Assembly (NCBI GenBank): GCA_016792625.1
Contig: JAEUKK010000123.1
Span: forward strand, 1-64,000
Length of the DNA stretch: 64,000 nucleotides
Source: Deltaproteobacteria bacterium
GTDB taxonomy: Bacteria > Myxococcota_A > UBA796 > UBA2385
Reading direction: 5' to 3'
Made by a program: the position numbers and the translations under genes. Shown here piece after piece: positions 1-64,000 of this stretch. Position 1 is the stretch's first letter. Each line of letters opens with the position of its first letter. Below the pieces are notes generated by a model. It had not been told where the DNA came from. It did no database searches and saw only the letters and a program-made list of their open reading frames with translations.

Positions 1-85
1 CAGCCCGCAAAGGCCCCCCTTTGGAAACCCCCCAGTCCGGCGCGTTTTGGGGTAGCTCCGGGCGAGGAGGGGGTTCGCCGCGAAG

Positions 86-102
86 GCCTCGGCTACCGAG
101 GC
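86..102 (-). terminator. Possible terminator hairpin after the Toprim-like gene
   Basis: A 7-bp perfect inverted repeat (GCCTCGG / CCGAGGC, 3-nt loop) lies about 46 bases beyond the stop of the minus-strand gene that ends at 148. There is no T-run, so this is only a possible terminator. The rest of 1-147 shows nothing recognisable. Confidence 0.25.
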
Positions 103-147
103 TGGGGCGACACGCTTCGCCCGGAGCGCGTCCGAGCCGAATCAGAG

Positions 148-843
148 TCATCCCTTAAGGGCATCGGCCAGCGTGGGCGCCGCGGCCCAGGCCCCCTGGG
201 TCGCCCGAAACGACGGGCTGCGCTCGAGGGGCGCGCGCTTGAGCTGGGTGGTCAGCGTCGCGTTGTGCGCGTCACCCAAGGGGCAGGCGTCCTTGGGCTT
301 CTCGACGTGGTCGAGGGCACCCTCGCGCAGCGCGCCGTCGAGCCAAGCCTGCGCCGCGGCGGGAGCTTCGCCCGCCCGCACCAAGGCGTCGACCTGATCG
401 CGGTTCAAGTAGAGCCAAGCTTCTACGCTGTAAAAGGGCCGCAGCAACAGCAGCCGCGGCAGGCAGGCCGGGGCGTCGGCCCCGAGCGCCCGCTCGAGCT
501 CAGCGCGCAGCGCGGCAACCTGGTCGTCATGGCTTGGTGCACCGCCCCCGCACCAGGCGCAGTCACCGTCGTGGTGCAGCACCACCCAGTCGCCCTGCCT
601 GAGGCGCCGGCCGAGGTCGCGGAGAAGCTCTCGCCGCAGGTCGGGCGTGCCCCGGGTGGACTTCCACCTGTGGCCGCGCATGGCCTGGGCGACCAACCCC
701 GCGGGGCGGTGCGCAACCAAGCGCCGACTGTCGAGCCCGGGCGCGAGGCGCTGCAGGATGGCCTTGACCAGCGCCTCGATCACCGGAGCGCCCTGCTTGC
801 CGCTGTCTTCGGTGAGGATGGTGATCTGCAGCGCCCTCACCAC
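148..843 (-). CDS. Toprim-like protein, partner of ABC-type ATPase (candidate defence pair)
   Basis: This 231-residue protein has no family I can name with certainty. Near the N-terminus a beta-strand ends in ITILTED (Glu12). About 80 residues later a hydrophobic strand leads into VVLHHDGD (Asp92 and Asp94). A conserved Glu followed by a strand ending in Asp-x-Asp is the metal-binding layout of Toprim nucleases and primases such as the OLD, DUF4435 and RloB groups. The gene starts with GTG overlapping the stop of the upstream ATPase gene (GTGGTGA), so the two are translationally coupled. OLD/Gabija, PARIS and RloAB-type antiphage systems use the same ATPase plus Toprim pairing. The Toprim call rests on motif spacing only. 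A DUF4276-like protein of unknown function is the main alternative. Confidence 0.6.
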   Translation of the reverse strand: MVRALQITILTEDSGKQGAPVIEALVKAILQRLAPGLDSRRLVAHRPAGLVAQAMRGHRWKSTRGTPDLRRELLRDLGRRLRQGDWVVLHHDGDCAWCGGGAPSHDDQVAALRAELERALGADAPACLPRLLLLRPFYSVEAWLYLNRDQVDALVRAGEAPAAAQAWLDGALREGALDHVEKPKDACPLGDAHNATLTTQLKRAPLERSPSFRATQGAWAAAPTLADALKG

Positions 844-2195
844 AGGCCTTCGCTCTGCAGGATGTCGCTGAGGTGCTGAAAATCCGCCTCGTAGCCGGCG
901 TTGATGCGCGCCGCTTCCTCAGCGGTCGGGTTGCGCCAGCGCCAGCGCCGCTTGCCCTCGACCAGGGCCACCTCGCAGCGCACGAAGCGTGAGGCCACCT
1001 TTTCGGCCGGGCCGGGGCCGGCCAAGTCAAGGAGCAGGGGGTTCTGGGTGGCGTGAAAGGCCTGCTGGTCGCCGAGCAGCTCGAGCAGGCGTGTGATCCA
1101 GGCGGCGTGCAGGCCGTTGGAGAGCTCGTCGGTGAAGACCGGGCGGTCTGGCGTGCAGGCGATGTGCCAAAGCGCGGCGATCATGCGCTTTTGGCCGAAG
1201 GAGAGGGCGTCATGGCGCTGCTTCGAGCCGTCGGGCCAGGTCACGTAGAAGGTGAAGGAGGAGTAGGTGCGCGAGCCGTCGGCGTCTTCGCTTTCGAGGA
1301 CCGGCACGATCTCGACTGCGCCGCCGAGCAGGCTGGCCAGCTCTGTACGCAAAGAGAATGGGGGATCGGAACCGGGCGACTGGATGCCATAGTGTGCAAA
1401 TGACCGCAACTGCGGTGGAGTTGGCGCGTCTGCACCGACAGTTAGCCTGAAAACTTCGAGTGGTACGCGCACCGGGAAGCTCATTCCCAGGTCGGCGGGG
1501 TCTGATTTAAGTAGTGTAATCTTTGGGCTTGCTTGCCCAATTATTGCCTCGAACTTAACGAGCGCTTCGTCGAGCCGGGGCACAGCTGGGCCTATGAAAT
1601 TGTGGGTTAGTGCTGCGAGAGCGAGGTTCGGACGGTCGGGTACGTTTCCCACTGTGACGGCCAGCAGCTGCATGACGGCACCAAGGATCTGACTAGGTCC
1701 GGCGAGTCTTGATTTCTTCGTTTGTGCGGCTTCGGTCGCCGTTTCAGATGTGGCCACGGTGATGACTCCGTCGCTGTCTCCCGAAGCAACCCAGCTGTCA
1801 AATTTTGGTGTATCGGTATCGAGGGCGGTCGAAAGGACGAAGGCGCGAATCCGCGCTGAGATTTTCCAGTCTCGTGTGGCGGATGGAGCTGAAACAGAGG
1901 GGAAAAGCGGGTAGTCTTGCGAAAGGTGTCGGTGGGTAGACCTCAGGCTCCATGTGGTGACGACGAAAGGAACGCCGTGAAGCTCCGAGGTCATTGACCA
2001 ATCGAGATCAATGTCAGCTGTGTCGTTTTCGAAGAACCCGAGGTCCAGACTGGCCAGCCGACTCAACAGCTCGACCAGCGTCGTCTTGCCCCCGCCGTTC
2101 ATGCCCAACAAGAAGACCTGGCCAGGCCCGAACTTGAGCTCACATGGCTCACAGTCACGGTATTTTCGGATGGTCAGCTGGCGCAGGCGGAGCAT
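837..2195 (-). CDS. ABC/SMC-type AAA ATPase (AAA_15/AAA_21-like)
   Basis: This is a 452-residue ATPase of the family found in OLD-like and abortive-infection systems. Walker A is GMNGGGKTT at residues 31-39. An ABC signature LSFGQ lies at 331-335, and Walker B plus catalytic Glu is PVFTDEL with Asp356 and Glu357, followed by the NGLH motif typical of AAA_15/AAA_21 proteins. A histidine switch follows in AFHATQNP. The central 250 residues form the insert between the two halves. It is the first gene of a two-gene unit with the Toprim-like protein. The stretch around 1380-2000 is clearly less GC-rich than its surroundings, consistent with recent horizontal acquisition. A GGTTAG element lies about 20 bases before the ATG. 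The ATPase family is confident; the defence role is inferred. Confidence 0.8.
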   Translation of the reverse strand: MLRLRQLTIRKYRDCEPCELKFGPGQVFLLGMNGGGKTTLVELLSRLASLDLGFFENDTADIDLDWSMTSELHGVPFVVTTWSLRSTHRHLSQDYPLFPSVSAPSATRDWKISARIRAFVLSTALDTDTPKFDSWVASGDSDGVITVATSETATEAAQTKKSRLAGPSQILGAVMQLLAVTVGNVPDRPNLALAALTHNFIGPAVPRLDEALVKFEAIIGQASPKITLLKSDPADLGMSFPVRVPLEVFRLTVGADAPTPPQLRSFAHYGIQSPGSDPPFSLRTELASLLGGAVEIVPVLESEDADGSRTYSSFTFYVTWPDGSKQRHDALSFGQKRMIAALWHIACTPDRPVFTDELSNGLHAAWITRLLELLGDQQAFHATQNPLLLDLAGPGPAEKVASRFVRCEVALVEGKRRWRWRNPTAEEAARINAGYEADFQHLSDILQSEGLW

Positions 2196-2214
2196 GGTGG
2201 ACCTCGGCGGTGCC

Positions 2215-2220
2215 CTAACC
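2215..2220 (-). promoter_or_regulatory. Putative -10 element (GGTTAG) upstream of ATPase gene
   Basis: The sense strand reads GGTTAG, with the ATG 19 bases beyond it and a GAGG in between. The same element precedes many genes in this window. Confidence 0.3.
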
Positions 2221-2381
2221 GGCCGCGCCGCGCGCCCGCGCCCGCCTCGCGCGCGCCAGCCCGACCAGAGGGCCCCGGCGCAGCCGGGGGCCGCGCCAGC
2301 GGCCGAGGCCGACCGGCCGAGCCCGGCGGGCGGGCGCCGACGGCCGCAGGCCGGCGGGGCGCCTGTGCCGCCATCAGCCGC

Positions 2382-3275
2382 TCAGCTGCGCAGGCCCTCG
2401 AGCGCGGCGATGCGGTCGTCGATGCGCGGGTGCGTGCTGAGCAGGGCCATCAGGCCGCCGCCGCTGCCGTTGATGCCGAAGGCGGCGAGGTCTTTGCTCA
2501 GGCTGCTGCCCGAGGGGCCCGACTGCAGGGCGCGCAGCGCGCTGATCATCGCCGGGGCGCCGACCAGGGCCGCGGCGCCCGCGTCGGCGCGGAACTCGCG
2601 GCGGCGCGAGTAGGCCATGACGATGACGCTGGCCAGCAGGCCAAAGATGATCTCGGCGGCGAAGGTGGTGATGTAGTAGCCCATGCCGCGGCCGCGCTCG
2701 GTTTTGAAGACCAGCTTGTCGACGAGGTAGCCGACGGTGCGCGAAAAGAAGATGACGAAGGTGTTGACCACGCCCTGCAGCAGGGTCATCGTGACCATGT
2801 CGCCGTTGGCCACGTGGCTGACCTCGTGGGCGAGCACGGCCTCGACCTCGCGCTTGTCCATCGCGTGGAGCAGGCCGGTCGAGACGGCGACCAGCGCGCT
2901 GTTGCGGAAGGCGCCGGTCGCGAACGCGTTGGGCTCGGGCGCCTCGTAGATGGCCACGTCGGGCGCGCCGATGCCCGCGCGGCGGGCCTGCTGGTGCACC
3001 GTCTCGACCAGCCAGCGCTCGACGTTGTTGCCCGGCTGGTCGATGACCTGGGCCCCGGTCGACCACAGCGCCATGCGCTTGCTGATGAGCAAGCTGATGA
3101 TGCTGCCCGTAAAACCGAAGAGGGTCGAGGTGATGAGCAGGCCGACCGGGTTGTAGCCGCTCTGGTAGAGCAGCTGGTCGACGCCGAACAGCCGCCCGAG
3201 CACGCCGACCAGCAGCATGACCGCGAAGTTGGTCAGCACAAAGAGCACGATCCGCTTCGAGAAGGTGCCGAACAT
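2382..3275 (-). CDS. htpX: HtpX-type membrane zinc metalloprotease
   Basis: HtpX is an M48-family inner-membrane protease that degrades misfolded membrane proteins. The 297-residue length matches the family. Two hydrophobic N-terminal segments (about residues 8-30 and 43-66) are followed by the zinc-binding HEVSH at 150-154 and the downstream Glu ligand within REFRAD. Two further hydrophobic stretches lie in the middle (around 165-185 and 195-220), as in E. coli HtpX. The protein ends in LSTHPRIDDRIAALEGL, the usual HtpX C-terminal motif. It stands alone between the ATPase gene and the ole operon, with its own 100-base upstream region. The family assignment is secure. Confidence 0.93.
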   Translation of the reverse strand: MFGTFSKRIVLFVLTNFAVMLLVGVLGRLFGVDQLLYQSGYNPVGLLITSTLFGFTGSIISLLISKRMALWSTGAQVIDQPGNNVERWLVETVHQQARRAGIGAPDVAIYEAPEPNAFATGAFRNSALVAVSTGLLHAMDKREVEAVLAHEVSHVANGDMVTMTLLQGVVNTFVIFFSRTVGYLVDKLVFKTERGRGMGYYITTFAAEIIFGLLASVIVMAYSRRREFRADAGAAALVGAPAMISALRALQSGPSGSSLSKDLAAFGINGSGGGLMALLSTHPRIDDRIAALEGLRS

Positions 3276-3376
3276 GGCGGGGCGACCTTGGGGCCCGGGG
3301 AGGGGCGGGCGCGGGGCCTCGCCGTCCGGACTGCGGGTCTATCGGCACCGCCGCGGCGCGCGGCAAGCGGGGCGGC

Positions 3377-4408
3377 TCAGGCCGGCGGCTGCGCCTTGAA
3401 CCAGGCCACAGTGCGGGCGAAGCCCTCGGCCCCGCTCACCGCGGGCACGTAGCCCAGGTCTTCGCGGGCCCCGCGCAGGTCATACCAGTGGCTGCTGGCC
3501 AGCTCTTTGGCGACGAAGGGGGTCATCGGCGGCTCGCCGCTGAGCCCGAAGGTGCCCCAGGCCCACTGCAGCAGGCGCCCGGCGGTGACCGCCGTGCCCA
3601 CCGAGACCGACCCGGGCACGGGCTGCTCGCCCACCGCGACGAGCAGCTCGTCGATCCAGCGCCAGAGGGTGATCGGCGCGTCGTCGGTGATGAAGTAGGC
3701 CCGCCCGGCGCAGGCCGCGCCCGGACCCAGCCGGTCAGCGGCCAAGAGGTGCGCTTGGGCTGCGTTGTCGACATAGGTGATGCCGACCTCGTTGGTGCCG
3801 TCGCCCACCCGCCGCAGCCGCCCCTGCCGCCGCCGGCTGATCAGCCGCGGCACGATGTGGGGGTCGCGCGGCCCATAGATGAGGTGCGGACGCAGGGCGA
3901 CGGTGTGCAGCTCGTCGCTGTTGGCGTCGAGCACCATCTTCTCGGCGATGGCCTTCGACTCGGGGTAAGGCGCCTCAAAGTGGGTCGGGTAGGGGCAGTC
4001 GGCCTCGGTCGCGCCCTTCGCGTCGCGCCCATCGAAGGTGGCGCTGGGTGAGCTGGTGTAGACAAAACGCCGCACCCCCGCCCGACGGCAGGCGTCGAGC
4101 AGGCGCCGGGCCCCCTCGACGTTGGTGCGCATGAACTCCGCGCGTGGGCCCCAGACCCCGGTCTTGCTCGCCGCGTGGAAAACAACGTCCACGTCGGTCA
4201 AAAGCGGGGCGAGATCAATCTCACCAGCGAGGTCGGCCTGCACGGCGGTCGCGCCCAGCGCCTCGAGCTCAGGGTAGCGGCCGCGGGCCAGCACCTTGAC
4301 CGTGTCGCCGCGGGCCCGCAGCTGCTCGACGATGGCCCGGCCGAGGAAGCCGCCGCCGCCGGTGACCAGCGCGCGGAGGGGGGCCCTCGGTGAAGACGAC
4401 GTGCTCAT
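3377..4408 (-). CDS. oleD: OleD, NAD(P)H-dependent 2-alkyl-3-ketoacid reductase
   Basis: This extended short-chain dehydrogenase reduces the OleA product, a 2-alkyl-3-keto acid, to the beta-hydroxy acid used by OleC. The Rossmann motif TGGGGFLG occupies residues 16-23, and the catalytic pair is YPESK (Tyr148, Lys152) with the preceding Ser in YTSSPS. The 343-residue length fits OleD and the related 3-beta-hydroxysteroid dehydrogenase family. It is the last gene of oleA-oleB-oleC-oleD, 44 bases after oleC. On sequence alone it could be any 3-beta-HSD-like enzyme; the operon gives the specific call. Confidence 0.88.
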   Translation of the reverse strand: MSTSSSPRAPLRALVTGGGGFLGRAIVEQLRARGDTVKVLARGRYPELEALGATAVQADLAGEIDLAPLLTDVDVVFHAASKTGVWGPRAEFMRTNVEGARRLLDACRRAGVRRFVYTSSPSATFDGRDAKGATEADCPYPTHFEAPYPESKAIAEKMVLDANSDELHTVALRPHLIYGPRDPHIVPRLISRRRQGRLRRVGDGTNEVGITYVDNAAQAHLLAADRLGPGAACAGRAYFITDDAPITLWRWIDELLVAVGEQPVPGSVSVGTAVTAGRLLQWAWGTFGLSGEPPMTPFVAKELASSHWYDLRGAREDLGYVPAVSGAEGFARTVAWFKAQPPA

Positions 4409-4452
4409 GGTTCACCTCGGTGGAGGGGCCAGCGCGCCTGCGCCGGCGGGGC

Positions 4453-6126
4453 TCAGGTCGAGCCGGCGATCGGCGCCTGCCCCGCCGCCCAGGTGGCGAG
4501 GGCCGTGCGGTCGATCTTGGCGTTGTGGCGCGGATCGACCGGGAAGCTCGGGTGCACCCAGAAGCGGGTGATGCGCGCGGCGAGCGGGTCGCGCTGGCCG
4601 AGCGCCCGCAGCGCGGCGACCAGCGTCGCTTGGGCCTGGGGGCCGGCGCCGGCGGCCTGGGCCTCGGGCCGCAGCTCGACCACCAGCCCGGGCTGCCCGC
4701 CCACCCCGACCAGGGCGGTGCGCAGGGCCGCGGGGTGCTCGTTGAAGATGCCCTCCATCGGCTCGCTGCAGAAGAGCGCGCCGTCGGGCGTCACGACGCG
4801 GTGCGACTTGCGGCCGCAGAACCATAGGCGACCTTGGGGGTCGATGTATCCGAGGTCGCCGATGCGGTGGAGGATCGTATCCCCTCGGCGGATCTTGGCC
4901 GCCGCGGTGTGCGCGGGCTCATCTTTGTACTCGGGCGTGACCACGGCGGACTCGATGAGCACCTCGCCGATCTGGCCCGGGGGCAGCTCGAGGGCAGAGT
5001 CCCAGGTGGGGATCGGCCCGTCGCTGATCTGGATGATGCGCACGGTGCAGCCCGGCGCCGGCCGCCCCACGCAGGTGCCCGCGCCCGCCCGCGTGCGCGC
5101 GGCGGTGTCGCTGAGCACCTCTTTGCTGCCGATGCTGCTCACTGGCAGGCTCTCGGTCGCGCCATAAGGCGTGTGCAGCTCGGCCTTTCCGTCGAAGATC
5201 TCTTGGAAGGCCTCGTGCATCCACACCGGGATCGGCGCGCCGGCCATCAAGATGCGCCGCAGCGTGGGCAGCTTCAGCCCGGTCTGTCGCCCGTGCTCGG
5301 CCAACTTGCGCCAGATGGCCGGCGAGCCGAAGGCCGAGGTGCAGCGGTGCGCCTCGATGGCCTCGACCAGCTTGTTGGGGTCGGTCTTGCCGGGCTTGCT
5401 CACGTCCATGTCGGGGAAGACCACGGTGCAGCCCATGGCCATGGTGAACAGCCCAAACATGGGGAAGCAGGCCAGATCGACCTCGCCCGCCTCGATCCCA
5501 TACATCTGTTGGATATAGCGGGTCTGGGCGTTGAAGATGCCGTGGGTGTAGGTCACCCCTTTGGCCGGCCCTGTGCTGCCGCTGGTGAAGAGGATGGCCG
5601 CCTCGTCGCTGGCCGCGCAGACCGCGGTGGGGAAGGGGGCCTCGCCCGGCTCGGCGAGCTGGTGGGCGGGCAGGCCCCAGCCGAGGCCGCGGCCCCGCCC
5701 GGTGGTCACCCGCAGGCGCACGCTGCCGAAGGCGCCCGGGAAGAGCCGCGAGAGCAAAACAGCGACAGGCTCGCCGATCAGCGCGGTGGGGCGCATCGAG
5801 CCCACGCAGCGCAAAAACCCCCGCAGGCCCATGCCGGGGTCGATGAGCACCGGCAGGGCGCCCACCTTGAACACGGCGAAGACGAGCGGGATGAAGTGCA
5901 GGCTGGGCTTGATGAGCAGACTCACCCGGTCGCCCCGCCGCACCCCGCGCGCGACCAGCCCGCGGGCGTAGGCGTCACACTGGGCGTTGAGCTCACGAAA
6001 GCGGAGGCTGGCCCAGCGGGCCCGGCCGTCGGGGCCGCGCCCGTCGGGGGCCACCACCGCGGTTTGCTCGGGGCGGAGGGCAGCCTGCTCCTCCATCAGG
6101 GCGGCGATGTTGAGGCTCTGGCTCAC
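4453..6126 (-). CDS. oleC: OleC, ATP-dependent beta-lactone synthetase
   Basis: This is an acyl-adenylate-forming enzyme. In the olefin pathway OleC uses ATP to convert the 2-alkyl-3-hydroxy acid to a beta-lactone. The phosphate-binding loop FTSGSTGPAKGVTYTHG is clear, as are the PYGATES motif and the later GDLGYIDPQGRLWFCGRKSH region that carries the adenylate-binding Asp. I take the GTG at 6126 as the start because its GTGA overlaps the oleB stop and the next residues (SQSLNIAALMEEQAALRP) match the conserved OleC N-terminus. This gives 557 residues. A longer open frame to 6258 runs inside oleB and is not used. oleB and oleC are separate genes here, not the oleBC fusion known in some bacteria. 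Confidence 0.9.
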   Translation of the reverse strand: MSQSLNIAALMEEQAALRPEQTAVVAPDGRGPDGRARWASLRFRELNAQCDAYARGLVARGVRRGDRVSLLIKPSLHFIPLVFAVFKVGALPVLIDPGMGLRGFLRCVGSMRPTALIGEPVAVLLSRLFPGAFGSVRLRVTTGRGRGLGWGLPAHQLAEPGEAPFPTAVCAASDEAAILFTSGSTGPAKGVTYTHGIFNAQTRYIQQMYGIEAGEVDLACFPMFGLFTMAMGCTVVFPDMDVSKPGKTDPNKLVEAIEAHRCTSAFGSPAIWRKLAEHGRQTGLKLPTLRRILMAGAPIPVWMHEAFQEIFDGKAELHTPYGATESLPVSSIGSKEVLSDTAARTRAGAGTCVGRPAPGCTVRIIQISDGPIPTWDSALELPPGQIGEVLIESAVVTPEYKDEPAHTAAAKIRRGDTILHRIGDLGYIDPQGRLWFCGRKSHRVVTPDGALFCSEPMEGIFNEHPAALRTALVGVGGQPGLVVELRPEAQAAGAGPQAQATLVAALRALGQRDPLAARITRFWVHPSFPVDPRHNAKIDRTALATWAAGQAPIAGST

Positions 6127-7046
6127 GGCTGACCCTCTCCCTTCCCGCGCATCCAGACCTCCATCGCCTCGATGACCCGATCCGGCGCGTCCTCCATCAC
6201 GTAGTGGCCGACGTCGGTCCAGGGGTGGGCCTCGGCGGCGGGGAAGCGCTTCTGCCACTGCTCACGAAAGGCGGGGGTGAAGCAGAAGTCCTGCTCACCC
6301 CACAAGATGAGCATGGGCTTGTCTTTGAGCATGCCGAGGCCCGATTCGACGCGGGTCAGCTCCTCCCAGCTGGGGTGGGCGGCGGACATGGGGATGTCTT
6401 GCACAAAACGAAGCGTGGCGATCCGGTCGCGCCAGTTGCCATAGGGCAGGAGCAGGCCCTCTTTGGCCACCGGGTCGAGCGGCTTGGCCGGCGCGCGGAT
6501 GGTCGCGACCCGGGCGAAGCCATTGAAGCCGCGCACGGCCAGCGGCCCGTAGATCGGCAGCTTGCAGGTCTGGATCGAGAAGGGGATGAACTCGCTGCGG
6601 AAGGCCGCGGTGTTGGTCACCACAAAACGCCGGAAGCGCTCGCGCAGGCGGGTCGCCGCCCCAAAGCCGATCGCCCCGCCCCAGTCGTGCACCACCAGGG
6701 TGATGTCTTTCAGATCAAGGGCCTCGATGAGCAGCCGCAGGTTGTCGACGTGGCCCTCGAGGCGGTAGGGCCAGCCCTGGGGTTTGTCCGACAGGCCACA
6801 GCCGATGTGGTCGGGCACGACCACGCGGAAGGGCCCGGCGAAGCGCTGCACGAGGCGGCGCCAATAGAAGCTCCACGTGGGGTTGCCGTGCACGCACAAC
6901 ATGACAGGGGCATCTTTGGGCCCCTCGTCGAGGTAGTGCATCCGGCCGCCGTTCACGTCGAGGGTGTGGCCGGTCCAGGGGTAGGCGGCGCGCAGGGCCG
7001 GGCTGGCGTCAGGGCCGAGGCCCTCGGTGCGGGGGTGGCTGCTCAC
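6123..7046 (-). CDS. oleB: OleB, alpha/beta hydrolase (beta-lactone decarboxylase)
   Basis: OleB belongs to the haloalkane-dehalogenase branch of alpha/beta hydrolases and converts the OleC beta-lactone into a cis-olefin and CO2. The nucleophile is Asp121 in VVHDWGGAIG, the acid Asp253 in WGEQDFCF, and the His281 lies in DVGHYVMED. The halide/oxyanion-site HGNPTWSFYW sits at residues 53-62, as in dehalogenases. The length of 307 residues fits. It starts 4 bases after oleA ends, and its stop overlaps the oleC start (GTGA). By itself it would be called a haloalkane dehalogenase; the ole context sets the function. Confidence 0.88.
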   Translation of the reverse strand: MSSHPRTEGLGPDASPALRAAYPWTGHTLDVNGGRMHYLDEGPKDAPVMLCVHGNPTWSFYWRRLVQRFAGPFRVVVPDHIGCGLSDKPQGWPYRLEGHVDNLRLLIEALDLKDITLVVHDWGGAIGFGAATRLRERFRRFVVTNTAAFRSEFIPFSIQTCKLPIYGPLAVRGFNGFARVATIRAPAKPLDPVAKEGLLLPYGNWRDRIATLRFVQDIPMSAAHPSWEELTRVESGLGMLKDKPMLILWGEQDFCFTPAFREQWQKRFPAAEAHPWTDVGHYVMEDAPDRVIEAMEVWMRGKGEGQP

Positions 7047-7050
7047 GAGG

Positions 7051-8076
7051 TCACCAGTCCAGCGCCATCATGGCGCAGTTGAGGCCGCTGCCGATGCCGA
7101 GGAGGGCGACGGTGTCCCCGTGGGAGACCCGGCCCTGCTCGACCGCGCGGGAGAGGGTGAGGGGAACGCCGCAGGCGCCCACGTTCCCGATGTCGGGGTA
7201 GACCCGCAGGGCGCGGTCGAGGGGCACGCCCAGCGCGCCGCAGACCGCGTCGTGGTTGGCCTTGCCGACCTGGTGCAGGCAATATTCGCGGATCTGCCCG
7301 TGGCTGAGGCCCTGGTCGGCGCAGAAGCGGGCCCAGGTGCGGCCGGCCAGCGCCACCCCCTCGGTCAGCAGGGTGGTCGGGTCGGTGGTCATCTGCTCGG
7401 CGGTGCCCACGCAGAGCCGGCTGTGCTCGGTGGCCGCCAGGGCGTTCATGCCGCGCAGGCGGTGGCCGCTGGTGCCCAGCTCGTCGCGCACCAGCAGCCA
7501 GGCCGCGGCGGCCGAGCCTAGGGTCAGGGTGGCGAGGTTGGCGCGCATCGCGTCCATGTCGGTGCCGGGCTGCATCAGCTTGCGCACCGTGGCCCGGGTG
7601 ACCTCGCCGCTGCCCTCGCCGGCCACGACCAGCCCGGCCTCGATCTGGCCGAGCTCGATCATGTTGGCCACCACGCTGACCCCGCTCAAAAAGCCGAGGC
7701 AGGCGTTGCCCACGTCAAAGTTGAGCGCCGAGGAGGGCAGGCCGAGGTTGCCGTGCACCAGCGCGGCCACGGAGGGCTCAAGGTAATCTTTGCAGACCGA
7801 GGTGCTGACCAGCGCGCCGATCCGGCGCGGGTCGAAGCCGGTCTGGGCGAGCACCCGCCGGGCGGCGCGGGTGGCGGCCTCGCTGGGCTTGACGCCGTCT
7901 TCCCAGAAGCGGCGGGCGGTGATGCCGGTGAGCAGCTCGAGGAAGCCGGGCCGCAGCCCGAGGCCCGCGTAGGTGCGCGCGAGCATGCGCTCGAGGCTCT
8001 CGGTCGTGATCACCGTGGGCGGGACGAGCGCCGCCTGCCCTTCGAGCACCACGCGGGTGTAGCGCAGCGCGGTCAT
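7051..8076 (-). CDS. oleA: OleA, thiolase-fold head-to-head acyl-CoA condensing enzyme
   Basis: OleA condenses two long-chain acyl-CoAs in a non-decarboxylative Claisen reaction, the first step of long-chain olefin synthesis. The protein is FabH-like with the triad Cys126 (in GNACLGF), His268 (in CLHQVGKAN) and Asn298 (in IGNVGACGVP). Glu100 in KDYLEPS occupies the place of the glutamate that OleA uses as base. The start at 8076 gives 341 residues, close to characterised OleA, and has a strong ribosome binding site (GGAGGGGG). A longer frame upstream is low-complexity and unlikely. A GGTTAG element lies 30 bases upstream of the ATG. FabH is the alternative, but the adjacent oleBCD genes make OleA much more likely. 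Confidence 0.9.
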   Translation of the reverse strand: MTALRYTRVVLEGQAALVPPTVITTESLERMLARTYAGLGLRPGFLELLTGITARRFWEDGVKPSEAATRAARRVLAQTGFDPRRIGALVSTSVCKDYLEPSVAALVHGNLGLPSSALNFDVGNACLGFLSGVSVVANMIELGQIEAGLVVAGEGSGEVTRATVRKLMQPGTDMDAMRANLATLTLGSAAAAWLLVRDELGTSGHRLRGMNALAATEHSRLCVGTAEQMTTDPTTLLTEGVALAGRTWARFCADQGLSHGQIREYCLHQVGKANHDAVCGALGVPLDRALRVYPDIGNVGACGVPLTLSRAVEQGRVSHGDTVALLGIGSGLNCAMMALDW

Positions 8077-8105
8077 TCCCCCTCCAAGCTGGCGGCGGCG
8101 GCGCC

Positions 8106-8111
8106 CTAACC
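8106..8111 (-). promoter_or_regulatory. Putative -10 element (GGTTAG) of the ole operon
   Basis: The sense strand reads GGTTAG about 30 bases before the oleA ATG, leaving a short leader that contains the GGAGGGGG ribosome binding site. No clear -35 element is visible. Confidence 0.3.
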
Positions 8112-8215
8112 GGCCCAGCCCGCGGGGCGGCGCGCGCGGGGGCCCCGGGGCGCGGGCCGGGCCGCTGTCACCAAGCTGTCGCAGGGGTGGGCCGCGCGAC
8201 GCGGCGCAGCCCGGC

Positions 8216-8644
8216 TCAGAGGCTCTTTTTCGGCGGGGCGCCGGCGCGGTCGGGGGTGGCCGGGGCCGGGTCGGCGCCCTGGGCCCGGGCGGCCTTGAGG
8301 CGGGCGAGCTCTTCGGCGGCGCGGCGGCTGCGGGCCTCACGCTCGGCGCGGGCGGCGGCGGCGGCGCCCTCGACCTTGGTCGCCCGGGCCTCGACCTGGC
8401 CGTTGCGCTCGGCCAAGCTGCGCTCGGCGCTGCTGAGCAGGTCTTCGGCCTCGCTGCTGACCACGCCCTTGATCGCGCGCCAGGCGCCGGTGACCGCCGC
8501 TTCGGCCGCGGCGATCGCCGCCTTGCGCTGCAGCTCGGCCGCCCGGTCCTCGGCGGCGTCGACCGCCCGGCCGGTCAGCTCGTCGAGCTTGTCGCGCAGC
8601 TCGTTGATCCCGCTGCCTGTGCCGCCTTTGCGCTCACCCGCCAT
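8216..8644 (-). CDS. Ala/Glu/Arg-rich helical protein, unknown function
   Basis: This 142-residue protein starts at the ATG at 8644, preceded by a G-rich stretch. After a short Gly-rich N-terminus, residues 12-125 are dominated by Ala, Glu, Arg and Leu without helix breakers, predicting a long helix or coiled coil. There is no signal peptide or membrane segment. The C-terminus is Pro/Ala-rich and ends in PPKKSL. It resembles the general type of small amphipathic helical proteins (apolipoprotein- or phasin-like), but I recognise no specific family. It is transcribed away from the DUF1499 lipoprotein gene. A longer open frame to 8974 overlaps that gene and is not used. Confidence 0.55.
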   Translation of the reverse strand: MAGERKGGTGSGINELRDKLDELTGRAVDAAEDRAAELQRKAAIAAAEAAVTGAWRAIKGVVSSEAEDLLSSAERSLAERNGQVEARATKVEGAAAAARAEREARSRRAAEELARLKAARAQGADPAPATPDRAGAPPKKSL

Positions 8645-8729
8645 GCTGCCCCCCAGGGCCGGCGCCGCGGCGGCCGCCCCGCGCAGAGATAACCGCTGGG
8701 GGCGCGCCGCTCGGCGCGCTGGAGGCCCC

Positions 8730-9230
8730 TTGCCCCGCTCAACGCCCGTCCGCCTGCTGTCCTTGTCTTGCGGGTCATCGCTCTGGGCGCTGCTCCTCCT
8801 CCTGATCGGCTGCGCCGGCGCGCCGCCCGGCCCCGCGGGCAAGGTCGAGGCCCGGGCGGGCCAGCTCGCCCCCTGCCCGGCCTCGCCCAACTGTGTCTCG
8901 AGCCTGGCCCCTGCCGAGGACGCCGAGCACCACGTCGCTCCGATCAGCGTCGGCGCAGACCGGCACCTCGCCATGGTCGCCCTGCGCCGCGCCGCCGCCA
9001 GCTTGCCCGGCGCCGAGCTGGCCGCGCTCGGCCCCGACTACCTGCGGGTCGAGTGCACCAGCGCCGTCTTTGGCTTCGTGGACGACCTCGAGCTCACGCT
9101 CGACCCGGCCCTGCCCCTCGCCCATGTGCGCTCGGCCAGCCGGGTCGGCCACAGCGATCTGGGCGTGAACCGCGAGCGGGTCGAGGCCCTGCGCGCCGCT
9201 TTGGCCCGCCCCGCCGCGCCCGCGCCCTGA
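8730..9230 (+). CDS. DUF1499 lipoprotein
   Basis: The start is TTG at 8730, preceded by a perfect GGAGG five bases upstream. No ATG or GTG gives a sensible signal peptide. The resulting 166-residue protein has a short hydrophobic core followed by the lipobox LIGC, so it should be lipidated. The mature part begins with the DUF1499 hallmark CPASPNCVSS. The family motif set continues with YLRVECTSAVFGFVDD and the RSASRVGHSDLGVNRERV C-terminus. DUF1499 proteins are small envelope proteins of unknown function. A GATAAC element lies about 37 bases upstream of the TTG. Confidence 0.82.
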   Translation: MPRSTPVRLLSLSCGSSLWALLLLLIGCAGAPPGPAGKVEARAGQLAPCPASPNCVSSLAPAEDAEHHVAPISVGADRHLAMVALRRAAASLPGAELAALGPDYLRVECTSAVFGFVDDLELTLDPALPLAHVRSASRVGHSDLGVNRERVEALRAALARPAAPAP

Positions 9231-9312
9231 GCCACCCGCGCCCACCCCCTCGACGGGCGGCCGGGCGTCGCTAAAGACCGGCGGAGCGGGCGCGGCCCGC
9301 CGCGGAGGGGCC

Positions 9313-10437
9313 ATGGCACAGGGCGCAGCGGAGCAGGGGCGGGCGGTGGACGAGGACGCCGAGGACTCCGGCCTCGAGCTGGACGTGGGCTCCACCCCGC
9401 GCATCTTGCCCGAGGCGCTGTGGGCCCGGCTCGCTGCCGCCGGTTTTGGCTCCACCGAGGTCGACGGCGTGGCGGTGCCCGAGCGGGTGGGCTGGGCCGA
9501 CGCGGTCACCGCCGAGCGGGCCGCGGCGCGGGCCGGCGTCGGGCTCTGGGCCCTGCCCCAGCTCGACCCGGTGCTGCTGCGCGGCGCGGCGGTGCGCCGG
9601 TGGACCAACTCGATGTTCACCAACAACACCAAGCGCCTGCGGCCCGGTCAAGGCAACCGCCACTGCCAGACCGACGACCGTGGGCGCATTTTGATGGTGC
9701 TCGACCTGTACTGGCTGGCCGATGACGCCGCGCTTTTGCTGCTCGAGGGCCACACGGTCAGCCGCTTCGCCGCCCGCAGCGCGATGGTGCTGATGCTCGA
9801 CGACATCGGGCTCGAGCCCCAGCCGCTCTGCGCCCTGCACCTCGCCGGGCCCGAGGCCGACGCGCTGCTCGCCGGCCTCGGCCTCTCCGCCCCGGCCGAG
9901 GCCCATGGGCACGCCGAGGGCAGCTTGGCGGGGGTGTCCATCCGCCTGTGTCGCAAGGCCCGGAGCGCCCTGCCTGGCGTTGATCTGCTCGTACCCACCG
10001 AGGCGGTCGACGCGGTCTGGGCGGCGCTGACCGCCGCGGGGGCCGCGCCCTGCGGCTGGTCGACCCTCGAGGCCCTGCGGGTCGAGGCCGGGCGGGCCCG
10101 CTGGCCGGTCGACGGCGGTGACAAGAGCCTCGTGCACGAGCTCTCCATCGATCAAGAGACCGCGGCCTTCGACAAGGGCTGCTATGTCGGCCAAGAGGTG
10201 CTCAACCGCATCGACGTCAAGGGGCAGGTGCAAAAGAAGCTGCTGCGCGTCACCCTCGAGGGTGAGGCCGGCCCGGGCGCCCCGCTCCTCCTCGAGGGTG
10301 AGACCGTGGGCGCGCTGCGCTCGCTGGCCCCGGGTGGGCCCTGGGCCCTCGCCCTGCTGCGCCGCAGCGCATGGGCGGCGGGCACCCGGCTGCAGGTCGA
10401 GCAACCTGGCGGCGCTGTGGCCGCGGTGGTGGGCTGA
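9313..10437 (+). CDS. ygfZ: YgfZ/GcvT-like folate-binding protein
   Basis: YgfZ-type proteins bind tetrahydrofolate and help assemble or repair iron-sulfur clusters, notably in radical SAM enzymes such as MiaB. The diagnostic motif KGCYVGQE lies near residues 288-295 and is followed by the beta-barrel region RIDVKGQVQKKLLRVTLEG. The N-terminal half has the aminomethyltransferase fold, including NSMFTNNTKRLRPGQG and the downstream WPVDGGDKSLVHE. It has 374 residues, a good GGAGG ribosome binding site, and a CTAAAG element upstream. The true glycine-cleavage T protein is unlikely, because the Cys motif is YgfZ-specific and no gcvH or gcvP neighbours exist. Confidence 0.83.
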   Translation: MAQGAAEQGRAVDEDAEDSGLELDVGSTPRILPEALWARLAAAGFGSTEVDGVAVPERVGWADAVTAERAAARAGVGLWALPQLDPVLLRGAAVRRWTNSMFTNNTKRLRPGQGNRHCQTDDRGRILMVLDLYWLADDAALLLLEGHTVSRFAARSAMVLMLDDIGLEPQPLCALHLAGPEADALLAGLGLSAPAEAHGHAEGSLAGVSIRLCRKARSALPGVDLLVPTEAVDAVWAALTAAGAAPCGWSTLEALRVEAGRARWPVDGGDKSLVHELSIDQETAAFDKGCYVGQEVLNRIDVKGQVQKKLLRVTLEGEAGPGAPLLLEGETVGALRSLAPGGPWALALLRRSAWAAGTRLQVEQPGGAVAAVVG

Positions 10438-10502
10438 GCCGGCGCAGCCGCGGTCCCGCGGCATCCCCCCCTTGAGGGCCGCGCCCCCTCCGACGCAGTA
10501 GA

Positions 10503-13500
10503 GTGCCTGACATGAGCGGCGCGACGACCCCTCCTGTGACCCCCGCCGCCGCGCTGAGCGGCGGGTCGCGCGCGTCGGTCCCCGGCGAGGCCCCGAGCGC
10601 CGAGCTGCCGCGCGAGGGGGATGAGCGCGGCGGCGCCGGCGGGTGGACGCTCGGGCCCTTCCGCTGCGTGCGGCGCATCGGGCGCGGGGCCATGGGCGAG
10701 GTCTGGCGGGCCGCCCACCTCTCCACCGGCGGAGAGGTGGCGATCAAGCTGCTCAAACCCGAGAGCGGCGCCGACCCCTGGTCCGCCGAGGCCTTCGCCG
10801 CCGAGGTGCGGGCCGCGGCCAGCCTCAGCCACCCGGGCGTCGTCCAGATCATCGACCACGGCGCGGTCACCGCGGCGGATGAGGGCTGCCCCCTACCGGT
10901 GGGCACGCCCTGGCTGGCGATGGAGCTGGTGCTCGGCCGCCCGCTGGGCCGCTTCATCGGGGCGCTGAGCTGGGCCCAGATCCGCGACCTGCTGCTGCAG
11001 CTGCTCGACGCCCTGGCCCACCTGCACGCGCGGGGCGTGCTGCACCGCGACATCAAGCCCGGCAACGTCATCCTGCGCGCGCCGGGCGGCGGCGTGCCCG
11101 CGCCCCGGGTCTCCACCGGCCCGCTTGACGCCCTGCTCACCGACTTTGGCCTCGCCCAGCGCATCGGCCACCCAGGGCCCACCGACGCGCTGGTGGCGGG
11201 CACGCCGGCCTACATGGCGCCCGAGCAGCTCGAGGCCCGCTGGCGCGACCAGGGCCCGTGGACCGACCTCTACAGCCTCGGCTGCGTGGCCTGGGCGATG
11301 GTCACCGGCGACGCGCCCTTCGGCCGCGACAGCACGGTCGAGGACAGCCGCCGCGCGCACCTCTCCGACAAGCCGCCGGCCCTCCAACCCCTGGTGCCGG
11401 TGCCCCCGGGCCTCGAGGCTTGGCTGCGCCAGCTCCTGCACAAGCAGCCCGAGCGCCGCTTCGCCCGCGCCGCCGACGCCGCATGGGCGCTCCTGACGCT
11501 GTCGGCCAGCGCGCTGCGGGTGGGCAGCCCCGAGGCCCCCCGCTCACTCCAGACCCTCGACATCAGCCTCTGGCGCGCCATTGGCGACGAGGGCGAGGCG
11601 GATGAGCCCACCGTCCCGCCCCGGCCGGGCCCGCCCGGCGAGCGCACGGCCCCCCGCGTGGTCTTCGGGCGCCAAGCCGAGCGCCGCCGCACCCCGATGC
11701 CCCGCGGCTGGCGCACGCCCCGCCCGCCGCCGCGGCCGAGCCCCCTGCGTGACGTGGGCCTGCGCCTTCTCGGCCAGCGCCCCCGCCAGCTGCTCGGGCG
11801 CACCGACGCCCAAGACACCCTCTGGGGCGCGCTCTCGGCGGTGCACGCCGACGGCCGTATGCGGGTCGTGGTGCTCAGCGGGGCCGAGGGCTGCGGGCGC
11901 AGCCGGCTCGGCGACTGGCTGGTCGAGCGCGGCGACGAGGTGGGCGCGGTGCGCGTGGTGCGCGTGCAGCACGCCGAGACCGAGCCGGCGCTCAAGCCCG
12001 GCCCGAGCCCCTGGGGCCTCGGCGGCATGGTCTGCCGGGCCTTGCGCTGCGAGGGGCTCTGGGGCGCCGAGCTGCGGGCCCGCCTGCTCTCGCTCTTCCC
12101 CGAGGGCCATGCGCTTCGTGACGACATTGACGGCCTGGTCGAAGAGATGGAGGCCCCGCCCGCTCCGCCTGAGGCCGGCGAGCGCCCGGCCAGCTTCTAC
12201 CCCCGGGCCCGCTTCACCCGCCTCGCCCGCCTGCTCGAGGCCCTGGGCGACCGGCGCGGCACCGGCGAGGGCGACGCGGTGCTCACGCTCTGGGTGGATG
12301 ACGCGCACCAGGGCGTCGACGCGCTCGAGCTGGTGCGCTTCCTGCTCGAGACGCAGGAGTCCGAGGCCCTGCCGCTGCTGGTCCTGCTCTCGGTGCGGGT
12401 CGAGGCGCTGGTCCAGCGGCCACGGGCCCTGAGCCTGCTCGGCATGATCTCCGATGACCCCACGACGGTGACCGTGCCGGTGCGGCCCCTGGGGGAGGGT
12501 GACCACCTGCAGCTCTGCGCCGACCTGCTGCCGCTTGAGCCCGAGCTGGCCGAGCAGCTGGCCGCGCGCTCGGGCGGCAACCCCATGTTCGCGACGCGGA
12601 TCTTGGAGTCCTGGGCGGCGCAGGGCGAGCTGGTGCCCGGCCCCCAAGGCCACCGCCTGCGCCCCGACGCCCGCTTGGAGCTGCCCGCCGATCTGCAGGC
12701 CACCTGGGCCGATCGCCTCGAGCGCCTCGTCGCCGGCATGAACGAGCGGGAGCAGCGCGCGCTGGAGCTGGCCGCCGCCCTGGGCGCGGTCATCGACCGT
12801 GACGAGTGGACGGCCGCCTGCGCGCTGGGTGAGGGTGAGGCCAGCGATCGCCTGATGATGCGCCTCTTCGTCGGGCGCTTCGCCGAGTGGGCTGAGCGCC
12901 CCCGCGGGTGGAGCTTCTCCCACGCCATGCTCCGCGAGGTGCTGCAGGTGCGCGCGCAGGACCTCGGCCGCCTGCGCGACCACCACCGGGCCATCGTGCT
13001 GCTGCTCGAGGAGCAGGCCCGCGCGCCGGGCGGCCCGCCGCCGGGGCACGCGGAGCGGGTCGGCCGGCACCTCTTGGCCTCGGGCGCGGCTTTGCCGGCC
13101 TTGGGGGCGCTGCTCGAGGGGGCGCGGGAGCGGCTGCGGCGCGGGGAGCCGGCGGCCGCCCGGCGGGTGCTGGCCATGCGGGAGCGGGCGCTGGCCGCGC
13201 TGCAGCTGCCCCAGACCGAGGAGCCCTGGGGCCTCGGCCGCTTGCTGACGCTTGAGCTTGACGCGCTGGAGGGTGATCCCGCAGAGCTGCCCACCCGGCT
13301 CGACGCTGTGGAGCAGGCCGCCCGCCGCCACCGCTGGACCCGCGTGCTGCCCGGGGTCGAGCTGCTGCGCCTCGAGCACCTGCGAAACACCGGGGAGCTG
13401 GCCGCGGCGGTGGCCGGCGCGGTGGAGCTGCGGCGGGCCGCGCGGGAGGCGGGGGACGCCGCGGGGGAGGGCCGCGCCCTGGCCGCCGAGGCCAAGGGCC

Positions 13501-14249
13501 GCCTGCTGCGCGGAGAATTGGCCATCGCCGCCGGGCGCGCCCGCGAGGCGCTGCAGTCCGCCCTGCGCGGCCACGACCGCCACGGGGCGGCGCTCTGTCG
13601 GCTGGTGCTCGGCAAGATCACCGCGCAGGAGGGCCACCCCGACGCGGCGCGGGCCGAGCTGCAGCAGGCCGCCGAGGAGCTCAGCGAGCTCGGCGACCGG
13701 TGGACGGTCTGCGCGGTGACCGGCGCGCTGGCCGACGTCGCGCGCCGCGAGGGCCGGCTGGACGAGGCCGCCGCCGGCTGCCGCGCCGCCCTCGCCATGA
13801 TGGAGGAGGTCGGCCACCCCCAAGCCTCGCTCGCCCGCCTCAACCTCGCCGTGCTGTTGGTCGAGGCGGGTGATCACGTCGGCGCCCGCGCGCTGATCGA
13901 GCCCACGCTGCGCGCGTTGAGCATCGAGGGCCGCGTGCTGCTCTCGGCCGGCGCGCACCTCACCCTGCTCGGCCCGCTGGCTTGGCATGGGGAGTGGGGC
14001 GCCTTCGACCACCACCTCGACGCCGCCCGCTACATCCTGCAGGACACGGGCTTCGTCGACCGCGACAACGCCCGCATGCTCAGCGTCGCCGCCGAGACCG
14101 CCTCGCGGGCGGGCGAGGACGCGCGCGCCGCCGACGCCCTGCACCTCGCCGCCGAGCAGCTGCGGGCGCTGGGTGATCTGAGCGGGGCCCAGCGCCTCGG
14201 CCTGCGCGCGGCCGCCCTGCGCGAGGGGGCCGACGAGGCCGAGGGCTGA
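10503..14249 (+). CDS. Ser/Thr protein kinase fused to AAA ATPase and TPR-like helical repeats
   Basis: This 1248-residue cytoplasmic signalling protein starts with a complete Hanks-type kinase domain at about residues 50-330. It has the Gly loop GRGAMGEVW, lysine in VAIKLL, catalytic HRDIKPGN near 180, DFG near 213, and APEQ. A Pro/Arg-rich linker follows, then an NTPase module with Walker A GAEGCGRSRL near 460 and a putative Walker B LTLWVDDAH, the arrangement of AAA_16 domains in kinase-ATPase regulators. The last 400 residues are Ala/Leu/Arg helical repeats resembling tetratricopeptides. Such kinase-AAA-TPR fusions are abundant in Myxococcota. No transmembrane segment is visible. The start may be GTG 10503 or ATG 10512. 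The stop is 9 bases from the convergent dnaJ. Confidence 0.88.
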   Translation: MPDMSGATTPPVTPAAALSGGSRASVPGEAPSAELPREGDERGGAGGWTLGPFRCVRRIGRGAMGEVWRAAHLSTGGEVAIKLLKPESGADPWSAEAFAAEVRAAASLSHPGVVQIIDHGAVTAADEGCPLPVGTPWLAMELVLGRPLGRFIGALSWAQIRDLLLQLLDALAHLHARGVLHRDIKPGNVILRAPGGGVPAPRVSTGPLDALLTDFGLAQRIGHPGPTDALVAGTPAYMAPEQLEARWRDQGPWTDLYSLGCVAWAMVTGDAPFGRDSTVEDSRRAHLSDKPPALQPLVPVPPGLEAWLRQLLHKQPERRFARAADAAWALLTLSASALRVGSPEAPRSLQTLDISLWRAIGDEGEADEPTVPPRPGPPGERTAPRVVFGRQAERRRTPMPRGWRTPRPPPRPSPLRDVGLRLLGQRPRQLLGRTDAQDTLWGALSAVHADGRMRVVVLSGAEGCGRSRLGDWLVERGDEVGAVRVVRVQHAETEPALKPGPSPWGLGGMVCRALRCEGLWGAELRARLLSLFPEGHALRDDIDGLVEEMEAPPAPPEAGERPASFYPRARFTRLARLLEALGDRRGTGEGDAVLTLWVDDAHQGVDALELVRFLLETQESEALPLLVLLSVRVEALVQRPRALSLLGMISDDPTTVTVPVRPLGEGDHLQLCADLLPLEPELAEQLAARSGGNPMFATRILESWAAQGELVPGPQGHRLRPDARLELPADLQATWADRLERLVAGMNEREQRALELAAALGAVIDRDEWTAACALGEGEASDRLMMRLFVGRFAEWAERPRGWSFSHAMLREVLQVRAQDLGRLRDHHRAIVLLLEEQARAPGGPPPGHAERVGRHLLASGAALPALGALLEGARERLRRGEPAAARRVLAMRERALAALQLPQTEEPWGLGRLLTLELDALEGDPAELPTRLDAVEQAARRHRWTRVLPGVELLRLEHLRNTGELAAAVAGAVELRRAAREAGDAAGEGRALAAEAKGRLLRGELAIAAGRAREALQSALRGHDRHGAALCRLVLGKITAQEGHPDAARAELQQAAEELSELGDRWTVCAVTGALADVARREGRLDEAAAGCRAALAMMEEVGHPQASLARLNLAVLLVEAGDHVGARALIEPTLRALSIEGRVLLSAGAHLTLLGPLAWHGEWGAFDHHLDAARYILQDTGFVDRDNARMLSVAAETASRAGEDARAADALHLAAEQLRALGDLSGAQRLGLRAAALREGADEAEG

Positions 14250-14258
14250 GGCGCTTGC

Positions 14259-15383
14259 TCAGCCTTTGAACAGGTCGCGAAGGCCGTCGAGCAAGCCCTT
14301 CTCGTGCACCGGGTGCTTTTGGAGCTCGGCGAGCTTGCGCACCAGCGCCTCTTCTTCGCTGCTGAGCTTCTCGGGCACCTCAACGATGAGCTGCACGTGC
14401 TGATCGCCGCGGCCGCGCTTGCCGCCCAGGCGGGGCGCACCCTTGCCCCGCAGCGTGATTACCTTGCCAGACGGTGTTCCCGCAGGGATGGTCAGGCTCT
14501 CTTCGCCGTCGACCGTGGGCACCTTGATCTCGGCGCCGAGGCAGGCCTGGGGGAAGGACATGGCCCGGGTGAGGATGATGTCGTCGCCGTCGCGGCGGAA
14601 GACCTCGTGCTCGCCGACCTCGACCTCAATGTAGAGGTCGCCGGTCGGGCCGCCCGGGTCACCGGCGTCGCCCTTGCCCGACACACGCAGCTGCTTGCCC
14701 GCGTCCATGCCCGGCGGGAAGTTGACCGAGACCTTCTCGGGCACCCGCACGCGGCCCGCGCCGGAGCACTTGCGGCAGGGGTCCTTGATGGTCTTGCCCC
14801 GGCCCCGGCAGCGGGGGCAGGTGGTCTGGACCCGCATGAAGGCGACCTGCTGCAGCACCTGGCCGGCGCCCCCGCAGGTGGTGCAGGTCACTGGCGCAGA
14901 GCCGGGCTCGGCGCCGCTGCCGCTGCAGGTCTCGCAGCCCTGCTCGCGGGGCACCTCGATCTCTTTGGTCGTGCCGTGCACGGCCGCCAAGAAGTCGAGC
15001 TGCACGCGCATGCGCAGGTCGCTGCCGCCGCGGGGGCCGCCCCGCCCACGGCCGCGGCCGCCGCCAAAACCGAACATGTCGCCGAAGAGGTCGCCGAACT
15101 GGCTGAAGATCTCGTCGGCGCTCTGGAAGCCTGGGCCGCCGCCGGGGCCCTGGCCGCGCAGGCCCGCGTGGCCAAAACGGTCATAGGTGGACCGCTTCTG
15201 CTCATCGCTGAGCACCGAGTAGGCCTCAGACGCCTCTTTGAACTTGGCCTCGGCGCCGGCGTCACCCGGGTTGCGGTCCGGGTGGTATTGCATGGCCAGC
15301 TTGCGGTAGGCCTTCTTGATGGTCGCGTCGTCCGCGTCGCGCGGGACCTCAAGCACTTCGTAGTAGTCGCGGGGCTCGGCCAT
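14259..15383 (-). CDS. dnaJ: Chaperone DnaJ (Hsp40)
   Basis: DnaJ delivers unfolded substrates to DnaK and stimulates its ATPase. The J domain with YHPDRN is at the N-terminus, followed by a Gly/Phe-rich region. Four CxxCxGxG zinc repeats come next: [24 protein letters not shown] and CRKCSGAG. The C-terminal substrate-binding beta domains follow. The 374-residue length is standard. It lies 151 bases downstream of dnaK on the same strand, with a strong hairpin in the gap. Its convergent neighbour, the kinase gene, ends 9 bases away. Confidence 0.97.
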
Positions 15384-15471
15384 GAGCGGCAGGCTCCAAG
15401 CTCAGGGGGCGTGCGGGCGCGGCGAGGGCCGCGCCGGGGGAGAATGTTGACGGGCGGCCTGCCCTCGCCAA

Positions 15472-15503
15472 ACGCCGCCCCGCGGCGGACCGTGGGGCGG
15501 CGT
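15472..15503 (-). terminator. Intercistronic hairpin between dnaK and dnaJ
   Basis: A perfect 10-bp inverted repeat (ACGCCGCCCC / GGGGCGGCGT, 12-nt GC-rich loop) lies 31 bases after the dnaK stop and about 90 bases before dnaJ. No T-run follows, so it may be a partial terminator, an mRNA-stabilising structure or a processing site that lowers dnaJ relative to dnaK. Confidence 0.45.
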
Positions 15504-15534
15504 GCAGGGCGGGCGCCCGGCAGAGGGGAGGGGC

Positions 15535-17418
<1,884 letters not shown>

Positions 17419-18193
17419 CTGTGGCTCCTGCGATGCCTTGGAGTGGTGGGAGAGAAAGGACTGCGGGACGAGGAGGAGGTCTGCGCAGCCGGCGCCGCCG
17501 CGGTCGGCCGCAGGAGGGCACCAGCGGTCGCCCGGGGGCGGCGACGCGCGGGGAGGGGGCGGGCTCAGCGCCGCGCCGCGGGCCCATCAGCCCCGCCGGG
17601 TGGGCGTGGGTCGATGACAACGACGGCTGGGACGCTCATCTGGTCGAGTTTGAACCGCCATCCCTGAGCGTCGGCCAAGCTAATCCCGAAGATCTGCCCG
17701 ACAACCCTCAGCGCGCCGCGGCGCGAAAAAAGGCGCCCCGACCGCCCGGCCCGGGGCCCGCGCCCGCGGCGGGAGCTCCGCGCGGCTGCGGACCGCAGCG
17801 CTCTGGCGCCGCGTTGGCGTGGGCCGCGCCCCCAAGAAGAGCGAACAGAGAGGAGGAGCGCCGCGGCCGGCCCTCTGCACTGGATCGCGGACTTGACCGT
17901 CCAGCAGGTCATCATCGTCCGACCCGCGCAATTTCCGCCGCCCCCGGTTGACGGTCGGGCCGGGGTGCCTACCCAGGCGGCGCCGCCGGCCCCTCGCCCG
18001 CGCGGGGCGCGTTCTGCGCCCCCCACGAGCCGGGGCCCGGCGCCCGCGGTCGCCGCCGCTCTCGGCGGATCGGGCGCGATGGGGCCTCCCCCGCCGCGCC
18101 TGCGCGACCCCCGCTCCCGAGTCGACAGGCTGCCCTGCGCAGCCTCCTCACCCCTCATGGCCCCCCGTCGGGCCGATTGGAACGGAGTCCACC
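17419..18193. other. 775-bp divergent gap between dnaK and groES
   Basis: No convincing gene lies here; the open frames on both strands are low-complexity Pro/Arg/Gly. I looked for a CIRCE operator (TTAGCACTC-N9-GAGTGCTAA) and saw none. A short inverted pair, GACCGTC at 17895-17901 and GACGGTC at 17950-17956, frames an AT-richer patch (CAATTT). It should contain the promoters of both chaperone operons. Confidence 0.5.
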
Positions 18194-18487
18194 ATGAAGT
18201 TCCGCCCCCTGCACGACCGAGTCCTCGTCAAGCGCGTCGAGCCCGAGGCCCGCACCACCTCCGGCCTCATCCTCCCCGACACCGCCAAAGAGAAGCCCAC
18301 CGAGGGTGAGGTGGTCGCGGTCGGCAACGGCAAGCGCCTCGACGACGGCAGCACCCGCGCGCTGAGCGTCAAGGCCGGCGACCGCGTCATCTTCGGCAAG
18401 TACACCGGCGATGAGGTCAAGCTCGACGGCGTGGAGCACGTCATCCTCAGCGAGTCCGACCTGCTCGCCATCGTCGAGCGCGGCTGA
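18194..18487 (+). CDS. groES: Co-chaperonin GroES
   Basis: GroES forms the heptameric lid of the GroEL folding chamber. The 97-residue protein begins with [19 protein letters not shown] and contains the mobile loop [17 protein letters not shown] and the C-terminal [13 protein letters not shown], all diagnostic. The ATG at 18194 is chosen because the family N-terminus begins there; the open frame continues upstream without homology. GGAG is present 8 bases before the start. groEL follows after 132 bases. Confidence 0.98.
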
Positions 18488-18619
18488 AGCGGCCCGGCGC
18501 GCCCCACCTGCTGACGGCCGCGTGCCGTGCAGGTCCAGGGCTCGCCCCTCCGCCCTTCTGCCCTCCAGCTCTCTGTTTTCAGCACTTGTGGGCGCCGCGC
18601 GCGCCCTGCGGAGATGACC

Positions 18620-20272
<1,653 letters not shown>

Positions 20273-20339
20273 GCCCGGGGGGCGGGGCCCTGCTCCGCCC
20301 GCCGCCGCACGGCTGACCGCCCCGGTCACCGCGCCGACC

Positions 20340-20372
20340 GTGGCCGCCCTTGAGGCGGCCACGCGTCGTTTT
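20340..20372 (+). terminator. Rho-independent terminator after groEL
   Basis: A perfect 9-bp stem (GTGGCCGCC / GGCGGCCAC, loop CTTGA) is followed by GCGTCGTTTT. It sits 68 bases after the groEL stop and between convergent genes, so it may stop transcription from both sides. Confidence 0.7.
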
Positions 20373-20392
20373 GGCCCCGCGCGCCCCTTCGG

Positions 20393-21508
20393 TCAGCCCC
20401 CGGCCACCCGCAAGCTGTACTCCAGGTGGTCGTCGGCGCAGAACCAAGGCCGCACCAGCACGGTGTAGTCGCCGGCCACCGTGGCGTGGAGGCGGGCGGC
20501 GGGGCAGCGCGCGTCGCCGCTGCTGCAGTCGGCGCCGTCGTCGAGCTCATCGAGCAGGCAGCCGTCGGGGCCGGTGATCAACATCGCCGGATCGTCGCCG
20601 CGCCGGGCGCTGTCCAAGCCGAGCTCGACCACCGCCCCGGCCGCGAGCCGCAGCGTGTAGGCGTCGGCCAGCGGGATGGCCGCGCAGGGCACCGCGCCGT
20701 CGACGCCCGGCCCGGGGGGCAGCGCGGCGAGGCGGTCGAGGGGGCTGCGCGTGGCGCACTCGGCGTAGAGCAGCGGCTCGCCCCGGCCCCAGGGCCCGAT
20801 GGTCGCGGTCAGCGCGCCGGTGGCGGGGTCGAAGCGGTCCTCGCCGGTGCGGGCCTCGCCGTCCGCCGAGTAGAGGATCATCACCCCGCCCGGCCGCTCG
20901 CCGGTCAGGTAGCCGAGGCTGAGCAGCGCGTCGTAGCGCTCACCCCAGGGCTCCACGACGGCGTCCTCGTACCAGCTCATGCGGCCGGTCACCCCGGCGA
21001 AGTTGAGGCCGGTGAAGGGCTCGGCCCAGCCGCAGGTGGGCAGGCTATCGACCTCGGTCAGCGCGATCTGGTGGGTGTAGGCGGCGTTCTCTTCGAGCAG
21101 GTCGAGGTCGGGCGCGCCGGTGAGCGTGGTCTCGACCATGCAGCGGGGGCTGTCCTCCTCCTCGTCGAGCCACTCGCGGTACACAGCGTCGGCGACCACC
21201 CCCGTGGCGTCGACCGTGCCGGTCAGTGTCAGGCTCGACCAGAGGGTGCGCTCGAGGGCTGCGTCATCGGCGGCGAGGGTGGGCGCGGGGTCTGCATCGG
21301 CGTCGGCGTCCGCGTCGCTGTCCGCGTCGGCATCGGCGTCCGCATCGCTGTCCGCGTCGGCATCGGCGTCGCTGTCGGCCTCCTCCGCCGGTGCCGCGCT
21401 GTCTTTGGCCTCGGTGCAGGCGATGAGGCCGAAGAGCAGGGCCAGCGGGGCGAGCTTGGTGGAGGTGGGCAGGGCGGCAGGGCGCAGGGCGCGGAGGTCG
21501 AGCAGCAT
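20393..21508 (-). CDS. Lipoprotein with Asp-Ala linker and PPC-like C-terminus
   Basis: This 371-residue protein has a type II signal peptide ending in the lipobox LIAC. It is followed by about 30 residues of Asp alternating with Ala or Ser, an acidic flexible tether from the lipid anchor. The folded part contains several Cys residues and no family I recognise. The last 90 residues (YTLRLAAGAVVELGLDS to YSLRVAGG) look like a bacterial pre-peptidase C-terminal (PPC) beta-sandwich, with the motif of charged strand, Gly turn and final Y-S-L-R-V. It is convergent with groEL. The start at 21508 places the signal peptide correctly. Confidence 0.7.
   Translation of the reverse strand: MLLDLRALRPAALPTSTKLAPLALLFGLIACTEAKDSAAPAEEADSDADADADSDADADADADSDADADADADPAPTLAADDAALERTLWSSLTLTGTVDATGVVADAVYREWLDEEEDSPRCMVETTLTGAPDLDLLEENAAYTHQIALTEVDSLPTCGWAEPFTGLNFAGVTGRMSWYEDAVVEPWGERYDALLSLGYLTGERPGGVMILYSADGEARTGEDRFDPATGALTATIGPWGRGEPLLYAECATRSPLDRLAALPPGPGVDGAVPCAAIPLADAYTLRLAAGAVVELGLDSARRGDDPAMLITGPDGCLLDELDDGADCSSGDARCPAARLHATVAGDYTVLVRPWFCADDHLEYSLRVAGG
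21290..21379 (-). repeat. Asp-Ala/Asp-Ser coding repeat
   Basis: This is a run of GCGTCG/GCATCG/GCTGTC hexamers encoding about 30 residues of alternating Asp and Ala/Ser in the lipoprotein above. A very similar tract is found at 50378-50473 in another lipoprotein gene. Confidence 0.85.
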
Positions 21509-21585
21509 CGGCGGCCTCGGGGGAGGGCGTGGAGCCCGAGGATAGCGCCGCGGGAGCGATCCGCGCTGCATCGGCGTGGGCACGC

Positions 21586-22386
21586 TCAGTCCTCGTCGCG
21601 CGCCGGGCGGGCCTTGGCCTTCCCTTTGCCTTTGCCCTTGCCGCCGCTGTTCCCGCTGGATGCTTCGCCGGCCACGGCCCGCCAGACCAGCTGGACCACC
21701 AGCCCGCCCGCGGCCAGGGCGCCGATCAAGCCGACCTCTTGGGGTTTGCCGGCGGCCCAGGCCACGCAGATCGCGCCGAGCACGGCGCCGATCAGGGGCA
21801 GCAGCCGCTCATAGAGCCGGGGGAAGAGCAGCAGGCCCACCGCACCGGCCACCGGCGCCCACCACCAGGGGGTCTCGCGCTGAAAGAGCAGGGGCGCAAC
21901 GGCGTGCACCACGCCGCTCACGATGACCGCGCCCACGAGGCGCACCGCCACCCGCTCGGCCACATGGCAAGCGAGCGCGCCGCCCGCGCCGAGCAGCAGC
22001 GCGAAGATGAGGGGCAGGGCGCCGCCGAGGCCGGACAAGAAGTGGTCGGCCAGCGCCACCCCCGCCAGGAAGCCCGGGGCGATGATCGCCACCCGGTAGA
22101 AGCGTGAGCCGGCGATCAGCAGCAGCAGGCCGAGCAGGCCGGCGAGGGCCCGCGGGTCGATCAGCTCGGCGGGCAGGCCCTGCTTGAGCTTGGCCAAGGA
22201 CCCGGGCAGCTCGACCGCCGCGGCCGGCGCGGCCCAGGCCAGCAGGCCCAGCGCGCCGGTGAGGGCCAGGGTCGCGCGGGGCGCCCAGAGCGACCGCGGG
22301 CGCGGGGTGGGGTCGAGGGGGAGCGGCTCTGGACTGGCGTGCAGCACGTCATCCTCACGGGGCGGGCGGGCGGTGGGCCGGGTCAT
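21586..22386 (-). CDS. Multi-pass membrane protein, possibly DUF4203/TMEM198-like
   Basis: This 266-residue protein starts with a hydrophilic Pro-rich segment of about 30 residues. Roughly seven hydrophobic segments follow between residues 40 and 240, including LAGLLGLLLLIAGSRFYR and ALPLIFALLLGAGGALA. A very basic tail ends it (Gly-Lys repeats, then KARPARDED). The pattern of a Gly-rich helix followed by a short Arg-Phe-Tyr turn resembles DUF4203 membrane proteins, but this is a weak impression. It is divergent from the gene at 22483, with GGCTAACC/GGTTAGCC in the shared upstream region. Confidence 0.6.
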   Translation of the reverse strand: MTRPTARPPREDDVLHASPEPLPLDPTPRPRSLWAPRATLALTGALGLLAWAAPAAAVELPGSLAKLKQGLPAELIDPRALAGLLGLLLLIAGSRFYRVAIIAPGFLAGVALADHFLSGLGGALPLIFALLLGAGGALACHVAERVAVRLVGAVIVSGVVHAVAPLLFQRETPWWWAPVAGAVGLLLFPRLYERLLPLIGAVLGAICVAWAAGKPQEVGLIGALAAGGLVVQLVWRAVAGEASSGNSGGKGKGKGKAKARPARDED

Positions 22387-22482
22387 CGCGCGGAGAGGCG
22401 GCCCGCCGGCCGCGCAGGTTAGCCGGCGGTGTGCGCGGGGGCCGCGGCGGGTCGAGCCGCGCCCCTTCACCCAGAGGTGCTT

Positions 22483-23277
22483 GTGGAACCCGTCACCATC
22501 GGCATCCTCCTCATGAGCACGCTCTGCTGCGGCTTATCGGCGGTGGCGATCCTCGCCGGCGCGGTGGTGCTGATCCAGCGCAGCCGGTCGAGCGGGCCCG
22601 CGGCGGCGCCGCGCGCTGCGCCGGCCTCCTCCGCAGAGGGGTCCAGAGAGGCGTCCAGCGGGTCCTCCACGCCCGCGGTCGCGGCGGCCCCCGCGGCGCG
22701 CCCGGTCGCGGTCCCCGGGCCCGGCCCGGCTAGCGCGCCGGTGGGCATGGGCCCGGTCGGCGCGCCCCCGCCGCTGCGGGCGCCCCCCTCTCTCGGCGCG
22801 CCCAGCCCCGCCCCGGCGCCGCCGCCCCGGCCGGCGGTGGGCGGCGCGCCGGCGCCCTCTCCCTTCGCCCCCGGCCCCGAGCAGCCGACGGGTACAACGT
22901 CCCGTGGGCCATTCTCACCGCCGCCCCGCCTGGGCGACAGCGAAGACGCGCCGACCACGGTCGCGGGCCCGACCAGCGGCGCGGCCTGGGCCGGCGGCCT
23001 GCGCGCGCCAGCGCCCTCGCACAGCGCGGTGCCCGACCCGGGCGCCGAGCCGACCACCCGGGTGCCCCGCCACCTGCCGCCCGCGCCCTCCGCGGGCCTG
23101 TCCACCTTGCCGCCACCGCCGGCGGCCCGCTCGGCCTCGCTCGACACACCCGAGCTGAGCCCCGGCGCCACGCTCATCCCGCCCGATGACCTCGCCGACT
23201 GGATCGCCGAGGGTGACGCCGACGAGACCATGCTGCTCGTCCGGCCCGATCTGGCGAAGAAGAAGCGCGACTACTGA
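22483..23277 (+). CDS. Single-pass membrane protein with long Pro/Ala-rich region
   Basis: Start is taken as GTG at 22483, shortly after CCAGAGG. The 264-residue product has one hydrophobic N-terminal segment (about residues 5-28, IGILLMSTLCCGLSAVAILA) and then more than 200 residues rich in Pro, Ala, Gly and Ser with no predicted fold. The last 40 residues become acidic and ordered (LIPPDDLADWIAEGDADETML) and end in KKKRDY. The C-terminal part could be a short interaction motif. I recognise no family. The consistent GC-rich third codon position supports a real gene. Confidence 0.55.
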   Translation: MEPVTIGILLMSTLCCGLSAVAILAGAVVLIQRSRSSGPAAAPRAAPASSAEGSREASSGSSTPAVAAAPAARPVAVPGPGPASAPVGMGPVGAPPPLRAPPSLGAPSPAPAPPPRPAVGGAPAPSPFAPGPEQPTGTTSRGPFSPPPRLGDSEDAPTTVAGPTSGAAWAGGLRAPAPSHSAVPDPGAEPTTRVPRHLPPAPSAGLSTLPPPPAARSASLDTPELSPGATLIPPDDLADWIAEGDADETMLLVRPDLAKKKRDY

Positions 23278-23382
23278 GCCGCCGCGCCGACGCCGGGCAG
23301 GGGGCCGGCGACGGCCCTGCCGCGGTGCGTGGCCTGGGGCCCGCCTACGCGGCGCAGCGGATCACGGGGACCACCCGCGTTC

Positions 23383-23409
23383 GGGGATGCGCTGCTCATC
23401 GTCATCCCC
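23383..23409. terminator. Possible bidirectional hairpin between convergent genes
   Basis: GGGGATG and CATCCCC form a 7-bp stem with a 13-nt loop, flanked by CGCG on both sides. There is no T-run. Confidence 0.3.
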
Positions 23410-23436
23410 ACGACGCGGGCCGCGCCGGTCGCCCGG

Positions 23437-23916
23437 TCAGAGGTCGCGGCTGCGGCGCTCGACCTGCTCGGCGTGGGTCTTGCACTCGACGCACTGGGTG
23501 GCGACCGGCCGGACCTTCAGGCGCTTGTAGGTGATCGGGCTGCCGCAGGTCTCGCAGACGCCGTACTCACCTTCGCCCATGCGCTCGAGCGCGCGGCCGA
23601 GCTTGTGGATCATGATGCGCTCGCGGCCGGCGAGGCGGAGCACGAACTCGCGGTCGGACTCGTCGCTGGCCACATCGACCGGGTCGGACTCGACCGGGCG
23701 GTCCTCGACGAGGTCCTTCACCGCGTCCTGGCCGCTCTTCATGAGGTGGTGCAGCTCGATGAGCAGCAGCTTGCGCAGGTCGGCGATCTCTTCCTGGCTG
23801 AGGTACTCGTCGGGCGGCAGCGTGGTCGCGTCGGCGGCGAGCAGCGCGGCGAACTCCGGGCCGAGGGCGATGGCGAGGGCGGCCTGCGCGGCGGTGTCGT
23901 TCGGGGCGGTGGACAT
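23437..23916 (-). CDS. DksA/TraR-type zinc-finger protein
   Basis: This 159-residue protein has the DksA layout: a helical coiled-coil N-terminal two-thirds and a C-terminal four-Cys zinc finger (CETCGSPITYKRL, then CVECKTHAEQ). The sequence GEYGVCETCG before the finger is characteristic of the family. DksA binds RNA polymerase through the secondary channel and, with ppGpp, adjusts transcription of ribosomal and stress genes. The coiled-coil tip region (KSGQDAVKD and following) differs from E. coli DksA, so its exact role (DksA, TraR or an auxiliary paralogue) is open. It is monocistronic and divergent from moxR. Confidence 0.85.
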   Translation of the reverse strand: MSTAPNDTAAQAALAIALGPEFAALLAADATTLPPDEYLSQEEIADLRKLLLIELHHLMKSGQDAVKDLVEDRPVESDPVDVASDESDREFVLRLAGRERIMIHKLGRALERMGEGEYGVCETCGSPITYKRLKVRPVATQCVECKTHAEQVERRSRDL

Positions 23917-24374
23917 GAGATCTCCGAGGTGCGGGCCCCTGTAGGGACCACGCGGGCGAGGTCAAGCGGGTCAGGCGGGCGCGGGGGACTTGGCGACGGG
24001 GGAGCGGTGATTAAGGCCGCCCGCCGTGGAGCCGGGCGGGCGATGCGGGGGCGCTCCCCGTGGGCGCGCGCGGCAGAGGGGCGCTTGTAGGCCAGTGGCG
24101 CGTGGGGTCAAGGCCCCGCGGCCCGCCCGCCGCTGGTGCGGGGCCCCGCGAGGCGGGCCGGGCGCCGGTCCGCGGCGCCAGGGGATGGGCAGCGCCGCGC
24201 AGGCCCGAGCTGCCGGGATCGGTCGGCGGCCGGGCCCGGGTGAGCGCCGCCGCCTCTGCTCTCCCGCTCCCCCCGCGCGGCGGGTCCCCGTTGGGCCGCG
24301 CCGATTATCTCTCCGCCCAGCGCCTGCCGAGGGCGCGGTCGGGAAAACTGCTCCCCCTCCTGCTCTGGTGCCCC
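23917..24374. other. 458-bp gap between dksA-like gene and moxR
   Basis: No gene is convincing here. The only AT-containing patch, GATTATCTC near 24304, could be a -10 element for the bat operon some 70 bases upstream of the GTG start. Otherwise the sequence is uniformly GC-rich. Confidence 0.4.
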
Positions 24375-25364
24375 GTGACGCAGCGCCCCCCGCTCTCTCA
24401 GATCGAGCCCCTGGTCCGCGAGGTCCACCCGATGCTCAGCGCGATCCGGGCCGAGGTCGGCCGGGTCGTGGTGGGCCAGCAGGCCATGATCGACCGGCTG
24501 CTCATTGGCCTGCTCTGCCGCGGCCACGTGCTGCTCGAGGGTGTGCCCGGCCTCGCCAAGACGCTGACCGTGCGCAGCCTCGCCGAGAGCTTGCACCTGC
24601 GCTTCTCGCGCGTGCAGTTCACGCCCGACCTGCTGCCCGGTGATGTGCTCGGCACCCAGATCTACGACCCGCGTGAGGGCGTCTTCCGCACGCACAAGGG
24701 CCCGATCTTCGCCAACATCGTGCTGGCCGACGAGATCAACCGCGCGCCGGCCAAGGTGCAGAGCGCCCTGCTCGAGGCCATGCAAGAGCGCCAAGTCACG
24801 CTGGGTGAGGCCACCCACAAGCTGCCCGACCCCTTCTTGGTGCTCGCCACGCAGAACCCGATCGAACAAGAGGGCACCTACCCGCTGCCCGAGGCCCAGG
24901 CCGACCGCTTCTTGCTCAAGGTCAAGGTCGGCTACCCCACGAAGGCCGACGAGCGCGCCATGCTCGAGCGCTCGACCGAGCCCGCCCCGGTGCTGCGCCC
25001 GGTCGCCGAGGCCGCGGCCCTGGCCCGGGGCCAAGAGGCCTGCCGCGCGCTCTTGATGGAGGGCGTGATCCGCGACTACATCGTCGATCTCGTGCACGCG
25101 ACCCGCAAGCCCAAGGACTATGGCCTCGATCTGGCCCGCTTCCTCGAGGTCGGCGCCAGCCCCCGCGCCACCCTCGCGCTCGAGCAGGCCGCCCGCGCCC
25201 ACGCGCTCATCGACGGCCGGGCCTACGTCACGCCCGACGACGTGAAGGCGATCGGCGCCGACGTGCTGCGCCACCGCGTGCTCCTGACCTGGGAGGCCGA
25301 GGCCGAGGGCCTCAGCGCCGAGGACCTCATCGCCAAGATCTTCGCTGGGGTCCGCACCCCCTGA
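24375..25364 (+). CDS. MoxR-family AAA ATPase (first gene of Bat operon)
   Basis: MoxR ATPases are chaperone-like AAA+ proteins that usually act with von Willebrand factor A (VWA) proteins. Walker A is [10 protein letters not shown], Walker [11 protein letters not shown], sensor 1 LATQNP, and the family stretch [14 protein letters not shown] is present. The likely start is GTG 24375 (329 residues), although ATG 24432 with GAGG upstream is also possible. The open frame extends to 24060 but that part is low complexity. It heads a seven-gene operon with DUF58 and VWA proteins, the classic MoxR partner set. Confidence 0.9.
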
Positions 25365-25473
25365 TTGACGCCGTGGGCGCTGTCCTCCGCGACGCGCCCG
25401 CGCTGAAGGACGTCCACGCCGGCTGCTGCACCGGCTCCCCCTCCGCCCGCCCGCCCGCCCCAAGGCCCCGCGC

Positions 25474-26343
25474 ATGCTCAGCGTCGAGGAGCTCCGGCAG
25501 ATCCGCCGGCTCCACATCCAGCTCAACCGCCGCGTCGACAGCCCCTTTGCGGGTGAGTACCGCAGCGCGTTCCGCGGCCAGGGCATGGAGTTCGAAGACG
25601 TCCGCCCCTACGCGCCGGGCGACGACGTGCGGCACATCGACTGGAACGTCACCGCCCGCACCGGCCAGCCCTTCGTCAAGCAGTTCCGCGAGGAGCGCGA
25701 GCTGACGCTGCTCCTGCTGCTCGACCTCTCGGGCTCGCTGCGGGTGGGCACTGGTGGCCGCGACGGCCGCACCGACAAGCGCCTGCAGCTCGCGCGCATC
25801 GCCGGCGCGCTGTCTTGGGCGGCGATCCGCAACGGGGATCGCGTGGGCATCATCACCTTCACCGATCAGGTCGAAGAGGTGCTGCCGCCCCGCAAGGTGC
25901 GCGGCCACGCCATGCGCGTGCTGCGGGCCGCCTTCGCCGCGCCGCCGGCCCGCCGCGGCACCGACCTGCCCGGGGCCCTGCGCCGCGCCCAGCAGCTGCT
26001 GCGCCGCCGCGCCGTGATCTGCGTGCTGAGCGATTTTCTCACCACGCGGCCCGCCGGCCCAGCCCTGCGCTTGCTCGCCGCCCGCCACCAGGTCAACGCC
26101 TTCCTCATGCACGACCCGCTGGAGCAGGGCCTGCCCCGCGGCACCGGCCTCATCGAGCTCGAGGACGCCGAGACCGGCGCGCGCCGGCTCATCGACGCCG
26201 CCGCCCTGCGCCCCGCCGCGCCTCTGGCCGAGCGTGTGCGCCAGCTGCAGCGCGACGGGGCCTTCTGCACCCCGGTCAGCACCGAAGACGACCCTTTTCA
26301 CCAGCTCCTCGCCCACTTTCGGCGGCTGGAGCGCCTGCGATGA
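25474..26343 (+). CDS. DUF58 domain protein of the Bat operon
   Basis: This 289-residue protein carries the DUF58 signature [19 protein letters not shown], followed by [21 protein letters not shown]. The last segment includes a VWA-like DLSGS metal site. The C-terminal half continues the VWA fold ([14 protein letters not shown]). DUF58 proteins nearly always follow moxR and are thought to be its clients or partners at the membrane. No membrane segment is visible here. Its stop overlaps the next start (ATGA), so expression is coupled. Confidence 0.9.
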
Positions 26344-27407
26344 GCCGCGCCCGCCCCACCGCCGCGCTGGGCCTGCTGCTCGCCGCCTGCGGCCCGACCG
26401 CGGCCCCGCCTCCTCCGCCGGGGCCCGTGCACGTGGATCTCTCCGCCGCCGCCCGCTCGGTGCTGGCCGGTGAAGACGCTGCGCTGACCGTCGAGGTGGG
26501 CCTCGCCCCGGGCTGGAGCCTCGAGCTGGGGTCACCCGCCGCCGAGGGCTTCACGGTCGAACCCACGGGGGAGGAGGGCCCCACCAACGACCGCGGCCGG
26601 GCCACCCGCAGCCTGCGCTACCGCCTCTCGGGCGGGCCGGGCAGCGCGGTGGTGCGTCTGCCGCCGGCCACCGCCACCGGGCCGGCCGGTGAGCAGCTCC
26701 CCGTCGAGGTGCCGCCGCTGTTCATCGATCTCGGCGTGACGGGCCCGAGCGGCGGCCTCAGCGAAGAGCTCGCCCTGGCCCCGCCGCCCGCGGGCCCGCC
26801 CTGGGCGCTGATCGGCGGCGCTGGCGCGGCCCTCGCCCTCGTGGTGGGCGGCCTGCTGCTCGCCCGCCGTCGGCCCGCCCCGCCGCCGGTGCCCCTCAGC
26901 CCCGAACAAGAGGCCCGCCGCGCCTGGGCCGCCGCCCGCGCCGCCGGCCTCGACGACCACGCGCTGGCTTTTGCGCTGAGCGACGCGCTGCGACGCTTTT
27001 TGGAGCAGATCAGCGGCTGGCCGGCCACCGCGGCCACGCCCCGCGAGATCAACGCCTGGATCGCCGAGGTGGGCCTGCTCGACGCTGCGCTGCGCCCGCG
27101 GGCCGCCCGGGTGCTCGACGCCACCGACCGCCTCAAGTTCGCCCGGGATGGCGGCGGGGCCGGCTTCTTCGACCCGCTGGAAGAAGACCTTTTTGCGGTG
27201 ATCGCCGCGGCTTCGCGCCCCGCGCCTCTGCCGCCCGCGCCGGCTCCGGCTGCGCCTCCTCCTCCGGCCCCGTCCTCCGCCGCGAGCCTCCGCCGCCCCG
27301 CGACCACCACGGGGGTGCCCACAGCGGGCGCGCCCGGCGCCCCGCCCGAGGACCCGGCTGATCGCGACCCGCCCACCGACGGCAGCCCACCCTGGGGCGC
27401 CCCATGA
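26340..27407 (+). CDS. Lipoprotein/membrane protein of Bat operon (DUF4381-like)
   Basis: The ATG at 26340 overlaps the DUF58 stop and gives 355 residues. The N-terminus has a short signal with lipobox LAAC. An extracytoplasmic beta-rich domain (about residues 35-145) resembles the first domain of BatD. A transmembrane helix (WALIGGAGAALALVVGGLLL) follows near 165, then a cytoplasmic helical domain (EARRAWAAARAAGLDD to DATDRLKFARDGG). That arrangement of a TM helix followed by a RLKFA-type helical domain is typical of DUF4381 proteins in MoxR operons. The tail is Pro/Ala-rich. The assignment is by layout and context. Confidence 0.65.
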   Translation: MSRARPTAALGLLLAACGPTAAPPPPPGPVHVDLSAAARSVLAGEDAALTVEVGLAPGWSLELGSPAAEGFTVEPTGEEGPTNDRGRATRSLRYRLSGGPGSAVVRLPPATATGPAGEQLPVEVPPLFIDLGVTGPSGGLSEELALAPPPAGPPWALIGGAGAALALVVGGLLLARRRPAPPPVPLSPEQEARRAWAAARAAGLDDHALAFALSDALRRFLEQISGWPATAATPREINAWIAEVGLLDAALRPRAARVLDATDRLKFARDGGGAGFFDPLEEDLFAVIAAASRPAPLPPAPAPAAPPPPAPSSAASLRRPATTTGVPTAGAPGAPPEDPADRDPPTDGSPPWGAP

Positions 27408-28369
27408 TCGAGCTGCACAGCCCCCTTTGGCTGATCGCCCTGCCGCTCTGCCTCGCGCCCCTGCTGCGCCGCCGCGGCCGCGCCCCGGTGGCCAGCCTCG
27501 CCGCCCTGGCCGACCGCTGGACGCTGCGCCGCCTGCTCGCGCCCCTGCCCGAGCTGCTGCTCAGCGCCGCGCTGGTGTGCATGGTGCTCGCCCTCGCCCG
27601 GCCTCAAGAGATCAGCCGCACCCGCACCGTGAACCGCGAAGGCGTCGATATTCTGCTCGTGCTCGACACCTCGGGCTCGATGGAGGCCGAGGACTTTCAG
27701 CTCGAGGGGCGCCGGGTCAACCGCCTCGAGGCCGCCAAGCACACCATCGCCCGCTTCGCCGAGGGCCGCCCCGATGATCGTGTGGGGCTCGTTGTCTTCG
27801 GCGAAGAGGCCTTCACGCAGATCCCGCTGACCACCGACCACCGGGCCCTGCCGGGTTTTCTGCGCCAGGTGCAGCTCGGCATGGCCGGCGAGCGCGGCAC
27901 GGCGATCGGCGACGCGATCGCGGTGGCCAGCCAGCGGCTCAAGGCCCTGACCGCGCCCGAGAAGATCATGATCTTGCTCACCGATGGGCGCAGCAACGCC
28001 GGCCAGGTCGCGCCTCTGGCCGCCGCCGAGGCCGCCGCGGCCCTCGGCGTGCGGGTCTACACCATCGGCGTCGGCGGGGGTGGCGGCGGGCGCGGCATTT
28101 TGGGCATGTTCGGCGGCGGCGGCAGCGATCTCGACGAGCGCACCCTGCGGGCCATCGCCGAGCGCACCGGCGCCCGCTACTTCCGCGCCGACGACACCGA
28201 CGCCCTGCGCGAGGTCTACGCCACCATCGACGCGCTCGAGAAGAGCCCCGCAGAGGTCGAAGAGGTGGTCAACGCAGAGGAGCGCCACCACCCGCTCACC
28301 TTCGCCGCGCTCTGCCTGCTCGGGCTCTCGCTGCTCCTCTCTGAGACCGCCCTGCGGAGGCTGCCATGA
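27404..28369 (+). CDS. batA: BatA-like VWA-domain membrane protein
   Basis: The protein is 321 residues long with N-terminal hydrophobic segments (about 5-20 and 48-64), a periplasmic or cytoplasmic VWA domain and a C-terminal TM helix (LTFAALCLLGLSLLLS). The metal site DTSGSM in ILLVLDTSGSMEAEDF and the later conserved Thr and Asp (LLTDGRSN) are intact, so it should bind Mg. A Gly-rich insertion (GVGGGGGGRGILGMFGGGG) lies near residues 223-241. BatA was described in the Bacteroides aerotolerance operon. Starts and stops overlap on both sides (ATGA). Confidence 0.85.
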   Translation: MIELHSPLWLIALPLCLAPLLRRRGRAPVASLAALADRWTLRRLLAPLPELLLSAALVCMVLALARPQEISRTRTVNREGVDILLVLDTSGSMEAEDFQLEGRRVNRLEAAKHTIARFAEGRPDDRVGLVVFGEEAFTQIPLTTDHRALPGFLRQVQLGMAGERGTAIGDAIAVASQRLKALTAPEKIMILLTDGRSNAGQVAPLAAAEAAAALGVRVYTIGVGGGGGGRGILGMFGGGGSDLDERTLRAIAERTGARYFRADDTDALREVYATIDALEKSPAEVEEVVNAEERHHPLTFAALCLLGLSLLLSETALRRLP

Positions 28370-30285
28370 CCTTCGCCGATCCGGCCCGCCTGCAGCTCCT
28401 GTGGCTGCTGCTGCCTCTTCTCGGCTTCTTGGCATTGGTTTGGCGGGCCCGCCTGCGCGCCTTGGCCGCGCTGGGCGCCCTGCTTGGGGCCCGGGCCTCG
28501 ACCCACAGCCTGCGCAACCACCGCCTGCGCCTCGCTGCGGCGGCCCTCGCGGCGGGCCTGCTCATCTTCGCCCTGGCCGGCCCGCGGCTCGGCTTTCGAT
28601 GGCAGCAGGTCGTGCGCAAGGGCGTCGACATCGTCGTCCTGCTCGATGTGAGCCGCAGCATGGACGCCACCGACCTCAGCCCCAGCCGGATGGAGCGCGC
28701 GCGCCGCGAGCTGACCGATCTGACCGAGCTGCTGCGCGGAGATCGCGTCGGACTCGTTATCTTCGCCGGGGGCGCCTATCCCCGCCTGCCGCTGACCCTC
28801 GACTACGGCGTGCTGCGCTGGGCCGCCCGCGACAGCGCCACCTCGACCTTGTTGGCCCAAGGCAGCGATCTGGGCGCGGCGATCGACATGGGCGTGCAGC
28901 TCTTGGGCGGGGCCGAGGGTCTGGACGGAGGGGGCCCGGCGGACAAGGCCCTGATCATCCTCAGCGACGGGGAAGACCAAGAGGGAGAGGCCCGCGCCGC
29001 CGCCGAGCGCGCGGCGGCCGCGGGGGTCCGCATCTTTGCGCTGGGAGTCGGGACGCCGGAGGGCTCCCCTATCCCGCTGCCTGAGGGCGGTTTTAAGAAG
29101 GACGCGGGGGGTGAGGTGGTGCTCAGCCGCTTGGACGAGGGCCTGCTGACCGAGCTCGCGCGCATCGGGGGCGGCGCCTATGTGCGCTCGGCCGGTGGGA
29201 GCGCCGATATGCGCGCCATTTACGCCGACGAGCTGCGGGGCCGGCTCGACGGCGGGGCCGAGACCGCCACCGAAGAGAAGGTGTGGGACGAGCGCTTTCA
29301 ATGGCCGCTGGCCCTGGCCTTTGGCGCCCTGGTCGCCGCCTGCGCCCTGCCGCCGGGCCGCCTGCGCCTGCCCGGCCTCGCCCCCGGCCTGCTGTTCGGC
29401 GCTCTGCTGCTCGGGGGGCTCTCGGCCCGACCGCTGTGGGCGGCCGGCGAAGACGCCGCCGTGCAGTCACTTTTGCAAGAGCAGCTCGCCAAGCCCAACG
29501 ATCTGGGCGTGGCCGAGCGGCTGGGCGAGGCGCTCTATGCCGCGGGCCAGCACCGCCGCGCCCAAGAGGTTTTTGAGGGGGTCGCCGCCCGCAGCCCCGA
29601 CCCAGCCCAGCGGGCCCGCGCGGCCCATAACGCCGGCCTGAGCGCCTACAAAGGGGGTCGCCTGACCGCCGCCGAAGAGGCCTTCCGCCGCGCGGTGGAG
29701 CAGGCGCCGAGCGCGCAGGCCCAAAAGAACCTCGAGGCCGTGCAAAAGGAGATCGCGGCGCGCCTGTCCCAGCCCCCGCCGCAGCCCAAGCCGCCGCCCC
29801 AGCCGGGGGAGGAGGGCGAGGAGCAGCAGCCCCAGGACGGCCAACCCCAGGACGGCCAACCGCAGGAGGGCCAACCCCAGGACGGCCAGCCGCAGGAGGG
29901 CCAACCCCAGGACGGCCAGCCGCAGGAGGGGCAACCCCAGGACGGCCAACCCCAGGACGGCCAGCCGCAGGAGGGCCAACCCCAAGACGGCCAGCCCCAA
30001 GATGGCCAGCCCCAAGACGGTCGGCCCCAGAGCGGTGAGCCCGCCCGCCCGCACGACGGCACCCTTGACGGGGAGCGTGGAGCGCCACCTCCCGGCGCTG
30101 AGGGCAGCCCGCGCGAGCCCAGCGCTGACGACACGGGCGCGCCCCCAGGCGGGGCCGCCGCCGCCCCGGCCGCCGCCCCCGAGGGCATGTCCAAGGATGA
30201 GGCCGCCCGCCTCGTGGATAGTGTGCCTGAGGGCACTCCGCGCGTGCGGGCCAACCGCGACCGCGCGGCTGGGAGGGACTGGTGA
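28366..30285 (+). CDS. BatB/BatC fusion: VWA domain plus TPR and Gln/Pro-rich repeat
   Basis: This 639-residue protein joins what are often two genes. Residues 1-330 are BatB-like: two N-terminal hydrophobic segments, a VWA domain with DVSRSMDATDLSPSR, and a further hydrophobic segment (LALAFGALVAACALPPG) near 315. Around 350-460 there are tetratricopeptide-like helices (LGVAERLGEALYAAGQ, AHNAGLSAYKGGRLTAAEEAF) as in BatC. From about 465 it is low-complexity, including 14 near-identical five-residue Pro-Gln-(Asp/Glu)-Gly-Gln units. The C-terminus ends in RVRANRDRAAGRDW, like BatC tails. It overlaps the preceding and following genes by 4 bases. Confidence 0.85.
   Translation: MTFADPARLQLLWLLLPLLGFLALVWRARLRALAALGALLGARASTHSLRNHRLRLAAAALAAGLLIFALAGPRLGFRWQQVVRKGVDIVVLLDVSRSMDATDLSPSRMERARRELTDLTELLRGDRVGLVIFAGGAYPRLPLTLDYGVLRWAARDSATSTLLAQGSDLGAAIDMGVQLLGGAEGLDGGGPADKALIILSDGEDQEGEARAAAERAAAAGVRIFALGVGTPEGSPIPLPEGGFKKDAGGEVVLSRLDEGLLTELARIGGGAYVRSAGGSADMRAIYADELRGRLDGGAETATEEKVWDERFQWPLALAFGALVAACALPPGRLRLPGLAPGLLFGALLLGGLSARPLWAAGEDAAVQSLLQEQLAKPNDLGVAERLGEALYAAGQHRRAQEVFEGVAARSPDPAQRARAAHNAGLSAYKGGRLTAAEEAFRRAVEQAPSAQAQKNLEAVQKEIAARLSQPPPQPKPPPQPGEEGEEQQPQDGQPQDGQPQEGQPQDGQPQEGQPQDGQPQEGQPQDGQPQDGQPQEGQPQDGQPQDGQPQDGRPQSGEPARPHDGTLDGERGAPPPGAEGSPREPSADDTGAPPGGAAAAPAAAPEGMSKDEAARLVDSVPEGTPRVRANRDRAAGRDW
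29830..30039 (+). repeat. 15-bp coding tandem repeat, 14 units
   Basis: Fourteen consecutive 15-bp units encode PQDGQ or PQEGQ, with the last two diverging to PQDGR and PQSGE. Some neighbouring units are identical at the DNA level, so the copy number is probably variable between strains. Confidence 0.9.
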
Positions 30286-32009
30286 GCACCCCGCGCCCTG
30301 GCGCGCTGACCCCGACGGTCGGCGCCCCCCTCTCTCGCCGTGCGCTGATCGGCGGCGGCCTCGCCGCAGCGGCTGTGCTCGCCGCGCCGCGCCCGGCCTG
30401 GGCCGCCGAGCTGCGGGTGGCGCTGGACCGCCCGAGCCTCGCCGTCGGTGATCTCGTCGCCTTGCGGGTGCAGCTCATCGACGGCCGGCCTCGCGGCGTG
30501 CCCGACGTGCCGGTGGGGGACGGCCTCAGCGCGCGCTTCCGCGGCCAGAGCCAAGAGACGGTGATGGTCAACTTCCAGACCACGCGGATCATCACCTACA
30601 CCTATGGCCTCAGCGCGACCGCCGAGGGCACGTGGACCATCGGGCCCATCGAGGTCGAGGTTGACGGCCGGATGCTGCGGGCCGAAGCCCTGACGGTAAC
30701 CGTCACTGGCGCGCCCGCGGGTGAAGAGGCCCGGGCTGCCGTGCGGGCCAGCCTCAGCGACGCCTCACCCTTCGTCGGCGAGCTGCTGCACTACTCGCTG
30801 GTCTTCGAGCACGAGGGTGAGGCCTACAACCCGCGGTGGACCCCGCCCGAGCTGCGCGGCTTCTCTCAGCTCAGCGGCACCGATCCCGAGCAGACCGAGG
30901 CCCAGCTCGTGCGCGACGGCAAGCAGCGCACGATCACCGAGATCCGCCTGCCGCTGGTGGCCAGCGCCCCGGGCACCCAAAACATCGACCCCGCCGTGCT
31001 CACCGCCGATATGCCGGTGTCGGCCGACGCGCGCACCGGCCGGCGGGCGGTGGATCTGTTCGGGCGCGAGCGCACCCGCACCGAGACCTTCGCCACCAAG
31101 AAGCTGCAGGCCACGGTGCGGCCGCTGCCCGAGCCTCGCCCGGCGGCCTTCTCGGGTCTGGTGGGGAGCTTCGCCCTCGAGGCGAGCCAGCTGCCGGTGA
31201 GCGTCGAGCTGGGCGGCACCTTGACCTGGGAGCTGCGCCTCATGGGTCGGGGCAGCCTGGTCGGCTTTCGCCTGCCCGCCGCCCCCGCCGAGGGCAATTT
31301 CCGGGTCTATGACGACGCCCCCGCCGTCCGCACCCGCTGGGAGCGCGGCGGGCTCGAGTCCGAGGCGCTCTTCCGCCGGGCGCTCGTGCCCGAGGCCGCT
31401 GGCGGCCTGACCGTGCCCGGCGTCGAGCTGGTGGTCTTCGACCCCGAGCTCGAGCAGTACGTCACGCTGAAGGCCGAGGGGCAGGCCATCACCGTCACCC
31501 CGGGGGCCGACGGGGGTGAGGTGCAGCGTTTTGGCGCCCCGCCCGCTGCTGGCGGTGGGGTCGTCGATGCCCTGGGGGACGATATTTTGCCCGCGCCCGC
31601 CGCTGCCTCCCTGGGCGACCGCAGCTTGGCCGGCGCCCTGCCCCTGCTGGTCGGGCTGCCCGCCCTGCCGCTGCTCGGCCTCGTCGGGGTGGAGCTGCGG
31701 CGGCTGATCGGGCGCCGGGGCCCGCCCCGGGCGGTGGACCCTCTCGCCCGCCTCGCCGCACTGCCCGCCGATCCCGCCGCGCGGCTCGCCGCCATCGAGC
31801 AGCTCTTTCGTGAGGTCTGCGCCGCTCGCCTCGGCGTGGCCGCCCCGGCGCTGGACCGCGCCCAGGTCTCGACGCTGGGCCCCGAAGCCGCCGCGCTGTA
31901 CGCTGCGCTCGAGGCCGCCCGCTACGGCGGGGCCGCCGCGGCCCTGCCCGCGCTCGAGGCTGACCTCAAAACCTGGATCACCGCCCGCAAGGCCGGGGGT
32001 GCCGCATGA
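30282..32009 (+). CDS. batD: BatD-like protein with Tat-type signal peptide
   Basis: The start is GTG in a GTGA overlap. This 575-residue protein is the Bat operon's large extracytoplasmic protein. The N-terminus reads LSRRALIGGGLAAAAVLAA, a good twin-arginine export signal, cleaved near AWA-AE. Several beta-rich domains follow, starting with RVALDRPSLAVGDLVALRVQL and including FRGQSQETVMVNFQTTR, which match BatD (oxygen-tolerance) proteins. A single TM helix (ALPLLVGLPALPLLGLVGVEL) is near residue 460, then a cytoplasmic helical domain to the end. BatD is usually a Sec substrate, so a Tat signal would be unusual. Confidence 0.83.
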   Translation: MSTPRPGALTPTVGAPLSRRALIGGGLAAAAVLAAPRPAWAAELRVALDRPSLAVGDLVALRVQLIDGRPRGVPDVPVGDGLSARFRGQSQETVMVNFQTTRIITYTYGLSATAEGTWTIGPIEVEVDGRMLRAEALTVTVTGAPAGEEARAAVRASLSDASPFVGELLHYSLVFEHEGEAYNPRWTPPELRGFSQLSGTDPEQTEAQLVRDGKQRTITEIRLPLVASAPGTQNIDPAVLTADMPVSADARTGRRAVDLFGRERTRTETFATKKLQATVRPLPEPRPAAFSGLVGSFALEASQLPVSVELGGTLTWELRLMGRGSLVGFRLPAAPAEGNFRVYDDAPAVRTRWERGGLESEALFRRALVPEAAGGLTVPGVELVVFDPELEQYVTLKAEGQAITVTPGADGGEVQRFGAPPAAGGGVVDALGDDILPAPAAASLGDRSLAGALPLLVGLPALPLLGLVGVELRRLIGRRGPPRAVDPLARLAALPADPAARLAAIEQLFREVCAARLGVAAPALDRAQVSTLGPEAAALYAALEAARYGGAAAALPALEADLKTWITARKAGGAA

Positions 32010-32779
32010 GCCGGCGCGCCTTCGCCCTGGCCCTGCTGCTGGTCGGCGCGCCGGCCGCCGCCCGCCCCGGGGTCGCTGACCTCGGCGGCGCCCAGGGCAT
32101 CTACGAAGAGGGCCAGGCCGCCGCCCTCGCCGGTGACCAGGCCGGCGCCGCCGCGCTCTATGTGCGGGCCCTGGCCTTCGCCGGCGGCGAGCACCCGGCG
32201 CTGTACCACGCGCTCGGCAACGCGCTCTACCGCGAGGGAGAGGCCGGGGCGGCGCTCTGCGCTTATGCCCGCGGGCAACGGTTGGCGCCGCGGGACGGCG
32301 ATCTGGCGGCCAACCGCGCCCGGGTCGCCCGCGAGGCCCAAGACAAGCTCGACCCGCCTGAGACAACGGTCAGCGCGCTGTTCTGGCTCAGCTTCCTCTC
32401 GGCCCTTGAGGTGGCGGCCGCCGCCAGCTTGCTGGCGACCGCGGGGCTGGGCGGCCTGCTCTGGGCCCGCGCCCGCGCCCGGCCGGTGGGTCTCGCCGGA
32501 CCGTCGGCCCTGGTCCTCGCCGCGATGCTCGCCGCCTCGGTATGGGTGGCCGAGAACCGCGCGGGCACCACCGTGGTTATCGCCCCCGAGGTCACGGCCC
32601 GCAGCGCGCGGGGGCCCGACGGGGTCGAGCTCTTCCGCCTGCACGCAGGCGCCGAGCTGCTCGTGGCCGACGCCGCTGAGGACGCCGTGCTGCTGCAGCT
32701 GCCCGACGGTCGCAAGGGCTGGGTGCCCGCGGCCGCGACCTGCAGCACGACGCCAGGCGCGCCCTTCCCGCCGCGCTGA
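32006..32779 (+). CDS. batE: BatE-like TPR and SH3-domain membrane protein
   Basis: This 257-residue protein begins with a signal peptide (ALALLLVGAPAAA). Two tetratricopeptide-like helix pairs follow (GIYEEGQAAALAGDQAGAAALYVRAL and HALGNALYREGEAGAALCAYARG; about residues 30-100), then two TM helices (about 130-155 and 165-182). A C-terminal bacterial SH3-like domain (AGTTVVIAPEVTARSARG to LQLPDGRKGWVPA) completes it. This domain order is that of BatE. It is the last gene of the Bat operon and faces the FG-GAP lipoprotein gene 14 bases away. Confidence 0.83.
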   Translation: MSRRAFALALLLVGAPAAARPGVADLGGAQGIYEEGQAAALAGDQAGAAALYVRALAFAGGEHPALYHALGNALYREGEAGAALCAYARGQRLAPRDGDLAANRARVAREAQDKLDPPETTVSALFWLSFLSALEVAAAASLLATAGLGGLLWARARARPVGLAGPSALVLAAMLAASVWVAENRAGTTVVIAPEVTARSARGPDGVELFRLHAGAELLVADAAEDAVLLQLPDGRKGWVPAAATCSTTPGAPFPPR

Positions 32780-32793
32780 GAAGGCACCGGTGC

Positions 32794-35010
32794 TCAGGGC
32801 AGGGGCACCGACCAGAGCCGCCCCGCCTCGGGCTGACCGCTGACGCTCACCTTGGGCGCGCCGACCCACAGCCAGCCCCCTGCGCCCGCCGCGGCGCTCG
32901 GGTCACCCGCGCCGGCCGCGGTCCAGGCCCGGCCCGCCGCGTCGGCTTCGAGCGCGCCGCCGCCCCAGGCGTCGGCCGCGGCCCCAGCCAGCCACCAGAT
33001 ATGCGGGGCGCCCGCGCCATAGGGCTCGGGGATGAGGATGTCCAACAGGCCATCCTCGTCGAGATCAGCGGTGGAGAGGCCCGCGCCCAGGCCCGAGAGC
33101 GCGGCCCCGCCGCCCCAGCGCAGGCCCGCCGCCTCGGCCTCGGCGGTGCCGGTGCCCAGCGCGGCCCCCCACCACAGGTGCAGGGCGCCGCTGTTGGTCA
33201 GGCCGTCGAGCTCTCCGCGGGGGGCGCCGACCAGCAGCTCGGCGCGGCCGTCGCCGTCGAGATCACCCGGCGCGGCCAGCGCGGCCCCGAAGTCATCGCC
33301 GCTGCGGGCGCCCCGCAGGGTCAAGACCGTCGCGGCCGACAGAGCCGCGCGGGTCGTGCCCGCCGCGGCGGCCGCCCCGGGCGAGAGCAGGTGCACGAGG
33401 CCCGCGGCCCCCCGCTCGCCGGCGGCGGCGGCGGGGCTGCCCATGGCCAGCTCGGGCAGGCCATCGCCGTCGAGGTCGCCGACGGCGAGCAGGCCGCCCT
33501 CGCCAATGCGCTGGTTGAAGCTGCCGCCGAGCAGCAGGTCGGCGTCCTCGACCGAGCGGGCGCCCTCGCCCAGGCCCGCGCCCCAGAGCACCGCCACCGC
33601 GCCGCCGTTGCTCGCCAGCTGGTCGTCGCCCGGGCTGGTGAAGACGACGTCGAGCAGGCCATCGCCGTCGAGGTCAGCGGTGGTGGCCCGTGCGCCGAGG
33701 CGGTCGGACGCCGCGCGCCCGACCACGAGGAGGGCCGCGGTCTCTTCGGCCGGGCCAGCCGCGAACAGCAGGTCTGCCGCCGGCACCAAGAGCAGGGCGC
33801 CGGCGTTGGCGTAGCCGCCAGGGTCCATGCCCGGGGCGCCGATCAGCGCGGTGGGGCCCCAGCCGGCCAGGGCCGGGGCCGCCGACAGGCGCTCGGGGTC
33901 GCCCAGCCGGTCGTAGGGTGCGCTGCCGTGCAGCGCCCCGGCGGCCTCGGTGGGGCCCAGCGCGGCGCCCGCGGTGAGGTCGGCGCCGGCGAAGAGCAGC
34001 ACCAGCCCGGCGTCGTCGTCGTCGCCCGGCGCGCTGACGAGGAGCTCGGGCAGGCCATCGCCGTCGAGATCGGGCAGGGGCGCGAGGGCGGCGCCGAGCT
34101 CTTGCCCCTCGCGCGCGCCGGTCGCGGCCGCGCCCGTGGCAGCGAGCCCGACGCAGGCCGCCCAGGCCCCCGCGCCGACCGTCGGGTCGCTGTCGTCGCA
34201 GTCCGTGGTGAGCGGGGAACCATCCCGGTCGAGATCATCATCGGGGGTAGACGGGTCGCAGTCTTCATCCCGTCCGCTGTAGGCGAGCTCGGCCTCCCCC
34301 GGCGCGGCCAGCGGGTCGGCGTCATCGCAGTCCACGAGGTGGTCGGCCCCATCTCCATCGAGGTCATCGTCGGCGGTCGCGGCGTCGCAGTCGTTGTCGA
34401 CGCCGTCGTAGGGGGTCTCGGGTCGGTCGTCGGCGCGGGCGGGGTCGGTGTCGTCGCAGTCGGTGGCCGCGGGGGCGCCGTCTCCGTCGAGGTCATCGTC
34501 GGGGGTGCTTGGGTCACAGTCGTTGTCGACGCCGTCGTAGGGCCGCTCCTCGGCGTCCGGCCCCACCCAGCGGTCGGCATCGTCGCAGTCGGTGGCGACG
34601 CCGTGCCCATCCTCATCGAGGTCATCATCAGGGGTGCGTGGATCGCAGTCGTTGTCGCGGCCGTCATGGGGCCGCTCGGTCGCGCCGGGGTAGGCCTCAG
34701 GATCGGCGTCGTCGCAGTCCTCGACCGCGGGGACGCCGTCCCCGTCGTCATCTTGGCAGGGGGCGGTGGTGGCGCAGCCCCGGTCCGCGCAGTCCCGCTG
34801 CCCGTCGGCGTCGTTGTCGGCGTCGTCCTCACACTCAAAGGGCGCGTCGCCCTCGACCCCGGTGGCCCGGCCGCAGCCGGCCCCCAGCGTGCCCAGCGGC
34901 GGGCCAAGCAGCGCGGCCCCGAGCAGGGTGCGGCGCAGGGCGGGCCCGAGAGCGGGCAGCAGGGGAGGGGACCCGCGGCGGGCGCGGGCCGGGGCGACGG
35001 GCGTGGGCAT
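32794..35010 (-). CDS. FG-GAP/integrin-like lipoprotein with MopE-type Asp/Cys repeats
   Basis: This 738-residue protein has a long signal sequence ending in the lipobox GAGC. Residues about 50-240 contain five Asp/Cys-rich units of the form DCDDxDPxxxPxxxExxYDGxDNDCD with a DDDLDxDG spacer, like calcium-binding MopE/thrombospondin type 3 repeats. The rest is a series of five to six FG-GAP blades, each with an LDGDGLPEL calcium loop, expected to form a beta-propeller at the cell surface. It lies alone between convergent and divergent neighbours. The ligand is unknown; FG-GAP lipoproteins of this type are typical of Myxococcota. Confidence 0.88.
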   Translation of the reverse strand: MPTPVAPARARRGSPPLLPALGPALRRTLLGAALLGPPLGTLGAGCGRATGVEGDAPFECEDDADNDADGQRDCADRGCATTAPCQDDDGDGVPAVEDCDDADPEAYPGATERPHDGRDNDCDPRTPDDDLDEDGHGVATDCDDADRWVGPDAEERPYDGVDNDCDPSTPDDDLDGDGAPAATDCDDTDPARADDRPETPYDGVDNDCDAATADDDLDGDGADHLVDCDDADPLAAPGEAELAYSGRDEDCDPSTPDDDLDRDGSPLTTDCDDSDPTVGAGAWAACVGLAATGAAATGAREGQELGAALAPLPDLDGDGLPELLVSAPGDDDDAGLVLLFAGADLTAGAALGPTEAAGALHGSAPYDRLGDPERLSAAPALAGWGPTALIGAPGMDPGGYANAGALLLVPAADLLFAAGPAEETAALLVVGRAASDRLGARATTADLDGDGLLDVVFTSPGDDQLASNGGAVAVLWGAGLGEGARSVEDADLLLGGSFNQRIGEGGLLAVGDLDGDGLPELAMGSPAAAAGERGAAGLVHLLSPGAAAAAGTTRAALSAATVLTLRGARSGDDFGAALAAPGDLDGDGRAELLVGAPRGELDGLTNSGALHLWWGAALGTGTAEAEAAGLRWGGGAALSGLGAGLSTADLDEDGLLDILIPEPYGAGAPHIWWLAGAAADAWGGGALEADAAGRAWTAAGAGDPSAAAGAGGWLWVGAPKVSVSGQPEAGRLWSVPLP

Positions 35011-35100
35011 GGGACCTCTCCCCAGTGGGTCGGCCCAGCTTATGTGCGCGCAGCGGCCGCCGGGCGCGGCGGGAAAGGAGGGGAAAGGCCGGCTGCGCCC

Positions 35101-35805
35101 TCAGCCGGCGAGCAGGCCCCCGTCGACGGGGAGGGCCGCGCCGGTCACCCAGGGGGCCCCGATGAGGTAGGCCACCGCCTCGCCCACGTCGGAGGGCTGG
35201 CCCAGCCGCCCCAGCGGGTGCAGGGCGGTGAGCGCGGCGAGGCGGGCCTGCGGATCGTCGCCGCCGCGGGGCGCCTCGGTCATCGGCGTGGGGACGACCC
35301 CTGGCAGCACGGCGTTGCTGCGCAGCTGCCGGGGGGCCAGCTCGACGGCGAGGGCCTGCATCAGCCCGAGCTGGCCGGCTTTGGCGGCGGCGTAGGGGCC
35401 GGTGCCTGGCGCGGGGCGCGCCGCCAGCGTGCTGCTCACGAAGGTCAAGGAGCCGGGCCCGATCTGGCGGGCGGCCCAGGCCGCGCTGAGCAAAGCAGGC
35501 CCCAGCACGGTGACCTCGTGCAGTTCACGCCAGAGCGCGGCGGTCCAGGCGGGCAGGGGCCCGTGCAGGTAGAGCCCGGCGTTGTGCACGATGTGATCCA
35601 CCGGGCCCACCTCGTCGAGGATGGCCTCAGGGTCGCTGGTCACGTCGCCGACCACCGCGCGGCAGCCGAGCGCCTCGGCGGCGGCGCGCAGGGGGTCGGC
35701 CCGGCGGCCGAGCAGGGTGACCCTGTGGCCGCGGGCGCGCAGCGCAGCGGCGATGCCTTGGCCGAGGCCGGTGCCCCCGCCAGTGATCAGGACGGGGGAG
35801 CTCAA
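35101..35805 (-). CDS. Short-chain dehydrogenase/reductase
   Basis: This classical SDR starts at TTG 35805, overlapping the stop of the cupin gene (TTGA). It has 234 residues. The cofactor motif TGGGTGLG is followed by the NNAG equivalent VHNAG, the catalytic serine in TFVSST and the YAAAK active site. The C-terminus GAALPVDGGLLAG is standard for the family. An open frame continues upstream but has no SDR homology. The substrate is not evident. FolM-like pteridine reductase or a polyketide-type ketoreductase are both possible, and the cupin partner does not settle it. Confidence 0.85.
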   Translation of the reverse strand: MSSPVLITGGGTGLGQGIAAALRARGHRVTLLGRRADPLRAAAEALGCRAVVGDVTSDPEAILDEVGPVDHIVHNAGLYLHGPLPAWTAALWRELHEVTVLGPALLSAAWAARQIGPGSLTFVSSTLAARPAPGTGPYAAAKAGQLGLMQALAVELAPRQLRSNAVLPGVVPTPMTEAPRGGDDPQARLAALTALHPLGRLGQPSDVGEAVAYLIGAPWVTGAALPVDGGLLAG

Positions 35806-36569
35806 GCGGGCCTCGGGGCGGACGGGGTCGCGGACGGGGGCAGATGGACGGGCAGATGCGCGGGCAGGTGGAGGGGGGCGACGCGCTGGGCGGGCACCTC
35901 GTCGGCGGGCAGGAAGGCCGGGCGGTTGAGGCAGAGCAGGCCCGCCGGCTGCGCGCTGGGGTTGGCGTAGCCATGCGCCAAGCCGCGGGGCCAACACCGG
36001 CGCAGCCCGACCGCTTGCGGTGATGCCGGACCCTCACCCACCCAACCCCAGAGGCCAGCCCCGCAGACCAGCTCCCATTCTGACATCAGGTCATGGTGGT
36101 GGTGGGGGATCTGCTGACCCGGCGCCACCACGAGGCGCACCAAACCCCAGCCCCGCGGATCGAGGTCGGGCGGGCCCTCGGCCACCAGCTCGACCCGGCC
36201 CCAAGCGGGCGCTTCGGTGCCCACCGGGCCGGCGCGCGCCGCCCCGCGCCGCTGCGCCCGCCCGCGTCGCCGCACCAGAAGCCCGAGCTGCCGGAGCGCC
36301 GGGGTCGCCTCGCCCGGCAGCGGCTCAAGCACCGCCGCCCGGCAGAGCGCCGCCGCCCCGGGCCGGCTGGTCGGGCGCACCCCCGCCGCGGCGAGCAGGT
36401 CGGCCAGCGCGCGCAAGCGCCGGCGGAGGGCCCCGCGCTGGCCCCGGGGCAGGGGCCCCACTGGCCAGACCTGCGCCAAAATGCCGTGCCCGCCGCCAAT
36501 CCGCAGGCGGATGGGCAGGGGGCCATCGGCGCGCAGGGGGCTGGGTCGGCGGGCGGGGGCTGCGGGCAT
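35802..36569 (-). CDS. Cupin-domain protein
   Basis: The ATG at 36569 gives 255 residues. The C-terminal half has a cupin motif, VAPGQQIPHHHHDLMSEWELVCG, with the His-x-His, Glu and later His (PRGLAHGYANPS) that would bind a divalent metal. The N-terminal 110 residues are Arg/Leu-rich without a family I recognise. The last 25 residues are Pro/Leu repeats and probably disordered. It is the first gene of a two-gene unit with the SDR. A CGTTAG element lies 8 bases before the ATG and there is no ribosome binding site, suggesting a leaderless transcript. Confidence 0.7.
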   Translation of the reverse strand: MPAAPARRPSPLRADGPLPIRLRIGGGHGILAQVWPVGPLPRGQRGALRRRLRALADLLAAAGVRPTSRPGAAALCRAAVLEPLPGEATPALRQLGLLVRRRGRAQRRGAARAGPVGTEAPAWGRVELVAEGPPDLDPRGWGLVRLVVAPGQQIPHHHHDLMSEWELVCGAGLWGWVGEGPASPQAVGLRRCWPRGLAHGYANPSAQPAGLLCLNRPAFLPADEVPAQRVAPLHLPAHLPVHLPPSATPSAPRPA

Positions 36570-36577
36570 GGGGCGCG

Positions 36578-36583
36578 CTAACG
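36578..36583 (-). promoter_or_regulatory. Putative leaderless promoter -10 of the cupin gene
   Basis: The sense strand reads CGTTAG, then CGCGCCCC and ATG. The same CGCGCCCC-ATG follows the element in front of selO. Confidence 0.4.
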
Positions 36584-36627
36584 CCGCCGCGACGGGCGGC
36601 ACGGGGGCGCGGTGGGCCCGCGGCGCG

Positions 36628-36633
36628 GCTAAA
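36628..36633 (+). promoter_or_regulatory. Putative leaderless promoter -10 of the 412-residue lipoprotein
   Basis: GCTAAA is followed by CTGGGGCC and ATG. TAAACT within it fits the TANNNT -10 pattern, with the ATG at the expected transcription start. Confidence 0.4.
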
Positions 36634-36641
36634 CTGGGGCC

Positions 36642-37880
36642 ATGCGCCTGCTCCGCCTCCGCTCTGATCTCGCCGTCCGCGCCCCCCGCCGCTGCGGCGC
36701 GCCCCTCCTCCTCCTCGCCCTCCTCGCCTGCCGGGGGGCCGATGCGCCTGATGACGCCCCCAAAGGCGCCGAAGACTCCGGCGCGGGTGAGGTGAGCCTC
36801 GATGGGGCGGGCGGCGATGGGGGCGAGGGCGACGATTCGGCCCTGCCGGGTGTGGATCCGGGCCCGACCCTTCAGGTGGTGGTCAGCGAGCCGGTGGGCG
36901 CGGCGATGGCCGGGGCGCTGGTGCGCGTGGCGCTGATCCCCCTCGACTTTGGCGCCGGCGACGGCGGTCCGCGCCTGGGCGGCCCGATCGCCGAGGGCGC
37001 GGTGGTCGACGGCGTGGCCACCCTCGAGCTGCCCTTGAGCCTCGAAGCCGACGCGCTCGACGGCTTGGCCCGCGCCCACCCGGCCGTGCAGGGCGCACTT
37101 TTTGGGCTGGTGGCCTACGCGCCGACCGCCGAAGGTGGCTCTTTCGCCGAAGGGCAGCCGCTGCTCGGGCTCACGCTCGACCACCTCGTGCTGTTCCGCG
37201 CGCCGGGCGAGGCCCCCGAGGGCTGGCCCGAGGCCTGGTCTGTGGTCGACACGGGGATGGCTGGCATGTACGCCCCGAACCGCTGCCTCTACGACACGAC
37301 CGAGCCGCTCCTCTGGCGTGAGGCCGAGGGGTACCCCCGCTTCTCCTTAGTGACCGACCCCGTGCCCTTGCTGCTGCGGGGGCGCGAGGCCGGCCTCGAC
37401 GTCGAGGTGACGATGGGCCTGCTGCCCGACGCGCCCGATCACTACGCGCTGGTGCCGCACCAGCTCGCCGTCGACCCTGAGGCGGGCCTCGCGCCGGTGG
37501 TCGACCTGCCCCTGGCTGAGGCGGGCAGCCCGCTGCGCTTCTCGCTGCGCGCAGCCCCCGAGGAGTCCCACGATCTCACCGCTGACCCCGACTGGCGCCA
37601 CACCCTCGCCTATGGCGTGCCCTACGCTGACGCCGACGGCAGCGGCGGCTGGTCCGGGGCTGACCCGGCCCCGCGGGCGGGCACCTGCGCCGACCGCAGC
37701 TCGGTGGCCTTCCGCTACACCCGCCCCGTCTCCACCTGGCGCGGCCTGCGCCTGCTCGACTGCTACAGCGGCCAGGTCGGCTGGCGGCTCGTCCGCTGGG
37801 ACGAGGCGGTGGGCAACGAGGTCTACCTGCCCGCCGAGGCCGCCCTCGCCTTGCGCAGCGAGGACGGCTGCAGCCTGTAG
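36642..37880 (+). CDS. Predicted lipoprotein, unknown function
   Basis: This 412-residue protein has a signal peptide ending in LLALLAC, then an acidic Gly/Asp-rich linker (about residues 35-70). The next segment, GPTLQVVVSEPVGAAMAGALVRVALIPL, has the look of a beta-sandwich. The remaining 300 residues contain regular Trp, Tyr and Cys residues (for example DTGMAGMYAPNRCLYDTTEPL) but match no family I know. It has no polar active-site motif. The gene is divergent from the cupin-SDR pair and is probably monocistronic. Confidence 0.65.
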   Translation: MRLLRLRSDLAVRAPRRCGAPLLLLALLACRGADAPDDAPKGAEDSGAGEVSLDGAGGDGGEGDDSALPGVDPGPTLQVVVSEPVGAAMAGALVRVALIPLDFGAGDGGPRLGGPIAEGAVVDGVATLELPLSLEADALDGLARAHPAVQGALFGLVAYAPTAEGGSFAEGQPLLGLTLDHLVLFRAPGEAPEGWPEAWSVVDTGMAGMYAPNRCLYDTTEPLLWREAEGYPRFSLVTDPVPLLLRGREAGLDVEVTMGLLPDAPDHYALVPHQLAVDPEAGLAPVVDLPLAEAGSPLRFSLRAAPEESHDLTADPDWRHTLAYGVPYADADGSGGWSGADPAPRAGTCADRSSVAFRYTRPVSTWRGLRLLDCYSGQVGWRLVRWDEAVGNEVYLPAEAALALRSEDGCSL

Positions 37881-37940
37881 CGCCCGCCGCCCGCCGCCCG
37901 CCGCCCGCTTGTGGGGCCCGTGGGATAGCCGCTGCGCGAG

Positions 37941-38690
37941 GTGGGGGTGCTGATGCGCGCGTGGGATCTGGTAGGGACGGGGGAGGTGCCCGGCTCTGAA
38001 GGGGTGATGGACCTCTATCGCAGGGGGGATGAGCTGGCCATCCGCGTCAACGGCCGCGAGCTCATGAACAACAAGGTGCACGGCTCAGAGGACGCCCTCG
38101 CCGATCTGGTCTGCGACCGCCTCGGTGACCGTCCCGGCCTTCGCCTGCTCGTGGGCGGCCTGGGCATGGGCTTTACGCTCGCCGCCGCCCTGCGCCGGGT
38201 GGGCCCGAGCGGCGAGGTGACCGTGGCCGAGCTGGTCCCGGTGATCCTGGAGTGGAACCGGGGCCCGCTGGGCCATGTGGCCGGCCACCCCCTCGACGAC
38301 CCCCGGGCCCGGGTGCACCCGGGCGACGTCGCGGTGGCGATTCGCGAAAACGGCCCGTGGGACGGCGTTCTGCTCGATGTTGACAACGGCCCCAAGGGCC
38401 TGACCCGCAAGTCCAACGACTGGCTCTACGGCTGGCACGGCCTCGAGGCGGCCCGCCAGGCCCTGCGGCCCGGCGGCTGGTTGGCCATCTGGTCGGCGGC
38501 CCCCGACGAGGCCTTCACCAAGCGGCTGCAGCGCGCGGGCTTCGAGGTCGAGGTCGCTGTGGTGCGGGCACGGCAGGGCGGGGGTGGCGGTCACCGTCAC
38601 ACCATTTGGCTGGCCCAACGCGGGGATCGGCCGGAGGGGGCACCACCCGAGGCCCCGCGCCGCGCGCCGCCCCGCCGCCGTCGGGTATGA
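37941..38690 (+). CDS. Spermidine-synthase-like methyltransferase-fold protein
   Basis: This 249-residue protein starts at GTG 37941 or ATG 37953. The Rossmann core begins with LRLLVGGLGMGFTLAAAL, the spermidine-synthase version of the glycine-rich loop, and continues with VTVAELVPVILEWNR and the WDGVLLDVDNGP segment. The aminopropyl-transferring Asp region is partly conserved. The N-terminal part contains LAIRVNGRELMNNKVHGSEDALADL, another family feature. It may be a spermidine synthase relative or a small-molecule methyltransferase; polyamine partners such as speD are absent. The C-terminal 30 residues are Pro/Arg-rich. Confidence 0.75.
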   Translation: MGVLMRAWDLVGTGEVPGSEGVMDLYRRGDELAIRVNGRELMNNKVHGSEDALADLVCDRLGDRPGLRLLVGGLGMGFTLAAALRRVGPSGEVTVAELVPVILEWNRGPLGHVAGHPLDDPRARVHPGDVAVAIRENGPWDGVLLDVDNGPKGLTRKSNDWLYGWHGLEAARQALRPGGWLAIWSAAPDEAFTKRLQRAGFEVEVAVVRARQGGGGGHRHTIWLAQRGDRPEGAPPEAPRRAPPRRRRV

Positions 38691-38736
38691 GCCGGGGCGA
38701 AGCCCTCCCGCTCCCCGCCGGCCGAGGCCGCTGCCC

Positions 38737-39000
38737 ATGCCCCGCCCGACCTTCCCGCACAGCCTGCACGACGTCATCTCCAACGTCGACGGCGGCCTCG
38801 GCCTCGTGGTGGGCGACCTGCCCGACGGCCGCATCGTGGTGCTCCGCCGCGGTCGCAAAACACCGGGCTACACGCTGTCCACCTGGGCCGACGCCCAGCG
38901 CAGCCGCTTGCTCGCGGAAGAGCTGGTGGCCGAGCGTGTCGCCGCGATCAACCGCATGGCCGAGTTGATCGGCCTCGACGAGCGCCTGCCCGGGGCCTGA
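38737..39000 (+). CDS. Small 87-residue protein, unknown function
   Basis: The ATG at 38737 gives 87 residues. They run from PRPTFPHSLHDVISNVDGG through VVGDLPDGRIVVLRRGRK to a helical C-terminal half that contains RSRLLAEELVAERVAAINRM. It is soluble, with no known motif. It lies 46 bases after the spermidine-synthase-like gene on the same strand, so the two may be co-transcribed. The well-formed helical heptad pattern favours a real protein over a chance frame. Confidence 0.45.
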   Translation: MPRPTFPHSLHDVISNVDGGLGLVVGDLPDGRIVVLRRGRKTPGYTLSTWADAQRSRLLAEELVAERVAAINRMAELIGLDERLPGA

Positions 39001-39059
39001 GGGCGGCCCCCGCGGGTGCAGCTGCTCCGTTTGAAGTGGGGTCGCGCGGCCCTCCCCGC

Positions 39060-41435
<2,376 letters not shown>

Positions 41436-41443
41436 GGGGGCGG

Positions 41444-41449
41444 CTAACC
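41444..41449 (-). promoter_or_regulatory. Putative leaderless promoter -10 of the antiporter gene
   Basis: The sense strand reads GGTTAG, then CCGCCCCC and ATG, with no ribosome binding site. The distance from the element to the ATG equals that of the cupin and selO genes. Confidence 0.4.
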
Positions 41450-41484
41450 CAACCCACCGGCGGCGGGGGCCCGCGCCAGCAGCC

Positions 41485-42336
41485 TCAACCGCGTACGTCG
41501 GGGACGGCGGGCAGCACGTCAATCCAGCCGTGCCCCGAGCTGAGGCCCCGCCCCAGGCCGAGGGCGGCGCAGATGGCCAACACGAGGGGCAGATCGCCCA
41601 GGGCGCCCTCGATCTCGATGTTCCCGACCACACCCCTTCGTCTGACCGGGTCGGCCCCGCGCAGCCCCCGCACCACCCCGTCGACCCGCCGCACCTGGGC
41701 CGCGCGCAGGCGGGCCGAGGGCCCCGGCGCCGCCAAGGCCCGACCGGGCCCGAGCCCATGCAGCCGCCGGACCCCGTCGATGCGGTGGGCCGCCGACGAG
41801 AACAGCTGCGCGGGCGTGGGGACCAGCGCGGGGCCGGGGTCACGATCAAGGCTGAGCGGAGAATGGAGCTGGAGGAGCAGCGGGCCCATGGGCGGCACCA
41901 CCACCTGGGTGGAGAGGGGGGCGCCGAGGTCGAGCGCCCACCCCGATAGGGCGTGCGGGACCTGGTCGCGGGTCAGCCCGACCCGCCCCACCTCGGCCCA
42001 GGTGTCAAAGAGCAGCGGCGCGGCGCGCTGCAGGCCCCCCTCGGGCGCACCCCAGAGGCGCCACTCGACGTCCACAGCGCGCACGAGCCCATCTTCACCA
42101 CGGTCGAGGCGCAGCCGCAGGGCCGAGCCGACCGCGTCGCTGCCCCGCGGGTCGAGCCAGCCGTCGACCAGGGCGGGCCAGCCGGCGGCCCGGGCCACCC
42201 GGCGGGCCTGCGTCTGCCACGCCCGGCGGAGCAGGTCGCCGGGGTGCGCCGGCGGGGCCCAGGGGCGCGCGGCCACGAGGCGCAGGCGGGCGGTGGTCTG
42301 GGCTAGGTCGCGCAGGCGGGGCGCGGGGCTGGTCAC
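41485..42336 (-). CDS. Cas6-family (PF10040-like) RNA-binding/endoribonuclease-like protein
   Basis: This 283-residue protein (GTG start at 42336) looks like a repeat-associated RAMP protein of the Cas6 C-terminal family. The middle segment LLLQLHSPLSLDRDPGPA, followed by LFSSAAHRIDGVRRLHG, matches the family pattern of a strand with T/S-P, charged loop and an arginine-rich helix. The C-terminus has VVGNIEIEGALGDLPLVL, then a helix and GLGRGLSSGHGWIDVLP. That is the Cas6 layout (VG-x-x-x-y-x-G, G-x-G/R-x-x-S/T-x-G-x-G). No CRISPR array, Cas1 or Cas3 is nearby. The catalytic His of Cas6 cannot be assigned by eye. A structural RNA-binding protein without nuclease activity is equally possible. 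Confidence 0.6.
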   Translation of the reverse strand: MTSPAPRLRDLAQTTARLRLVAARPWAPPAHPGDLLRRAWQTQARRVARAAGWPALVDGWLDPRGSDAVGSALRLRLDRGEDGLVRAVDVEWRLWGAPEGGLQRAAPLLFDTWAEVGRVGLTRDQVPHALSGWALDLGAPLSTQVVVPPMGPLLLQLHSPLSLDRDPGPALVPTPAQLFSSAAHRIDGVRRLHGLGPGRALAAPGPSARLRAAQVRRVDGVVRGLRGADPVRRRGVVGNIEIEGALGDLPLVLAICAALGLGRGLSSGHGWIDVLPAVPDVRG

Positions 42337-42451
42337 GGGGGTGGTCCGGGGGTGGCGGGCGGAGGGGGCCGGGCGCCGCGACGCGCCCGCAGCTATCCCG
42401 GCGCGCGCGCCGGGGCGGTTAAGCCGGGTCACCCTCTGCCTGGAGCCGCTG

Positions 42452-42883
42452 ATGATCCTCCGCCGCGCGTCCCCGCCCGCCCCTCGCGCCCTGCCGTTCG
42501 CCGCCCTCCCCCTGCTCGGGCTGCTCATGTTGACCGCCTGCGGGGGCAAAGCCGACGACTCGGCCGCGGCCGCGGACGGGGGCGACGGGGCTGCCCCCTG
42601 CGATGAGACCGGCGTGCAGGGCGTGGTCACCGACGAGGCGGGCACGCTCGGCCCCTCGCCCGGCGCGCGGGTCTATGCTTACGAGGGCGTGGGCGTCGGG
42701 GTCGCCCCCATCGAGACCCAGACCGACACGAACGGGGCGTACAGCCTTCCCCTGCCGGCGGGCACCTGGTCGCTCACCGCAGAGGGGAGCAATGGGTGCA
42801 TCACCGATGGGCCGGTGACGGTCGAGGTGACGGTGTGCGGGATCGAGGAGCGGGAGTTGGTGTTGGCGCTGTGCCCGGGCTGA
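42452..42883 (+). CDS. Small lipoprotein with carboxypeptidase-regulatory-like domain
   Basis: This 143-residue protein has a signal peptide ending in the lipobox LTAC, an acidic linker (ADDSAAAADGGDG), and one small beta-sandwich domain. The domain runs from VQGVVTDEAGTLGPSPGARVYAYEG to TQTDTNGAYSLPLPAGTWSLTAEG, the pattern of CarboxypepD_reg/transthyretin-like domains. Cys residues near the end (GCITDG, VCGIEER, LCPG) could form a disulfide. A ribosome binding site TGGAG precedes the ATG and GGTTAAGC lies further upstream. Function unknown, probably structural or adhesive. Confidence 0.7.
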   Translation: MILRRASPPAPRALPFAALPLLGLLMLTACGGKADDSAAAADGGDGAAPCDETGVQGVVTDEAGTLGPSPGARVYAYEGVGVGVAPIETQTDTNGAYSLPLPAGTWSLTAEGSNGCITDGPVTVEVTVCGIEERELVLALCPG

Positions 42884-43018
42884 GGGGTGGGCGTGGCGGC
42901 GGCGGCGCGCCTGCGCCGGTTCGTGCGCGCAAGCTCGCGCGCGGGTGCGTGGGATAAGCCTCTCCCCCTGGCGCCCCGCCCTCCACCTCCCACCCCGCAC
43001 CCCACACCCCGCTCCCCC

Positions 43019-43927
43019 ATGCGCTACGTCGGCTCCCTCTACCGCCCGCCCTCTGAAGCCGACGCCCTGATCCTGCAGGCGACCATCGGCTGCTCGTGGA
43101 ACAACTGCACCTACTGCGCGATGTATCGCGATAAGCCGGTGTTTCGCCTGCGGCCGCTCGCCGAGTGCCTCGAAGACCTGGCCGGGGCGGCGGCGCGGGG
43201 GGCCCAGCAGGTCGAGAAGGTTTTTGTGGCCGATGGGGATGCCCTGTGCATGCCGATGGACCATTGGGGCCCCATCCTCGAGGCCTGTCGCCGGCTCTTC
43301 CCCCGGCTGCGGCGGGTCAGCTGTTATGCCACCGCCGACAATGTGATCGAGAAGGGTGAGGCCGAGCTGCGGCGTTTGCGTGAGGGCGGCCTGCGGCTGT
43401 TGTACATGGGCCCCGAGTCGGGTGATGAACAGACCCTGCGGCGCATCGCCAAGGGGCCACGGCCGGCGGGTGTGTCACGAGAGACCCCCTATCTGTTCGA
43501 GGCCCACGTCGAGGCGGCCCGGCTGCGCGCTCGGGCGGGCCTTGAGCTCTCGGCCATCTTCTTGCTCGGCGCGGGTGGGGTCGCCCGCAGCGAGGCCCAC
43601 GCGCGGGGCAGCGCTGCCTTGGCCACCGCGATGGATCCGGAGTATCTGTCGGCCCTGACGCTGACGGTGGTGCCGGGGACGCCGCTGGATCGCACCCGCG
43701 ACCATTCTGGGTGGGAGCTGCCCGGGGTCGAGGGTCTGCTGTGCGAGCTGCGCACGTTGATCGCCGAGGCCCGGCCCCGCCGGGCGGTTTTTCGCACCAA
43801 CCACGCCAGCAACTACCTGCCGCTGGCCGGGGTGCTGCCCGAAGATGGCCCGCAGATGGTCCATCTCATCGACCGGGCGCTGGCGGGTGGGCTGCGCCTG
43901 CGGCCCGAGTGGGCCCGGGGGCTCTGA
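43019..43927 (+). CDS. Radical SAM protein (COG1032-type)
   Basis: This 302-residue protein starts at ATG 43019; the open frame continues upstream without homology. The cluster motif is GCSWNNCTYCAMY, i.e. CX4CX2C, as in the COG1032 subgroup with a similar Cys-Ser-x-Asn-x-Cys spacing, rather than the more common CX3CX2C. The SAM-binding region (VFVADGDAL and LLYMGPESGDEQTL) follows. It contains neither a B12-binding nor a second cluster domain. The substrate is unknown. It ends 3 bases before the convergent chemoreceptor-like gene. Confidence 0.85.
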   Translation: MRYVGSLYRPPSEADALILQATIGCSWNNCTYCAMYRDKPVFRLRPLAECLEDLAGAAARGAQQVEKVFVADGDALCMPMDHWGPILEACRRLFPRLRRVSCYATADNVIEKGEAELRRLREGGLRLLYMGPESGDEQTLRRIAKGPRPAGVSRETPYLFEAHVEAARLRARAGLELSAIFLLGAGGVARSEAHARGSAALATAMDPEYLSALTLTVVPGTPLDRTRDHSGWELPGVEGLLCELRTLIAEARPRRAVFRTNHASNYLPLAGVLPEDGPQMVHLIDRALAGGLRLRPEWARGL

Positions 43928-43930
43928 GCC

Positions 43931-44521
43931 TCAGGCGGCCCGCACCGCGGTGACCAGCCGGGCGTTGGCGTTCGCGAGCTGCTGCACGACCTCCTTCGAG
44001 CCGTCCATGGCCACGGCGGCGTTGCGCACCGCGCTGTCGATGTAGACCATCGCGTCGGCCACCTGGCTGACGCCCATGCCCTGCTGACGGGATGCGTTGG
44101 CGATGAGGCGGCTCGCCTCGACCGGGCGGCTGACCACCGTGGCGAGGTTGGTCATGATCGTGCCGCTGGCGCTGGCGAGCTTGGACCCCTCTTCGACCTT
44201 GGCGATGCCGTCCTCGGTCGCGACGACGGCCGCGCCCGTCGCTTCGCGGATGTCCGGGAGCAGCTGGCGGACCTGGCGGGTGGCCTGCTTGGACTGCTCG
44301 GCGAGGTCGCGCATCTCGTTGGCGACCACGCTGAAGCTGCGGCCCGACTCCCCCGCCCGCGCCGCCTCGATGCTGGCGTTGAGCGCCAGCAGCTTGCTCT
44401 GCTCGGCGATCTCGTTGACTGTGGCGATGATGTCGCCGATTTGCGCCGTGTGATAGGCCCGCCGGTGAAGGATGTTCTCGGTGAGCGTGGCGGCGGGCGG
44501 CGGGCTCTGGGTCGGGCGCAT
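43931..44521 (-). CDS. Soluble, truncated methyl-accepting chemotaxis signalling domain
   Basis: The 196-residue product contains the highly conserved chemoreceptor hairpin tip, [22 protein letters not shown], at about residues 38-59, then [23 protein letters not shown] and the returning helix. Only about 35 residues precede the tip, so the N-terminal helix that normally pairs with the returning helix is missing. There is no membrane segment, HAMP or ligand domain. The start at 44521 has a proper ribosome binding site (AGGAG, 5-base spacing), which argues for a deliberate short protein. Alternatively it is a remnant of a longer receptor gene. No che genes lie nearby. Confidence 0.75.
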
Positions 44522-44947
44522 CGGGGCTCCTGGGTGGCGCTGTCCGCTTCGGCAGACGGCGGCCGACCTGTCGCTGGCGGGCCTCCGCACATGGCCGGTT
44601 GTGGTCAGGCCCTGCGCTGGATCAGCTCCGGCCACTCCGCTCGGCGACAGCGTGCTCCGCAGTGTTTTGCACGTGCGCCGCTGAGGCAGCGCCCTCCAGG
44701 CCGCGCTTGGCGCGGGCCTACCTCGGCCTGCTCGGCCTCCGCGTCGGCGGGGGCGCCCCCTTCGATGCGGAGGCTGGGGGATCGGGGCGCGCCCCTGCGC
44801 TGCGCTCCGGGTCGGCCCCCCGCCCGGGTCGCGGGCCGCCTCCGCCGCGGCCACGGTCCGCGGCGGGCCCGCTCCGCCGCTGCGCGGCCGGCCTGCGGCC
44901 GCCGGTCGAGGCGCCTCGCGCGGCAGGCCCAGGCCCTGAGCCGCGGC
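44522..44947. other. 426-bp very GC-rich gap, no gene
   Basis: The region carries no convincing frame and has several short GC palindromes, for example around GGCCGGCCTGCGGCCGCCGG near 44890. It could contain the promoter of the mini-chemoreceptor gene and the terminator of the gene ending at 44948; neither is evident. Confidence 0.35.
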
Positions 44948-45298
44948 TCAGTCGGGGTTGCAGCTCACGATCAGCGTCTCTTCGTAGGGGCTGCAGCTCA
45001 CCCCGATCCAGCCGTCGGTGCAGAGCGCGTAGAGCGCGCCACGGCAGGCGTCGACGTCACAGCTCAGCTCGTCGCAGGCCGCCGGGGCCTCTTCGCAGCG
45101 CTCGGACTCGGTGTTGGCGTTGTCGTCGTAATTCCCGACGCAGACCTGGCCGGCGGCGCAGTCTTCGCAGGCGGTGCCGCCCTCGCCGTCTTTTTCGCCG
45201 CAGGCGGCCAAGGCGAAGAGCCCCACCATGGCGGCCAGGAGGGGGGCCGCGGCGCGCGGGCGGGCGGGCAGGGTGTGGGCAAGGTGGGCCTGCAGCAT
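44948..45298 (-). CDS. Small Cys-rich lipoprotein
   Basis: This 116-residue protein has a long signal peptide (LLAAMVGLFALAAC, lipobox LAAC) followed by an acidic linker. The domain contains about nine Cys residues (CEDCAAGQVC, CEEAPAACDELSCDVDAC, LYALCTDG, VSCSPYEETLIVSCN). The mature part is probably disulfide-bonded. I recognise no family. The sense strand reads GGTTAGC about 24 bases before a GGAGGAG ribosome binding site, so the promoter and start look standard. It is divergent from the large lectin lipoprotein gene. Confidence 0.65.
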   Translation of the reverse strand: MLQAHLAHTLPARPRAAAPLLAAMVGLFALAACGEKDGEGGTACEDCAAGQVCVGNYDDNANTESERCEEAPAACDELSCDVDACRGALYALCTDGWIGVSCSPYEETLIVSCNPD

Positions 45299-45359
45299 GG
45301 GCTCCTCCGCGGTGGTGACCCGCTGCTAACCCCGTCCGCGGGCGGGCGGGGCGCTGTGG

Positions 45360-45365
45360 TAGGCT
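45360..45365 (+). promoter_or_regulatory. Putative -10 element (TAGGCT) of lectin lipoprotein gene
   Basis: TAGGCT fits TANNNT and lies about 28 bases before the ATG, leaving a leader with a CGGAG ribosome binding site. The same hexamer precedes the lipoprotein gene starting at 50575. Confidence 0.3.
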
Positions 45366-45392
45366 CCGCCCTGTCCCCGCCGCGGAGCCCCG

Positions 45393-48361
<2,969 letters not shown>

Positions 48362-48371
<10 letters not shown>

Positions 48372-49756
48372 GCGGGCCCCGGGCGGCGGTCGAGGTGGCC
48401 CTCGCCGCGGCCAGCGCGGCGCCGCAGGACGCGGGGGCCTGGGTGCGCCTCGCCGAGGCCTGGTCGGCGGCGGGTGAGGCCGGCGCCGCCCTCGACGCCC
48501 TGCTGCGGGCGGCCCAGGTCGAGCCCGGGCGGCCGGGGCTGCGGGCCCGGCTCGGGGCGGCCCAGCTGCGGGCGCGGCAGGCGCCAGCGGCCCTGCGGTA
48601 CCTGCAGGCCGCTGTTCTGGAAGATCCGCGCGACTTCGCCTCGGCGGCCAACCTCGGCGAGTGCCTGCGCGCGCTCGGTGAGCTGACCGCCGCCGAGCGC
48701 GCCCTGCGTCGGGCCCTCTCTTTGCGGCCGCCCGCCGCCATCGGCGACGAGCTGCGCTGGAACCTCGCCCTCTGCTTGCGCATGGCCGGCCAAGAGGCCG
48801 AGGGCCTGCGCCTCTACGAGGTGCGGCGGCGCCTGCCCGGCTTCTCGCTGCGGCTGGGGCGCGGGCCGGTCTGGGCGGGCGGCCCCTTGCAGGCCCCGCT
48901 GGCGGTGATCGCCGAGCAAGGCCTCGGCGATACGCTGCAGCACGTCGGTCTGCTGCGCTCGCTGCGGGCGCGGGCGGGCGCCGACTTGCCGCTCCTGCTG
49001 GTCGCCCAGGCCCCGCTGCTGCCGCTGCTCGAGGGCCTGCGGGCGACAGACCCTTGCCTGCAGCTCGCCGCCCTGCCCCAGACCGCCGACGCCATCGACG
49101 CGCTCATCGCCGAGCGCCTCGGGAGCGGCGCGCTGCAGGCCCCCTTGATGAGCCTGCCCCTGCTGCTCGGGCTGCTGAGCGCCGAGGCGCGGGCGGCGGC
49201 GGCGGCGCGGCTGCCGCCTGACCCCGCGCGCAGCGCCCAGTGGGCGGCCCGCCTCGAAGCCGGGCGCCGGCCGGGGGCCCGCCTCGTGGGCCTCTGCTGG
49301 CAGGGCAACCCGGCCTACCCCGATGACGCCAGCCGCTCGGTGCCCCTGCAGCAGCTCGTGCCTCTCGCCCGCGATCCGCGCGTGCAGCTCGTCGTTTTGC
49401 AGCAGAAGCACGGGCGCGAGCAGCTCGCGCGCTGGCCCGCCAACCTGCCGCTGTGGGATCTGGCGCCGGAGCTCGACGGCGAGGCCCCCTTCGTCGACAC
49501 CGCCGCGGTGCTGCCCCTTCTCGACGCGGTGGTGACCAGCGACACCAGCACCCTGCACCTCGCCGCGGCGGTGGGGGCGCGCACCCACGCGCTGCTCTCG
49601 GCGGTGCCCGACTGGCGCTTCGGCCTGGTGGGAGAGACCCTGCCCGGCGCGCCGCGCCTGCGCTTGCACCGCCAGCGGCGCCCGGGGGACTGGACGGGGC
49701 CGGTCCAGGCGGTGGCGGCGGCCTTGGCCGCCGAGGCCGCGAAGGGGGGAGGGTGA
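48362..49756 (+). CDS. TPR protein with glycosyltransferase-9-like C-terminus
   Basis: Start is taken as GTG 48362, overlapping the end of the lectin lipoprotein by 10 bases; this gives 464 residues. Residues 5-150 are four tetratricopeptide-like helix pairs (AWVRLAEAWSAAGEAGAALDALLRAAQ and repeats). The second half resembles the GT9-like domain of TPR-GT proteins: VGLCWQGNPAYPDDASRSVPL, DTAAVLPLLDAVVTSDTSTLHLAAAVGA, and PDWRFGLVGETLPGAPRL. The family transfers sugars to unknown acceptors. Translational coupling to the surface lectin suggests it may glycosylate that protein. The ribosome binding site is weak, consistent with coupled re-initiation. Confidence 0.78.
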
Positions 49757-49888
49757 ACAGACCCGTTGGGGGAGGAGGGGCGCTGGGCGGGTCTGGATGC
49801 TCCTCCGGATGGGGTGCAGGGGGCTGAGGTCGGTGGTGGAGAGCTTCCGCCCGCCCGCTCTCCTCCTCCCCCTGCCTGTTCGACGCCG

Positions 49889-50575
49889 CTACTCGGCGAA
49901 GGCCTCGCAGATACCCCGGTCGACATAGGTCAGGTTCGTCGGGTCGGCGCTGCCGGTGGCCCAGACATAGTCGGTGCCCGGGTAGGTCATCTCGATCTCG
50001 CCGGTCTCGGCCGAGATGCCGTAGCTGCCGAAGAAGTTCTCGACCTCAACCGGGATGCGCGCGTCGCAGTCGCTCAGGCTGGCGTCGTAGGTGAAGTCGG
50101 CGGTGAAGCTCCACGCGCAGGTGGTGCAGAGCGTGGGCTCGTCGACGGTGCCGACCACCTGCCAGGCGTGCTGGCACTCGCTCATGCCCAGCGCCTGCCA
50201 GTCTTCGCTGGGGAAGACCGCTTGGTACTCGACGCCGGTCACCATGCCGCCGCTGATGTTGAGCTCGCCCACCTTCCACACGGTGGCCAGCTGGCTGCCC
50301 TCGGGCGGCACGTCGAGCGAGCAGATGTTGCGCTCGAGGCTGTCCCAGCTGGTGGGGCGGTCGACCGAGGGCTCGACGTCGGCGTCGGCGTCGGCGTCGC
50401 TGTCAGCGTCGGCGTCGGCGTCACTGTCGGCGTCTGCGTCGGCATCGGCGTCTGCGTCGGTGTCGGCGTCGGCCTCGCCGCCCGAGTCGGCGGTCTTGTC
50501 TTCGCCGCCGGCCTCGCCGTCGCAGGCGACCAAGGTCAAGCAGAGCAGGGGGAGGATGGCGGAGAGGGCGCGCAT
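49889..50575 (-). CDS. Lipoprotein with Asp-Ala linker
   Basis: This 228-residue protein has a signal peptide with lipobox LVAC, then about 33 residues of alternating Asp and Ala or Ser, and a C-terminal domain with six to eight Cys residues (ICSLDVPPEGSQLATVWKVGE, CTTCAWSFTADFTYD). I recognise no family in the domain. The linker is nearly identical in style to that of the lipoprotein at 20393-21508. A ribosome binding site (AGGAG) and a TAGGCT element precede it. It is convergent with the TPR glycosyltransferase gene. Confidence 0.7.
   Translation of the reverse strand: MRALSAILPLLCLTLVACDGEAGGEDKTADSGGEADADTDADADADADADSDADADADSDADADADVEPSVDRPTSWDSLERNICSLDVPPEGSQLATVWKVGELNISGGMVTGVEYQAVFPSEDWQALGMSECQHAWQVVGTVDEPTLCTTCAWSFTADFTYDASLSDCDARIPVEVENFFGSYGISAETGEIEMTYPGTDYVWATGSADPTNLTYVDRGICEAFAE
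50378..50473 (-). repeat. Asp-Ala/Asp-Ser coding repeat
   Basis: A tandem hexamer tract (GCGTCG, GCATCG, GCTGTC and similar) encodes alternating Asp and Ala/Ser. It resembles the tract at 21290-21379. Confidence 0.85.
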
Positions 50576-50606
50576 GGGGGCTCCTGGGCGGGCGGTGCGG
50601 GCCCCC

Positions 50607-50612
50607 AGCCTA
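50607..50612 (-). promoter_or_regulatory. Putative -10 element (TAGGCT)
   Basis: The sense strand reads TAGGCT about 32 bases before the ATG at 50575, followed by a leader with AGGAG. Confidence 0.3.
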
Positions 50613-50626
50613 CCAGACGCCGCGGC

Positions 50627-51391
50627 TCAGCGCGCCGGGGCGCCCGCGCGCAGGGCGGCCTGGGCCCGGGGGCAGCCGCGCAGCCAGGGCAGGAGCGCGG
50701 CGCGGGCGGGTGGCGCGTCGATCTGCGCGAGCACGTCGACCATCAGGTCATCGAGCTCGGGGCCCCAGATCGCGGCCAGCCAGGCGGGCACGGGCGCGGT
50801 GGGGCTGTGGCTGAGCGCGCGGGCGGCGGCCTCGACCAGGGCCTCACGGTCCTCGGCCTCGGCGAGGGCGACCAGGGGGGCCAAGCGGGGCGGCGCGCTG
50901 GACAGGGCGATGAGCGCCGCGCGGCCGCCGGCGGCGTACCAGGCCGCGCAGAGGGCGGGCAGCTCGGGCGCGTCGAGATGAGCGTGCAGCTGGGTGTAGC
51001 CACGCAGGGGGCCCTCGACCCGCCCAGAGAGGGTGCGCAGCCAGGGCCCGTCGCGGTGGCGGCGCACGGCGAGGCGCAGCACCTCGAGCTCGGCGCCCGC
51101 GGCGAGGGCGGCCATGCGCAAGTATAACGCGCTGGGGCGCATCCCCAGCTCGAGCAGGTCGATGACCGCGAGGCGCAGCGCGGCCCAGTCGGGGCGGGCC
51201 ACCGCGCGGGGCCCGAGCAGCAGCTCGGTGAGGGCCAGCGGGTCGCGGGCGCCGATGCGGCGCAGGCAGCCCTCGTTGGGCAGGCCGCTGCTGAGGCGCG
51301 CTTCGAGGCCCGCGACCACCGCGGGCAAGGCGGCGCGCAGGTCGACCTCGTCGAACCAGGCCTCGTCGGGGATGGTCTCGGGCGCGGCCAT
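50627..51391 (-). CDS. Helical protein of the degenerate-enzyme operon, unknown function
   Basis: This is a 254-residue soluble protein, almost wholly alpha-helical by composition (Ala, Leu, Arg, Glu). It begins APETIPDEAWFDEVDLRAALP. Helix-turn-helix patterns such as LVALAEAEDREALVEAAARAL suggest a repeat (HEAT-like) scaffold, but I cannot place it in a family. It is the last of four co-directional genes, 32 bases after the 196-residue protein. Its partners upstream resemble enzymes that have lost their active sites. Confidence 0.5.
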   Translation of the reverse strand: MAAPETIPDEAWFDEVDLRAALPAVVAGLEARLSSGLPNEGCLRRIGARDPLALTELLLGPRAVARPDWAALRLAVIDLLELGMRPSALYLRMAALAAGAELEVLRLAVRRHRDGPWLRTLSGRVEGPLRGYTQLHAHLDAPELPALCAAWYAAGGRAALIALSSAPPRLAPLVALAEAEDREALVEAAARALSHSPTAPVPAWLAAIWGPELDDLMVDVLAQIDAPPARAALLPWLRGCPRAQAALRAGAPAR

Positions 51392-51423
51392 CAGGGGCTC
51401 CGTCGGGCGGGGAAGGAGGGGCC

Positions 51424-52014
51424 TCAGGGGCGGGCGCCGGCGGCGGCGCGGGCCCGGCCCGGCTCGGGCAGCGGACCGGGGTGGCCCCAGGGCACGGCGA
51501 GGAGCAGCGGGGGGAGCTGCTTGAGGTGCAGCACGTGGGGCACGTCGTTGGGGCGCCCCGCCGGGCTGAGCAGCGGGTGATCGGCGGGGACCAGCGGCTG
51601 CAAGCCCGGATCGTCGCCGGCGAGCAGGGCGCTGAGGCCCGCCGCCGAGAGGCCCTGACCGAGCGGATCGGCGGCGACCACCAGCGCGCTGAGGTCTGCG
51701 CCGGCGGCCGGGCCCAGGGCCCCGGGCTCGAGCGCGAGGATGGCGCCCCAGGCGGCCCGCAGCAGGGCGAAGCGGTCACCGGTTCGTCGCGCGGGGATGG
51801 CCTCGACCGCGGCGATCACCGCGCCTTCGACCGCGCGGGCGGCGGCCCAGGCCTCGACGGGGTGGGCGTGTACGGCGAGGCGGCCGGTGAGCCAGAGGCG
51901 GGCGCCCGCGGTGGCCACGCTGCAGCGCAGGTGCCCGAGGAAGGGCAGATCGGCGCCGCCGCCGAGCAACAGCGCGGCGGTGGCCTCGAAGGGCGGGGCC
52001 GCGCCCAGGCTCAT
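51424..52014 (-). CDS. Protein of the degenerate-enzyme operon, perhaps PP2C-like
   Basis: This 196-residue soluble protein starts at ATG 52014, overlapping the stop of the thiolase-like gene (ATGA). One can match ARLWLTGRLAVHAHPVEAW, ALRAAWGAILALEPG and DLSALVVAADPLGQGLSAAG, then LVPADHPLLSPAGRP, to the strands of a PP2C-type phosphatase (G-x-x-W-x-V-A-D-G, L-S-A-L-V-V, D-S-R-x-Y, L-T-x-D-H). The metal-binding aspartates at the usual positions are mostly missing. The match is weak and the protein may be something else. Confidence 0.45.
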   Translation of the reverse strand: MSLGAAPPFEATAALLLGGGADLPFLGHLRCSVATAGARLWLTGRLAVHAHPVEAWAAARAVEGAVIAAVEAIPARRTGDRFALLRAAWGAILALEPGALGPAAGADLSALVVAADPLGQGLSAAGLSALLAGDDPGLQPLVPADHPLLSPAGRPNDVPHVLHLKQLPPLLLAVPWGHPGPLPEPGRARAAAGARP

Positions 52015-53015
52015 ACGTAGAACTCCCGATCCAGCACGAAGGCTCGGCCGACGCCGGCGCCGCTGGCCGCGGCGAGCAGGCCGAAGCGGCCGTCTACGGC
52101 TTCCAGCGCGTCAATCAGGGGGCGGAGCCGGGCCAGGGGATCGGCGGCCCCGAGGTGGGCGCGGGGGCCCCCGGGGCGCGGGCCGAGCGCGCCGGCCCCG
52201 GCCGCGGCGCGGTGCGGCGGGAGCTGGAGGCGCTCGGCCACCGCGACCAGCGCAGGCAGCGCGGCGGCGTCGAGCGCGGCCGCCCGCAGGTCGCCGGGGG
52301 CAAAACCGAGGCGGTGCAGGGCCTGCTCGGCGGCGGCGGCGGCGGCCATCGGCCAGAGCGCCGGGTCGGCCCCGGTCAGGCCCAGGCTGACGATGCGGGC
52401 CAGCGGCTGGAGCTTGTGCTCGGCGAGGGCCTCGGCGCTGGCCAGCAGGCAGGCCGAGGCGCCGGCGGCGATCGGCGCAGCTTGGGGCAGCGTCGCGGGA
52501 TCAGCGTCGGGGCCGAGCAAGGCGTGGGCCCAGGCGGCGGCGCCGGCCTCATCGAGCGGGGCGTGGGCGGCGAGCAGGGCGGCGGCGGCGGCGAGATCGG
52601 TGGGGGCCAAGCGCCAGGCGAGCTCGTCGCTGAGCGGATCGGCGGCGGGGCGGGCCGGGTCGGGCAGGCCGAGCGCGGCGGCCTCGGCGGCGGCGCCGGC
52701 TTGCAGGCCGATCGCCATGCCGAGCCCACACCAGCCGCCCGAGATGGCCTCGCAGAGGCCAAAGAGGGCCTCGGCGCCCCCGGGCGGGCAGCGGGTGGTC
52801 GGCAAGCGCGGGGGCAGGCCGGCGGCCAGGGCCACCCGCCGGTCGACGCCGGGCGGCAGGTCGGGGCCGGCGGCGCCGAGGCGCAGCTCGTCGAGGGCCC
52901 CGAGCTTGACCCCGGCAGAGCCGAGGGCGGCGTGCAGGGCGGCCACCGCGGCGGCCTCGGGCCCATTTGGGGTGCCTTCGACCAAAGACAGCGCCACCAA
53001 GTAGATCTCGCGCAT
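52011..53015 (-). CDS. Thiolase-like protein with altered catalytic residues
   Basis: The 334-residue protein follows the thiolase fold from start to end. The N-terminal segment is YLVALSLVEGTPNGPEAAAV. A central TTRCPPGGAEALFGLCEAI replaces the catalytic TVNRVCGSGLQAI, so the nucleophilic Cys is Pro and a Cys lies two residues earlier. The C-terminal half is PIAAGASACLLASAEALAEH, with DAAALPALVAVAERL where NEAFA is expected. The end, GRFGLLAAASGAGVGRAFVLDRE, replaces the Cys-Gly-Gly-Gly loop. Both catalytic Cys and the NEAFA/GHPLG motifs are changed, so condensing or thiolytic activity is not expected. The real substrate or a scaffolding role is unknown. Confidence 0.65.
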   Translation of the reverse strand: MREIYLVALSLVEGTPNGPEAAAVAALHAALGSAGVKLGALDELRLGAAGPDLPPGVDRRVALAAGLPPRLPTTRCPPGGAEALFGLCEAISGGWCGLGMAIGLQAGAAAEAAALGLPDPARPAADPLSDELAWRLAPTDLAAAAALLAAHAPLDEAGAAAWAHALLGPDADPATLPQAAPIAAGASACLLASAEALAEHKLQPLARIVSLGLTGADPALWPMAAAAAAEQALHRLGFAPGDLRAAALDAAALPALVAVAERLQLPPHRAAAGAGALGPRPGGPRAHLGAADPLARLRPLIDALEAVDGRFGLLAAASGAGVGRAFVLDREFYV

Positions 53016-53109
53016 GCGGCTCCCTCCCCCGCGCGCGGGGCGGCCGGCGGGACGGCCGGTTCGGGGGTCTAACCGCTCCGGATCGGCGGTCGGCCTGCTG
53101 GCTTGGCCC

Positions 53110-54159
53110 TCAGCCCTCGCCGCGGCCCTCGGGCGCGGTGCGGCCGAGCTGGGTCACGATGTGCTCGAGCAGGTCGCGGCTGGCCGAGGGGCCCAGCGTG
53201 TGCAGCGCGGTGCGGGCCTTCCACGACTCTTGCACGAGGCGCTCGCGGGCGGGCGCGAGGGCGCCGTGCTGGTGCAGCAGCTCGACGAGGGCGCGGGCCC
53301 GCTCGGGGCTGGGCTGGCGGCCGAGGCGCGCCCAGGCCTCACCCACCGGCGGGGCGGCGGCGGCGGCCAGGGCCAGGGCCAGCCCGGCCCGCCCGCGCTC
53401 GGCCCGGTCTTCGAGGGCGGCGAGCTCATCGGGGCCCCGCGCGTCGAGCAGGGCCATCTCTTCGGCGATCTGCCAGGCGACCCCGGCGTGGCGGCCGTAG
53501 CGCCCGAGGCTGGTGGCGTGCCGCCGCTCGCCGCCGGCGAGGCGCGCCCCGGCCCGGCAGGCGAAGGCGAAGACGGCGCCGGTGTGGCCCTCGGCGACCG
53601 CCGCCGCCTCGGCGGGGGTGGGCAGCTTGCCCGAGGTGCGCTGGGCGATCGCGTGGGCCTCGCCAATCTCGCGCATGGCCTCGAGCATGTCGCCGACCAC
53701 CTCGGGGCTGCCCCCGGCGCGCGACAGCTCGAGCGCGCGCAGGGTCAGGTGGTTGCCCCCGAGCAGGCCGGCGGCCCCGCTGAGCAGGCGGCGGGCGGCC
53801 CGGCGCCGGCGTCCGCCTTGGCGGCCCAAGGCGGCGTCGTGCAGGGCCACCGCGACGTGGAGCAGCTCGGCGGCGGCGCCCAGGTGCTCGCTGGCGGCGA
53901 CGTGGAGGTGCTCGGCGTCGGGGCGGCCGCCGTCGGCCTCGGCGGCGGCGGCGCGGGCGCTGAGCAGCACGAGCAGCGGCCGCACCCGCGGCAGGCCGGG
54001 CGCGAGGAAGAGGCGCGGGTCGAAGCCCGGGGGCGCGCCATCACCGCCGGCCAGGTCGCCCAGCGCCCCCTCGATCGAGCCGAGGAAGCCGAGCAGCTCG
54101 GCGCCGAGCGCGTCGGGGTCGAGCGCGGGCGCGAGGCGGCGAAGGCGGGGGCGGCTCAT
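53110..54159 (-). CDS. Polyprenyl-synthetase-like protein lacking the Asp-rich motifs
   Basis: The 349-residue protein (ATG at 54159) has an all-helical isoprenyl synthase layout. The N-terminal segment PGLPRVRPLLVLLSARAA replaces KRxRPxLxxLSA. The first Asp-rich motif region, ELLHVAVALHDAALG followed by RQGGRRRR, replaces ELIHTASLLHDDVID-x-RRG; one Asp remains. The second, GRYGRHAGVAWQIAEEMALLDARG, replaces LGxAFQIxDDxLD. HTGAVFAFACRAGARLAG matches the KTA-x-LF-x-GA helix. Because both DDxxD motifs are lost, prenyl-chain elongation is unlikely. It is the first gene of a group with a similarly altered thiolase. A longer start at 54213 would overlap a terminator hairpin. Confidence 0.65.
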   Translation of the reverse strand: MSRPRLRRLAPALDPDALGAELLGFLGSIEGALGDLAGGDGAPPGFDPRLFLAPGLPRVRPLLVLLSARAAAAEADGGRPDAEHLHVAASEHLGAAAELLHVAVALHDAALGRQGGRRRRAARRLLSGAAGLLGGNHLTLRALELSRAGGSPEVVGDMLEAMREIGEAHAIAQRTSGKLPTPAEAAAVAEGHTGAVFAFACRAGARLAGGERRHATSLGRYGRHAGVAWQIAEEMALLDARGPDELAALEDRAERGRAGLALALAAAAAPPVGEAWARLGRQPSPERARALVELLHQHGALAPARERLVQESWKARTALHTLGPSASRDLLEHIVTQLGRTAPEGRGEG

Positions 54160-54180
54160 GCGGCGCGGCTCGGTGGGGAG

Positions 54181-54206
54181 AAAAACAACGCCCGCCGCAG
54201 CGGGCG
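54181..54206 (-). terminator. Rho-independent terminator ahead of the degenerate-enzyme operon
   Basis: On the minus strand a 7-bp stem (CGCCCGC / GCGGGCG, loop TGCG) is followed by TTGTTTTT. It lies 64 bases after the stop of the 82-residue gene and ends 20 bases before the ATG at 54159, so it may act as an attenuator for the downstream genes. Confidence 0.65.
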
Positions 54207-54269
54207 GGCGCACAGGGGAGGAGCGCGGGAGCCGGCGGCGGGCTGGGGCCCGCCGGAGCGCCGACCGGC

Positions 54270-54518
54270 TCAGTAGCCGCCGGTCTCGCGCCAGGCGCCC
54301 GCGTTGGCGGTGACGATGAGGCCCAGGCCCGCGCCGACCAGCAGGATGGCGAACATGCCGCCGCCGCGGATCTTGATGTCGTCGACGCCGTCGTAGCCAA
54401 GCGTGGAGTAGACCTGGGCGATGTCGCCGCCGTCGACACCAAAGCCGCCGGAGAGACCGGCCACGAAGCCGCTGGCCACGCAGAGGCCGCCGAGGATCCA
54501 GAGAATCGCGTTCTTCAT
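54270..54518 (-). CDS. Small two-helix membrane protein
   Basis: The 82-residue protein has two TM segments (ILWILGGLCVASGFVAGL near the N-terminus and MFAILLVGAGLGLIVTA near 55-71) separated by a loop with a DGVDDIKIRGGG segment. The ends are polar. The start MKNAILW is clear, and the intergenic sequence upstream contains AATAAA. It is followed by a good terminator, then by the four-gene degenerate-enzyme group. No family recognised. Confidence 0.65.
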   Translation of the reverse strand: MKNAILWILGGLCVASGFVAGLSGGFGVDGGDIAQVYSTLGYDGVDDIKIRGGGMFAILLVGAGLGLIVTANAGAWRETGGY

Positions 54519-54643
54519 GGCGATGTCACCCGCGGAGAGAGAGGGGAGGGGTCGCTTTATTCCGCAGAGGAGGTGGGGGCAAGCCAGAGCGACGAGGGGG
54601 CCGCTGCTCCCTGCGCTGGATTAGGGCGCGGGCAGGAGCCGCC

Positions 54644-55180
54644 ATGACCTGCCGAACCGCCCTCCTCCCCCTGCTCGCCCTGCTCGGCTGCAATGAGGCC
54701 CCGCCGCCGGGCAGCGGCAAAGACGCGGTGATCACCGGCCACGCCAGCGCCGCCGCGGGTGACTTCGCGCGGGCGGCCTTCCCCTGCTGCGCCGACCCGG
54801 CCACCACCGCCGCGGTCGCCGGCACGATCACCTTGGGCGCGCGCCTCGCCGCCGATGACGCGGCGGGCAGCGCAGCGGCGGCGGCGGCCCTCCAGCCCCT
54901 GATCGCGGCGGCGCCGGCGGTGGCGGCGGCGGCCGCTCCGCTTGAGGCCCTGCGCGCAGCCCCCACCTTTGACGCCCAGCAGGGCGCTTTTGTCGCGGTC
55001 GCCGCTCCGGTGGTCGCCGCGGCCCGGGCCGGCGGGCCGGGCCCGCTGCAGGTGGCCGAGGTGCGCTGCCCGATGAAGCCGGGCTCTTGGCTGCAAGACC
55101 GCGAGCCGGTGGCCAACCCCTTCTACGGGGCGAAGATGTTGACCTGCGGGTCTTTTGTGCCGGGGGCGGCCAGCCCCTGA
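54644..55180 (+). CDS. Lipoprotein with DUF3347-like C-terminus
   Basis: This 178-residue protein begins with a signal peptide and lipobox LLGC. The central portion is Ala-rich helical. The C-terminal part, EVRCPMKPGSWLQDREPVANPFYGAKMLTCGSF, matches the CPM...W.Q....NPYFG..ML.CG motif seen at the end of DUF3347 and some CusB-like efflux periplasmic proteins, where the Cys and Met residues are proposed to bind Cu or Ag. A metal-binding periplasmic role is therefore plausible. It is convergent with the STAS-like gene, 10 bases apart. Confidence 0.65.
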   Translation: MTCRTALLPLLALLGCNEAPPPGSGKDAVITGHASAAAGDFARAAFPCCADPATTAAVAGTITLGARLAADDAAGSAAAAAALQPLIAAAPAVAAAAAPLEALRAAPTFDAQQGAFVAVAAPVVAAARAGGPGPLQVAEVRCPMKPGSWLQDREPVANPFYGAKMLTCGSFVPGAASP

Positions 55181-55190
55181 GCCGGGGCGC

Positions 55191-55607
55191 TCAGCCCCCC
55201 AAGTGTCCGTCCTCTGCCCGCGGCGCGTGCAGCACGATGAGATCGCCCTGCAGCGCGCCGATCTTGTAGAGCGTATGCGCGAGGTGCTGGGGCGGCTCGA
55301 CCAAGCGCAGGCCCCGGGCGCCCGCGGCGGTGGCGGCGGCGGCCCAGGCGCGCAGGGTGGTGATGAGCGCGGCCAGCGCCTCTCCGCTCTCGATGTCGAG
55401 CTCGCAGAGATCAACGTCCAGATGGGTGTTTGGGTGCGCTTGGCTGAGCCAGTCGGGCGGCGGCGCGTGGTCGGCCAGCGCGCCGGGCAGCAGCGCCCCC
55501 TCCAACACCAAAACCGCGCCGTCGAGGCGCAGGCCGAGGGGGATCGGCGGCGGGCTCAGGGCAGCCGCCCCCAGACCGCGAGGTGCCGGTCGGTGAGCTC
55601 GGCGCAC
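55191..55607 (-). CDS. STAS-like domain protein
   Basis: The reading frame may start at GTG 55607 (138 residues), which overlaps the preceding methyltransferase gene by 52 bases; a start further in is possible. The core, LRLDGAVLVLEGALLPGAL to HLDVDLCELDIESGEALAALITTL, then GARGLRLVEPPQHLAHTLYKIG, has the beta-strand and helix order of STAS domains. DIESGEALAALI occupies the place of the D-S-x-G phosphorylation loop (Ser after Glu). Such proteins are anti-anti-sigma factors or transporter regulators. No cognate kinase is nearby. Confidence 0.6.
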   Translation of the reverse strand: MRRAHRPAPRGLGAAALSPPPIPLGLRLDGAVLVLEGALLPGALADHAPPPDWLSQAHPNTHLDVDLCELDIESGEALAALITTLRAWAAAATAAGARGLRLVEPPQHLAHTLYKIGALQGDLIVLHAPRAEDGHLGG

Positions 55608-56218
55608 CGCAGATTGAGGCCGGCGGCGCGCAGCTGGGCCTCGACCTCGGCCAGGGTGAAGGCGGCGTGCAGGCTCGCGCGGAAGTCCCGCTTCAAGATC
55701 TCGGGCTCAAGCGCGGCCCAGCGCTCGACGAGGGCCTCGACCGCGGCGGCGTCGGCCGGCCGGCGCAGGTCGACCACCAGCACCGCCGCGCCCGGCGCGC
55801 CGAGGCGCCGCAGCTCAGACCAGAGCACCGCCGGGTCGGGGAGGTGGTGCAGCAGGCTGTTGCTGATCAGCAGCTCGGCCTGGGCGTCGGGAAGGGAGGG
55901 GTCGGGCAGGCGGGCCTGGACCAGCGTGACCTGGCTCTCGCGGCCCGCGGCGCAGACCCGGTCCATGCCCTCGTCGAGCATGGCGGCGGAGCCGTCGATC
56001 CCGAGCAGCTCCCAGCCGGGGTGCAGGGCGGCCAACCGCAGCAGGATGTCGCCCGGGCCGCAGCCCAGGTCGATCCCCCGCAGGTGGTGGGGCAGGTCGG
56101 GGAAGAGCGCGCCCAGCGACTCGACGAAGGCGGCGTTGGGCGCGGCGAAGTCGGCCTCGGCGTAGGCGCGGGCCTGGTCGGGGTCGAGCATCAGCTCGGG
56201 CTCGGGGGTGCGCTGCAT
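55556..56218 (-). CDS. Class I SAM-dependent methyltransferase
   Basis: This 220-residue protein has the class I Rossmann motif I GIDLGCGPGDILLRLA, motif post-I LLGIDGSAAML and the motif IV region LLISNSLLHHLPDP. The N-terminal PDQARAYAEADFAAPNAAFVESL is a substrate-entry helix typical of small-molecule methyltransferases. The substrate is unknown. Its stop overlaps the STAS-like gene's start. The membrane protein gene ends 21 bases before it. Confidence 0.82.
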   Translation of the reverse strand: MQRTPEPELMLDPDQARAYAEADFAAPNAAFVESLGALFPDLPHHLRGIDLGCGPGDILLRLAALHPGWELLGIDGSAAMLDEGMDRVCAAGRESQVTLVQARLPDPSLPDAQAELLISNSLLHHLPDPAVLWSELRRLGAPGAAVLVVDLRRPADAAAVEALVERWAALEPEILKRDFRASLHAAFTLAEVEAQLRAAGLNLRCAELTDRHLAVWGRLP

Positions 56219-56239
56219 GGGCAGGTCCGGGGAGGTGGG

Positions 56240-57277
56240 TCAGCGGGCAGAGCGCAGGCGGCGCAGGCTCAGCGCGGCGAGGCCGAGGCTCAGCAGGGCC
56301 CAGAGCGCGCCGGGCAGGGCGGCGCCCCGGTAGGCGGCGGCGCCGTAGCTGAGGTCGGGGCGCAGCAGCAGGCCCCCGCGGCCCAGATCGCTGAGCAGCA
56401 GGCCCAAGAGCTGCGCGAGCCCGGCCAGCGGGGCGGCGAAGCGCAGGGCCAGCGGGCGCAGGGCGGCCGGGCCGCGGGCCCCCACTCCCGCGAGGACGAC
56501 GGCCAGCAGGCCAAAGAGCGCCATGCCGCTCGCCGCGGGCGCGGCCACGGTCACCGGCGCGCGCTGCTCGATGGGGGTGGCCTTGGCGCCGGGCAGGGCG
56601 CCATCGGGATCCCAGGTGGCGAGCAGCGACAGCGCCTTGGGGATGCGGATGCCCTCAGGCAGGTTCGTCTGGTCAAGTTCGCGCGGGATGGCGCCGAGGC
56701 GGAGGGGGGCGCCGCGGGCGGGCTCCCACTGGGCGCCGAGGGCGGAGACACGCGCGGGGTCGACCTCTCCCACCGCCCGCGCCCGCAGGGCGCCGCTCAG
56801 CAGCAGGCCGAGGCCGAGCAGGGCCGCCCGCCCCGCCGCTGGGCCGGGGGCGGCGCGGCTGAGCAGGCCGACGAAGAGCGCGCCGAGGCCGCCGTGCAGG
56901 CCGGCGACCAGGGCGCTGGCCAAGGCCCCGTCGGCGAGCAGGCCGAGCAGGGCCGCCGGGCCGAAGCAGACGAAGATGGCGCCCAGCAGGCCCACCCCGC
57001 CGCCGCGGGGGGCCAGCGCGGCGCCCAGCGGGCCGAGGCCGCCGAGCAGGGCGAGGCCCGGGTGCAGGCCCAAGCGGGGGAAGCAGAGCAGCGCGCCCAA
57101 GGGCAATCCCGCCTGCAGCAGGACCATCGGGCCGCGCAGGGCCTGGGCCAGCCGCGCGTCGCGGGCCCCGTCGGCCGCCGGGCCCGACAGGCTGAGCGCC
57201 GCGAAGAGGCCGCCGCCGATCCCGCAGAGCAGACCCGCGACGGTGAGCGCGGCCTTGGGCACCAGCACGTCGAGCAT
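56240..57277 (-). CDS. Multi-pass membrane protein, unknown function
   Basis: This 345-residue protein has about nine hydrophobic segments: six in residues 1-165 (starting AALTVAGLLCGIGGGLFAAL), a soluble loop at about 168-235 that contains RLGAIPRELDQTNLPEGIR and PGAKATPIEQR, and three more at the end. No polar motif or transporter signature is evident. It lies directly upstream of the methyltransferase and STAS-like genes on the same strand and may be in one operon with them. The family is unknown to me. Confidence 0.6.
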   Translation of the reverse strand: MLDVLVPKAALTVAGLLCGIGGGLFAALSLSGPAADGARDARLAQALRGPMVLLQAGLPLGALLCFPRLGLHPGLALLGGLGPLGAALAPRGGGVGLLGAIFVCFGPAALLGLLADGALASALVAGLHGGLGALFVGLLSRAAPGPAAGRAALLGLGLLLSGALRARAVGEVDPARVSALGAQWEPARGAPLRLGAIPRELDQTNLPEGIRIPKALSLLATWDPDGALPGAKATPIEQRAPVTVAAPAASGMALFGLLAVVLAGVGARGPAALRPLALRFAAPLAGLAQLLGLLLSDLGRGGLLLRPDLSYGAAAYRGAALPGALWALLSLGLAALSLRRLRSAR

Positions 57278-57358
57278 CCGGCCCTCCGCGGGCGGCCTAT
57301 TGCGGCGGGGCGCGCGTGTCGTCGGAGCAGGGCCCGCGGTGGGCGGCGCGTGGGGAGA

Positions 57359-58927
57359 TCAGCGGGCGGGCGCGGCCAGCCCCTCCGCCGCGGCTGCCGG
57401 GGGCGGCGGCGCGCTCCCCTGCTCCGCGCGCCCCTTCGGCTCCTCCCCCAGACCATCGAGGGCGAGCCCCTCCTCCCACAGCCTCCCCTCCCGCCAAGGG
57501 GCGACCAGCGGGCCGGGCCCGAGCGCGGCGCCCAGGCGGCGCACCGCGGCGACCTTCTCGGTCACCGGGCCCCAGTCGTCGCGCTCGGCGATCGCCGCCC
57601 AGAGGGCCCGCACCTCGTCGATCAACATGGCGCAGGGCTGGGCCTCTGCGAAGATGACGTCAGGCGCGCTGCCCTGGGCGTTGGGCCCCCGGGCTTCCAA
57701 GGCCGCGCGCAGGGGGGCGAACCAGCGGCGCTGGTAGAGGGCGCCCAGCGGGCCGGCCAGCGCCCGGGCGGTGGCCGCGGCCCCGCCGAACCAGTCGAAG
57801 CAGACCCGGTCGAGCGGCAGGCGGCTCTCGCGCAGCACGCGGGTGAAGACCTGCAGCAGGTCATTGTCGGCGGCGGCCCCCGCCGGCGCGAGGCCGAGCC
57901 GCCACCGCAGGTTCGCCGCCATCGCCGCGGTGGTGTGCGCGAGGTAGCCCTCGAGGGCCCGGCCCAAGGCGGGCGGGTCGCCGATCTGGGCCAGGGCCAT
58001 GGCGAGCTGCTGCAGGTTCCAGTGCACGGCCTCGGGCTGGCGGCCGTAGCTGTAGAGGCCGTTCTGGTCGAAGTAGGCGGCGGTGAAGTCGGGGTCGAGG
58101 TCGGGCGCGAACCGCCAGGGCCCGAAGTCAAAACTCTCGCCGGTGATGTTCATGTTGTCGGTGTTGAGCACGCCGTGCACGTAGCCGGCGGCCATCCAGG
58201 CCCCGACGGTGCGGGCTTGGGCGCGGGCGGCGGCGGCGAGCAGGGCGCTGGGCAGGTCAACTTCCCCGGCCAGCGCGGGAAAGTGCAGCTCGACGCTGTG
58301 CTCGACCAGGGCGCGCAGGTTGACCTTGTCGCGCAGGTAGGCGAGGCGCTGAAAAGTGCCGTAGCGGATGTGGCTGTGCTGTAGGCGCACCATCACCGCC
58401 GCGCGGGTCGGCGAGGGCTCGTCGTGGCGCTCGAGCGCCTCGCCGGTCTCGACCACGCTGAGCACGCGCGACACGGGCACGCCCAGCGCCTCTTGCATCT
58501 CGGCGCTGAGCAGCTCGCGCACGGCGCCCTGCAGGGTCAGCCGGCCGTCGCCGCCCCGCGACCAGGGCGTGGTGCCGCTGCCCTTGGTGCCGAGATCGAG
58601 CAGGCGGGGGCCCGCGCGCAGCTGGGCGTAGAGAAAGCCGCGCCCATCGCCCAGATCGGGGTTGTAGTGCCGGAACTGGTGGCCGTGGTAGCGCAGGGCC
58701 AGCGGCAGGGGCAGGTTGTGGGGCAGGGGCCGAAAACGCGCGAGATGATCGACCCAGGCGTCATCATCGAGCAGGTCGAGGCCCACCTCGGCCGCCGCGC
58801 GCTGGTTGCGCCAGCGCAGGGTGTGCGCGGGGAAGCGGGCGGGCGCCACCACGTCGTAGAAGGCGTCGCCCAGCTCAATGTGGCGGGGCTCGGGGCGGTA
58901 GGTCGGCGGCAGCGCGGGCGTGGGCAT
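57359..58927 (-). CDS. selO: SelO-type protein adenylyltransferase
   Basis: SelO is a pseudokinase-fold enzyme that transfers AMP to protein Ser/Thr/Tyr residues and responds to redox stress. The 522-residue protein has the flipped nucleotide site: GTKGSGTTPWSRGGDGRLTLQGAVRELL, VVETGEALERHDEPS, and NTDNMNITGESFDFGPWRF with the catalytic DNMN and metal-binding DFG. LYSYGRQPEAVHWNLQQLAMAL follows. The C-terminal part lacks the conserved NPRxVLRN... and terminal Cys motifs of E. coli SelO and instead ends in a Pro/Ala-rich tail. It has a GATAG element 8 bases before the ATG and no ribosome binding site. Confidence 0.9.
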   Translation of the reverse strand: MPTPALPPTYRPEPRHIELGDAFYDVVAPARFPAHTLRWRNQRAAAEVGLDLLDDDAWVDHLARFRPLPHNLPLPLALRYHGHQFRHYNPDLGDGRGFLYAQLRAGPRLLDLGTKGSGTTPWSRGGDGRLTLQGAVRELLSAEMQEALGVPVSRVLSVVETGEALERHDEPSPTRAAVMVRLQHSHIRYGTFQRLAYLRDKVNLRALVEHSVELHFPALAGEVDLPSALLAAAARAQARTVGAWMAAGYVHGVLNTDNMNITGESFDFGPWRFAPDLDPDFTAAYFDQNGLYSYGRQPEAVHWNLQQLAMALAQIGDPPALGRALEGYLAHTTAAMAANLRWRLGLAPAGAAADNDLLQVFTRVLRESRLPLDRVCFDWFGGAAATARALAGPLGALYQRRWFAPLRAALEARGPNAQGSAPDVIFAEAQPCAMLIDEVRALWAAIAERDDWGPVTEKVAAVRRLGAALGPGPLVAPWREGRLWEEGLALDGLGEEPKGRAEQGSAPPPPAAAAEGLAAPAR

Positions 58928-58935
58928 GGGGCGCG

Positions 58936-58940
58936 CTATC
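58936..58940 (-). promoter_or_regulatory. Putative leaderless promoter -10 of selO
   Basis: The sense strand reads GATAG, then CGCGCCCC and ATG. TAGCGCGCCCCATG is identical to the cupin gene's upstream sequence. Confidence 0.4.
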
Positions 58941-58995
58941 TCTGCCTGGGTGGCGTGGTAGCGCCGACCGCTGCGCCGCCGGACCGGCCCGCGGC

Positions 58996-59994
58996 CTAGA
59001 ACTCCTCTTCGAAGCTGACCTCGCCGGTGACGCCGATCTGGTAGGCGCTGACCCGCCGCTCGAAGAAGTTGGCCATCTCTTGCACGTCTTGCAAGTCCAT
59101 GAAGTCAAAGGGGTTCTTGCTGCCCCAGCGGGCGGGGTAGCCGAGCACCCGCAGGCGCTGGTCGCCGACGTACTCGAGGTAGGCCCGCATATCTTTGAGC
59201 GACATGCCGGGGACGCCCTGCCCGAGGATGTCCTCGGCGAATTGCAGCTCGCAGTCGACCGCCTCGGAGATCATCGCCTCGACCTGCTGGTGCAGCTGCT
59301 CGTCAAAAAGCTCGGGCTGCTCGGCGCGCACCGACTCGACCACCTGCAGGGCGAAGCGCATGTGCATGCTCTCGTCGCGGAAGACCCAGTTGGTGCCGGT
59401 GGCGAGGCCGGCGAGCAGGCCCTTGCTGCGCAGGAAGTAGACGTAGGCGAAGGCGGCGAAGAAGAAGAGGCCCTCGATGCAGGTCGAGAAGCAGATGAGG
59501 TTGATCAAGAAGCGGCGGCGGTCGTCATTGCTGGACAGCGCGTCCACTTCGTTGATCTGATCCATGTACTTGAAGCAGAAGTCGGCCTTGGACTTGATGC
59601 TCGGGATGTTGTGGATGGCCGCGAAAGCCCGCTCACGCTCGACGATGTCGGGGATGTAGGTGTCGAGCAGGGTCAGGTAAAACTGGACGTGCAGCGCCTC
59701 TTCGTAGAGCTGGCGCGACAGGTACATCCGCGCCTCGGGCGCGTTGATGTGCTTGTAGAGCGAGAGCACGAGGTTGTTGCTGACGATGCTGTCGCCGGTG
59801 GCGAAGAAGGCCACCAAGCGGTTGACCATGTGCCGCTCGCTGGGCAGCAGCTTGTTCTGCAGGTCGTGGGTGTCGGTCGAGAAGTCGACCTCTTCCACGG
59901 TCCAGGTGTTGCGGATCGCGTCCCGGTACATCTCGTAGAAGTCGGGGTAGCGCATCGGCCGCAGGGTGAGGTTGAGGCCAGGATCGAGCAGCAT
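58996..59994 (-). CDS. nrdB: Ribonucleotide reductase class I, beta subunit (R2)
   Basis: NrdB carries the diiron-tyrosyl cofactor that generates the radical for NrdA. The 332-residue protein starts at ATG 59994 with GGAG upstream. The metal ligands are visible: Asp in WTVEEVDFSTD, EEALHVQFY (Glu and His, with the radical Tyr four residues after the His), Glu in CIEGLFFFAAFAYVYFL, and RDESMHMRF (Glu and His). The C-terminus, needed for NrdA binding, ends in VTGEVSFEEEF. It is 155 bases downstream of nrdA, with a GGTTAG element in the gap that may give nrdB a secondary promoter. Confidence 0.95.
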   Translation of the reverse strand: MLLDPGLNLTLRPMRYPDFYEMYRDAIRNTWTVEEVDFSTDTHDLQNKLLPSERHMVNRLVAFFATGDSIVSNNLVLSLYKHINAPEARMYLSRQLYEEALHVQFYLTLLDTYIPDIVERERAFAAIHNIPSIKSKADFCFKYMDQINEVDALSSNDDRRRFLINLICFSTCIEGLFFFAAFAYVYFLRSKGLLAGLATGTNWVFRDESMHMRFALQVVESVRAEQPELFDEQLHQQVEAMISEAVDCELQFAEDILGQGVPGMSLKDMRAYLEYVGDQRLRVLGYPARWGSKNPFDFMDLQDVQEMANFFERRVSAYQIGVTGEVSFEEEF

Positions 59995-60149
59995 GGGGTC
60001 TCCGCTGAACGCCCGGGCCAGGGGCCGCCCGGGGCAAGAGCCGGGGCTAACCCGGGCGGCGCGGCTGTCTGGCGGGGCCGCAGGCTCGCGTGTAAAGCCG
60101 ACGCTGTGTGCGAAGGTGACGCGCTGCACGTTATCTTCGCGTGGAGGGC

Positions 60150-62609
60150 CTACTGACAGGCCTCGCAGGCCTCAGGGTTCTCGAGGCTGCACGAGACCGC
60201 CTGGGCCTCGGTGACCGCCTTGGCGGCGGGCGCAGCTGCCCCGGCGGCGGGCTGGCCCCCGGCGGTGGCCCGGGCGATGCGCGTCGCCGGCCGAGAGCGC
60301 AGGTAGTAGCTGGTCTTCAGCCCCTTCTTCCACACGTAGGCGTACATCGAGCTGAGCTTGCCGATGGTCGGCTCAGCCAAGAAGAGGTTGAGGCTCTGGG
60401 CTTGGTCGATGTAGGGGCTGCGGGCGGCGGCCATGTCGATGAGCGCGCGCTGGGGGAGCTCCCACGCGGTTTGGTAGAGGGCCCGCAGCTCGGCGGGCAG
60501 GCCGGGCAGGCGCTGCACGCTGCCCTCTTCGGCCTTGATGAGCTCGCGGGTGTGGTCGCCCCACAGGCCCAGGCGCTTGAGATCGGCCACGAGGTAGCGG
60601 TTGACCTGCAAGAACTCGCCCGAGAGGGTCTCGCGCTTGAACAGGTTGCTGACCTGGGGCTCGATGCACTCGTAGCAGCCGGCGATGCTGGCGATCGTCG
60701 CGGTGGGGGCGATCGCGATGAGCAGCGAGTTGCGCAGGCCGTGGGCCTTGACCCGGGCCTTGAGCGCGGCCCAGCGGTCGGTGCTGGGCGCGGGCGCGAA
60801 GAGCTCACCCTGGCGGGCGGGGCTGCGCGGGCTCGGGCGCACGTGCCAGAGGTCAAACTGCAGGTGGCCGGCGGCGGCCCGGGTCAGCGGCCAGGTCTCG
60901 TGGGGGCCGCTGGCCTCGGCGAGGTCGCAGGAGGCGCTGAGCGCGGCGTAGTAGATCTCTTCTTGGATGCGGGTCGACAGCTCTTGGGCGGCAGCGCTGT
61001 CAAAGGGCAGGCGCAGCTGGAAAAGGACGTCTTGCAGGCCCATCACGCCGAGCCCGACCGGGCGCCAGCGGCGGTTCGAGGCCGCGGCCTCTTCGGTCGG
61101 GTAGTAGTTGATGTCAATGACGCGGTCGAGGTACTTCACAGCGACCTGGGCCCGTGCGGCGAGGCGCGCGAAGTCAAAGGCGCCGTCTTCGGTGACGAAG
61201 CGGGCGAGGTTGAGCGAGCCGAGGTTGCAGACCGCGGTCTCGCCCTGGTCGGTGACCTCGATGATCTCGGTGCAGAGGTTGCTGCTGTGCACGACCTGGC
61301 CCGAGAGCCCGGTCTGGTTGCACTTCTTGTTGCTGGCGTCTTTGAACGTCATCCAGCCGTTGCCGGTCTGGGCCAAGGTGCGCATCATGCGGCCGTAGAG
61401 GTCGCGGGCCTTGACTTGGCGCACGAAAGCGCCCTGCCGCTCGAGCTCTTCGTAGTGGGCCTCGAACGCGTCGCCGAACAGATCGGTGAGCTCGGGCGCC
61501 GACTTGGGGTCGAAGAGCGACCAGGCGCCGTCTTCTTGCACCCGCTTCATGAACAGGTCGGGCACCCAGTTGGCGAGGTTGAGGTTGTGGGTGCGGCGGG
61601 CCTCGTCGCCGGTGTTGTCGCGCAGCTCGAGGAACTCCTCGATGTCGGCGTGCCAGGTCTCGAGGTAGACGCAGCAGGCGCCCTTGCGGCGGCCGCCTTG
61701 GTTGACCGCGGCCACGCTGGCGTCGAGGGTCTTGAGCCAGGGCACGATGCCGTTGGACTGGCCGTTGGTGCCGCGGATGAGCGAGCCGCGTGAGCGGATG
61801 CGGTGCCAGGCCACGCCGATGCCGCCGGCGAATTTGGACAGGCGGGCGATGTCGGTGTAGCGCTTGTAGATGCCCTCGAGCTCATCTTCGGGAGAATCAA
61901 GCAGGTAGCAGGAGGACATCTGGCTGTGCTGGGTGCCGCTGTTGAACAGCGTCGGGCTGCTCGGCAGGTACTCGAGCGAGGAGATCAGCCGGTAGAACTC
62001 GACCGCTTCGTCGGGTGTGCGGGCGAGGCCGCAGGCGACGCGCAGGAAGAAGTGCTGGGGGCTCTCGATGACCTTGCGGTGGATCGGGTGCCGCAGCAGG
62101 TAGCGGTCGTAGACGGTCTTGAGGCCGAAGTAGCGGAAGAGCCCGGAGCGGGCGTCGTCGATCGCCGCGTCGAGGGTCGGGCCGTGGGCCTCGACCAGGG
62201 CGAGCACGGCGTCAGACGCGAGGCCCTGGGCGTGGGACAGGCGGATGCAGGAGCTGAAGCTGCTCACGCCTTGGGCGGCGACCTCGTCGAGGATGAGCTC
62301 GTGCAGGGCGCGGGCGGCGACCAGGGAGTAGCCCTCGTCTTCGACGATGAGCGCGGCGGGCACCTGGACCAGCAGCTTGCCCAGCTCTTTGGCGTCGATG
62401 CCGTCGTAGAGACCGCCCAGCACCCGGCCGCAGAGCAGGCTGACGTCGACGTCGGGCACATCGCCTGCGTGCCCGGAGATGCGCGCCCGCAGGGTGTCTT
62501 CGTCGACTGGGCGGAGCTTGCCGTCGGCGCCGCGCACGCGCAGGGGAGCGGGGGCGGCCGAGAGGGAGGAGTCGGCGGTGAGGCTGTGGTTCTCGTGCTC
62601 GACGTTCAT
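60150..62609 (-). CDS. nrdA: Ribonucleotide reductase class I, alpha subunit (R1)
   Basis: NrdA reduces ribonucleoside diphosphates to deoxyribonucleotides. The protein has 819 residues from ATG 62609. The N-terminal region (VRGADGKLRPVDEDTLRARI to YSLVAARALHELILDEV) looks like an ATP-cone, the allosteric activity site. The active site has SSCYLLDSPEDE (the redox Cys), NLCTEIIEVT with Asn-Leu-Cys-x-Glu, and the partner Cys in AVCNLGSLNL. The C-terminal CEACQ carries the re-reducing Cys pair. The open frame extends to 62795 but that part has no homology. It is upstream of nrdB, with a putative NrdR operator further upstream. Confidence 0.95.
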   Translation of the reverse strand: MNVEHENHSLTADSSLSAAPAPLRVRGADGKLRPVDEDTLRARISGHAGDVPDVDVSLLCGRVLGGLYDGIDAKELGKLLVQVPAALIVEDEGYSLVAARALHELILDEVAAQGVSSFSSCIRLSHAQGLASDAVLALVEAHGPTLDAAIDDARSGLFRYFGLKTVYDRYLLRHPIHRKVIESPQHFFLRVACGLARTPDEAVEFYRLISSLEYLPSSPTLFNSGTQHSQMSSCYLLDSPEDELEGIYKRYTDIARLSKFAGGIGVAWHRIRSRGSLIRGTNGQSNGIVPWLKTLDASVAAVNQGGRRKGACCVYLETWHADIEEFLELRDNTGDEARRTHNLNLANWVPDLFMKRVQEDGAWSLFDPKSAPELTDLFGDAFEAHYEELERQGAFVRQVKARDLYGRMMRTLAQTGNGWMTFKDASNKKCNQTGLSGQVVHSSNLCTEIIEVTDQGETAVCNLGSLNLARFVTEDGAFDFARLAARAQVAVKYLDRVIDINYYPTEEAAASNRRWRPVGLGVMGLQDVLFQLRLPFDSAAAQELSTRIQEEIYYAALSASCDLAEASGPHETWPLTRAAAGHLQFDLWHVRPSPRSPARQGELFAPAPSTDRWAALKARVKAHGLRNSLLIAIAPTATIASIAGCYECIEPQVSNLFKRETLSGEFLQVNRYLVADLKRLGLWGDHTRELIKAEEGSVQRLPGLPAELRALYQTAWELPQRALIDMAAARSPYIDQAQSLNLFLAEPTIGKLSSMYAYVWKKGLKTSYYLRSRPATRIARATAGGQPAAGAAAPAAKAVTEAQAVSCSLENPEACEACQ

Positions 62610-63225
62610 GCGGAGGGCTCGGCGGGCAGGGTGTGGGCGGGGAAGGGGCGGGGAGGCGGCTGCGGCGGCGGGGCGGGGCGCTGCGGACCGGTGCTGGCCG
62701 GAGAGAGGGGGTACAGCCGTGGGGGCCCTGCGCCCCCGTTCATGAGGGGGACCACCTGAGGGGGTGTTCAGGGTTCGGCCGCCGCGCGGGCGCAAAAGGG
62801 GGGCAAAAACACCGGCGTGGGAGCGGCGCGCGCAGCGAGCGCGGGGCGGATCGGGGGGACCGGGCAGCGCGGGGCCGCGTCGCTCGTGATCCGCTCAGCG
62901 GTGGGGCACCTCAGCGGAGGGACGGAGCCTTTTAGCGCAGCGCACCCGGTGTGGGCAAGGGGAGGGCCCACGGATCGTCGCACATGTAGTGTGGGGGCTG
63001 GACATGTCAACACTACATACAGGGGCTGCCGGTCAGCGGGCACCTGCGGGCGGGCCACCGCAAGCGGGCGCGCTGTTCTCGGCGATCCCCGCCGCGGAGA
63101 TGGTGGAAGTAGGTCAGAAGATGACCGCATTTGAGGCGCTGATCCTGTCCCCTCCCGCGGCCCTGTTGGGGCTGCCCGCGATAGGCCAGGGTCGCGCGGC
63201 GGCGTCCGCCCGCCTGGAGCTGCCC
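62610..63225. other. 616-bp divergent gap between nrdA and a lipoprotein gene
   Basis: No gene is convincing here. An AT-richer patch at about 62977-63025 holds the candidate NrdR boxes. An 8-bp direct repeat CTCAGCGG occurs at 62894-62901 and 62910-62917. I found no class-specific riboswitch pattern. Confidence 0.5.
62977..63025 (-). promoter_or_regulatory. Candidate tandem NrdR boxes upstream of nrdA
   Basis: Two 16-bp sites resemble the NrdR box ACACTATATATAGTGT. The second (63010-63025, ACACTACATACAGGGG) matches at 12 of 16 positions; the first (62977-62992) ends in TAGTGT. They are 17 bases apart, near the usual NrdR spacing. The 9-mers ATGTAGTGT and ACACTACAT are exact inverted copies. 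The site is about 370-420 bases before nrdA, so a long leader or promoter region is implied. Confidence 0.5.
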
Positions 63226-64000
63226 ATGTGCCCGACCGCCCGCCGCCTGCTCTCTGCGCTGCTGCCGCTGGTGGCCCTGGGCTGCGAAGACGCCCGCAAG
63301 CTGCTCGATGACGGCGCGCCGCCCGGCCTCGACGCGCTCGACTGCGCGGCGGCCCGCCCGCTCGGCGGCCGCGGCCCCGCCGCCCAGCTCGCCGCGGGCA
63401 TGGGCCTGCCGGACCGGCTGCTGGTCGGCCTCGGCAACGACGCCGTGGGGCGCCGGGGCAACGCCTTGGCCTATACGCTGGGCCCCCGCTTTGACCTGCA
63501 CTACCTCTACCTGGTGGGTCTGCCCGGCCGCAGCGGCTGGGACGAGTGGAACCCCGGGGGTCGCTTCGTCGACATCCAGGCCAAGGCCGCCCGCAGCCAG
63601 TGCCAAGTGCCGATGTTCACGCTGTATGCGATGGCGGTCGACGGCGAGGCGAACATGGCCGCCCTCACCGACCGGGCCTACATGCGCGCTTGGTGGCAGG
63701 GCTACACCTTGGCGCTGGATCGCCTCGGCCGCAGCCCCGAGCCCTCGATTTTGCACGTCGAGCCCGACTTTTGGGGTTTTGTGCAGCAGCGGAACCCGGG
63801 GCGCGCGCCTGACGAGATTCGTGTGCTGGTCGCTGATGTGGCGGAAGATTGCGGCGATGTGCCCGACACGCTGGCCGGCATGGGCGCCTGCCTCGTGCGG
63901 CAGGCCCGGGCGCGCAGCCCGGGCACCCGCCTCGGCCTGCACGCCTCGACCTGGGCCGGTGAGACCGCCGAGGTGGTGGCCTTCCTCAACGGGGTGGGGG
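63226..64000 (+). CDS. Lipoprotein, possibly glycosidase-like, cut by the window edge
   Basis: The ATG at 63226 has a CTGGAG ribosome binding site and reads open to the end of the window, at least 258 residues. The N-terminus is a signal peptide with lipobox ALGC. The mature protein has segments such as DLHYLYLVGLPG, VPMFTLYAMAVDGE, and SILHVEPDFWGFVQQ, which resembles the strand ending in a catalytic Glu of TIM-barrel glycoside hydrolases. RLGLHASTWAGETAEVVAFLNGVG is near the edge. The hydrolase idea is weak without the C-terminal half. Confidence 0.6.
   Translation, partial: MCPTARRLLSALLPLVALGCEDARKLLDDGAPPGLDALDCAAARPLGGRGPAAQLAAGMGLPDRLLVGLGNDAVGRRGNALAYTLGPRFDLHYLYLVGLPGRSGWDEWNPGGRFVDIQAKAARSQCQVPMFTLYAMAVDGEANMAALTDRAYMRAWWQGYTLALDRLGRSPEPSILHVEPDFWGFVQQRNPGRAPDEIRVLVADVAEDCGDVPDTLAGMGACLVRQARARSPGTRLGLHASTWAGETAEVVAFLNGVG

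Follow-up and report, generated by a model that had tools for sequence, protein, structure and literature searches.

A divergent Cas6-family protein in a deltaproteobacterial genome as a candidate trans-acting crRNA processor of a distant type III-B CRISPR system

The window, a 64,000-base stretch of a deltaproteobacterial draft genome (positions 1-64000 of contig C56, which is 95,396 bases long), contains a gene that, as judged from its sequence, encodes a genuine, divergent Cas6-family protein. We consider it somewhat probable that this is a type III-associated Cas6 that processes crRNA in trans and serves from afar a type III-B system encoded on contig C95. According to a recent classification (PMC12669027), a trans-encoded Cas6 is the usual arrangement for type III systems. 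The first-pass annotation had described the protein as an orphan, a reading that came from viewing a single window and that does not hold, as the partners lie on other contigs: the genome has Cas1 and carries both a full type I-B/MYXAN locus (contig C18) and a III-B operon with an array (C95). The gene and its conserved parts are as follows.

41485..42336, (-) strand: Cas6-family protein gene, GTG start, 283 aa (PF10040, PADLOC, reading frame and fold match)
41524..41874, (-) strand: PF10040 (CRISPR_Cas6) domain, residues 155-271 (Pfam match, found at the same place in the whole-genome profile search)
41527..41553, (-) strand: C-terminal glycine-rich loop, residues 262-270 (alignment of seven Cas6 relatives)

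The Cas6 identity first proposed by eye is borne out by profile searches. Residues 155-271 score 29.2 bits with Pfam PF10040, above its cut-off of 25 bits, three PADLOC Cas6 models match the protein (best 1.7e-13), and a PF10040 search of the whole genome returned it as the sole match. The suggested HMM check was positive in this part only, as the NCBIfam models gave no match; neither did a PDB sequence search, and the protein is thus a divergent member of the family. A protein search of genome contigs found no relative, and nothing in the phage records matched. The reading frame is intact across all 283 residues, without an internal stop, and its codon-position GC is coding-like. Although an extension of the frame upstream as far as 42645 is possible, the GC of the three codon positions in that stretch (0.65/0.81/0.93) is unlike that of the open reading frame (0.85/0.58/0.92) and of the neighboring kefB (0.79/0.51/0.91), so the extension lacks a coding-like codon bias.

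The C-terminal layout described earlier is present in full, namely H-S-P (residues 158-160), VGNIEIEGAL, and GLGRGLSSGHG. In an alignment of seven Cas6 relatives, G262, G268, and G270 are invariant, as in the glycine-rich loop of RAMP proteins. An AlphaFold model built from these seven sequences is weak, its pLDDT averaging 54; most of the N-terminal half falls below 50 and the C-terminal half is fair, yet its first eleven PDB fold matches are all Cas6, a family with a double ferredoxin-like fold. The protein shares with the PF10040 Cas6 family a C-terminal RAMP domain with a glycine-rich loop, and Cas6 structures head its fold search. It differs from the family in its divergence, including the empty NCBIfam search, in its missing residues, and in the location of its gene, far from arrays and cas genes. 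The Cys cluster of the Cas6 proteins from genomes G003 and G006 is missing, and the sequence contains neither Tyr nor Lys. Pyrococcus Cas6 uses a Tyr-His-Lys triad, which therefore cannot be complete here, and H31 is absent from the full-length relatives aligned. Cas6 active sites vary between members, so missing catalytic residues are no proof of inactivity. In a whole-protein tree, the branch of the window protein has a length of 1.69, versus 0.52 for that of G006. The long branch, the missing Cys cluster, and the lack of Tyr and Lys are as compatible with decay as with a changed role.

The genome (G000; 7.26 Mb) has two CRISPR-Cas systems with arrays, on C18 (79 repeats) and C95 (68 repeats), which answers the earlier call to look for arrays elsewhere. 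A pattern search for repeats ending in ATTGAA, run together with a search of selected stretches, found no further array with that repeat end. On C18, a complete type I-B/MYXAN operon encodes Cmx6, Cas3, Cas8b, Cas7, Cas5, Cas4-Cas1, and Cas2, and the array has the unit GTGCTCCTCCCGGTGATGCCGCAAGGCGTTGAGCAC. Cmx6 (199 aa, TIGR02807), the Cas6 of type I-MYXAN, is, like the window protein, a Cas6-type crRNA processor of this genome; unlike it, Cmx6 is matched by another Cas6 model and encoded within its own operon beside the array. On C95, the III-B operon encodes Cmr1 (identified by a PF03787 match and position), Cmr2/Cas10 with an intact GGDD motif, Cmr3, Cmr4, a 127-aa protein in the Cmr5 position, and a Cmr6 fusion. 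The C95 array consists of 68 copies of CCCGATCCCGGCGAACGAAGCCGGGCCCCATTGAAGC between 45.6 and 50.7 kb, reaching the contig end, and its repeat folds as a GC-rich stem (z -2.1).

It is very improbable that a binning mistake brought C56 together with CRISPR contigs of another organism. The draft assembly has 206 contigs and is 92% complete, which leaves some room for such an artefact, but contamination is 0.72%, GC content is similar (0.744, 0.727, and 0.735 for C56, the C95 flank, and the C18 flank), and tetranucleotide distances among these three (0.10-0.16) are smaller than those between C56 and relatives (0.23-0.28).

The first-pass annotation had added that a CRISPR locus elsewhere without its own Cas6 would make the protein an ordinary trans-acting one. 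The C95 locus fits this description in part: its Cmr operon lacks an internal cas6 gene, yet a Csb2-like Cas5-Cas6 is encoded between operon and array.

C95:42701-45235 (L012:2701-5235), (+) strand: Csb2-like Cas5-Cas6 fusion (type I-G), between the III-B operon and the array

This protein matches TIGR02165, the model of the type I-G Csb2/Cas5-Cas6 fusion, at 144.3 bits (cut-off, 45), and no further I-G effector genes were recognised adjoining its gene. Like the window protein, it is a candidate processor of the C95 array; it differs in being a fusion, in adjoining the array, and in being matched by different models. Just upstream of its gene, at C95:42419-42691, an 86-base unit (CTGGAGGTTGACCTGCGCGC...) occurs four times in tandem. 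With Cmx6 on C18 and the Csb2-like protein by the C95 array, the window Cas6 is the third processor of the genome, its job being either shared or lost.

A trans-acting role can be rationalized in three predicted steps. (i) The window Cas6 would bind the hairpin of the C95 repeat CCCGATCCCGGCGAACGAAGCCGGGCCCCATTGAAGC. (ii) It would cut 3' of this hairpin, leaving an 8-nt AUUGAAGC tag. (iii) The resulting crRNAs would enter the Cmr complex, with the window Cas6 acting beside or in place of the Csb2-like protein. Its activity, the repeat cut, and the service to the III-B complex are all predictions. Evidence against this role is that a candidate processor, the Csb2-like protein, already sits beside the array. 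A locus in genome G005 with Csb2, Cas4-Cas1, and Cas2 has a repeat that ends in ATTGAAGC, as the C95 repeat does, and the latter is thus of the kind paired with Csb2. We had considered the shared ATTGAAGC end of G000 and G005 as support for the action of the window Cas6 on the C95 array and rejected it, the G005 array being that of the Csb2 locus.

The main rival to the trans-acting reading is that the window gene is a leftover. It would have been the cas6 of a former III-B locus, made redundant when a Csb2-like Cas5-Cas6 and its array came to adjoin the Cmr operon, and its product would now be under weak constraint, with no essential RNA to process. The position of the fusion by the C95 array, the repeat end in common with the G005 Csb2 locus, and the long branch and missing residues of the window protein speak for it. 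Yet the 283-residue frame is intact with normal codon-position GC, and the C-terminal domain, invariant glycines included, is 51% identical to that of a relative from another genus, and we regard a leftover as unlikely. We hold it quite improbable that the protein lost crRNA cleavage and became a repeat-RNA binder or a non-CRISPR RNA factor, with the III-B crRNAs supplied by a borrowed I-G Csb2; if true, it would mean that a type III system swapped its Cas6 and the old one took another role. Three different Cas6-type processors occur in one genome, where a I-G Csb2 apparently serves a III-B array, so that the swapping of crRNA processors among CRISPR types becomes directly testable.

The relatives of the protein keep type III company. 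In genome G003, from the taxonomic family of the window, a PF10040 Cas6 gene overlaps a Cmr6 gene, and G006, from the same family, has a PF10040 Cas6 with six RAMP hits in the genome. Closest to the window protein is a fragment, cut off by a contig edge, from G005, a member of another genus (51% identity over 71 aa); its gene is convergent with a CARF-HEPN effector gene; a search for RAMPs in G005 at E <= 1e-5 gave no match. Trees pair the window protein with the G005 fragment (support 99/98) and, for whole proteins, join it to G006 Cas6 (93/89). RAMPs occur in five of six genomes with a PF10040 Cas6 versus 9 of 59 without PF10040, family f9 genomes being left out of the count; because genomes are not independent, the Fisher p of 0.0013 is indicative only. 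In G006 (L077:1-3299), the Cas6 gene is followed first by a 591-aa gene bearing a GMNF motif and then by the beginning of another gene, Cas6-like at its N-terminus. Pfam assigned no family to the last two. A relationship of the gene following cas6 to CorA was considered and rejected, as it relied on a GMN motif seen by eye, with Pfam and PADLOC empty.

Family f9 is different. Each of its six genomes encodes one stand-alone Cas6-like protein, and none has type III RAMPs.

L046:9127-10191, L048:1976-2986, L049:9175-10275: f9 Cas6-like genes
L050:9321-10226, L051:9175-10167, L053:1204-2289: the remaining three f9 Cas6-like genes

No cas genes were detected in the available flanks of these genes, whose products end in LGMGPGRQxGLG and which are often followed by two lipoprotein genes. 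In L046, one 7-copy repeat lies ~5 kb from the Cas6-like gene. The f9 proteins show that stand-alone Cas6-like proteins exist in this class, which lends some plausibility to the earlier suggestion that the window protein is domesticated and processes or binds a structured RNA unrelated to CRISPR. So does contig C56 itself: as the first-pass annotation had said of the window, there is no repeat-spacer array and no other cas gene was detected, and the same is true of the rest of the 95-kb contig. Nevertheless, the window protein falls outside the f9 clade, from which it is split at 100/100, the genome has two CRISPR systems, and kin sit with type III genes. Furthermore, searches of the window returned neither an Rfam family nor a significant copy of either repeat core (C95, C18); one match with 3 mismatches, at 54687, is at chance level (24 of 100 shuffles). 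Domestication of the window protein, for which no positive support was found, is improbable; as a candidate for a Cas6 that has been domesticated, the f9 family is stronger.

The next gene along encodes an antiporter.

39060..41435, (-) strand: KefB-type antiporter (Na_H_Exchanger, TrkA_N, TrkA_C; Pfam), 49 bases downstream of the cas6 stop

The gap agrees with what had been noted before. By analogy with type III membrane effectors such as CorA, Cas6 and KefB might form a functional pair, given their common strand, the 49-base gap, and the occurrence of membrane effectors in type III loci (PMC11229360). However, antiporter and RCK domains are all that KefB shows, apart from a DUF4118 below threshold, and PADLOC gave no match for it, so it has no recognisable CARF or SAVED sensor. 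Its relative in G009 (L029; 58% identical) has an unrelated divergent gene upstream and no cas6 at that position, which also counts against a domesticated Cas6 there. A functional pair is highly improbable, and KefB looks like an incidental neighbor. Elsewhere in the window, predicted lipoproteins or surface proteins with Asp-rich repeats (DADADSD, DxDxDGxxD runs) are encoded at 45393-48371, 20393-21508, and 49889-50575, and a 15-base tandem repeat at 29782-30051, inside an open reading frame, encodes a QPQDG/QPQEG-type run.

More surprising than the window Cas6 are the f9 family and the fusion at the end of the III-B operon, which has two further genes of interest close by.

C95:30675-33239 (L011:10675-13239), (-) strand: Cmr6 - SAVED - PNP_UDP_1 phosphorylase fusion, 854 aa, single frame, end of the III-B operon
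C95:29705-30622: DncV-like nucleotidyltransferase, beside the fusion
C95:27992-29197: TIR protein, near the fusion

The 854-aa protein resembles a type III subunit fused with a CBASS-type effector. No such fusion was found in the literature searched; the nearest precedent found is the rare NucC-Cas10 fusion (PMC11229360).
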